Source: Fidelibacterota bacterium
GTDB taxonomy: Bacteria > Fidelibacterota > Marinisomatia > SCGC-AAA003-L08 > D37C17
Length of the DNA stretch: 36,741 bases
NCBI GenBank assembly: GCA_030747125.1
Contig: JASLLI010000007.1
Coordinates: 1-36,741, forward strand
Direction: 5' to 3'
A program made the position numbers and the translations under genes. Every line of letters begins with the position of its first letter. Position 1 is the stretch's first letter. A model generated the notes under the pieces. It searched no databases. It was not told the DNA's origin and saw only the letters and a list, made by a program, of their open reading frames with translations. Positions 1 to 36,741 of the stretch are shown here, one piece after another.

Positions 1-2
1 GA

Positions 3-518
3 ACTATACCCCGGAATAAAAATATTTGGTATCAGAAACATATGGCGCAGCATAACCTCCCGGGTGTTAATCTGAACTGGATTCATTCTGTCATAAACTG
101 CTTATTGATCAGAGACCCTGCCAGAGTGGTGATGTCGTACGCAAAAAAACTGGAGATTGCCTCAAAGGAGCAATTAGGATTTCCTCAACAGATGGACTTA
201 TTTGAGAAAATTTTCAAAAAAACGGGAAAGGCTCCAATTATTTTAGATTCTGCGGATATTTTAAAAAATCCCAGGAAAACTTTGCAGGTATTTTGTGAAC
301 AGCTTGGAATTCCATTTTCAGAAAAGATGCTGGCTTGGCCCCCCGGGAAAAGAAGTACAGATGGAGTGTGGGGTAGCCATTGGTATGGCAATGTGGAACA
401 GACCACAGGATTTCAGCCCTTCAACGAAAGCACTGAAGAGGTACCTGCCAGGTACGAAAAAATATACAGCGAATGCATGGTGTATTATCAACAACTTTAT
501 CAACACAGGATATATTAA
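3..518 (+). CDS. Sulfotransferase-family protein, C-terminal part (cut by window edge)
   Basis: The frame is open from the first bases of the window through an internal Met at 42, so the gene begins upstream and only its last ~170 residues are visible. The visible part fits the C-terminal half of PAPS-dependent sulfotransferase-like proteins: the hydrophobic strand plus LLIRDPARVVMSY (the family's usual 3'-phosphate-binding RDP...S region), then a helical part and a segment running KRSTDGVWGSHWY. Established for the family: transfer of sulfonate from PAPS to hydroxyl or amino groups; the substrate cannot be read here. The stop lies 2 bp before the next ATG (521), so it is probably co-transcribed with the methyltransferase. 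The P-loop end is outside the window, so the assignment rests on the C-terminal half only. Confidence 0.6.
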   Translation, partial: TIPRNKNIWYQKHMAQHNLPGVNLNWIHSVINCLLIRDPARVVMSYAKKLEIASKEQLGFPQQMDLFEKIFKKTGKAPIILDSADILKNPRKTLQVFCEQLGIPFSEKMLAWPPGKRSTDGVWGSHWYGNVEQTTGFQPFNESTEEVPARYEKIYSECMVYYQQLYQHRIY

Positions 519-520
519 TT

Positions 521-1366
521 ATGAGTAAAACCAAAAAGGTTTCTTCCCGAAAAGTAGGATTGGATATTGGTTTGGCAATCGGCAGATTTTTCCTTGATAC
601 GGAGGATTTGCATTATGGGTTCTGGCCAGCTGGAAAAGAGGCAACGATTCAAAATTTTGCCGAAGCACAGGAAGCCCATTCAACACTGATTATAGATCAT
701 ATTCCTGATAACACAAAACGGATATTGGATGTAGGCAGCGGTTCCGGTAATCTTGCTTTAAGGCTGTTAAATGCAGGGTATGCTGTAGATTGTGTCATTC
801 CCAGTGAATTTCTTGCTAAACAGGTTCAAGCAAAATTAGGCAGCAACAGCGAAATATTTATCTGCGGGTTTGAAGATATGCCTCTTGAAACTCAGTATGA
901 TCTCATTCTTTTCAGTGAGTCATTTCAGTATGTGAAATTAACAGAATCTTTAGAGAAAATATCTAAGATGGTAAACCCGGGAGGTTATGTACTCATCTGC
1001 GATTTCTTCAGGAGAAATGTACCGGGGAAATCTCCTATGGGTGGAGGACATAGCTGGGCAGGCTTTAATGAGCTGATAGAGAATCATCCATTTGAACAAA
1101 TAACGGGAAAGGATATTACCCGGGAAACAGCGCCAACCATTGATCTGCTGGCAAAATTTAATACTGATGTGGTAACCCCCATAGCCGATATGACAGGCGA
1201 ATATTTTCTGGATCACTATCCTAAAATTTCCAGGCTCATAAAATGGAAGTTTAAAAAAAGACTTGAAAAAATACACAATATTTACCTCAGCGGATCAGTG
1301 AATGGTGATAGTTTTGCAAAATTTAAAGAGTATCATCTGTTGGTGTATAAAAGAAAAGAGGAGTAA
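521..1366 (+). CDS. SAM-dependent class I methyltransferase
   Basis: A 281-residue protein. Motif I of class I SAM methyltransferases is plain (ILDVGSGSGNLALRLL, about residue 70), followed by an acidic strand end, the DLILFSESFQYV motif and a post-core NPGGYVLICDFFRR strand. The C-terminal third (GGGHSWAGFNELIE and a Lys/Arg-rich helix) is probably the substrate cap. An in-frame ATG at 473 would add 16 residues lying inside the preceding gene; I prefer 521 because it follows that gene's stop by 2 bp and the upstream residues look like out-of-frame sequence. The substrate is unknown; pairing with a sulfotransferase suggests tailoring of a small molecule or glycan, which is inference. Confidence 0.75.
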   Translation: MSKTKKVSSRKVGLDIGLAIGRFFLDTEDLHYGFWPAGKEATIQNFAEAQEAHSTLIIDHIPDNTKRILDVGSGSGNLALRLLNAGYAVDCVIPSEFLAKQVQAKLGSNSEIFICGFEDMPLETQYDLILFSESFQYVKLTESLEKISKMVNPGGYVLICDFFRRNVPGKSPMGGGHSWAGFNELIENHPFEQITGKDITRETAPTIDLLAKFNTDVVTPIADMTGEYFLDHYPKISRLIKWKFKKRLEKIHNIYLSGSVNGDSFAKFKEYHLLVYKRKEE

Positions 1367-1436
1367 CCCTGCCAACTTGGGTGTGTTACAATAATGTTGT
1401 ATTGAAAAAAAATCTACATTTTAAATTAACCGTATT

Positions 1437-1458
1437 CTCCTCCCTTGTAAGGGAAGAG
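1437..1458. repeat. Imperfect palindrome, possible dispersed intergenic repeat or terminator
   Basis: Arms at 1437-1446 and 1449-1458 pair over 10 positions with one mismatch around a 2-bp centre (core TCCCTT/AAGGGA). A GC-rich run rich in CGG follows at 1461-1474. It lies in the 121-bp gap between the methyltransferase and the GNAT gene. It could fold as a terminator for the upstream pair, but no T-run follows. Its form resembles short palindromic intergenic repeats; no second full copy was seen in this window. Confidence 0.35.
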
Positions 1459-1487
1459 TGTCCGGCGGCGGGGGAAGTAAAGATGCC

Positions 1488-2057
1488 ATGACAACCCTCA
1501 CGACAAAACGCCTGATTCTACGGCAATGGAAAAGTGACGATTTCCCACCTTTTGCACAGCTAAATGCAGACCTTCAGGTAATGCAGCATTTCCCTGCACC
1601 ATTGTCTGCAGGAGAATCAAATATATTAGCAGAAAAAATTCGATCACGCATTGAGAAAAACGGATGGGGATTTTGGGCACTGGAAACGAAAGCAGATAAG
1701 TCCTTCATTGGATTTACCGGCCTGAATCAGCCTGATGCAAATTTGCCCCCTTCTCCTTGTGTTGAAATTGGCTGGCGGCTGGCAACTCCATTTTGGGGTC
1801 AGGGATTTGCAACTGAAGCAGGCAGGGAATGTCTCCGGTTCGCCTTTCAAAACTTAAATCTGAAAGAAATAGTTTCCTTTACCTCAATGTCTAATAAACG
1901 ATCCCAGGCAGTTATGATTCGCCTGGGAATGAGAAATACAAAGCAAAATTTCTTCCACCCTAAACTGGAAAGAACGAGCCCAATATGCGAGCACGTATTA
2001 TTTTCTGTTACACAACAAATTTTTGAAAGGCAATATGACCAGTTTAGAAAAAAGTAA
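1488..2057 (+). CDS. GNAT family N-acetyltransferase (RimJ/RimL-like)
   Basis: A 189-residue protein with the layout of RimJ-type GNATs: N-terminal TTKRLILRQWKSDDF, then EIGWRLATPFWGQGFATEA (the strand and acetyl-CoA pyrophosphate loop, here GQGFAT), and the C-terminal SMSNKRSQAVMIRLGM segment. Such enzymes acetylate N-terminal amines of proteins or small amines; the substrate here is unknown. A GTG at 1458 would extend it by ten Gly/Ser-rich residues read from the palindromic repeat, so ATG 1488 with GGAAG upstream is chosen. The end overlaps the next gene's start by 23 bp, implying coupled translation. Confidence 0.8.
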   Translation: MTTLTTKRLILRQWKSDDFPPFAQLNADLQVMQHFPAPLSAGESNILAEKIRSRIEKNGWGFWALETKADKSFIGFTGLNQPDANLPPSPCVEIGWRLATPFWGQGFATEAGRECLRFAFQNLNLKEIVSFTSMSNKRSQAVMIRLGMRNTKQNFFHPKLERTSPICEHVLFSVTQQIFERQYDQFRKK

Positions 2058-3315
2058 ACCTGCCAGAATAATCACGCTCTGCACTCTGTATTTTGCTCAG
2101 GGGTTCCCCTGGGGGTTTATGACAACAGCTCTGGTGGCATATCTGGCAAATAAGGGGCTTACAGTTGAAGAAACGGGGCATTTAATTGCCATGGCAATTC
2201 TTCCCTGGACATTTAAAATACTTTGGGCGCCTCTCATTGACACCATAAACTTTCCCCCTATGGGCCGCCGCCGCCCCTGGATACTGTTTGCAGAACTCAT
2301 GATGGCTGCAACCCTGGTGTTCATGGCAAAAAACGGAAACATCCTTGATGATCTCAACTATCTGGGTTGGATGTTTTTTCTGCATAATTGTTTTGCCAGT
2401 TTACAGGATGTTTGTACCGATGCTCTGGCTGTGGATATTCTCAATCCGGAGGAAAGGGGACAGATAAATGGATTCATGTGGAGTTCAAAAATCATCGGTG
2501 TCGGTTTCGGCGCTTCAATTATGGGAACCATCTTAGTGAGAACCGGCCTCCTTACTACTTTACTGTTTCAGACTGGGTTAGTCTTGGCTATAATGCTCTT
2601 TCCTCTCATTTTTCGAGAACGAGAAGGTGAACGGTTTTTCCCATGGTCGAAAGGAATTTCTGCCAATGTGGATAAGGTACAATCAGTTAGAAATCCATTA
2701 TCAGTGGTAAAGGATTTGGTTCGGGGGTTATCCACAAAAACCACCTTTATAGGAGCTATTTTTTTACTTACTGCATCAGTGGGAGAGGGAATCAACTCTG
2801 CAATTTTGCCTGCTTTATATATGCAGAACCTGGGGTGGGAGCCTGACAGTTACTCGCAAGTTGTAGGAGGTGTTGGAACTGCTTTGGAATTTGGAGGCGC
2901 ATTATTAGGCGGTTTTCTTGCAGACAGATTAGGCAGGCGGAAAATAATTTTCTTTGGTTACGGAGGGTTTGCACTCACAGCCATGATGTTTGGGATATTC
3001 TCAAATTATTGGGATTCCAATTTTTTTGCTTCTGCTTATTTAGCTGTCTTCCCCTTTTTTAGAGCGGTTGGGGCAGTTGCTATTTTCAGCCTGTTTATGC
3101 AGATTTCCTGGACTAAATCCGCTGCTACCATGTTCACCAGCTATATGGCAATGGCAAATATTTCTGCCACCATGGGGAGTAAAATGGCTGGCGCAATTAA
3201 GGCAGGAATTTCCTTTGAACAATCTTTTATAATTTTAGCAGGGTTAGCTTTTTTACCTCTCCTGTTTCTGCGGGGCATGGACCCCGGGTTTAACCTTAAT
3301 CAGGACAAATTGTAA
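2035..3315 (+). CDS. MFS permease, AmpG/RhtX-like
   Basis: A 426-residue polytopic inner-membrane protein with about twelve hydrophobic segments. The opening LYFAQGFPWGFMTTALVAYL and the cytoplasmic loop MGRRRPWIL match the AmpG-like branch of the major facilitator superfamily, as does LQDVCTDALAVDIL in helix 4. Members import muropeptides (AmpG) or siderophores (RhtX/FptX); which one applies cannot be told. A second MFS loop, LADRLGRRKII, opens the C-terminal half. ATG 2035 is chosen over an in-frame start at 2023 because GAAAGG lies 6 bp upstream. It overlaps the GNAT gene by 23 bp and ends against the convergent oligopeptidase gene. Confidence 0.75.
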   Translation: MTSLEKSKPARIITLCTLYFAQGFPWGFMTTALVAYLANKGLTVEETGHLIAMAILPWTFKILWAPLIDTINFPPMGRRRPWILFAELMMAATLVFMAKNGNILDDLNYLGWMFFLHNCFASLQDVCTDALAVDILNPEERGQINGFMWSSKIIGVGFGASIMGTILVRTGLLTTLLFQTGLVLAIMLFPLIFREREGERFFPWSKGISANVDKVQSVRNPLSVVKDLVRGLSTKTTFIGAIFLLTASVGEGINSAILPALYMQNLGWEPDSYSQVVGGVGTALEFGGALLGGFLADRLGRRKIIFFGYGGFALTAMMFGIFSNYWDSNFFASAYLAVFPFFRAVGAVAIFSLFMQISWTKSAATMFTSYMAMANISATMGSKMAGAIKAGISFEQSFIILAGLAFLPLLFLRGMDPGFNLNQDKL

Positions 3316-3328
3316 TTCTTAAGAATTA
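3313..3328. repeat. 16-bp perfect palindrome between convergent stop codons
   Basis: The 16 bases TAATTCTTAAGAATTA are a perfect inverted repeat. The left TAA is the stop of the MFS gene (+) and the right TTA is the stop of the oligopeptidase gene (-), so the entire gap between the two convergent genes is the palindrome. It may act as a weak bidirectional terminator hairpin, but it is AT-rich and has no separate T-run. Confidence 0.6.
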
Positions 3329-5446
3329 AAAATGGTGATTAATATTGTGGAAGAAAAATGCCCAAATATCTGCTGCTTCTTCAATTTTCTTTGAGGTAGG
3401 CTTACCTGCTCCATGTCCTGCATCTGTTTCTATACGAATAAGCAGGGGTTTCGAGTTATTGCGGTTCTTTTCCTGCAGAGTAGCTGCATATTTAAATGAA
3501 TGAGCAGGAACCACCCGGTCATCGTGGTCCGCAGTAGTTACCATAACAGCAGGGTAATTTCCTTCCTCCTTAATGGTATGAAGCGGGGAGTAATTATAGA
3601 TATATTCAAACATTTCTTTGCTTTCCTCCGGATTACCATATTCAACTGCCCACGCCCAACCAATGGTGAATTTTGTATAACGGAGCATATCCATTACTCC
3701 TACTGCAGGGAATGCTACGGCACATAAATCGGGTCGCTGATTCAATACTGCTCCCACTAAAAGTCCACCGTTAGACCCTCCCTTGACAGCCAGTCTTTCT
3801 TTGCTTGTATAGTTGTTGGCAACCAAAAAATCTGCCGCTGCAATAAAATCATCAAAGACATTTTGTTTTTTTAATTGCATTCCATCACGATGCCAGTTCT
3901 CGCCATACTCACCTCCTCCTCTCAAGTTGGCAGAAGCATATATACCACCACTTTCCAACAATATCATGCGGCTTACTGAAAAGTAAGGGTTAATACTGAT
4001 ATTGAAACCGCCGTAGGCATACAGGAGGGTGGGAGCAGTACCGTCATAGTACAATCCCTTTTTGTGGGTGATGAACATTGGAATTTTTTCACCGTCTCTG
4101 CTGGAATAAAAAATTTGTTTGGTTTCATAACGGGAAAAGTCAATATCCACTTTTGACTTTTTATACAGGGTAGAGGTGAAAGTATTTACATCAAATCTGA
4201 ATGTGGTGGGGGGATAGGCAAAACTGGTAAAATTATAAAACACCTCTATATCATCCTGTCTGCCTCCAAATCCGGACGCCGTTCCCACTGTAGGGAGCTC
4301 CACTTCTGCCTCCAATTCACCATTCAATGAATACACAAAGAGCCGAGAACTTACATCTACGGAATATTTTACCAGCAACATCCCATTAACTAAGGAAACA
4401 GAATTCAAGGGATGTTCTGATTCAGGGAGGACGTCAATCCAATTCTTTGAAGAAGGGGAATTAAAGGAAAATTTCACCAGCCTCCAGTTGGGAGCATTAT
4501 AATTTGTGTGAAGATATAATGTGTCTTCGATGTTTCCCACTACGCCATGGTCGAAATCAAAGTTTTCCATAACAGGGGTAAATTCGTGGCTCTCTTCTCC
4601 TGTTTTTGAAAAATAGAGAGCTGTACCATGTGTTCCGGTGGTGCGGTATAGATAGAGGTATTTTTCATCAAATGAGGTACTGATATAATTAGAAATTTTT
4701 GGATTTTCAGGATCTGCATAAATTAGCTTATCCTTAGTCTGGTCAGTACCAAGCTGATGATAATACACTGCAGAATTTTCATTAGATGCATCCAGCTCTC
4801 CTCCTTCTCCCGGCTCAGGAAACCTGGAATAATAAAATCCATCGCCGGCCCATGACATACCTGAAAACTTAATCCATTTCAGGTGATCCATTAAATCATT
4901 GCCGGAGGTAAGATCTTTTATATAAAATTCCTTCCAGTCAGAGCCTCCTTTAGATTTTGCATATCCCAGTAAATTACCTTCTTTATTAAAGTAAGCGCCG
5001 GACAATGCCACAGTACCGTCTTTAGAAAATGTGTTTGGGTCAATGATAATTTTCTCTTCACCTCCCAGTTCTGAGACAGAACAGAGAACAGAATGGTTTT
5101 GCAGTCCTGCATTTTTATAGTAATAATAATTATCTCCTCTTTTAAAAGGAGCAGATACTTTTTCGTAATCCCATATTTCTTCCAGGCGATTTCTAATCTT
5201 CTGTCGTTGAGAAATTTGATTTAGATAGTTAAAAGTCACTTTATTTTGTGCCTTAACCCAGTCAGCAGTTTCATCGCTGTTATCATCTTCCAGCCAGCGG
5301 TAAGGGTCTGCTACCGTAACATTAAAATATGTGTCAGTAACTGTATTGTCTTTTCGGGAGTGGGGATAGTTTAGTTTACCTTCCAGTTCATTGAAACATC
5401 CTGTTATGAATAAGGAAAATGGTAATATTTTCAGTAGATACGGCAT
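3326..5446 (-). CDS. Prolyl oligopeptidase (S9A), exported as a lipoprotein
   Basis: A 706-residue serine peptidase, normal length for prolyl endopeptidases. The N-terminus is a signal sequence with a lipobox ending ITGC (Cys17), so the enzyme should be membrane-anchored in the periplasm or on the outer membrane. The S9 N-terminal motif ADPYRWLED is at 46-54, a beta-propeller region runs to about 440, then comes the alpha/beta hydrolase domain. The catalytic triad is visible: Ser558 in GGSNGG, Asp at 642/643 in HDDRVVP, His678 in DAGHGAGKP. Known function: cleavage after proline in short peptides. A GAGGAG Shine-Dalgarno lies 8 bp before the ATG. Together with the POT transporter downstream it suggests peptide scavenging (inference). 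Confidence 0.92.
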   Translation of the reverse strand: MPYLLKILPFSLFITGCFNELEGKLNYPHSRKDNTVTDTYFNVTVADPYRWLEDDNSDETADWVKAQNKVTFNYLNQISQRQKIRNRLEEIWDYEKVSAPFKRGDNYYYYKNAGLQNHSVLCSVSELGGEEKIIIDPNTFSKDGTVALSGAYFNKEGNLLGYAKSKGGSDWKEFYIKDLTSGNDLMDHLKWIKFSGMSWAGDGFYYSRFPEPGEGGELDASNENSAVYYHQLGTDQTKDKLIYADPENPKISNYISTSFDEKYLYLYRTTGTHGTALYFSKTGEESHEFTPVMENFDFDHGVVGNIEDTLYLHTNYNAPNWRLVKFSFNSPSSKNWIDVLPESEHPLNSVSLVNGMLLVKYSVDVSSRLFVYSLNGELEAEVELPTVGTASGFGGRQDDIEVFYNFTSFAYPPTTFRFDVNTFTSTLYKKSKVDIDFSRYETKQIFYSSRDGEKIPMFITHKKGLYYDGTAPTLLYAYGGFNISINPYFSVSRMILLESGGIYASANLRGGGEYGENWHRDGMQLKKQNVFDDFIAAADFLVANNYTSKERLAVKGGSNGGLLVGAVLNQRPDLCAVAFPAVGVMDMLRYTKFTIGWAWAVEYGNPEESKEMFEYIYNYSPLHTIKEEGNYPAVMVTTADHDDRVVPAHSFKYAATLQEKNRNNSKPLLIRIETDAGHGAGKPTSKKIEEAADIWAFFFHNINHHF

Positions 5447-5493
5447 TGGCTCAGCTCCTCAATTGTGATTGATAATTTGGAAAAACTCAGGGG

Positions 5494-5916
5494 TTATAAT
5501 GACACCTTCGCTAAAAAGGCGTCAATATAATTTTTTGCTTCCTTAAGGGAAGAATAATTTTTACAGAAAAATTTCTCATTGCCCTGTAACATGGCTGACA
5601 GGCGCATATTATTTACATTTCGAAATAAACAAAGGACGGGTTTGTGCATAGATTCTGCTATTCCTAATTCGTAGCCTACACCCAAAGAAGGAGTGGTAAC
5701 CTCAGCAATAACCCCCTGAGCACTTTTCAGCCAATTTACATCTCTCTTAAAAATTTCATGGTCAGATAAATTATTTTCTCCCACCATTGAAAGAGTATCT
5801 AAGCCCACATGTTCAGTGAGTACTTCCGCCTTGGTTCCAATATAATCAATGAGTGTGTAATAGAGTTTCTGATCTTCCCTACCCCCCCTAATAGCACCAG
5901 CAAAATAGATTTTCAT
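5494..5916 (-). CDS. DNPH1/RCL-like 2'-deoxynucleoside 5'-phosphate N-hydrolase
   Basis: A 140-residue protein of the nucleoside 2-deoxyribosyltransferase fold. It opens with MKIYFAGAIRGGREDQ, keeps TEHVG, RDVNWL (Asp59) and EVTTPSLGVGYELGIAE, with Glu83 in the GYELG motif as the likely catalytic nucleophile by analogy with RCL. The family hydrolyses the N-glycosidic bond of deoxynucleoside monophosphates, a nucleotide salvage or clean-up role in the cytoplasm. It has no signal peptide. It lies 47 bp upstream of the oligopeptidase gene on the same strand, so the two may share a transcript, though no functional tie is obvious. Confidence 0.8.
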   Translation of the reverse strand: MKIYFAGAIRGGREDQKLYYTLIDYIGTKAEVLTEHVGLDTLSMVGENNLSDHEIFKRDVNWLKSAQGVIAEVTTPSLGVGYELGIAESMHKPVLCLFRNVNNMRLSAMLQGNEKFFCKNYSSLKEAKNYIDAFLAKVSL

Positions 5917-6012
5917 GGTAGGAATATTAGAAATAATTCGTAAGTTACAGGAAGGATTATTATTAAATGAGGATAATTAGAAAAACAAGAATAACTTGTA
6001 ACATACAATATT

Positions 6013-6726
6013 ATGAATCTGATTATAAAATTGTTTTTATTTCTCGCCATAGTAAGCTGCCAATCTCAAACGGTAAAGGAAGAAAATTGGCGGAAAATGG
6101 CAGATATTATGATTAAAGACCAATTAGAAAAAAGAGGAATAACCGATAAAAGGGTATTAGAAGCGATTAGAAACACCCCCCGCCACCAATTTGTGCCTGA
6201 TGAATATGCAGACAAAGCATATATTGATGGTCCCCTTCCTATTGGGTATGGGCAAACAATATCTCAACCTTATGTAGTAGCGTTAATGAGTGAATTACTA
6301 CAGCTTGAAGGGAGCGAAAAAGTGCTGGAAATCGGAACGGGGTCAGGTTATCAGGCAGCCATATTATCTCAACTTTCCTCCCGGGTGTTTTCCATTGAGA
6401 TTGTTAAAAACCTTGTGGATAAGTCCACACTATTATTAAAAAAGCAGGGGTATCACAATATTACCGTTCGTCATGGAGACGGGTATAAGGGCTGGGAGGA
6501 AGAAGCACCCTTTGATGCAATCATCGTCACCGCTTCACCGGAAACTGTACCTACAGAACTGATTCGCCAATTGAAAACTGGCGGAAGAATGGTTTTGCCT
6601 GTAGGAAAACGACTTCAAAAACTGAAGGTAATTACCAAAAATGAACAAGGAAACATTTCTGAAAAAACAATAACCTCAGTACGGTTTGTTCCTATGATTC
6701 ATTCTGAAGATACATTGAGAAAGTAG
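6013..6726 (+). CDS. pcm: Protein-L-isoaspartate O-methyltransferase with lipoprotein signal
   Basis: A 237-residue protein. Residues 20-237 are a full PIMT: MIKDQLEKRGITDKRVLEAI, GYGQTISQPYVVALM, SAM motif I VLEIGTGSGYQAA, and DAIIVTASPETVP. PIMTs methylate isoaspartyl residues to start repair of damaged proteins. Unusually, the first 16 residues form a signal peptide with a lipobox ending IVSC (Cys16), predicting export and lipid anchoring, where SAM is not normally supplied. An internal Met at 29 could give a cytosolic form. No clear Shine-Dalgarno precedes 6013. The stop is 2 bp before the next gene, so they form an operon. Confidence 0.9.
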   Translation: MNLIIKLFLFLAIVSCQSQTVKEENWRKMADIMIKDQLEKRGITDKRVLEAIRNTPRHQFVPDEYADKAYIDGPLPIGYGQTISQPYVVALMSELLQLEGSEKVLEIGTGSGYQAAILSQLSSRVFSIEIVKNLVDKSTLLLKKQGYHNITVRHGDGYKGWEEEAPFDAIIVTASPETVPTELIRQLKTGGRMVLPVGKRLQKLKVITKNEQGNISEKTITSVRFVPMIHSEDTLRK

Positions 6727-6728
6727 CC

Positions 6729-7688
6729 ATGAAAACAGAAGGAAAAATTCAACCCTTTAATGATTCACATTATGCTGACTTTGTAGATTTGATAAACCAA
6801 ATTTATCCGCAACACCCCACTTCAATAATCGGTGAAAAACATGCAGACAGAACAAGAGAAAAGAAAATGTATATTCAACGGCGGGTGGTTTACAATAATA
6901 ATACCTTATCTGCTGCATTGGTAATTGAGCAATGGGAAGATACCTATCATCCGGACAAATATGTCATGAATATTTTTGTACATCCGGAGCATGAACAAAA
7001 GGGTATGGGGAAACTGCTTTATAACTATATGGAAGAATTATTATTACCCCGAAATCCTGTAAAAATTACCTCTGAAGTATGGGAACCCCATATTCAATCA
7101 ATTCGATTTCTTAAAAGACGAGGGTTTGAACTTGCTGCTACGGAGAAGGAATGCAGGATAGATTTACAAAAATATGATCCGAAGGTAAACCGTGAAAAGA
7201 TAGACCGAATACTAAAATCAGGATTTCATCTCATAACCTTAAGCCAGTTTAGGCAAAAGGATAAAGAAGCGGACAAAAAAATTTGGGAGTTTGAACGGGA
7301 AGTAGCACCAGATATGCCCTGGACAGATGAAATTACCGTTCAGGATTTTCCTGTGTATAAAGAACAGGTGTTGCAGCATCCAAAATTTGAGCCCCGGGCT
7401 TGGCTCCTTGCATTGAAGGGTGACGAAATTGCAGGACTTAATAATCTCTGGAAAAGTAATGTGAAAAAAGAAATGAACAACGGACTAACGGGGGTACGGC
7501 GAAAATACCGAAGACAAGGGGTTGCTACTGCTCTTAAGCACACTAATTTGAAGTGGGCGAAGAATGAAGAATTTCATTCTGTAAAAACGGAGAATGAATC
7601 TACCAATAATGGTATGTTGAATATCAATATAGAAGCAGGGTTTGAGTTTATTCCTTCCTGGCTGTATTTTGAAAAAACAAAATTTTAG
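6729..7688 (+). CDS. Two-domain GNAT acetyltransferase
   Basis: A 319-residue protein with two GNAT repeats. The first (about 1-150) has the acetyl-CoA loop in VHPEHEQKGMGKLLYNYM and the C-terminal SIRFLKRRGFE. The second (about 160-319) has TGVRRKYRRQGVATALK, which matches the V-x-x-x-x-R-x-x-G-x-A loop, and the NxxMLNINIEAGF segment typical of the family. Tandem GNATs acetylate small molecules such as mycothiol precursors or antibiotics in other bacteria; here the substrate is not readable. It starts 2 bp after the pcm stop, so translation is probably coupled. Confidence 0.8.
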   Translation: MKTEGKIQPFNDSHYADFVDLINQIYPQHPTSIIGEKHADRTREKKMYIQRRVVYNNNTLSAALVIEQWEDTYHPDKYVMNIFVHPEHEQKGMGKLLYNYMEELLLPRNPVKITSEVWEPHIQSIRFLKRRGFELAATEKECRIDLQKYDPKVNREKIDRILKSGFHLITLSQFRQKDKEADKKIWEFEREVAPDMPWTDEITVQDFPVYKEQVLQHPKFEPRAWLLALKGDEIAGLNNLWKSNVKKEMNNGLTGVRRKYRRQGVATALKHTNLKWAKNEEFHSVKTENESTNNGMLNINIEAGFEFIPSWLYFEKTKF

Positions 7689-7712
7689 CAATTGGTGCGC
7701 AATTCACCCACC

Positions 7713-7725
7713 CCTGCCGGGCAGG
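7713..7725. repeat. GC-rich palindrome in a 91-bp intergenic gap
   Basis: CCTGCCGGGCAGG is a perfect inverted repeat around a central G, in AT-rich surroundings between convergent genes. It can form only a 5-bp hairpin with a 3-base loop. It may help terminate transcription, or be a fragment of a dispersed intergenic repeat. The following bases (TAAGTCAAAAGTCAGA) contain a short AAGTCA/AAGTCAG direct repeat. Confidence 0.3.
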
Positions 7726-7779
7726 AAATTTATAAGTCAAAAGTCAGATTTCGGTTTTTAATTTTCAAATGACCGATGA

Positions 7780-8343
7780 CTAATTCTTTATCCCCGAATC
7801 CTTTCCTTTTGTAAAATACCTGGTAATAAGGGTGTCTGTGGGATCAATTTCTGCTCCAAAGTGTTCCAGTAGCTTTCCTTCTTCGTCTATCAGATATTTG
7901 TTAAAGTTCCAGGAAGGAGATTTGTCATTCCATCCATTCAGTGTGGAATCTGACAGCCACTGATAAATGGAATGCTGTTTTCTTCCCTTTACAGAAATTT
8001 TACTGAATAGGGGGAAGGTGACTCCAAAATTCTTTTTGCAAAACAGTTTAATCTCCTTGTCCTTTCCCGGCTCCTGCCAGAGAAAATTATTCGAAGGAAA
8101 CCCTAAAACAACCAATTCCTTCTCATACATTTCAAAGAGTTTTTGCAATCCTTCATATTGTGGAGTATAACCACATTTTGAAGCCACATTTACTACCAGT
8201 ACCTTTTTTCCTTTATAGTCAGCCATAGGGATATTCTTTCCATCAATTGACACCGCCGAAAGGTCATGAAAAGAATTTAATTCTAATTGGGGTTCTGCAG
8301 GAAACAACAGAACAGATAAAACTAAGAAACTAAGATATTTCAT
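7780..8343 (-). CDS. Glutathione peroxidase family thiol peroxidase, exported
   Basis: A 187-residue protein. Residues 1-16 form a signal peptide (MKYLSFLVLSVLLFPAEP). The mature part is a GPx fold: NVASKCGYTPQYEGL carries the peroxidatic Cys57 in the place of selenocysteine, GFPSNNFLWQEPG carries Gln90, and SPSWNFNKYLID carries the Trp145/Asn146 of the active site. A further Cys102 may be the resolving residue. Non-seleno GPx proteins usually use thioredoxin-like reductants to reduce peroxides. ATG 8343 is chosen because AGGAGGAAG stands just upstream; longer in-frame starts would read through the neighbouring gene. It overlaps the POT gene end by 14 bp. Confidence 0.88.
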   Translation of the reverse strand: MKYLSFLVLSVLLFPAEPQLELNSFHDLSAVSIDGKNIPMADYKGKKVLVVNVASKCGYTPQYEGLQKLFEMYEKELVVLGFPSNNFLWQEPGKDKEIKLFCKKNFGVTFPLFSKISVKGRKQHSIYQWLSDSTLNGWNDKSPSWNFNKYLIDEEGKLLEHFGAEIDPTDTLITRYFTKGKDSGIKN

Positions 8344-9676
8344 TTTCTTCCTCCTGAAAGTAGGATACAGATGTATAATAGCGGGAGACAATGCTGAATA
8401 AAGCTGCAGCAACCACCATAAGAATTCCAAAAAAATAAAAGTAATCCGCACCTTCAATTTTTAAAGTTCCATCAGGGTTTTGAATAAACATATTTACCGC
8501 TACCGTCACCAGGTTACCCAGAGTGATGGACAAAAAGAAATAGCTCATGATAAGTGATTTCATCGTTCTGGGTGCCTGTGAATAGGAGAACTCCAAACAG
8601 GTGATGGAAACTAACACTTCTGCTGCAGTAATAATGGTATAGGCAATAAGCTGCCAATAGATACCTACACTTTGCCCCGCATCAATAAGAGATTGTGCAT
8701 AACCAATTATAAAAAATGAAGGCGCTGTCAGAAAGAGTCCAAATCCGATTTTTCTCAGGGGCGACAAAGTGACGAACCTTCCTACAAAAGGAAATAGCAC
8801 ATAATTAAAAAGAGGAATAAAAATTAAAATAAGAATGGGATTTACTGCTTGTATCTGGGAAGGAAGCCATTCCATTCCAAGCCAATTGCGGTTCATCTCA
8901 TCTGCTTGCAGTACCCAAGAGGAACCAGTTTGGTCATACAAAGACCAGAAGATTGCAACAAAGATATAGATGATGGTTAAGCGACCTAATGCACTAAGTC
9001 CGTCTCTGCTGGTAATTTCCTTAATAAAAGATTTACCACCGGAGGGAATATGGATAAATTCTTTTCTTCCCAGCCAGAAAACCCATGTTGCTGTAAACAT
9101 AAGCATTCCCGGAACACCAAAGGCAACATTGGGTCCATATTTATCCAGAAGCAATGGCGTTGCCATAGTTGAAAAAAAGGCTCCGAAATTTATGGAAAAG
9201 TAGAACCAACTGAATACTTTTTCCAACAGATGTGCATTGGTATCACCAAATTGGTCTCCCACATGGGCGGATACACAAGGTTTTATTCCCCCCGACCCCA
9301 TCGCAATAAGACCTAATCCCAAGGAAAGCCCCGTGCGGGTGTCGTCAACCGCTAAGACCAAATGCCCCAGGCAATAAACAATGGAAAGGGTAATGATGGT
9401 TTTATATTTCCCCAAAAGTCCATCTGCGATGAGAGCTCCCAAAATGGGTGTAAAATACACTCCACTGCTAAAGAGATGATACCAGGTAAGGGCTTCCTCA
9501 CGCTGCATCACATCTAAATTTCCGGATTGATCCATCAGGTATTTGGTCATGAAAATAACCAGAATGGTTTTCATTCCATAGAAACTGAATCGTTCTGCAA
9601 GCTCATTCCCAATAATATATGGAATTCCCCTGGGCATGGCTTTTGAAGGGAGAGGTGCTGTTTTATAGGTTGTCAT
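8330..9676 (-). CDS. POT/PTR2 family proton-dependent oligopeptide transporter
   Basis: A 448-residue inner-membrane protein with about twelve to fourteen helices. NELAERFSFYGMKTIL (residues 24-39) is the POT signature with the ExxERF proton-coupling motif, and the second signature region lies in the GSGGIKPCVSAHVGDQFG stretch. The family takes up di- and tripeptides with protons. An in-frame start at 9781 would add 35 residues with no family match; ATG 9676 places the signature at the usual distance from the N-terminus. It is the first gene of a two-gene unit with the overlapping peroxidase gene. Confidence 0.9.
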   Translation of the reverse strand: MTTYKTAPLPSKAMPRGIPYIIGNELAERFSFYGMKTILVIFMTKYLMDQSGNLDVMQREEALTWYHLFSSGVYFTPILGALIADGLLGKYKTIITLSIVYCLGHLVLAVDDTRTGLSLGLGLIAMGSGGIKPCVSAHVGDQFGDTNAHLLEKVFSWFYFSINFGAFFSTMATPLLLDKYGPNVAFGVPGMLMFTATWVFWLGRKEFIHIPSGGKSFIKEITSRDGLSALGRLTIIYIFVAIFWSLYDQTGSSWVLQADEMNRNWLGMEWLPSQIQAVNPILILIFIPLFNYVLFPFVGRFVTLSPLRKIGFGLFLTAPSFFIIGYAQSLIDAGQSVGIYWQLIAYTIITAAEVLVSITCLEFSYSQAPRTMKSLIMSYFFLSITLGNLVTVAVNMFIQNPDGTLKIEGADYFYFFGILMVVAAALFSIVSRYYTSVSYFQEEENEIS

Positions 9677-9896
9677 TATTGAATAATTAATCCATATTTC
9701 GGATGCGAAGTGTAAAAGTAAATTACCGAGCAAGAAAAAGGAAATTTTTGTAAAACGAGCATCTTGTTGGTTATTTGTCAAAACCTATAAGTTTACCCAA
9801 ATTATAAAGAAACAGGTAAGAATGTATCTCTATGCCGATTACACCTTGATTTCCTTTTTTAAATTTGGAAGATTAAAATATTTTATGGAAGCTATT

Positions 9897-10583
9897 ATGA
9901 CAAAACACACTGGATCAAATCCATGGCTGATTGAACTCCCTCGCTTGGTACTGGTCATTTTTGTAATTTTGAATATCATTGCCATTTTCAGCTACCCCGG
10001 TGGTACCTATTTAGATCATGCAACTATGGGGTATTCCCTTACAAAAAACTTTCTCAGTGATTTGGGAAGAACCATCAGCTTTTCTGGAGAAGTTAATTTT
10101 CTTTCTGCTCAACTATTTAATATGACCCTCATTTTAGCAGGGGGAGTTTTCACCAATTTCTACATCAGAGTTCGAAAAATATTCCAAGGCCCCGGGCAGG
10201 CAGTCCCGGCTTTTATAGGAACTCTTTTTGGAGTTGCCGGGGGACTTTCTCTGGCAGGAGTGGGCTTAACTCCTGTAGATCTATATCTTGATTTACATCT
10301 AATCTGTGCTACCTGGCTGTTCAGATTCTTTTTTGCTGCTTCTCTTTGTTATACTTTTGTGATTCTTAAACATGAGCAATTTGGAAATAGATACGCAGGA
10401 GGATATTTGGTATTTACCAGTTCTATTCTTGCCTATATATTAATTTCAGAACTGGGACCTGACCCCAAAACCAATCAGTTTGCACTGAGCGTTCAGGTGG
10501 TATCACAAAAAATGATCCTGTTCATCTTTTTAGGGGCTATTTATATACAGACATTGGGAATACAAAAGCTGAAAGAAAAATAA
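9897..10583 (+). CDS. Six- to seven-helix membrane protein (DUF998-like)
   Basis: A 228-residue hydrophobic protein with about six membrane segments, including RLVLVIFVILNIIAIFSYPGG near the start, GTLFGVAGGLSLAGVGLTP in the middle and a C-terminal helix ending IQKLKEK. The pattern FLSDLGRT followed by a GG..L.GVGLTP helix resembles DUF998-type proteins, whose function is unknown. Starts at 9822 and 9885 are also possible; 9897 is preferred because GGAAG stands 5 bp upstream. Its stop overlaps the next gene's ATG by one base (TAATG), implying coupling with the homocysteine methyltransferase gene. Confidence 0.55.
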   Translation: MTKHTGSNPWLIELPRLVLVIFVILNIIAIFSYPGGTYLDHATMGYSLTKNFLSDLGRTISFSGEVNFLSAQLFNMTLILAGGVFTNFYIRVRKIFQGPGQAVPAFIGTLFGVAGGLSLAGVGLTPVDLYLDLHLICATWLFRFFFAASLCYTFVILKHEQFGNRYAGGYLVFTSSILAYILISELGPDPKTNQFALSVQVVSQKMILFIFLGAIYIQTLGIQKLKEK

Positions 10584-11503
10584 TGTCCTGTAAAATTTTA
10601 GATGGGGCAATGGGCTCAGAGCTGATACGTCGAGGAATGATTCTTCCACATCATATTTGGTCTGCAGATGCAAATCTTAGTAATCCTGAATTGGTGTATC
10701 AAATTCACAAGGACTACATAGATGCAGGAGCGGATTTTATTACAGCCAATACATTTAGAACAACACCAAGAGCTTTCGCTAAAGCAGAAAGTAGGAAAAA
10801 GGAAACAGGGGAAAGAAGACAGAGGAAAGGGAATAGCAATCAATTCTGTGAAGAGGTAGAGATTAACGCCAAAGCATCATTAAGCTCCGCCATGAGACTG
10901 GCTAAAAAAGCTGCAGGAAGAAACATTCCTGTCATTGGTTCAATCGCTCCATTGGAAGATTGTTACCTTCCAGAATTATTTCCTGGTAAAACAAAGGCAA
11001 AAAAGGAGTTTTTACACCTTGGAAACTTGTTAGTTGCTGCCGGTGCAGATATACTGATTTTGGAAACAATGAACTCCATTCAAGAGACTTTTGCAGGATT
11101 ATTAGCCCTGCAACCATTGCACGTACCCATTTGGATGAGTTTTGTGCTTAAGGATGACAACCATTTATTATCTGGAGAACCATTAGTGGAGGCAATCCGC
11201 TTACTTGAATCCTTTGAGGTGGAGATGATGTTGTTAAACTGTAATTCTATAAGCCGAACCGAAAAAGCAGTGGAAAAGATTGTTGATAACTGGCAGGGAC
11301 AGTGGGGAGTATATCCAAATTTAGGCACAGGTGAACCTTCGCCGGATGGAGATATTCAAAAGAGAGAATCAATGCAATTATATTTACAATTAATCGAAAA
11401 AGTAATAGCAATGGGGGCTTCAGTGGTAGGAGGGTGTTGTGGTTCATCACCAGAACATATCCAAAATATTCAGACATTAAACTTCGCCAAAAAAGGCCGG
11501 TGA
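10583..11503 (+). CDS. Homocysteine S-methyltransferase domain protein
   Basis: A 306-residue stand-alone Hcy-binding (BHMT/MmuM-like) barrel. Visible features are DGAMGSELIRRG at the start, ITANTFRTTPRAF, and the zinc ligands Cys220 (NCNS) and Cys285-Cys286 in GGCCGSSPEHI. Such enzymes move a methyl group from S-methylmethionine, SAM or betaine to homocysteine, giving methionine; the donor cannot be told. Residues 68-85 are a very basic insertion (SRKKETGERRQRKG) where relatives have a short helix. It is read from an almost pure purine stretch at 10785-10835. It overlaps the preceding membrane-protein gene by one base. Confidence 0.82.
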   Translation: MSCKILDGAMGSELIRRGMILPHHIWSADANLSNPELVYQIHKDYIDAGADFITANTFRTTPRAFAKAESRKKETGERRQRKGNSNQFCEEVEINAKASLSSAMRLAKKAAGRNIPVIGSIAPLEDCYLPELFPGKTKAKKEFLHLGNLLVAAGADILILETMNSIQETFAGLLALQPLHVPIWMSFVLKDDNHLLSGEPLVEAIRLLESFEVEMMLLNCNSISRTEKAVEKIVDNWQGQWGVYPNLGTGEPSPDGDIQKRESMQLYLQLIEKVIAMGASVVGGCCGSSPEHIQNIQTLNFAKKGR

Positions 11504-11658
11504 GGCTATGGAAATGAGCAAAGTATTTTGGTTACCCCGGATTAACATACAGGGCACGGAAAATTATAGTAAATGTTGAAAGGAAAGGCCAAAAGAGTTC
11601 CCTTCAAATAGCTCACAGAACCGAGAGATTTCTGTCTTTCAGTGATGCAAATTAAAGG

Positions 11659-11856
11659 ATGATTAAACATACATTTAAAATATCATTGGGAATTATTTTA
11701 GTTATTATTGGGCTTATCGGTGGTCTCATCCCTATTTTTCAGGGATGGATGTTTGGAATTCCGGGGTTAATTATTCTCAGTAAATATTTTCCTCCTGCAA
11801 AACGACTGCTGGATTGGGCAAAACAAAAGATTCACAGAGATGAAAATAAAAGGTAG
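11659..11856 (+). CDS. Small PGPGW-type transmembrane protein
   Basis: A 65-residue protein with a long hydrophobic stretch (residues 8-42) broken by GGLIPIFQGWMFGIPGLIIL, then a basic amphipathic tail (FPPAKRLLDWAKQKIHRDE). The arrangement matches small inner-membrane proteins annotated as PGPGW proteins, with a P-x-x-x-GW turn between two helices; their role is unknown. AAAGG directly abuts the ATG, which is too close for a normal ribosome site, so the start is not certain. The 3' end overlaps the radical SAM gene stump by 17 bp. Confidence 0.6.
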   Translation: MIKHTFKISLGIILVIIGLIGGLIPIFQGWMFGIPGLIILSKYFPPAKRLLDWAKQKIHRDENKR

Positions 11857-11986
11857 AGGTACTGACAAAAACCCTCAAAACCGCCTTGAGTCTGTGGCTA
11901 CCATTTCTGAAGAAAGTTTTAACTATGAACCCTCCTTAACCAAAACGAAGTTTATGCCCGATTATTCTAAATCCATTATCAGGTAA
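11840..11986 (+). pseudogene. N-terminal remnant of a PA0069-type radical SAM protein
   Basis: A 48-residue frame starting inside the end of the PGPGW gene. It reads KGRGTDKNPQNRLES near the start and FMPDYSKSIIR at the end. These match the conserved N-terminus of PA0069-family radical SAM proteins, which begin GRG...NPxNRFE and continue to xPDxSKSIISxND before the CxxxCxYC cluster. The frame stops exactly where the SxND and CxxxC part should follow, and no remainder is seen in the next 165 bases. The gene therefore looks truncated by deletion or rearrangement, leaving about 15 percent of the usual length. Family match is from memory of the motif, not a search. Confidence 0.6.
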
Positions 11987-12151
11987 TAGTTTATTTACTT
12001 ACGTATTGATTTTACATTCCACAATTTGGAACCGTGCATTAAGTTCCTGGTACTTGGGACTTGCAGCTAGAAATTGTACCGTCAATTTCCATTCTCCTTT
12101 TAAACTCACCCATCTTATGGATTTCGGATTCATTTAGAAGTAAATTTTACC
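11987..12151. other. Non-coding gap after the radical SAM remnant
   Basis: An AT-rich stretch with no convincing gene. Nothing in its six frames resembles the missing C-terminal part of the radical SAM protein. It contains the phrase CTGGTACTTGGGACTTGCAG with short near-repeats, and probably carries the promoter for the downstream phosphodiesterase gene, though no clear -35/-10 pair stands out. Confidence 0.5.
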
Positions 12152-12946
12152 ATGCTAATCTGGATAGAAACTCTCCTTCTGCTCTTCTTGGCAGGAGGGC
12201 TATATACTTTCAAGTATAATTGGAAGCCAAAAACTCCCCATTTTCTGCTTACTGAGAAGCTTACCGTAATTGGTCACCGTGGTGCCCCGGTACTTGCAAA
12301 GGAAAATACATTGGATTCATTCAAGTCAGCCTTTGATGCCGGACTTATAGGAATTGAATTGGATGTACAATTATCTTCTGATAATAAATTGGTGGTGTTT
12401 CATGACTATTTTATTAATCATCCTGAAATTCCTGCAAACAAAGTAAATAATATCCCTTATAATACTATGATAACCATAAGGGATAATAATATTCCACTTC
12501 TCTCAGATGTCATCCAAATTATACCAGAAGGATCCTTTATAAATATTGAAATCAAGTCAAATCAAATTATCAATACGGGGATTGAAAAAAAGGTGTTGAC
12601 AGAAATTAAAACCAGGGGAATTGAAAATGCCTGTATTGTATCCAGTTTTAATCCCTTTGTTTTAAGGAGAATAAAAAAATTAGCTCCTCATATCACCACT
12701 GCCTTCTTGTGGACAGCTGAAAACACAGAATCCGTTGTGAACAGTCCTCTTTGGGTGTGGTATTGCAGACCTGATGGTTTTCATGCAGATATCCGCCACA
12801 TAGATGAAAAGTTGATTGATTGGATAAGAGGCAAAAAATTGTTTGCTTTGGCATATACGGTAAATTCTCAAAAACACCTCACCAGGGCAAGGGATCTTTT
12901 ATTGGATGGAATTTTCACAGATGACCCTTATCTAAATAAAGAATAA
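12152..12946 (+). CDS. Glycerophosphodiester phosphodiesterase, membrane-anchored
   Basis: A 264-residue protein. Residues 2-20 form a single hydrophobic helix (signal anchor), then the GDPD TIM barrel starts: VIGHRGAPVLAKENTLDSF carries His42, Arg43 and Glu51; IGIELDVQ carries the metal ligands Glu69 and Asp71; LVVFHDYF carries the catalytic His84. The family hydrolyses glycerophosphodiesters to glycerol-3-phosphate and an alcohol during lipid turnover. The anchor suggests action at the outer face of the inner membrane. It stands alone, 48 bp upstream of nadA on the same strand. Confidence 0.85.
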   Translation: MLIWIETLLLLFLAGGLYTFKYNWKPKTPHFLLTEKLTVIGHRGAPVLAKENTLDSFKSAFDAGLIGIELDVQLSSDNKLVVFHDYFINHPEIPANKVNNIPYNTMITIRDNNIPLLSDVIQIIPEGSFINIEIKSNQIINTGIEKKVLTEIKTRGIENACIVSSFNPFVLRRIKKLAPHITTAFLWTAENTESVVNSPLWVWYCRPDGFHADIRHIDEKLIDWIRGKKLFALAYTVNSQKHLTRARDLLLDGIFTDDPYLNKE

Positions 12947-12994
12947 CACAGCCTAATACCTTTAAATTTAACAGGCAGGAAAACCATTTATATT

Positions 12995-13915
12995 ATGGAC
13001 GATATTTTTTCCCGGTTAGAAAATCTTAAAAAAGAGCGGAATGCCGTCATTCTTGCCCATTATTATCAAGACCCTGATATTCAGGATGTTGCTGATGTAA
13101 TGGGAGACAGTTTAGCTCTGGCACAACATGCAGTGAAAACGGATGCTGATGTCATTTTATTTTGCGGTGTTCATTTCATGTGTGAAACAGCGAAAATCCT
13201 TAATCCTAGAAAAACCGTTATTTTGCCGGACATGAACGCCGGCTGCTCTCTGGCTGACAGCGCACCGAAGGAAGAGTTTAAAAGGTGGATAGAAAGCTAT
13301 CCTGATCATATAGTCATCAGTTATATAAACTGCAGCGCTGATGTGAAGGCAATGTCTGATATTATCTGCACTTCTTCGAATGCAGAGAAAATTCTAAACA
13401 GTTTGCCTAAAGATGAAAAAATCATTTTTGCTCCCGATAAATATTTAGGTTCTTTTTTAAAGGAAAAAACGGGGAGAAATCTGCTGCTTTGGAACGGCTC
13501 ATGTCAGGTACACGAAATTTTCTCTGAAAAAGAACTTGTGAAATTAATGACTCGCCATCCTCTTGCAGAAGTGTTGGCACACCCCGAATGTGATGAAAAT
13601 ATTTTACGCCATGCCCACCATATTGGCTCTACTACCTCCATTATTAATTATGGAGCAAAATCAAACTCCAATACCTTTATCATTGCCACTGAACCGGGGG
13701 TAATCCACCAAATGGAGAAGGCAAATCCCCGTAAGACTTTCGTTCCTTTGCCCTCCAATGATGGTTGTGCCTGCAATGAATGCCCTCATATGAGACTCAA
13801 TACTTTAGAGAAAATGGTTTCAGCGCTTGAAAATCTTACCCCAGAAATCACCATGGAGGAAGAATTAAGACTCAAATCCCTGGCACCCCTGGAAAGAATG
13901 CTTGCTCTCAGTTGA
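12995..13915 (+). CDS. nadA: Quinolinate synthase
   Basis: A 306-residue short-type NadA. It condenses iminoaspartate with dihydroxyacetone phosphate to quinolinate in de novo NAD synthesis, using a [4Fe-4S] cluster. Visible family marks are ILAHYYQDPDIQDVADVMGDS near the start, and cluster ligands Cys84 (NAGCSLAD), Cys170 (WNGSCQVH) and one of the cysteines in NDGCACNECPHM (258-263). Residues HPECD and GSTTSI also match. It is the first gene of nadA-nadC-nadB; its TGA is shared with the TTG start of nadC (4-bp overlap). Confidence 0.95.
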   Translation: MDDIFSRLENLKKERNAVILAHYYQDPDIQDVADVMGDSLALAQHAVKTDADVILFCGVHFMCETAKILNPRKTVILPDMNAGCSLADSAPKEEFKRWIESYPDHIVISYINCSADVKAMSDIICTSSNAEKILNSLPKDEKIIFAPDKYLGSFLKEKTGRNLLLWNGSCQVHEIFSEKELVKLMTRHPLAEVLAHPECDENILRHAHHIGSTTSIINYGAKSNSNTFIIATEPGVIHQMEKANPRKTFVPLPSNDGCACNECPHMRLNTLEKMVSALENLTPEITMEEELRLKSLAPLERMLALS

Positions 13916-14775
13916 TTGAATATCCACAACATCTTCACCTGACTGCAGCCTACATCAGAGAAAAAATAGCCTTATTTTTAAAGGAGGATATTCCTGATGG
14001 AGATAAAACCACTCAGGCTACGATTTCCGGTGAAACGGAAATTTCTGCTCATATCATTGCAGTGGAAGATTTAGTATTTGCCGGTGAAAAGATTATACCA
14101 GAATGTTTTGGGGATTCCTGCAACATATCAAATCTGAAAAAGGATGGAGCTCTTCTGAAAAAAGGGGAAATTATAGGATTAGTAACCGGCGCAGCAAACA
14201 CCATACTATCCCGGGAGAGGGTCATGCTAAATCTTGTGCAGCGGCTATGTGGTATTGCCTTTCAAACCAGGAAATATGTTGAAATAGCAGCTCCCAACCA
14301 TGTGAAAATTCTGGACACCAGAAAAACAACCCCGGGACTAAGATTGTTTGAAAAATATGCTGTGGCTGTTGGAGGCGGATATAATCACCGCTTAGATCTT
14401 TCCAGTGGAATTTTAATTAAAGATAATCATATTGTAGCGGCCGGATCAGTGGTAAAAGCAATACAAAAGGCGCGCTCTCAAAATCAGGAATTACCCTTAG
14501 AATTAGAAGTGGATACCCTTGCTCAAATCGGGGACGCTCTTTCCATTGGTGTGGATGGAATTCTGCTGGATAATATGGAAAGAAATGAAATATTTGAAGC
14601 TGTTAATCTTATTCGAAATTCGCCCCGGGGAGAAGAAATATTTATAGAAGCATCCGGCGGTATTACATTAAAAAATCTTTCACAATATGTGGATACCGGA
14701 ATCAATGCTGTTTCCGTTGGTGCGCTTACTCATGGAGTTAAAAGCAAAGATATTCGATTGGAGTTTCTTTCGTGA
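13912..14775 (+). CDS. nadC: Nicotinate-nucleotide pyrophosphorylase (carboxylating)
   Basis: A 287-residue quinolinate phosphoribosyltransferase, which converts quinolinate and PRPP to nicotinate mononucleotide. Family segments include KEDIPDGDKTT, LSRERVMLNLVQRLCGIAF, ILDTRKTTPGLRLFEKYAVAVGGG, HRLDLSSGILIKDNHI and the C-terminal EASGGITLKNLSQYVDTGINAVSVGALTH barrel end. The start is TTG at 13912, read as TTGA across the nadA stop; no better start lies downstream before the conserved part. The stop is again shared with the next gene (GTGA). These overlaps imply translational coupling through the pathway. Confidence 0.95.
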   Translation: MIEYPQHLHLTAAYIREKIALFLKEDIPDGDKTTQATISGETEISAHIIAVEDLVFAGEKIIPECFGDSCNISNLKKDGALLKKGEIIGLVTGAANTILSRERVMLNLVQRLCGIAFQTRKYVEIAAPNHVKILDTRKTTPGLRLFEKYAVAVGGGYNHRLDLSSGILIKDNHIVAAGSVVKAIQKARSQNQELPLELEVDTLAQIGDALSIGVDGILLDNMERNEIFEAVNLIRNSPRGEEIFIEASGGITLKNLSQYVDTGINAVSVGALTHGVKSKDIRLEFLS

Positions 14776-16346
14776 AGTCACCTGTTGAAACGGAAATCCT
14801 CATCATTGGCAGTGGTCTGGCAGGTGCTGTAGCGGCAATCAGTGCAGCAGATGAAGGGAAACAGGTACTCATCATTACTAAATCTGCTGAGTTAAAATCC
14901 GGGAATACTCCTAAAGCACAAGGAGGCATAGTATATACCAGCTCCGGGGATACTCCTGAAAAATTGAAGGAGGATATCATCAAAGCCGGTGATTACCATT
15001 ATTGGAATAAAGCAGTTGACCAACTCTGCATTTCAGGACCAGAGCTTGTGAATGAATACCTGATAGAGCGGTTTAAAGTTAATTTTGACTTGAACTCTGA
15101 CAAGACAACTTCTGCAGAATTATCATTCACCAGAGAAGCTGCTCATTCAGAACCAAGAATCATTTACAGTAAAGATAAGACAGGCGATTCCATTCAAACT
15201 GCTACCCTGAAAGCTGTTAATAACCATCCCAATATAACCGCCCTAACAGATCATACCGCTCTTGACCTTCTCACTCTTTCTCACCACTCTATTAAATCTG
15301 CTGACATTTACGAAAAGCCAGCCTGTTTTGGTGCTATGGTTTTGGACAACCAAAACGGGGAAGTAAAAGCTGTCTATGCAAAGAGAACCATTTTAGCCAC
15401 CGGGGGATTAGGACAGATTTTTCTCCATACCACGAACCCGGAAGAATCCATAGGAGATGGAATTGCCATGGCTTGGCGTGCAGGGGCAAGATGTTTTAAT
15501 CTCCAGTTTATACAATTTCACCCAACTACCCTATTTGGCAGTAAAGATCGTTTTTTAATTTCTGAAGCAGTAAGGGGAGAGGGGGGGAAGTTAATTGACG
15601 GCAATGGTAATGAGTTTATGCAGTCTGTTCATGAAAAGGGCAGCCTGGCTCCTCGTGATATCGTAGCGAGAGGCATCCACCAAACCATGCTGGATACGGG
15701 GCAACCATGTATGTTTCTGGATATTTCCTTTAAAAAGCGTGATTGGATTGAGAAAAGATTTCCCTCTATTTATAAAAATTGTTTACTTGCAGGTGTAGAT
15801 ATGGCAGCAGAACCCATTCCTGTGGTACCGGCTGCCCATTATAGCTGTGGAGGAGTGGGAGTGAATTTAGCAGGGCATACTTCCTTAAAACGCTTATATG
15901 CAGTAGGTGAAGTTGCCTGTACCGGAGTGCATGGGGCAAATCGTTTAGCAAGCACCTCTCTATTAGAAGCGTTAGTTTGGGGACATGAAGCCGGTAAAGA
16001 TGCAGCTCAATTTCAAGAGGGGGATGATTACTTCCCTCAAATAGAAAGTTGGGTGGAAGAAACAGAAGAAATTGACCCTGCTCTGATTGCACAGGACTGG
16101 CTCACCATCAAAAATACCATGTGGAACTATGCAGGTCTGATCAGAACCCGGCAGAGATTGCACCGTGCCCAAACCATCCTGAGAAATTTACAAAATGAAA
16201 TTGAAGATTTTTATCAAAAGGCAAGGCTGTCACCCAGTATTGTGGGGCTTCGTAACGGAATTCAAACAGCTAATGCAATTATAACGGCTACTTTAGAGGC
16301 ACGGGAAAGCCGTGGAACCCACTATTTATTAGAAGATGGAGAATAA
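14772..16346 (+). CDS. nadB: L-aspartate oxidase
   Basis: A 524-residue FAD enzyme that oxidises L-aspartate to iminoaspartate, the substrate of NadA. Seen: the dinucleotide-binding motif IIGSGLAGAVAAISAADEG at the start, KAQGGIVY, the AREAAHSEPRI-like segment (TREAAHSEPRIIY), FHPTTL, the catalytic-arginine region APRDIVARGIHQ, and HGANRLASTSLLEALVWG near the FAD site. It starts at GTG 14772, overlapping the nadC stop by 4 bp. The last 25 bp overlap the convergent panC gene. Length is normal for the family. Confidence 0.95.
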   Translation: MKSPVETEILIIGSGLAGAVAAISAADEGKQVLIITKSAELKSGNTPKAQGGIVYTSSGDTPEKLKEDIIKAGDYHYWNKAVDQLCISGPELVNEYLIERFKVNFDLNSDKTTSAELSFTREAAHSEPRIIYSKDKTGDSIQTATLKAVNNHPNITALTDHTALDLLTLSHHSIKSADIYEKPACFGAMVLDNQNGEVKAVYAKRTILATGGLGQIFLHTTNPEESIGDGIAMAWRAGARCFNLQFIQFHPTTLFGSKDRFLISEAVRGEGGKLIDGNGNEFMQSVHEKGSLAPRDIVARGIHQTMLDTGQPCMFLDISFKKRDWIEKRFPSIYKNCLLAGVDMAAEPIPVVPAAHYSCGGVGVNLAGHTSLKRLYAVGEVACTGVHGANRLASTSLLEALVWGHEAGKDAAQFQEGDDYFPQIESWVEETEEIDPALIAQDWLTIKNTMWNYAGLIRTRQRLHRAQTILRNLQNEIEDFYQKARLSPSIVGLRNGIQTANAIITATLEARESRGTHYLLEDGE

Positions 16347-17173
16347 GAAAAATTGTCTATCAATCTGGTCTTGCCTAAGAAAACAGCCACAGATACCAAT
16401 ATATCTCCTGAAATTGATTCTGTAATTTCTGAAAGGTGGTTTGCATCGGCTACAGATACATAATCAATTTTTAATAATGGCTGTGCAGAAATTTGCTTTG
16501 AAATACTATTCCTGATAATTTGGGGATCCCGAACTCCTGAATGAAGTTGGTTTTTCCCTTCCTGCAAGGCAAGATAAATATGAGCAGCCACTTTTTTTTC
16601 ATCATCTGACAAATAGGCATTTCGTGAACTCATTGCCAGACCATTTTCTTCTCTTATGAGAGGACAGGAAATTATTTCTATGGGATAGTTTAATTCTGTT
16701 ACCATCTTTTTAATGATTGCCAGCTGTTGTGCATCTTTCTCTCCAAAAAAGGCGTGGGATGGTTGTACAATATTAAAAAGTTTTGCTACCACAGTAGTCA
16801 CTCCCTGAAAGAAAGAAGGTCGGCTATTTCCCTCTAAAACTTTTGAGAGATGTTCTTCATAAACTTTAGTACTGAAACCCTCAGGATACATGTTATCATT
16901 ATTCGGCAGAAAAACCCCATCAACAGTAAAACAATCCAGTTTATCTAAATCTTTCTCCAAAGGGCGGGGATAGTGTTCCAGATCTTCTCCAGCTGCAAAT
17001 TGTTGTGGATTTACATAAATACTCACCACAGTATGTTTGCAGACTTCATTAGATTTTCGTACAAGGGAGAGATGGCCATCGTGGAGAGCGCCCATGGTGG
17101 GTACAAAGCCTACGGATCCAGATATCCCCTTCCGCCATTCACGGAATTGAGAAATACGTGATATCGTTTTCAT
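16322..17173 (-). CDS. panC: Pantothenate synthetase
   Basis: A 283-residue enzyme that joins pantoate and beta-alanine with ATP to form pantothenate. Seen: VGFVPTMGALHDGHLSLV with the HxGH nucleotide motif (31-34), VSIYVNPQQF, FFGEKDAQQL, and the KMSKS-like stretch LAMSSRNAYLSD. It is the last gene of the panD-panB-panC operon, 3 bp behind panB. Its 3' end runs 25 bp into the end of nadB on the other strand, so the two transcripts must overlap at their tails. Confidence 0.95.
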   Translation of the reverse strand: MKTISRISQFREWRKGISGSVGFVPTMGALHDGHLSLVRKSNEVCKHTVVSIYVNPQQFAAGEDLEHYPRPLEKDLDKLDCFTVDGVFLPNNDNMYPEGFSTKVYEEHLSKVLEGNSRPSFFQGVTTVVAKLFNIVQPSHAFFGEKDAQQLAIIKKMVTELNYPIEIISCPLIREENGLAMSSRNAYLSDDEKKVAAHIYLALQEGKNQLHSGVRDPQIIRNSISKQISAQPLLKIDYVSVADANHLSEITESISGDILVSVAVFLGKTRLIDNFSYSPSSNK

Positions 17174-17176
17174 GAA

Positions 17177-18010
17177 TTAACTGCTGACTTTTGCTGCTGT
17201 GTTTTTTCGCAGGATATAATGAGAGGCAGCAGGGAATTGTTTATTTTCCACTTCAGATTTATAGCTTTTTAGGGCTTCCTGCATTAGGGAACTCAAGTTT
17301 GTAAATTGTTTGGAATGTTTAGGAGCATGGTCATTATAAAGGCCAATAATATCGTGTAATACCTGAATTTGCCCATCACAACGAGGTCCTGCTCCAATGC
17401 CAATAGTCGGTATCTCAAGCATGGCAGTAATTTCTTCTGCCAAGTCAGCAGGGATTCCTTCCAATACGATGGCAAAAGCACCACAGTCTTGAATTGCCAA
17501 TGCATCGTCCTTAATTTTTTCTGCTTCTAATTTACTTTTTCCCTGAATGCGGTATCCTGAACTGAGGTGATAAGACTGGGGGAGGAGTCCCACATGTCCC
17601 ATTACGGGAATGCCGGCTTCCATGATGGCTGTAATCTGAGATGTATAGGCCGTACCACCTTCTAATTTTACGGCTTCTGCCCCGGACTCCTTCACAAACC
17701 TTCCGGCGTTTCTCACTGCATCTTCAACGGAGGGCTGGTAGGACATGAATGGCATATCTGCAACGACCAAGGCATTTTTTGCTCCTCTGCGTACAGCTCT
17801 GGTAAGAAAAATTAATTCATCCATAGAGATGGGGATGGTATTATCCAATCCATAGATAACCATGGCAGCACTATCCCCTACCAACAACAGGGGAATACCT
17901 GCTGTGTCCGCATTTTGAGCCGATACATAGTCGTAAGCGGTAACCGTAGCAAAGGGAGCCGCATCCTCTTTGAATTTGCGAATATCTCTAATGGTGATTT
18001 TGGCTTTCAT
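17177..18010 (-). CDS. panB: 3-methyl-2-oxobutanoate hydroxymethyltransferase
   Basis: A 277-residue enzyme that makes ketopantoate from ketoisovalerate and methylene-tetrahydrofolate. Seen: ATVTAYDYVSAQNADTAGI, LLVGDSAAMVIYGLDNTIP (metal-binding Asp), VVADMPFMSYQPS, AVKLEGG, and the active-site stretch IVLEGIPADLAEEI with the catalytic Glu, then PTIGIGAGPRCDGQIQV. It lies 3 bp behind panD and 3 bp before panC. No ketopantoate reductase (panE) is present in the window, so that step must be encoded elsewhere. Confidence 0.95.
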   Translation of the reverse strand: MKAKITIRDIRKFKEDAAPFATVTAYDYVSAQNADTAGIPLLLVGDSAAMVIYGLDNTIPISMDELIFLTRAVRRGAKNALVVADMPFMSYQPSVEDAVRNAGRFVKESGAEAVKLEGGTAYTSQITAIMEAGIPVMGHVGLLPQSYHLSSGYRIQGKSKLEAEKIKDDALAIQDCGAFAIVLEGIPADLAEEITAMLEIPTIGIGAGPRCDGQIQVLHDIIGLYNDHAPKHSKQFTNLSSLMQEALKSYKSEVENKQFPAASHYILRKNTAAKVSS

Positions 18011-18013
18011 TTC

Positions 18014-18391
18014 TTAAGCAAAAACAGCTTCTTCGGAACAGGTTGAAGTAATTTTATTATCAGCATTTACATGTACAATTTTCGGTTGGTGAAAGGCAGT
18101 TTCTTCTTCCGTTAATTGGCAATATCCTACAACAATCACCAAATCCCCTTTATGCACCAAATGTGCAGCAGCTCCGTTTATGCACACTTCTCCGGAGCCT
18201 CTTTCACCCTTAATGATGTAGGTTTCTATTCGGCTGCCATTGGTAATATCCAGAACCTGAACTTTTTCAAATTTCCTAAACCCGGCAGCATCCATCAAAT
18301 CTTCATCTAAAGTTATGGAACCCACATAATGCAGATTGGCCTCTGTCACCGTTGCCCTGTGAATTTTCCCTTTTAACATTTCAATGATCAA
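18014..18391 (-). CDS. panD: Aspartate 1-decarboxylase proenzyme
   Basis: A 125-residue pyruvoyl enzyme making beta-alanine from aspartate. The self-cleavage site Gly24-Ser25 lies in [17 protein letters not shown], giving the pyruvoyl group on the new N-terminus; the active-site region [10 protein letters not shown] and [19 protein letters not shown] are typical. Most relatives start at [16 protein letters not shown] (ATG 18379 here). I give TTG 18391 because GGAG stands 7 bases upstream of it, against 19 for the ATG; the four extra residues do not affect function. First gene of panD-panB-panC, with a good promoter at 18516-18545. Confidence 0.93.
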
Positions 18392-18501
18392 TTTTTGTCT
18401 CCAAAATTAAGGGCAGAATTTACAATTATTAACGGAAGATCACCAAAAAATGAATGACTATTAGTACAGCGAAAATTTTACAATTCAACCATAAAATGCT
18501 T

Positions 18502-18530
18502 TTGCTGATAAACACATTATACGGTATATT
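18502..18530 (+). promoter_or_regulatory. Candidate promoter for the envelope motor operon
   Basis: On the plus strand TTGCTG (18502-18507) and TATATT (18525-18530) are separated by 17 bp. The -10 is a good match and the -35 a weak one. It would overlap the panD promoter back to back, start near 18537, and leave a leader of about 94 nt containing an A-tract at 18591-18602. No other -35/-10 pair in the 239-bp gap is better. Confidence 0.35.
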
Positions 18531-18545
18531 TTTACTCCATGTAAA
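18516..18545 (-). promoter_or_regulatory. Sigma70-type promoter for panDBC
   Basis: Read on the minus strand: -35 TTTACA (plus 18540-18545), an 18-bp spacer, and a perfect -10 TATAAT (plus 18516-18521). Transcription would begin near 18509, giving about 118 nt of leader before panD. The -35 hexamer is also one arm of the inverted repeat TGTAAA-N16-TTTACA (18540-18567), a possible operator. Confidence 0.6.
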
Positions 18546-18630
18546 CAATATGTTGTGTTGATTTACACATTGAAGTCGCAGGGATTCCTCAAAAAAAAAA
18601 ATCCAAAAAATTCTTAAATCACATAAACCT

Positions 18631-19506
18631 ATGCAATATTCACGAAATATAATAACCATTCTGCTAACTGCTATTTTCCTGATTTCATGCGGAGGGAAGA
18701 AAGGAGATGTGGAAGCCACGCCTGATATTGCAGAAGAAACCATTACCATGGGAGACCATAACACCTATCCTGTGGAACAGACGGTAGTTGAAAGAAATGT
18801 GCAGGAAATTATTGAAGGGTTGAATATGGATATTAAAAAACTCCGTGCAGAATTGGACTATCAAAATGAAAATCTGAGTAAACTGGAAGCCCAATCCCAG
18901 ATTTGGGCAAATCCTTTTGCTATTTACAATAAAGAAATTGTTTTAGATAACGGGAGTTCTATTTTTGGTAAAATCGTTTACCAGGATCAGGATGTAATGA
19001 AGGTAGAAACTCTTATAGGTCAACTCATCATTGATAGAAATACCATCATCAGAGTGGTTAATCAGGTGAGCGCCTATGGTAGTTTTGAAAATACTAAGTC
19101 AAATGATGCTGCCTTAGCGACAGGTGATAAAGAAGACCCATCGGGAATAAACCTGATTCAAAAAAGGACAAAATCCCTCTCTGCAAATTTGGTGTTGGTG
19201 GGAGACATCTCCGAAGAAAAGGACGCATCCGGGAATACTATATTGACAGGTGAAATCAAAAATGTAGGCAATAAGAGGGCAGATTTTGCTAAAATTATTT
19301 TTACCTTCCGACTCAATTGGCAGGGGGATACAAAAAACCTCACTGCCTTCATAAATGGTGTGACCAATACTTTTGATACGGGGATTTCATCCGACAATAG
19401 TATTCTTCCTCATGCAGTGGGGAATTTTGAATTGGTTATTCCACGGTCATTTGGCACCTTTATCGGCTATAGCTATGATATTGACTGGAGCCAATATGAG
19501 GGCTGA
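18631..19506 (+). CDS. Lipoprotein with coiled coil, LSm/SH3-like segment and FxLYD-like domain
   Basis: A 291-residue exported lipoprotein: signal peptide with a lipobox ending LISC (Cys20) followed by GGKKGD. Residues 52-90 form a heptad-rich coiled coil. Residues 102-143 (GSSIFGKIVYQDQDVMKVETLIGQ and following) look like a small beta barrel of the kind found in envelope proteins. Residues 186-275 form a beta domain with LTGEIKNVGNKRADFAKI, resembling FxLYD domains. No enzyme motif is seen. It heads the operon that carries MotA, MotB, FliF-like and FliG-like genes, so it may be an outer-membrane-attached or periplasmic part of that machine. Function is inferred from context only. Confidence 0.75.
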   Translation: MQYSRNIITILLTAIFLISCGGKKGDVEATPDIAEETITMGDHNTYPVEQTVVERNVQEIIEGLNMDIKKLRAELDYQNENLSKLEAQSQIWANPFAIYNKEIVLDNGSSIFGKIVYQDQDVMKVETLIGQLIIDRNTIIRVVNQVSAYGSFENTKSNDAALATGDKEDPSGINLIQKRTKSLSANLVLVGDISEEKDASGNTILTGEIKNVGNKRADFAKIIFTFRLNWQGDTKNLTAFINGVTNTFDTGISSDNSILPHAVGNFELVIPRSFGTFIGYSYDIDWSQYEG

Positions 19507-20128
19507 AGTCTTCTTAAAAGTGATTTTTGGTTTAGGCTTGTTTTGTCTGGTAAAAGCTGAAGGGAAGACGCTCTGGGATTTTGGGGTAATTATAAAAGAA
19601 GAACAGTCTCAATCATCCATTCAAAATACCAATGTGACAGATGACATCCCGGAAATCAAAGCACTCATTTCCGACCCCTTTGTGGCTCCGAGGAAATCAA
19701 CGGATGTGCAATTTAATCTGCCTGTTGAAATAGTGAATGCAATTCCGATTGTTACTGAAGATAATTTCCGTGAAGTGGAAAAATTTATTCAATGGCATTC
19801 GCTTCAGAAAAAATTTAATCACATTATCCAGTCACTTGAAAATAGCGATTTGACAGCCTTATCTCAAACCAATCGTGCTGAGATTCAATTCTGGATGGCA
19901 ACATCTTTCGTTGAAACAGGACAATTCGAACATGCTTTAACCTTTTCACATTGGGCAAATTCCAACAGAGGCTCGGACAGAGACTTGTTCCTCGCTGCAA
20001 AAATCTATGAAAAAACCGGTGATATGGAAAGAGCGCTGCACCAATACCGGAAACTCATGTCTCTATTCCCTGACAGCGATTATTATCACTCAGCAAAAAT
20101 TAAATCCAGAATTATCGCACGCAGCTAA
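19496..20128 (+). CDS. Periplasmic TPR-like protein
   Basis: A 210-residue protein starting at ATG 19496, which overlaps the lipoprotein gene by 11 bp and has GGAG 5 bp upstream; an in-frame start at 19373 would lie deep in that gene. Residues 1-21 form a signal peptide (hydrophobic FLKVIFGLGLFCLV, then KA at the likely cleavage site). Residues 25-90 are low in structure. Residues 92-205 are helical, with TPR-type pairs: AEIQFWMATSFVETGQFEHA and LFLAAKIYEKTGDMERALHQ, the latter close to consensus. Such repeats mediate protein contacts. A role as adaptor between the outer-membrane protein and the motor is inference. Confidence 0.7.
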   Translation: MRAEVFLKVIFGLGLFCLVKAEGKTLWDFGVIIKEEQSQSSIQNTNVTDDIPEIKALISDPFVAPRKSTDVQFNLPVEIVNAIPIVTEDNFREVEKFIQWHSLQKKFNHIIQSLENSDLTALSQTNRAEIQFWMATSFVETGQFEHALTFSHWANSNRGSDRDLFLAAKIYEKTGDMERALHQYRKLMSLFPDSDYYHSAKIKSRIIARS

Positions 20129-20131
20129 AGA

Positions 20132-21472
20132 ATGACCAAACCCGGAATTTTATTTCTACTTGTCTTGGTTATTGGATGGGAGCCGGCTGAGGCAAATTCC
20201 AGAATTTCTTACTCCCGCCCGGGGAATATGATCCGTATTCCCAGCGTTGATCCTTCCATGAACAATAAACTACTGGAAATCAATGTGTCCTCAGAGTACC
20301 TGTCATCCTCACAAAGCAATGCAGGCTTTGCAGTAAATGCCATGTCGCAAAACGGATATTTGTATGGCATTTCCATGGTTAATCCTGTCAACCCTGCCAA
20401 TTCGGTGGAACTGGGCCTCCATGTTCAGCGCAACCTGTTGGAATATGGAAATGTTAATCTGGATGTAGGTATTCATGATTTACTATTCCGTTCTGGCAGC
20501 GACTCCAGTGACGGGTTGGACACACGGGGAATTTCTCTATTCGGTGTACTCTCCAGCGAGAAGCGATTTTCTGATTTTGCCATAGCAACCCACTTAGGGT
20601 TCGGGTCCGGAAAAATAAATGAAGATTCTCATTTGTTTGCGGAAAACCCAGGTCAAAACCTGGGAGTCTTTCTTGGATTCAAATTTACTACTCCTCTTCT
20701 TAAAAAAAATGGAGGACTGAGTTTTTTAACAGAATTTGATGGTACAGGGTTAAATCTTGGTCTAAACATTCCCATTTTTAATTCTTATCATATTAATTTT
20801 GGTATTACTCATTTCGAAAATTTTGGTAATTTTGCCACTGAAGACCGAACTATAACAGAATGGGAAGCCCTAAAAGGGAATGCTCCATCTGTCAATTTTG
20901 GTGTGAGTATGAATATTCCGCGGACTTTATCAGCAGAAGATGTATTGGAAGAAGAACCACGCATTGGTGATGGCATTTATGCTGAAACGGATTCATCAAT
21001 TTTGTATTATGAACCCATTTGTGTTGAAGTGGTTGAAACATTAAGAGACTCCATCAGAGTTAATCAAAATATTATTGAAAATTTAAAGGCACACAATAAT
21101 ATGCTTCTTCATTCTGAAGCGATATTGGCAGATTCCACAGAAAAAAGTTTGTTTCGTGAGCAGACGAGTCAACTAAACCAAAATAAAGCAATGCGTCATT
21201 TATCCAGATCGTTGCGGTTTTTTTACTCTGAACGATACCGAGATGCTCTGTCAGAAGTGAATCTGGCGATTGAACTGAATCCCAATTTAGCCATTGCTTA
21301 CGGGCGCAGGGGATCAATTTATTATAAACTGGGGGATGCACGCAGGGCTACTTTAAACTGGAATGTGGCACTGCAGTTAGATCCCGAATTTACAGAAATT
21401 TACGACATACTGAAGGCAGCAGAAGAGAACCGCCTTCAGCCAGTTGAAATAGGCAAGAAAACAGGAGATTAA
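20132..21472 (+). CDS. Outer-membrane barrel-like protein with C-terminal TPRs
   Basis: A 446-residue protein with a signal peptide (MTKPGILFLLVLVIGWEPAEA). Residues 25-262 alternate short amphipathic strands with Gly/Asn turns (for example GYLYGISMVNP, LGVFLGFKFTTPL, GLNLGLNIPIF, APSVNFGVSMNIP), which fits a small outer-membrane beta barrel. Residues 297-350 are helical and may form a coiled coil. Residues 353-420 hold two tetratricopeptide repeats, the second GRRGSIYYKLGDARRATLNW. It starts 3 bp after the TPR gene and ends 3 bp before motA. The barrel call is from pattern, not homology. Likely the outer-membrane face of the motor system. Confidence 0.65.
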   Translation: MTKPGILFLLVLVIGWEPAEANSRISYSRPGNMIRIPSVDPSMNNKLLEINVSSEYLSSSQSNAGFAVNAMSQNGYLYGISMVNPVNPANSVELGLHVQRNLLEYGNVNLDVGIHDLLFRSGSDSSDGLDTRGISLFGVLSSEKRFSDFAIATHLGFGSGKINEDSHLFAENPGQNLGVFLGFKFTTPLLKKNGGLSFLTEFDGTGLNLGLNIPIFNSYHINFGITHFENFGNFATEDRTITEWEALKGNAPSVNFGVSMNIPRTLSAEDVLEEEPRIGDGIYAETDSSILYYEPICVEVVETLRDSIRVNQNIIENLKAHNNMLLHSEAILADSTEKSLFREQTSQLNQNKAMRHLSRSLRFFYSERYRDALSEVNLAIELNPNLAIAYGRRGSIYYKLGDARRATLNWNVALQLDPEFTEIYDILKAAEENRLQPVEIGKKTGD

Positions 21473-21475
21473 TGT

Positions 21476-22288
21476 ATGAATTTGGGAACTATAATTGGAT
21501 TAATTTTAGGTCTTGTGCTTATGGGTGCTGCATCTTTTTTAGCTTCTGTAGGAGCAAATGTTCCTATGGGTGCACTCGTAGATCCCGTTAGTTTTTTAAT
21601 CGTAGTTGGTGGCTCAATTGCAGCCACAGCTATTGCCTTCCCACTTGAGGATGTTTTGGCTGCATTTGGTGGGTTTGGAAAAGTTTTCGGTACCCAAGGA
21701 TTTACTTTTAAAGATGTGGTAATGGATTATGTAAATTTAGCGGAACAGGCAAGAAAAGGAGAACTAGCGAAAGCTATTGAGGAAACACCAGAGCATATGC
21801 CATTTAGACTTGGAACGATAAAAGGTGGGTTACAAATGATTATTGATGGTTATTCTCGTGATGATATTCGTGAAATATTAGAAAATCAAGAAGAATTTCG
21901 AGCCGTAAGAGAAATAAAGAAGGCAAATGCTATGGCAAAAATGGGAGAATATGCTCCTGCATTTGGCATGATAGGTACACTTATTGGACTAGTATTTATG
22001 CTGGGATCAATGGCAAATCCTCCTGAACCGGGAGTTGACCCTGCTGCTAAATTAGGTGGCTCCATGGCTGTGGCACTCATAACTACCCTCTATGGTGCGT
22101 TCTTTGCTTTCTTCTTTTTCGGACCCTTTTCAGATCAGTTGAAATATGAAAATGAAGATAAGAAAATTGAGTCAGCCATCCATCTGGAGGGTATTCTGCT
22201 TCTCCATGCAAAGACCCATCCCATCATGGTGAGAGATAAACTAAACGCCTTTTTAGCCCGAAAAGACCGCCTTTCTGATGAGGGATAA
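21476..22288 (+). CDS. motA: MotA-type stator protein
   Basis: A 270-residue inner-membrane protein of the flagellar MotA/PomA branch, clearly longer than ExbB/TolQ. Four helices lie near residues 4-24, 35-56, 158-178 and 195-217. The large cytoplasmic loop has AEQARKGELAKAIEE (89-103), the region whose charged residues face FliG in flagellar motors. Helix 3 carries APAFGMIGTLIGLVFML with the conserved Pro, and helix 4 MAVALITTLYGAFFA. AGGAG lies 8 bp before the ATG. Known role: pentamer around a MotB dimer, forming an ion channel that drives rotation. Next to MotB, FliF-like and FliG-like genes but no flagellum genes in this window. Confidence 0.92.
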   Translation: MNLGTIIGLILGLVLMGAASFLASVGANVPMGALVDPVSFLIVVGGSIAATAIAFPLEDVLAAFGGFGKVFGTQGFTFKDVVMDYVNLAEQARKGELAKAIEETPEHMPFRLGTIKGGLQMIIDGYSRDDIREILENQEEFRAVREIKKANAMAKMGEYAPAFGMIGTLIGLVFMLGSMANPPEPGVDPAAKLGGSMAVALITTLYGAFFAFFFFGPFSDQLKYENEDKKIESAIHLEGILLLHAKTHPIMVRDKLNAFLARKDRLSDEG

Positions 22289-22293
22289 GCTAA

Positions 22294-23277
22294 GTGGCTA
22301 AACAAAAATGTCCTGAATGTCCTCCTGAAGGACTCCCCGGATATATGGGAACTATGGCAGATATGTTTACGCTGCTCTTTGCGTTTTTCGTTCTTATGTT
22401 CTCTCTTGCAACCATGGACCCGGCCAAATTAGACGCTCTTGGCGGAGATAAAGCAGGTGCCGCTGATGCCAAAGAAGCAAAGGAAGCAGTTGAAGAAATT
22501 AAAAAGGAAATGCAGGAACTGAAAGAAAACGGCATTACTGAAATAAACGGCAAACCTATTGAAGAGTATGCGGACAGCCTCATTGAACAGAAAATGAAAG
22601 AGACTATTCCGCCTCCTAAATTGGCGGAGGTTCGCAAAGATGTAGCTGAAATCATTGAGGACATGGAATTAGACACTACTGCAAATCTTTCCATGCGGGA
22701 TCAGAGAGGAATTGCTTTCGAGTTAAACGGAGACATCTGTTTTAAGGCACTATCTGCAGAAATGCAGCCCGAACTTATGCACTTTTTAGATGCTGCTGCT
22801 GATAGTTTTCTGGTTAATCCCAATGATAAGCGGCAGGTAATTGTTGAGGGTCATACGGATAATTGGCCTATCCCCAAAAAGTTTAAGGATATATTTCCCA
22901 CAAACTGGGAATTGTCAACGGCAAGAGCTTCTGCTGTAGTAAATTACTTAATTGAAAAGGGTGTAGATGCTTCCCGGTTGGTTGCTCATGGCTATGCGGA
23001 GCGTTGGCCAGCAGACCTTACCTGGACTGATATGCGTAAGGGTTATGTGGAAGAACAGAAAGGAACAAAAAAGATTGATCCCAGAACCGGGCAGGCATCC
23101 TATGAGGGCGATATTGGCAGGTCTGATGTGAAGAAACAACGCATATCTATACCCACTATGATTGATTCATTAAATTCTACCATGGAATTGCGGAGAAAAA
23201 ACAGGCGTATTAAAATTATATTTACCTATAATAATTATGTTGATGGTTCAGATCCATGGGTACCGCCAAAAAATTAG
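22294..23277 (+). CDS. motB: MotB-type stator protein with OmpA domain and an insertion
   Basis: A 327-residue protein starting at GTG 22294, 5 bp after motA. CPECPPEGLPGYMGTMADMF resembles the start of PomB/MotB; Asp23 in the helix MADMFTLLFAFFVLMFS is the ion-carrying residue. Residues 44-130 form a charged, partly coiled plug and linker. The OmpA-type peptidoglycan-binding domain begins near 140 and has VEGHTDN (184-190), NWELSTARASAVVNYLI and LVAHGYAERWP. Between that motif and the closing RRKNRRIKIIF (300-310) lies about 60 extra residues (240-299), where MotB usually has 10-15. A Cys-x-x-Cys pair (6-9) sits on the cytoplasmic side. Confidence 0.92.
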   Translation: MAKQKCPECPPEGLPGYMGTMADMFTLLFAFFVLMFSLATMDPAKLDALGGDKAGAADAKEAKEAVEEIKKEMQELKENGITEINGKPIEEYADSLIEQKMKETIPPPKLAEVRKDVAEIIEDMELDTTANLSMRDQRGIAFELNGDICFKALSAEMQPELMHFLDAAADSFLVNPNDKRQVIVEGHTDNWPIPKKFKDIFPTNWELSTARASAVVNYLIEKGVDASRLVAHGYAERWPADLTWTDMRKGYVEEQKGTKKIDPRTGQASYEGDIGRSDVKKQRISIPTMIDSLNSTMELRRKNRRIKIIFTYNNYVDGSDPWVPPKN

Positions 23278-23344
23278 AAGCATTTCATTTTTAAGATGAA
23301 GATGAATCCATTAAATTTACAATGCCGTAAACAGGAGCAAAATT

Positions 23345-24679
23345 ATGACCAATAAAAAAGGTCGGTATTTCTTACTTATTGCTATTTTCACTCTGCTTTG
23401 GAACCAGCAGACCAATTACCTTGCACAGAAAATAGCCATCGAAAATTCTTACAGGGATAAGGTGAACTCCGCTGTTTCCCGCATATTGGGACAGGAAAAA
23501 TTTCTCGTTATTGTAAATGTGGAATTTTCCACTATGGGAGGCACACTGAAAAAGGGAGGTACAACAGGAGAACCCAAAGGCAATACCTATACACCTGTAC
23601 CCGGCATACCCACCTTTCCATCCTCAAAAGGAAAGTCTGGCACTTCAACGACAGGAAGCAAAACTCTCTCAGCCAATGACTATAATATTGGAAGAGTGGA
23701 AGTCACCGTTGGCATTGATGAAACTATCGTCACCGGTTCTGTTAAGCAGGAAATTAAACAGGTAGTTGCCAGAGTTATTCCTGAAACAGCGGATTGTGAA
23801 GACTGTATCAAAATTGAAGCCATGGAGTTTCAAAAAAGCAAGAAAGATAAGAAGATTGATGAACTTGTTGAAAAGATAGAAAAACTTGAATCTGCTAAGA
23901 GAAAAGCAGATATTTCTGCGGATTCCATAAGACTTATAGATTTAACAAAACAGTTAGAAGAAGCTAATACAATTAAACAGACCTGGGAAACTATGGCAAA
24001 AGCCCGAGAGCTTCAACAGATGAAACAGGACTCCATTCGCTTTGAAAATCTTGTTAGAGCTGAAAGGGAGCGCAAGGTTCAGGACTCCATTAAATTTGTG
24101 AATACGGAAGATAGATTAGAAAGGGTAATTGAAAGTAAAATAAAATCTGACTCTACAATCATAAGAGAAACTATGGATATTTTGCGTCAGACTACCGGAA
24201 CAGGGGAAGAAAAGGAGAAGTCCATTTTAGGAATGGATATTGGTGGAGGCGGTTCCGGTATTATGAGTTCGGTTATTTTCATTCTATTAATTGTGGCGCT
24301 CATGATTGTTACCTTTTTAGCTGCCAATAATAAAAAGCCTAAAACAGTATATTTAAAACCTAAGGGGAAAGACAAAGAACCAAAAAAGAAAGAAAAAAAA
24401 GATAAGAAAGAATCAAAGGAGAAAGACAAAAAATCCAAAAACGGTTCTGATGAACCACCCACAGAAGAAGCGCAAACCACCCAGCCTTCACCTGAGGCGG
24501 CTCCACCACCCCCGAGGCCGGATGAGGACGCTCTGCGCTCTGAAATTAAATCACTTCGCCAAACAGCAGTTTCACTCACAGTGGGGGAAAAAGAGGGAGC
24601 ATCTGCCCTTATAAAAGAGTGGTTATCAGATAACCCCAACAAATCTGATGAGGGCAGTGAAGAAGAAGGAGAAGAATAA
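23345..24679 (+). CDS. Shortened FliF-like membrane ring protein with FliG-binding tail
   Basis: A 444-residue protein; AGGAG lies 7 bp before the ATG. An N-terminal hydrophobic segment (8-20) is a signal or anchor. Residues 35-63 (YRDKVNSAVSRILGQEKFLV) and 115-162 (RVEVTVGIDETIV ... EAMEF) match the two halves of the FliF RBM3 domain, with a Gly/Thr/Ser loop (64-112) in place of the beta-collar. Residues 165-290 are coiled coil, 305-327 a membrane helix, 328-395 a Lys/Glu then Pro-rich cytoplasmic linker. The end, ALRSEIKSLRQTAVSL with LIKEWLSDN (396-430), matches the FliF tail that binds FliG. RBM1 and RBM2 are missing. Normal FliF is about 550 residues. The tail and the FliG-like neighbour support each other. 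Confidence 0.78.
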   Translation: MTNKKGRYFLLIAIFTLLWNQQTNYLAQKIAIENSYRDKVNSAVSRILGQEKFLVIVNVEFSTMGGTLKKGGTTGEPKGNTYTPVPGIPTFPSSKGKSGTSTTGSKTLSANDYNIGRVEVTVGIDETIVTGSVKQEIKQVVARVIPETADCEDCIKIEAMEFQKSKKDKKIDELVEKIEKLESAKRKADISADSIRLIDLTKQLEEANTIKQTWETMAKARELQQMKQDSIRFENLVRAERERKVQDSIKFVNTEDRLERVIESKIKSDSTIIRETMDILRQTTGTGEEKEKSILGMDIGGGGSGIMSSVIFILLIVALMIVTFLAANNKKPKTVYLKPKGKDKEPKKKEKKDKKESKEKDKKSKNGSDEPPTEEAQTTQPSPEAAPPPPRPDEDALRSEIKSLRQTAVSLTVGEKEGASALIKEWLSDNPNKSDEGSEEEGEE

Positions 24680-24685
24680 ATTACC

Positions 24686-25636
24686 ATGAAAACGCTTGAA
24701 GATTTAACAGGATACGATAAAGCAGCCATTATCTTTGATATTTTGGGGGATTCCCTGGCCCTGAATATGTTTAAAGATATACCCGAACCTGAGTTTTATG
24801 AGCTTCGTAATCATGCTAAAAACCTTCGTAATGATGTTCCTACTTCTGTAAAAAAGGAGGTGTTGGAGGATTATTATTTCAAAATGCTTTCTGGGGAAAA
24901 GTATAAGGAAGAATCCACCAGTGAAAACATGTTTGAATTTTTAGAAGTTCTGGATGACGAGCAGTTATATGCATTGTTGTCCCCTGAAAAACCGCGTGTA
25001 ATTGCTCTTGCGTTAGAACAATTGGATAATGAAAAGCGCATGACCTTTCTATCAAAAGTGGATACTGAAAAACAGAATAAAATTGTCATAGCAACAGGGG
25101 AGTTAAATGATATTCCCCTTGAGGCTATTATTTTCACTGCTAAGGAATTAAAGAAAAAAACAGCTTTTCTTCCGGAATCGGTCCAATTTTCCAGAGGAGG
25201 CGGCAGGTCTGTCTCTGATATGCTTGGGAAAATGCCTGAAGATGAAGCAATGCAGTATTTAGATCAGATGAAAATTAACAATCCTGATTTACTGACCGAG
25301 GTGAAAAAATACTTTTTACTTTTTGATGACATCATGAATATGCCGGAAGATCTGGCTGCAACTTTCTGGGGAGACCCTGATATTGATCTGGAAGTTATGG
25401 CAAAGTCATTGAAGGAATTTGAAGCAGAAACAGTGGAAAAAATTCAAGGATATCTTCCTGGGAAAAAGCAAGCCATGTTCACCCCCCATGAAGGAGCTCT
25501 TTCCAAACGGGAGATTGATGAAGCTAAAGGTGCCATAAAAAATATCCTGCAAGGCAAAATAGATTCCGGCGACATTAATATAGAAGATGTGTTGGCTTCC
25601 CCTGAGATTGAAGAGGAAGAAGGAGCAGAAAATTAA
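24686..25636 (+). CDS. FliG-like motor switch protein
   Basis: A 316-residue cytoplasmic protein, close to flagellar FliG in length. N domain (1-70): LTGYDKAAIIFDILGDSLAL, as in LTGxxKAAILLxSLG, then VPTSVKKEVLEDYY. Middle domain (85-160): LYALLSPEKPRVIALALEQL, where EKPR replaces the usual EHPQ. C domain (165-300): RSVSDMLGKMPEDEA, EVKKYFLLFDDIM matching the torque-helix start FxFxDI, and DEAKGAIKNILQGKIDSGDI at the end. Parts of the charged torque helix look changed (PEDLAATFWGDPD). FliG links the FliF ring to stators. It starts 6 bp after the FliF-like gene and ends 3 bp from convergent uvrA. The similarity is remote but co-linear through all three domains. Confidence 0.8.
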   Translation: MKTLEDLTGYDKAAIIFDILGDSLALNMFKDIPEPEFYELRNHAKNLRNDVPTSVKKEVLEDYYFKMLSGEKYKEESTSENMFEFLEVLDDEQLYALLSPEKPRVIALALEQLDNEKRMTFLSKVDTEKQNKIVIATGELNDIPLEAIIFTAKELKKKTAFLPESVQFSRGGGRSVSDMLGKMPEDEAMQYLDQMKINNPDLLTEVKKYFLLFDDIMNMPEDLAATFWGDPDIDLEVMAKSLKEFEAETVEKIQGYLPGKKQAMFTPHEGALSKREIDEAKGAIKNILQGKIDSGDINIEDVLASPEIEEEEGAEN

Positions 25637-25639
25637 ACT

Positions 25640-28489
25640 TTAGCTTTTGAGGATTTCCTTCAGGAATCCCCCTGTGTAGGAACCTTCCGTCCCTCTTACC
25701 ATTTCCGGTGTTCCTTCTGCCACGATGCGCCCACCACCATCGCCACCTTCAGGACCTAAATCAATAATCCAATCTGAAGATTTAATCACATCCAGATTGT
25801 GTTCAATTACTACTACGGTATTTCCTTTTTCAACTAAACCATTCAGTACTTTTAAAAGCATATTCACATCTTCAAAGTGTAGTCCGGTTGTTGGTTCATC
25901 CAGTAAATAGAGAGTTCTCCCAGTTCCGGCACGGGAAAGTTCAGCGGCTAGCTTTACTCTCTGAGATTCTCCTCCGGAAAGTGTGGTAGCCTGCTGCCCT
26001 AAATGGATGTATCCCAAACCCACATTGTTCAGCGTTTCCAGCTTGCGGTGAATTCGAGCGTGATGGGTGAAAAACTTCAATGCCTCTTCAATGGTGAGTT
26101 CCAGAATTTCGGAAATATTTTTACCACGGTATAATATTTCAAGAGTTTCCCGGTTGTACCGCAGTCCTTTGCATTCTTCACATTGTACATACATATCTGC
26201 CAGGAAATGCATTTCAATTTTAATCAATCCAGCACCCCTGCAGGTTTCGCACCGACCACCTTTTACATTAAAGGAAAACCGTCCTGGTTTATACCCTCTT
26301 ATTTTTGATTCGGGTATTTGACAGAACAAATCACGGATGTGCGTGAATAATCCCGTGTAGGTGGCAGGGTTTGAGCGTGGCGTTCTGCCAATTGGCGCTT
26401 GATTGATGTCAATAACTTTATCCAAATGGCGGATACCTTTGAAGGATTCAAACCGTAGTGGTTTTTGAAGGCTGGAATAAAGTTCTCGTGAAATGAGTGG
26501 AAACAGAGTCTGATTTATCAGGCTGGACTTGCCTGAACCTGATACACCAGTAATACAGACAAATTTTCCCAGTGGAATTTTAACGGTTATATTTTTCAGA
26601 TTATTTCCACCGGCACCAATGAGTGTTAGAAATTTACCATTTCCTTTTCTCCGCACACCATTAAAATCAATAGAAGACTGTCCGTTGAGATATTTTCCGG
26701 TTAGTGACTGCTTGTTTTTTACAATATCTGCAGGTGTACCGCTGGCAATTATTCTACCACCGTGACTACCGGCACGCGGCCCCAAATCCAAAACCCAGTC
26801 AGCTGCTCGGATAGTGTTTTCATCATGCTCAACTACAATGACAGTGTTACCCAAATTTCTCAAATGCTGTAGAGTGTGAATAAGACGCTGATTGTCCCGC
26901 TGGTGCAGCCCAATGGTAGGTTCGTCTAAAATATAAAGCACTCCAACCAATTGAGAACCAATCTGCGTTGCAAGCCGAATACGTTGGGATTCTCCACCAG
27001 AAAGAGTCCCTGCGGAGCGCTGCAAGGTGAGATAATCCAGTCCCACATTCACCAGAAAGCCCAGGCGGGAATTGATTTCTTTCACAATCTGTTCTGAAAT
27101 TTCTTCATCTCTCCTGGATAGAATCAATTGTTGAAAAAATGCATGCAGATCACCCACCGTATCCTGCGTGAGTTCAAAAATATTTTTCTTATTTATTGTG
27201 ACGGCAATACTCTCCGGCTTAAGGCGTGCACCCTTACAGTCAGGGCAGGGTTGAATTGCCATGTATTTTTCAATCCAATCCCGCATCTGACCAGACTGGG
27301 TCTGTGTATACCGGCGCTGCAAATTAGGAATGACTCCTTCAAACTTCCCCTTATATTCTCCCTTGAATTTTTCCGACTGATAGCGCATGGTAATTTTTTC
27401 ATCCGGATTGGTACCATATAACAAAACGCTCTGAATTTCTTCAGAAAAGTCTTTCCACGGGGTCGTGAAGGTAAAATCATAATGGAATGCGAGGCTTTTC
27501 AGAATAGCAGAATACCAATTTCCTCGAGGTTGTTCTCCTATGGGATCAATACACCCCTGTATGAGTGACTTGTCCGGATCAGGAACCACCAATTCAGGGT
27601 CAATGCTCACTTTTGTACCCAGTCCGTCGCAGGTATTACAAGCACCAAAAGGAGAATTGAAGGAAAAAGCACGGGGTTGTAAATCCTCAAAAGAAATATC
27701 ACATTCAGGGCAGGAAAAGAATTCGCTGTAGAGATGTTCTTTTTTCCCTATCTCCTCAATAATCACCAATCCGCTGCCTACTTTCAGAGCCAGTTCAACA
27801 GAACCGGTGAGGCGGTCTTTAATACCTTTTTTTGCTACCAGACGGTCAACAATTACTTCAATATTATGCTTGACGGTTTTGGAAAGATTGATTTTATCAG
27901 AAATATTCATTTCCTTACCATCAATACGGACTCTTACAAATCCTTCCTGGCCGATGGAACGTAGTACTTCCTTAAACTGACCTTTCCGGCTGCGCACCAC
28001 CGGCGCTAACACCTGGAACTTGGTACCTTTATTAAAACACATAATCTGATCAACAATCTGCTGTACGGATTGTCTTTGTACAGACCCTCCACAATTATAG
28101 CAATGCTGCGTACCAATTCTAGCAAAGAGGAGGCGCAGATAATCATATATTTCAGTAATAGTGCCTACAGTGGAGCGGGGGTTTCGGCTGGAGGTCTTCT
28201 GTTCAATGGAAATAGCAGGGGAAAGGCCCTCGATATAGTCCACATCGGGCTTTTCCATTAACCCTAAAAACTGGCGAGCATAGGCTGAAAGAGACTCCAC
28301 ATAGCGGCGCTGCCCTTCTGCGTAGATAGTGTCAAAAGCAAGGGAAGACTTTCCAGATCCAGACAAACCGGTAATAACTACCAGATTATCGCGGGGGATT
28401 TCAACATCAATATTTTGCAGGTTATGCTCTCTGGCACCTTTAACAAAAATACGGTTTTCGAATTGATATTTTCCGTTTTTCCCCTTCAT
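25640..28489 (-). CDS. uvrA: Excinuclease ABC subunit A
   Basis: A 949-residue UvrA, the DNA damage sensor of nucleotide excision repair. Two ABC ATPase modules are complete: Walker [10 protein letters not shown] near residue 43 and GVSGSGKSS in the second half, signature [12 protein letters not shown] and [12 protein letters not shown], Walker [10 protein letters not shown] and TLYLLDEPT. Zinc modules show as CYNCGG, CPECD...CNTC and CETC...CEEC. Conserved [16 protein letters not shown] follows the first P-loop. ATG 28489 is chosen with AGGG 6 bp upstream; a TTG two codons earlier is the alternative. It stands alone, convergent with the FliG-like gene and divergent from the processing protease. 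Confidence 0.97.
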
Positions 28490-28533
28490 GTGCAACCCTA
28501 AAACTACGGGAATTTCAAAAGGGAGAAAAAGGA

Positions 28534-28650
28534 TTATTTACAGGATATAATTTCAATAAATACCCCTGTCCAATGCAAAGGATGGCCGAGTACTTATTCA
28601 TTTACTTACATAATTGATAGAGTTATTTACAGGTAATCCATATAATTTTT
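28534..28650 (+). promoter_or_regulatory. Direct repeat TTATTTACAGG in the uvrA/ctp divergent gap
   Basis: The 11-mer TTATTTACAGG occurs at 28534-28544 and again at 28623-28633, each followed shortly by ATATAATTT (directly in the first copy, after TAATCC in the second). TATAAT at 28641-28646 is a likely -10 for the protease gene, about 50 nt before its ATG, but no good -35 stands at 17 bp. The repeats may be activator or repressor sites. Confidence 0.35.
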
Positions 28651-28702
28651 TGTCAATCAATTCATTTTCCCGCTCCCTGAAAGCATCCTAACTTTCCCGT
28701 CT

Positions 28703-30286
28703 ATGAAACTTATTAAAATACTACCCTATCTCATCTTTGGACTCGTGCTGCTCTGGGCAGTAAAATCTGATACAGCCAGAGATCAGTTTCAGAAAATGAA
28801 AACTCTAACACAGATCATCCGTTTAGTGAGCGAAAACTATGTGGAAGATGTTGACATGAACGACATTCTGGAAGGCGCCATAATAGGAATGTTGGATAAA
28901 CTGGATCCTCATTCCAGTTATATTTCTGAAGAACAATTTGAACTTGTGAATGAGCAATTCGGTGGCGAGTTTGAAGGAATTGGAATTGAGTTCAATATTT
29001 TAGAGGGATACATAACTGTCATTTCTCCCATCCCTGGTACACCCTCAGACAGAGCAGGGTTGCAATCCGGTGATAAGATTATCCGCATAAATGAGGAGTC
29101 TGCATATAAAATCACACAGAAGGAGGTGTTAGAAAAGCTGCGTGGGCCAAAGGGTACTAAAGTGGATGTGACAATTTCCCGCCCGGGACTGGAAGAAGAA
29201 TTTCAGGTAACCCTGGTAAGAGACAAGATTCCCATTGTATCTGTAATGGCGGCTTTTATGGTGGATGACGAAACGGGATATATTAAGGTGAATCGCTTTG
29301 CGAAGACCACCACGGAAGAAATAAAGGAAGCCTTATCCGAACTTGAGGATGAAGGGATGGAACAGCTCCTGTTAGATTTTCGAAATAACGGTGGTGGTAT
29401 GATGGATCAGGCTGTAGAAATAGTGGATATGTTCATTTCTTCAAGAGATACCATACTCTTTACAAAGGGAAAAATCCCCGGCTCTTCGGAAGTTTTTCGA
29501 GCCAGAAAAAACCGTAAGGATAAGAAATATCCTGTAATAACATTAATAAACAGAGGGTCAGCCAGTGCCAGTGAAATTGTATCAGGTGCATTTCAGGATT
29601 TAGACAGGGGTTTAGTAGTTGGAGAAACCAGCTTCGGAAAAGGATTAGTCCAAAGGCAATACCCCCTGAGAGACGGCTCTGCCGCACGCATTACTATTGC
29701 TCGCTATTATACTCCCACAGGCAGACTTATTCAACGACCCTATGATGATGTAGCAGACTACTATTCTGATTTGGGCAGAGATAATCGGGAGGCAACGGAT
29801 TCTACACTGGCTGAAAAACCTAAATTCACTACAAAAAACGGGAGGACAGTCTATGGTGGCGGGGGGATTACCCCTGATATTTTCTCCGAACTTGATTTAG
29901 ACCTGTCTGAAAGCTCCAGAGAAATTCTCTCTCATCCTGACAGACTTACCTTTAAATATGCAGGTGAATTAAAAGAAGAAATACAAAATAGGTTTGAATC
30001 TTTTGAGGATTTCACTCACCAATATCAGTTGAAAGATAAAGGGAAAGCCAAGTTTTATAATTGGCTTCAAAATCAGGAAATTGAATTTTCTGAAGAAGAG
30101 TTAGATGAAAACTGGGCATATATTGAAAACAGGATTTTAGCCGAAGTGTCTTCTGGTATTTGGGGTAAGGAATTCCTGTTCAGGAAATTATTGGATGCAG
30201 ATAATCAGGCACAGGAAGCGTTGCTTCATTTTAATGAAGCCCGGCGGTTACTCAGTGATTTTAGTCAATACCCGGTAGGAGAGTGA
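28703..30286 (+). CDS. Carboxyl-terminal processing protease (S41)
   Basis: A 527-residue periplasmic serine protease with an N-terminal membrane anchor (residues 4-20). Order: N-terminal helical part with LDPHSSYIS (68-75), PDZ domain (about 88-172) with FEGIGIEF and AGLQSGDKIIRIN, then the S41 core: GYIKVNRFA, LLLDFRNNGGG, GSASASEIVSGAFQD with catalytic Ser288, and GETSFGKGLVQ with Lys313. A charged C-terminal tail of about 130 residues follows the core (GGGGITPDI). Such enzymes trim C-termini of envelope proteins or degrade misfolded ones. It precedes exbB by 126 bp on the same strand. Confidence 0.93.
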   Translation: MKLIKILPYLIFGLVLLWAVKSDTARDQFQKMKTLTQIIRLVSENYVEDVDMNDILEGAIIGMLDKLDPHSSYISEEQFELVNEQFGGEFEGIGIEFNILEGYITVISPIPGTPSDRAGLQSGDKIIRINEESAYKITQKEVLEKLRGPKGTKVDVTISRPGLEEEFQVTLVRDKIPIVSVMAAFMVDDETGYIKVNRFAKTTTEEIKEALSELEDEGMEQLLLDFRNNGGGMMDQAVEIVDMFISSRDTILFTKGKIPGSSEVFRARKNRKDKKYPVITLINRGSASASEIVSGAFQDLDRGLVVGETSFGKGLVQRQYPLRDGSAARITIARYYTPTGRLIQRPYDDVADYYSDLGRDNREATDSTLAEKPKFTTKNGRTVYGGGGITPDIFSELDLDLSESSREILSHPDRLTFKYAGELKEEIQNRFESFEDFTHQYQLKDKGKAKFYNWLQNQEIEFSEEELDENWAYIENRILAEVSSGIWGKEFLFRKLLDADNQAQEALLHFNEARRLLSDFSQYPVGE

Positions 30287-30412
30287 CAAAAACTGAAGGT
30301 TATGACGATTTTATAAGAGTAAAATTTTCTTTATTGAAAAGATTAACTGACCTAATTTTACAGGCTTAAAATCAAGCCAAAATATTAATTATTACTAAAT
30401 AAGGACGAAAAA

Positions 30413-31021
30413 ATGGTTCAATTGTTTATTGATGGCGGCGGGTTTATGTGGCCTATCCTTTTTATATTCATCATTGGTTTTGTGTTCGTTATTGAACGCC
30501 TTTACCACCTTTTTAAAGGTTTATCAAGTAATGAAGAATTTGCCTATGAAATTGCAGATACGGTAAAAAATTCCGGAATGGATTCGGCAGTTTCAAAATG
30601 TGAAGGAGCACAGGGACCAGTAGCAAATCTCTGTCTGGCAGCATTGGATCGGGGCAACCTGGGTGCTGATGAGGCAGAACATGCGCTGGATCATTCCGGC
30701 TCTATCGAAATGGCATCCATGGAGAAAAACATGACCTGGATTTCCCTCTGCATAGCAACAGCTCCCATGTTGGGCTTTCTGGGGACGGTATGGGGAATGA
30801 TTCAGGCATTTAACGATATTAAAATGGCGAATGATATTTCTCCCGCGGTTGTTGCAGGTGGTATTTCAGTCGCACTTCTCACAACTGCATTCGGTTTGGT
30901 GGTAGCAGTGGTTCTACAAGTATTTCAAAATGCTGTTCTGTATATTATTGATAACCAGATTGTCACCTTGCAGAAGTCAACAACTGCTCTGCTTCATGCT
31001 ATTAAAGATTCAGAGAAATAA
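30413..31021 (+). CDS. exbB: ExbB/TolQ proton channel protein
   Basis: A 202-residue inner-membrane protein with three helices: 12-33 (FMWPILFIFIIGFVFVIERLY), about 105-130, and about 145-175. The conserved APMLGFLGTVWGMIQAF and ISVALLTTAFGLVVAV blocks are those of MotA/TolQ/ExbB channels, and the size is that of ExbB. AAGGA stands 7 bp before the ATG. It forms a proton channel with ExbD and energises TonB. First gene of exbB-exbD-exbD-tonB. The short length and topology separate it from the MotA upstream. Confidence 0.9.
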   Translation: MVQLFIDGGGFMWPILFIFIIGFVFVIERLYHLFKGLSSNEEFAYEIADTVKNSGMDSAVSKCEGAQGPVANLCLAALDRGNLGADEAEHALDHSGSIEMASMEKNMTWISLCIATAPMLGFLGTVWGMIQAFNDIKMANDISPAVVAGGISVALLTTAFGLVVAVVLQVFQNAVLYIIDNQIVTLQKSTTALLHAIKDSEK

Positions 31022-31039
31022 CGAGTACAGGCAGCAAAC

Positions 31040-31441
31040 ATGATTAAAAAAGAAAGAAGACCTATGCAGGAAATCAATTCCTCCTCTATGGCGGATATTG
31101 CATTTCTTCTACTCGTCTTTTTTCTGGTTACCACTACCATATCTATGGATAAGGGTATCAGCCTGGTACTACCCTCTGAAGGAAATGAGCTGGAAGTAAA
31201 CCGCAAGAACATTGTTAATATTTTGATGAATGAGTCGGGTAAGGTTTTGTTGGATGATATCCCTACAAAAGTAAATGCCATAAAAAACATCATAGAAAAG
31301 AGATTAGCTGCCAACCCGAATTTAATTTTCTCCGTGCAAACACATCCATTGACTAAATACCAGGACTATCTCAGAGTACTTGATCAATTAAAAGAGGGTA
31401 ATGCCAGCAAAATTTCTATTGCTAATCCTCCTGCTTTCTAA
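31040..31441 (+). CDS. exbD: ExbD/TolR family protein, copy 1
   Basis: A 133-residue protein with one membrane helix (16-36). SMADIAFLLLVFFLVTTTI holds the proton-binding Asp19. The remainder is a small periplasmic domain, ending in the ExbD-type DYLRVLDQLKEGNASKISIA. It partners ExbB. It is followed 3 bp later by a second exbD, so the channel may carry a heterodimer of the two. The typical Bacteroidota ExbD pair has the same arrangement. Confidence 0.88.
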   Translation: MIKKERRPMQEINSSSMADIAFLLLVFFLVTTTISMDKGISLVLPSEGNELEVNRKNIVNILMNESGKVLLDDIPTKVNAIKNIIEKRLAANPNLIFSVQTHPLTKYQDYLRVLDQLKEGNASKISIANPPAF

Positions 31442-31444
31442 TCC

Positions 31445-31855
31445 ATGAAGATTGCCAGAAAAACCAATACCAGTCGTGAAATATCCACAGCATCCCTACC
31501 TGATATTATTTTCATGCTCCTCATTTTCTTCATGGTTACCACAGTCATGCGTGAATATGAGGGATTGGATGTGGTTATGCCTCGCGCAAAAATGATTGAA
31601 AAACTTGAAAGTAAACGGCATACTTCCTACATCTGGGCAACAAAAGATGGTCTTGTTTCTGTGGATGACCGCATTATTCACATCAATGATTTATCAGGAT
31701 TGATGTACTCTAAGATTGCCAAAGATCCCAAGATTACCGTTTCATTGAAATCGGATGAAAAGGCTACAATGAAGCTCATCACCGATATTCATACCCAGTT
31801 AAGAAACGCCAATGCCTTAAAGCTCAGTTATTCAGCCTTAACTAAAACCAACTGA
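31445..31855 (+). CDS. exbD: ExbD/TolR family protein, copy 2
   Basis: A 136-residue paralogue of the preceding protein. SLPDIIFMLLIFFMVTTVM carries Asp20 in the single helix. The periplasmic part (HTSYIWATKDGLVSVDDRIIHINDL) differs clearly from copy 1, so the two are not a recent duplication. It is 3 bp behind copy 1 and 2 bp before tonB. Confidence 0.88.
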   Translation: MKIARKTNTSREISTASLPDIIFMLLIFFMVTTVMREYEGLDVVMPRAKMIEKLESKRHTSYIWATKDGLVSVDDRIIHINDLSGLMYSKIAKDPKITVSLKSDEKATMKLITDIHTQLRNANALKLSYSALTKTN

Positions 31856-31857
31856 TT

Positions 31858-32484
31858 ATGCTACGGATTGACCCCCTATTAGTGCATTACCCTGTGAGAA
31901 TTCGTGAAGTCACCATTGGTGTGATCCTCTTTCTTACCTTGGTATTTTATTTTTTTCCCCGGTTTTTAGGGGAAGGGGAAAGGGTGGATTTTTCCATTGT
32001 TGAGGAAATTGAAACCTTTGACATCCCTCAGACAGAGCAAATTAAAATCCCTGAACCACCTGCGCGCCCTTCCGTACCCGTTGCCTCGGAAGATGAATTT
32101 TTTGATGAAGATATAACCATCGAAGATACAGACTTTGATGATTTCGAAGACTGGGATGCGCCTCCATCCCGCCCTTCTGAGGGACCAAATGTAAAGTTTA
32201 TTCCATATGACAAACCTCCCAAACCCAAAATCCCCATTCGACCTGTATACCCAGAAATTGCTCAGGAAGCAGGTATTGAAGGAACGGTATACATTCAGTT
32301 CTTTATAGATGAAAAAGGGAATGTCACCGAAGCCTGGGTACAGAAGGGAATACCCAATACGGGATTAAATGAAGCTGCTCTTGAAGCCGTTAAGCGCTCA
32401 AGATGGAAACCCGCACAACAGCGCGACAAGAAAGTTGGCGTATGGCAGACAGTACCGGTAAAATTTGAATTAACATCAAATTAG
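31858..32484 (+). CDS. tonB: TonB energy transducer
   Basis: A 208-residue protein with one N-terminal membrane helix (17-35), an acidic and Pro-rich periplasmic linker (45-120, with PEPPARPSVPVASEDEFF and PPKPKIPIRP), and a TonB C-terminal domain (125-206): PVYPEIAQEAGIEGTVYIQF, LNEAALEAVKRSRWKPA and TVPVKFEL. It carries energy from ExbB-ExbD to TonB-dependent outer-membrane receptors; no such receptor is in the window. The acidic linker is unlike the Lys-Pro/Glu-Pro repeat of enterobacterial TonB but common in FCB bacteria. Confidence 0.9.
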   Translation: MLRIDPLLVHYPVRIREVTIGVILFLTLVFYFFPRFLGEGERVDFSIVEEIETFDIPQTEQIKIPEPPARPSVPVASEDEFFDEDITIEDTDFDDFEDWDAPPSRPSEGPNVKFIPYDKPPKPKIPIRPVYPEIAQEAGIEGTVYIQFFIDEKGNVTEAWVQKGIPNTGLNEAALEAVKRSRWKPAQQRDKKVGVWQTVPVKFELTSN

Positions 32485-32510
32485 TTTTTGGGTTTTGCAT
32501 GCAGCCATTT

Positions 32511-32552
32511 GCTGTTAGTACCCCCCCCTCAAGTAAGCACAGTACTAACGGT
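32511..32552. terminator. Inverted repeat between convergent tonB and sdhB
   Basis: Perfect arms GTTAGTAC (32514-32521) and GTACTAAC (32542-32549), extendable outward to 11 pairs with two G-T wobbles, around a 20-base loop that contains eight C residues in a row. Placed between two convergent stops, it probably serves as a bidirectional terminator. There is no clean T-run on the plus strand. Confidence 0.45.
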
Positions 32553-32572
32553 TTGAAGCAAAAAACTGGTCT

Positions 32573-33310
32573 TTAAAAACTAGCCTTTACAAATTCCCGA
32601 TTTAAACGGGCGATATTTTCTACCGAGATTTCCTTTGGGCATTCCACTTCGCAGGCGGAAGTATTAGTACAATTACCAAATCCCTCTACATCCATTTGAC
32701 CAACCATGTTTTTTACTCTGGATTTTCTTTCAACCTGTCCCTGTGGGAGTAGGGCATATTGAGATACCTTTGCCCCGACAAATAACATGGCTGAAGAATT
32801 TTTACAGGCAGCCACACAGGCACCGCACCCTATACATGCGGCTGCGTCAAAAGCTGAATCAGCATCATCTTTTAAAATGGGAATCACATTTGCATCCGGT
32901 ACACCGCCGGTACTTACAGAGACATAACCGCCTGCTTCCATCACTCTGTCAAAACCGCTGCGGTCAACCACCAAATCCCTTATTACTGGAAAAGCTCTTG
33001 CCCGCCAGGGTTCAATGACTAAAGTATCACCATCTTTAAAACTGCGCATATGCAGTTGACATGTGGTGACACCTTTCAGAGGTCCATGTGCTCTGCCGTT
33101 TATCATAATTCCACAGGTTCCGCAGATACCTTCACGGCAGTCATGGTCAAAGGAGATGGGGTCTTTGCCGTCTTTCAATAGCTGATTATTCAGCATGTCC
33201 AACATTTCAAAGAAGGACATATCCTCAGACACATTGTCAACAGGATAAGATTCGAAATTACCCTCTGAATTGCGGTCATATTGGCGCCAAGCCTGAACAA
33301 TAATCCTCAT
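32573..33310 (-). CDS. sdhB: Succinate dehydrogenase/fumarate reductase iron-sulfur subunit
   Basis: A 245-residue protein. The [2Fe-2S] ligands are Cys58, Cys63, Cys66 and Cys84 in [17 protein letters not shown] and VTTCQLH. The ferredoxin part has [14 protein letters not shown] (Cys159, 162, 165, 169) and a further set in [17 protein letters not shown]. It passes electrons from the SdhA flavin to quinone via SdhC. The sequence, with long [16 protein letters not shown] insert, is like the Bacteroidota form. Its ATG overlaps the sdhA stop by one base, and it is the last gene of the operon. Confidence 0.95.
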
Positions 33311-35223
33311 TATTTATAACTCCTTGTTGTCAGGCTCACCTCATCAAATTTCAATTCTTCTTTATGTAATAGAGGATTCCCGTCCCCTCCGTTATATTCC
33401 CAGGCTGCGGCATAAGTGAAATCTTCATCGTTTCGTTTTGCTTCATTTTCCTCAGTCTGAAATTCTTCACGGAAATGTCCCCCGCAGGATTCTTCTCTGT
33501 GGAGAGCATCTCTTGCCATAAGTTCACCTAATTCTAAAAAGTCTGCAAGACGGCTGGCTTTTTCCAGTTCTGGATTATACTCATTTATACCGCCGGGTAT
33601 TAAGACATTCTTCCAAAAGTCATCCTTCAATTTTGGGATGAGTTCCAATGCTTTTTCCAGGCCTTCTTTATTGCGTGCCATGCCCACATATTCCCACATG
33701 ACTTTCCCCAATTCCTTGTGAATGTCATCTACGGTTTTGCTGCCCTTTATAGCCAGCATTTTTTCCAGACTTTCTTTCACTAATCTTTCAGCATGTTGGA
33801 AAGTATCATCAGAAGTGCGCACTTCCTTTAGTCCTCCCTGTGCCAGATAATCGCCAATAGTGTAGGGGATGATGAAATAACCATCAGCCAACCCTTGCAT
33901 GAGTGCGCTGGCACCCAGACGGTTGGCACCATGATCAGAAAAATTAGCTTCTCCCAATACATGCAGACCGGGAACGGTGGACATGAGATTATAGTCCACC
34001 CAGAGCCCGCCCATGGTATAATGCACTGCGGGATAAATTTTCATCGGTGTTTCGTAGGGGTTTTCTCCTGTTATCTGCCGGTACATATCAAAGAGATTGC
34101 CATATTTTTCCGATACCCAATCTTTACCATTGCGATGAATCACATCTGCAAAATCTAAATAGACTGCCAATTTTGTGGGACCCACTCCATGCCCTTTATC
34201 GCACATTTCCTTTGCCCGCCGTGAAGCCACATCACGAGGAACCAGATTACCAAATGAGGGGTAGAGCCGTTCTAAATAATAATCTCTTTCTTCATCAGGG
34301 ATGTTATTAGGATTTCGGTCATCTCCAGCTTTTTTGGGTACCCATACTCTGCCGTCATTCCGCAGGCTTTCACTCATGAGAGTTAACTTGGATTGATGGT
34401 CACTGGAGACGGGGATACAGGTTGGGTGAATCTGGGTAAAACAGGGATTAGCAAAACAGGCTCCCTGCTTATGTGCCCGCCAGGATGCAGTCACATTGGA
34501 CGCCATGGCGTTAGTGGACAGGAAAAACACATTGCCATAACCACCCGTTGCTAAAATGACTGCATGAGCAGAGTGAGAAGTGATTTCACCTGTCTCTAAA
34601 TTTCGGGTTACAACGCCCCGTGCTTTACCATCTACTTTAACGATGTCCAACATGTCGTGGCGGGGAAAGAATTGCACTTTACCCGTATTCATCTGACGGA
34701 CCAGAGCGGAATATACTCCCAAGAGTAATTGCTGGCCTGTCTGTCCTCGGGCATAAAAAGTGCGGGAAACCTGAGCGCCGCCGAAAGAACGGTTGTCCAG
34801 TAAACCGCCGTACTCTCGTGCAAAGGGGACTCCCTGTGCTACGCATTGGTCTATAATGTTATTGCTCACTTCTGCAAGGCGGTACACATTGGCTTCTCTG
34901 GCACGGTAGTCACCACCTTTCACGGTGTCATAAAAGAGGCGGTAAATACTATCGCCATCGTTGGGGTAATTTTTGGCTGCGTTGATACCTCCCTGAGCGG
35001 CAATGCTGTGGGCACGACGAGGCGATTCATGGTAGGAAAAGGCTTTTACATTATAGCCTAACTCCGCCAAAGTTGCGGCAGCGGATCCTCCTGCTAAACC
35101 AGACCCTACCACGATTATATCATATTTGCGTTTATTGGCAGGATTTACCAACTTCATGGAAAATTTATGGTTATTCCATTTTTGTGAAACGGGTCCTTCA
35201 GGTATTTTAGAATTTAGGATCAT
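33310..35223 (-). CDS. sdhA: Succinate dehydrogenase/fumarate reductase flavoprotein subunit
   Basis: A 637-residue flavoprotein, oxidising succinate to fumarate (or the reverse). The N-terminus [20 protein letters not shown] is the extension typical of Bacteroidota-type SdhA. Then [20 protein letters not shown] binds FAD, and His72 in [15 protein letters not shown] is the covalent FAD site. [24 protein letters not shown] (catalytic Arg) and [14 protein letters not shown] complete the active site. It lies 9 bp behind sdhC. Confidence 0.96.
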
Positions 35224-35232
35224 GATAGTTAT

Positions 35233-35895
35233 CTATTTAATAAAACCAAAATAAAGGGGGATGGATATAAACCCAAGGGGGATGATGAGCCAAAACAGAA
35301 CAGCAGTTTTTTCAACAATACCCTTATAGCGGGAATCTGCAAGACCGAAAGTCTGAAAGGCAGATTGAAATCCGTGACGAAGATGCAGAGCTAAAAGAAT
35401 GAGGGCAAGAATATAAAAAACAGCAACCAGAGGATTATTAAATCCTATTGGGCTATGAACCACTACCTCATAGAAATCAGCATCATTCCCATGCATTTTT
35501 TGAAAACTCCACCAGAATGTCTGCAAATGAAAAACCAGAAAGATGAAGACTATGCTGCCGGAGACGGCCATGGTTCTGCTGTAAAAGTTAGAGGTTGCAC
35601 TACGGGGTGCTACCTGATAAGATTGAGGTTTTGCTTTTTTGTTTTCAAGTGTAACTCGTATTCCCGAAAAGACATGCCCAAGGAAAATGAGGGTTAGAAG
35701 GGCCTCTGCAATGCGTACCAGAGGTTTCAAGTTAGTGAGGGAAAGTACATAGTTATTAAACATTTCCGGTCCGCCAAAGAGCATAAGATTCCCTGCCAGA
35801 TGAGCTATCAAAAAAAAAGCCAGCAAAAGACCGGTGACAGCCATAAGGATTTTTTTTCCAATGGAAGATTGAAAAAACTGAAGGAGCCAAGTCAT
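35233..35895 (-). CDS. sdhC: Succinate dehydrogenase cytochrome b558 subunit
   Basis: A 220-residue membrane anchor with five helices (about 13-38, 60-82, 108-130, 153-175, 195-216), the single-subunit di-heme type found in Bacillus and Bacteroidota. Candidate heme ligands are His32, His74, His123, His171 and His174, all within helices. The C-terminal helices end GFISIPLYFGFIK. No SdhD is needed. It lies 19 bp after crcB and 9 bp before sdhA. Confidence 0.9.
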   Translation of the reverse strand: MTWLLQFFQSSIGKKILMAVTGLLLAFFLIAHLAGNLMLFGGPEMFNNYVLSLTNLKPLVRIAEALLTLIFLGHVFSGIRVTLENKKAKPQSYQVAPRSATSNFYSRTMAVSGSIVFIFLVFHLQTFWWSFQKMHGNDADFYEVVVHSPIGFNNPLVAVFYILALILLALHLRHGFQSAFQTFGLADSRYKGIVEKTAVLFWLIIPLGFISIPLYFGFIK

Positions 35896-35914
35896 GTGAG
35901 TTTAAGTTGTTTTG

Positions 35915-36280
35915 TTATTTTGTAATCATTATGCCAAGGGTTACCCCTGCCACAGCAACTACGAAACTGGAGGCAAGATAAAAGAATCCCATTTTCAGGT
36001 CACCCCCTTTTAAAAATTGATAGGTTTCAAGTCCAAATGCTGAAAAGGTGGTAAAACCGCCCAACACCCCAACTACTGCAAATTCGCCTATGGGCAGAGT
36101 GGTTTTATTCTCAACGCCTAAGCTAATCCAGATTCCCAGAAGAAGGCAGCCCATAAAATTAACAGTGAAGGTTCCAAGTGGGAATCCAAATCGGGTGAAC
36201 TGTGCCAGCCAGGCGGAAGTGATAAAACGCAGTGATGCACCGATAAATCCACCTGCACCTACCATAAGGATTTCTTTCAT
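35915..36280 (-). CDS. crcB: Fluoride ion channel CrcB/Fluc
   Basis: A 121-residue protein with four helices. Family marks are VGAGGFIGASLRFI at the start, GTFTVNFMGCLLLG with the conserved Asn, and VLGGFTTFSAFGLET with the Phe/Thr/Ser cluster of the fluoride pore. Fluc proteins work as antiparallel dimers and export fluoride. A single copy is present, so a homodimer is expected. No fluoride riboswitch is visible upstream. It sits between spoVG and sdhC on one strand with gaps of 8 and 19 bp, so it probably shares their transcript. Confidence 0.92.
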   Translation of the reverse strand: MKEILMVGAGGFIGASLRFITSAWLAQFTRFGFPLGTFTVNFMGCLLLGIWISLGVENKTTLPIGEFAVVGVLGGFTTFSAFGLETYQFLKGGDLKMGFFYLASSFVVAVAGVTLGIMITK

Positions 36281-36288
36281 TTTACCCT

Positions 36289-36645
36289 TTAGAAGGGTAT
36301 ATCGTCATCGGAAAACGGTGCCGGCGCAGGAACTCCTGTGGGTTGTTCAGACGGCGTTGGGGGAGGTGGTGGAAAACTTTCATCCATTCCCATAGGCGGT
36401 GCCATAATTTCCTGACCGTACTCCTGAATTGCCATCTGTGAAATTTTATCCCTAAGTACACGGTCTGCCAATACGGTGTCATAATATTCACCATCCTGAC
36501 CTTTCTGACTGGGCATGGACACAAATAATCCGTTGATACCCTCCACCAGACGAAATCCCTTGATGATGAATCCTTCTTCTGTGGTTAAATCAAAAAAGGC
36601 ACGGACTTTTCCCCAGCTGCCTTTATTCATTCTTTCAATTTTCAA
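36289..36645 (-). CDS. spoVG: SpoVG-family RNA/DNA-binding regulator
   Basis: A 118-residue protein. Residues 1-80 are the SpoVG fold: VRAFFDLTTEEGFIIKGFRLVEGINGLFVSMPSQK, then DGEYYDTVLADRVLRDKI. SpoVG proteins bind nucleic acid and affect many genes; the role outside Firmicutes is little known. The C-terminal 35 residues are a Pro-rich tail ending in an acidic DDDIPF motif, reminiscent of SSB tails. The start is TTG 36645 with AGGGG 8 bp upstream; an ATG five codons later has no such site. The AGGGG lies inside a predicted hairpin (36653-36671). Confidence 0.85.
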   Translation of the reverse strand: MKIERMNKGSWGKVRAFFDLTTEEGFIIKGFRLVEGINGLFVSMPSQKGQDGEYYDTVLADRVLRDKISQMAIQEYGQEIMAPPMGMDESFPPPPPTPSEQPTGVPAPAPFSDDDIPF

Positions 36646-36741
36646 TGATATTACCCCTTTCTTTTAGGGGTGAAATTTAGGTGGAAATCCTGATGTGGGA
36701 CAAAGGAGGAATTTTTGAATTATGAATGATAAATTGTGAAT
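36646..36741. promoter_or_regulatory. spoVG upstream region with a Shine-Dalgarno-masking hairpin
   Basis: On the minus-strand RNA, ACCCCU (plus 36666-36671) can pair with AGGGGU (plus 36653-36658) over six bases around a seven-base loop; the second arm holds the ribosome site of spoVG. Weak -35/-10 candidates for spoVG lie further out (TTGTCC, 18 bp, TAAATT). The last bases, with GAATTATGAAT and AAATTGTGAAT, form an AT-rich near-repeat that continues past the window edge. Confidence 0.4.

Follow-up and report, generated by a model that had tools for sequence, protein, structure and literature searches.

A cluster of seven genes in a Fidelibacterota genome is likely to encode a rotary machine of its own, distinct from the flagellum, that extends through the cell envelope, with an inferred mechanism in which a FliG-FliF rotor driven by MotAB acts on the outer membrane. 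At the level of sequence, the parts of this putative machine are shown to be a MotA-MotB pair with intact channel and peptidoglycan-binding residues, a FliG, a reduced FliF and the products of three envelope genes; that these parts form a ring, rotate and act on the outer membrane is an inference made in the absence of structure, interaction or phenotype data.

Organisation of the seven-gene cluster

The window (the whole stretch of DNA that was analysed, 36,741 nt) contains the cluster at positions 18631-25636, with all seven genes on the + strand and all frames open and intact:

18631..19506, + strand: gene 1, lipoprotein of FxLYD type (lipobox LISC/GG at Cys20; helix, small beta domain and FxLYD-type domain)
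19496..20128, + strand: gene 2, predicted secreted periplasmic TPR protein (TPR in Pfam; start corrected to ATG 19496)
20132..21472, + strand: gene 3, predicted outer-membrane beta-barrel with helix and TPR (AlphaFold2 model, PDB fold matches, TPR in Pfam)
21476..22288, + strand: gene 4, MotA, flagellar-type stator A subunit (Pfam/NCBIfam, conserved residues)
22294..23277, + strand: gene 5, MotB, stator B subunit with plug and OmpA-type peptidoglycan-binding domain (Pfam/NCBIfam, conserved residues)
23345..24679, + strand: gene 6, reduced FliF (orthologue Pfam matches, hhalign, AlphaFold2 model, fold matches)
24686..25636, + strand: gene 7, FliG with N, middle and C domains (Pfam/NCBIfam, FliG tree, residues)

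The intergenic gaps are, in order, -11, 3, 3, 5, 67 and 6 bp. The 11 bp overlap of gene 2 with gene 1 results from the corrected start of gene 2, which we placed at ATG 19496, where the signal peptide MRAEVFLKVIFGLGLFCLVKA begins, and not at the listed TTG 19373. Frames and profiles agree with an earlier, sequence-only reading of this DNA, which had described seven same-strand genes with tiny gaps that encode a lipoprotein, a TPR protein, a barrel/TPR protein, MotA, MotB, a reduced FliF and a FliG. All seven genes are under purifying selection, with dN/dS ratios of 0.03-0.36 in three close pairs. Further along the window, downstream of uvrA, the region 28703-32484 contains ordinary neighbours, namely a gene for an S41 (CtpA-like) protease followed by ExbB, ExbD, ExbD and TonB genes.

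A flagellar-type stator and a distinct FliG

In the Pfam/NCBIfam searches MotA matched PF01618 (6e-22), MotP (4e-45) and PomA (4e-42), and MotB matched the OmpA (4e-15) and MotB_plug (9e-12) families. The equivalents of E. coli MotB residues D32, F41, P52, D197 and R217 were found in 51/51 relatives, as were those of P173, P222 and T209 of MotA, with the MotA E98 equivalent kept in 42/51 and replaced by Ala in the window genus. Stators fall into a flagellar (FIT) and a non-flagellar (GIT) clade in a 2025 survey (PMC12505986). Features of the flagellar type are present here: the ion-channel Asp, the plug region and the OmpA-type wall-binding domain.

The N, middle and C domains of FliG all exceeded the curated Pfam cut-offs (FliG_N 7e-7, FliG_M 7e-7, FliG_C 3e-10), and TIGR00207 was matched at 3e-19. 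Phylogenetic analysis placed the cluster FliGs in a single clade (support 100/99) separate from all flagellar FliGs, that of E. coli included, with a branching order that broadly matches the families. On the torque helix, K264 is kept in 46/53 members and the R281 equivalent is K or R in 53/53, and the equivalents of D288/D289 are acidic only in deep lineages; together with the loss of MotA E98 in the window genus, this suggests that any torque transfer works through an interface that was rebuilt in the window's class.

A reduced FliF with a long helix

The FliF of the window, when searched alone, matched no relevant Pfam family, with FliF_C (PF08345) remaining below threshold, but the latter was matched by 17/38 orthologues (best 6e-13). 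The RBM1/RBM2 region (PF01514) was found in none of the 38 aligned FliF members and in none of six deep members; the canonical FliF of a relative, used as control, matched both PF08345 and PF01514 (9e-57), and hence the scan does detect true FliF. Alignment of the family with two canonical FliFs by hhalign covered FliF residues 236-394, corresponding to RBM3 (E 2e-6, probability 89.5%), and a fold search of the PDB gave FliF ring structures as its best 15 matches, all at weak E-values (2e-3 to 2e-2).

The AlphaFold2 model of FliF had a mean pLDDT of 68, with values >80 across most of RBM3 and ~95 in a long helix. It is ordered as the RBM3 strands plus helix, a helix of 114 residues (167-280), a transmembrane helix (307-328), a region of disorder and, in the predicted cytoplasmic tail, a pair of helices (394-428). 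Apart from RBM3 and the long helix, the model has low confidence, and a prediction of the monomer does not settle which way the helix points. Between RBM3 and the transmembrane helix, a rough count based on motifs gave distances from ~50 residues (family f25) to >200 (family f30). In the window FliF and in the deep members, the N-terminus reads like a signal peptide and not like the first transmembrane helix, from which we infer that FliF probably crosses the membrane only once and that RBM3 stands away from it. The tail motif ends in Trp426, which is invariant in 38/38 aligned members and also occurs in the deep-lineage members listed; as far as a motif can tell, with no binding data available, it is similar to the tail by which E. 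coli FliF binds FliG.

Two genomes also contain a natural fusion of FliF(RBM3), a transmembrane helix and FliG, of 509-533 aa (L170:5580-9149 in G205 and L056:2923-6132 in G023), followed by two coiled-coil/TPR proteins, one of them a lipoprotein, with no MotAB nearby. These loci look like a second, further reduced rotor system that exists beside the main cluster in the same genomes. The two fusion proteins form long branches close to the split in the FliG tree, and their placement is thus unsure.

Predicted envelope-side proteins

The periplasm or outer membrane is the inferred location of 3/7 gene products, those of genes 1-3. The FxLYD-type domain of gene 1 was recognised by the domain scan in some relatives, and TPRs were detected in genes 2 and 3 by the Pfam scan. 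Most cluster-bearing genomes, including that of the window, contain at least one additional, weaker match to the gene 1 profile, which suggests paralogous lipoproteins elsewhere in the genome. Gene 2 is present in two copies in deep classes and absent from a few genera. For gene 3, previously read as a barrel-like TPR protein, the TPRs were retained and the barrel could be refined to a predicted real one: the AlphaFold2 model (pLDDT 78) consists of a barrel of ~12 strands (residues ~46-263), a 77-residue helix (289-365) and TPRs (369-431), with matches in the PDB fold search to the outer-membrane barrels OmpG, NanC and KdgM and to TPR proteins.

Distribution in the Fidelibacterota

The profile of gene 1, the cluster gene most diagnostic of the phylum, matched 189/245 genomes of the phylum. 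Subtraction of 25 weak matches (E 1e-10 to 1e-18, treated as paralogues) and a single partial match left strong matches in ~163/245 genomes, representing 27/31 families by hand count. Among the best 80 of 148 gene 1 loci in named genomes, nearly all were titled Candidatus Neomarinimicrobiota or Marinimicrobia, with a few generic names. The complete seven-gene order was present in 29 loci including the window, five further loci lacked only gene 2, and an eight-gene form with two copies of gene 2 was found in 11 loci from other classes, with genome G062 having an intact eight-gene cluster. Collecting genomes with the same synteny had been proposed earlier as a check, and the recurrence of the order across the phylum, in 28 other loci plus the 11 eight-gene loci, places the cluster far beyond chance. 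The only isolate, Fidelibacter multiformis IA91, described as non-motile (PMC11652737), is apparently a carrier.

The cluster is absent from family f12 (genomes of ~2 Mb) and from the streamlined family f6, and is therefore not essential to the phylum. In f6, the cluster-free genomes of genus g22 (G041, G045, G047, G051 and G055) are 0.8-1.0 Mb in size and 93-98% complete. FliG_C was also matched, weakly and only in part (E ~4e-4), in f12 and in two genomes of f29, by proteins of 458-465 aa that were judged from their length to be MgtE-like. Genes outside the operon that recur next to it in some deep classes were not retained as cluster parts, as they vary between classes; a protein of 376-384 aa, all of one family, adjoins the cluster upstream in several deep-branching families (L167, L174, L175, L177 and L179).

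Relation to the flagellum

The genome of the window (Candidatus Marinimicrobia / Fidelibacterota, 1.71 Mb, 96% complete) encodes only one FliG. We found no match in it to the export gate protein FlhA, which was detected in flagellated relatives and four control genomes, and none to the switch proteins FliM/FliN or the rod/hook family (PF00460), again with positive controls; these negatives exclude a hidden flagellum elsewhere in the genome. Most other cluster carriers likewise lack FlhA, FliM/FliN and rod/hook proteins with the controls positive. The sequence-only reading had proposed a flagellum-derived motor core joined to envelope proteins rather than a flagellum, and had named two findings that would refute it, a complete flagellar gene set elsewhere in the genome with no FliF or FliG of its own, and a lack of profile similarity of the last two genes to FliF and FliG. 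Neither was borne out, since the searches for FlhA, FliM/FliN and rod/hook were negative and both genes do show the similarity, and the proposal is supported. Flagellated relatives keep the cluster as a separate second system. Cluster and complete flagellar set coexist in f4 genomes and in G194, G200 and G218, most genomes have only the cluster, G029 and G033 have only the flagellum, and f6 and f12 have neither.

The homology of the parts to flagellar parts, and the lack of flagella in most carriers, would also be expected if the cluster were the decaying relic of a lost flagellum. We rule this out and leave it next to no probability, as the cluster occurs alongside complete flagella, its FliG forms a clade distinct from flagellar FliGs, and the purifying selection acts on every gene. 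Moreover, the cluster FliF has an architecture of its own, the gene order is fixed across the phylum, and we saw neither nesting of the cluster FliGs inside the flagellar FliGs of Fidelibacterota nor widespread frameshifts.

Proposed machine and its possible output

In the dedicated envelope-spanning machine that we propose, MotB would anchor to peptidoglycan, ion flow would turn MotA, and MotA would engage a FliG ring held by the FliF tail. The RBM3 ring of FliF would be raised above the inner membrane on the helical stalk of ~114 residues (~17 nm) and would turn in the periplasm, where contact with the lipoprotein and with the TPR tails of gene 3 could pass torque on to the outer membrane. 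Absence of RBM1/RBM2, FlhA, FliM/FliN and rod implies that there is no flagellum-like export and no direction switching via CheY and FliM.

If the machine itself is accepted, its likeliest output is the driving or loading of outer-membrane complexes, which would either energise the type IX translocon or move surface proteins for gliding; we cannot separate these two, and on that premise we consider the chances of this output to be evenly balanced. As a surface gliding motor, the rotor would move the barrel protein and attached adhesins along a surface. The operon does encode an outer-membrane barrel and a lipoprotein, Myxococcus (AglRQS) and Bacteroidota (GldLM) use ion-driven stators for gliding, carriers have many surface proteins sorted by the type IX secretion system (T9SS), and the cluster was lost in the genome-streamlined f6, but there is no adhesin gene in the operon, and the description of the apparent carrier IA91 as non-motile counts mildly against gliding, which may never have been assayed. 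Taken by itself, gliding remains unlikely, and equally unlikely is the second option, in which the cluster energises type IX secretion and takes over from PorLM-PorKN, the corresponding ring of Bacteroidota. The T9SS of non-gliding Bacteroidota is energised by a rotating ring whose lipoprotein PorK is linked to the outer-membrane barrel PorG (PMC12635249), which makes the parallel with the cluster attractive. SprA_N was found in 67/68 genomes and T9SS sorting domains in 31/31 Fidelibacterota genomes, with 15-81 sorting domains in the carriers tested versus 2-4 in the cluster-free f6. GldM (0/38 genomes) and GldN (0/31) were not detected, in searches that lacked a working positive control. However, the cluster-free genus g33 of f12 keeps SprA and 23-44 cargo proteins, and no conserved cysteine is available in the cluster for a disulfide like that of PorG-PorK. 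A strict link between cluster and T9SS is not supported by co-occurrence, as SprA is present with and without the cluster.

A still weaker candidate is envelope upkeep of the Tol-Pal kind during growth or division, with the stator pulling or turning a connector in the periplasm by which the outer membrane is held to the wall. The TolB N-domain had no match in the genome of the window (controls positive) and was found, weakly, in only 6/34 Fidelibacterota genomes; classical Tol-Pal thus seems to be missing from most of the phylum. This scarcity, the broad conservation of the cluster over metabolically diverse lineages and its set of TPR, lipoprotein and OmpA-domain proteins would suit such a role, but action of the TolQRA type needs no FliG rotor, f6 and f12 live without both systems, and TolB is missing irrespective of the cluster, which speaks against a link between the cluster and TolB loss.

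Comparison with known systems

The cluster shares with the bacterial flagellar motor homologous MotA, MotB, FliG and FliF, the latter with RBM3 and the putative FliG-binding tail, and the channel and wall-binding residues are invariant. It differs by the absence of FliM/FliN, FlhA, rod and hook, by a FliF in which RBM1/RBM2 are missing and a long helix separates RBM3 from the transmembrane helix, and by the fixed presence of outer-membrane barrel, TPR and lipoprotein genes. As far as we know, neither FliG nor a rotor of FliF and FliG has been described outside flagella. The type III injectisome likewise draws on only part of the flagellar genes, including those for ring-building motif proteins, but keeps export without stator or FliG, whereas the cluster keeps stator and FliG without export. 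The proposed machine would work in a similar way to the Bacteroidota system of GldLM/PorLM, the GldKN/PorKN ring and the PorG/SprF barrels, in which an ion-driven motor moves a periplasmic ring associated with a lipoprotein and outer-membrane barrels; in contrast, the cluster has a flagellar-type stator with a FliG/FliF rotor and no conserved cysteine link, and GldM and GldN went undetected alongside it (with the lack of a positive control noted above). In the gliding machine AglRQS/Glt of Myxococcus, too, a stator drives a structure that crosses the envelope and includes TPR and outer-membrane parts, as proposed for the cluster, but we know of no FliG/FliF rotor in it. AglRS belongs to the non-flagellar stator clade (PMC12505986). 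The anti-phage system Zorya (ZorAB) also uses an ion-driven, stator-type AB complex outside the flagellum, but MotA of the cluster gave only a weak ZorA2 match (E 0.012, far below the cut-off), and no Zorya partner proteins were among the Pfam/NCBIfam matches of the cluster proteins.

Our searches of the open-access literature found no description of a non-flagellar FliG/FliF/MotAB system or of motility genes in this phylum, and as most subscription papers and preprints were not covered, novelty is probable and not proven. What is probably new is the machine, a stator and rotor without export plus an outer-membrane module, and not the parts, which are known. Judged from gene content alone, flagellar-type stators are paired with FliG and FliF in genomes without flagella.

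Implications

A further, tentative and rather doubtful scenario is that the torque and export halves of the motor separated no later than at the root of the Fidelibacterota, with the stalked FliF ring now powering outer-membrane protein movement or the T9SS in the role of PorLM-PorKN. The injectisome retained the export half, and if the scenario is true, this torque-half machine would mirror it. The phylum consists mostly of uncultured ocean and subsurface bacteria, and the cluster suggests a source of envelope force in this abundant marine and subsurface group, in which the Gld motor was not found by our searches and TolB is mostly missing. Since the one cultured isolate is apparently a carrier, the machine is open to imaging and purification now. 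Distributed over the whole phylum, this putative machine of flagellar-type stator and rotor lacks any export apparatus; it shows that the torque half can exist by itself, a point of relevance to the evolutionary assembly of flagella.
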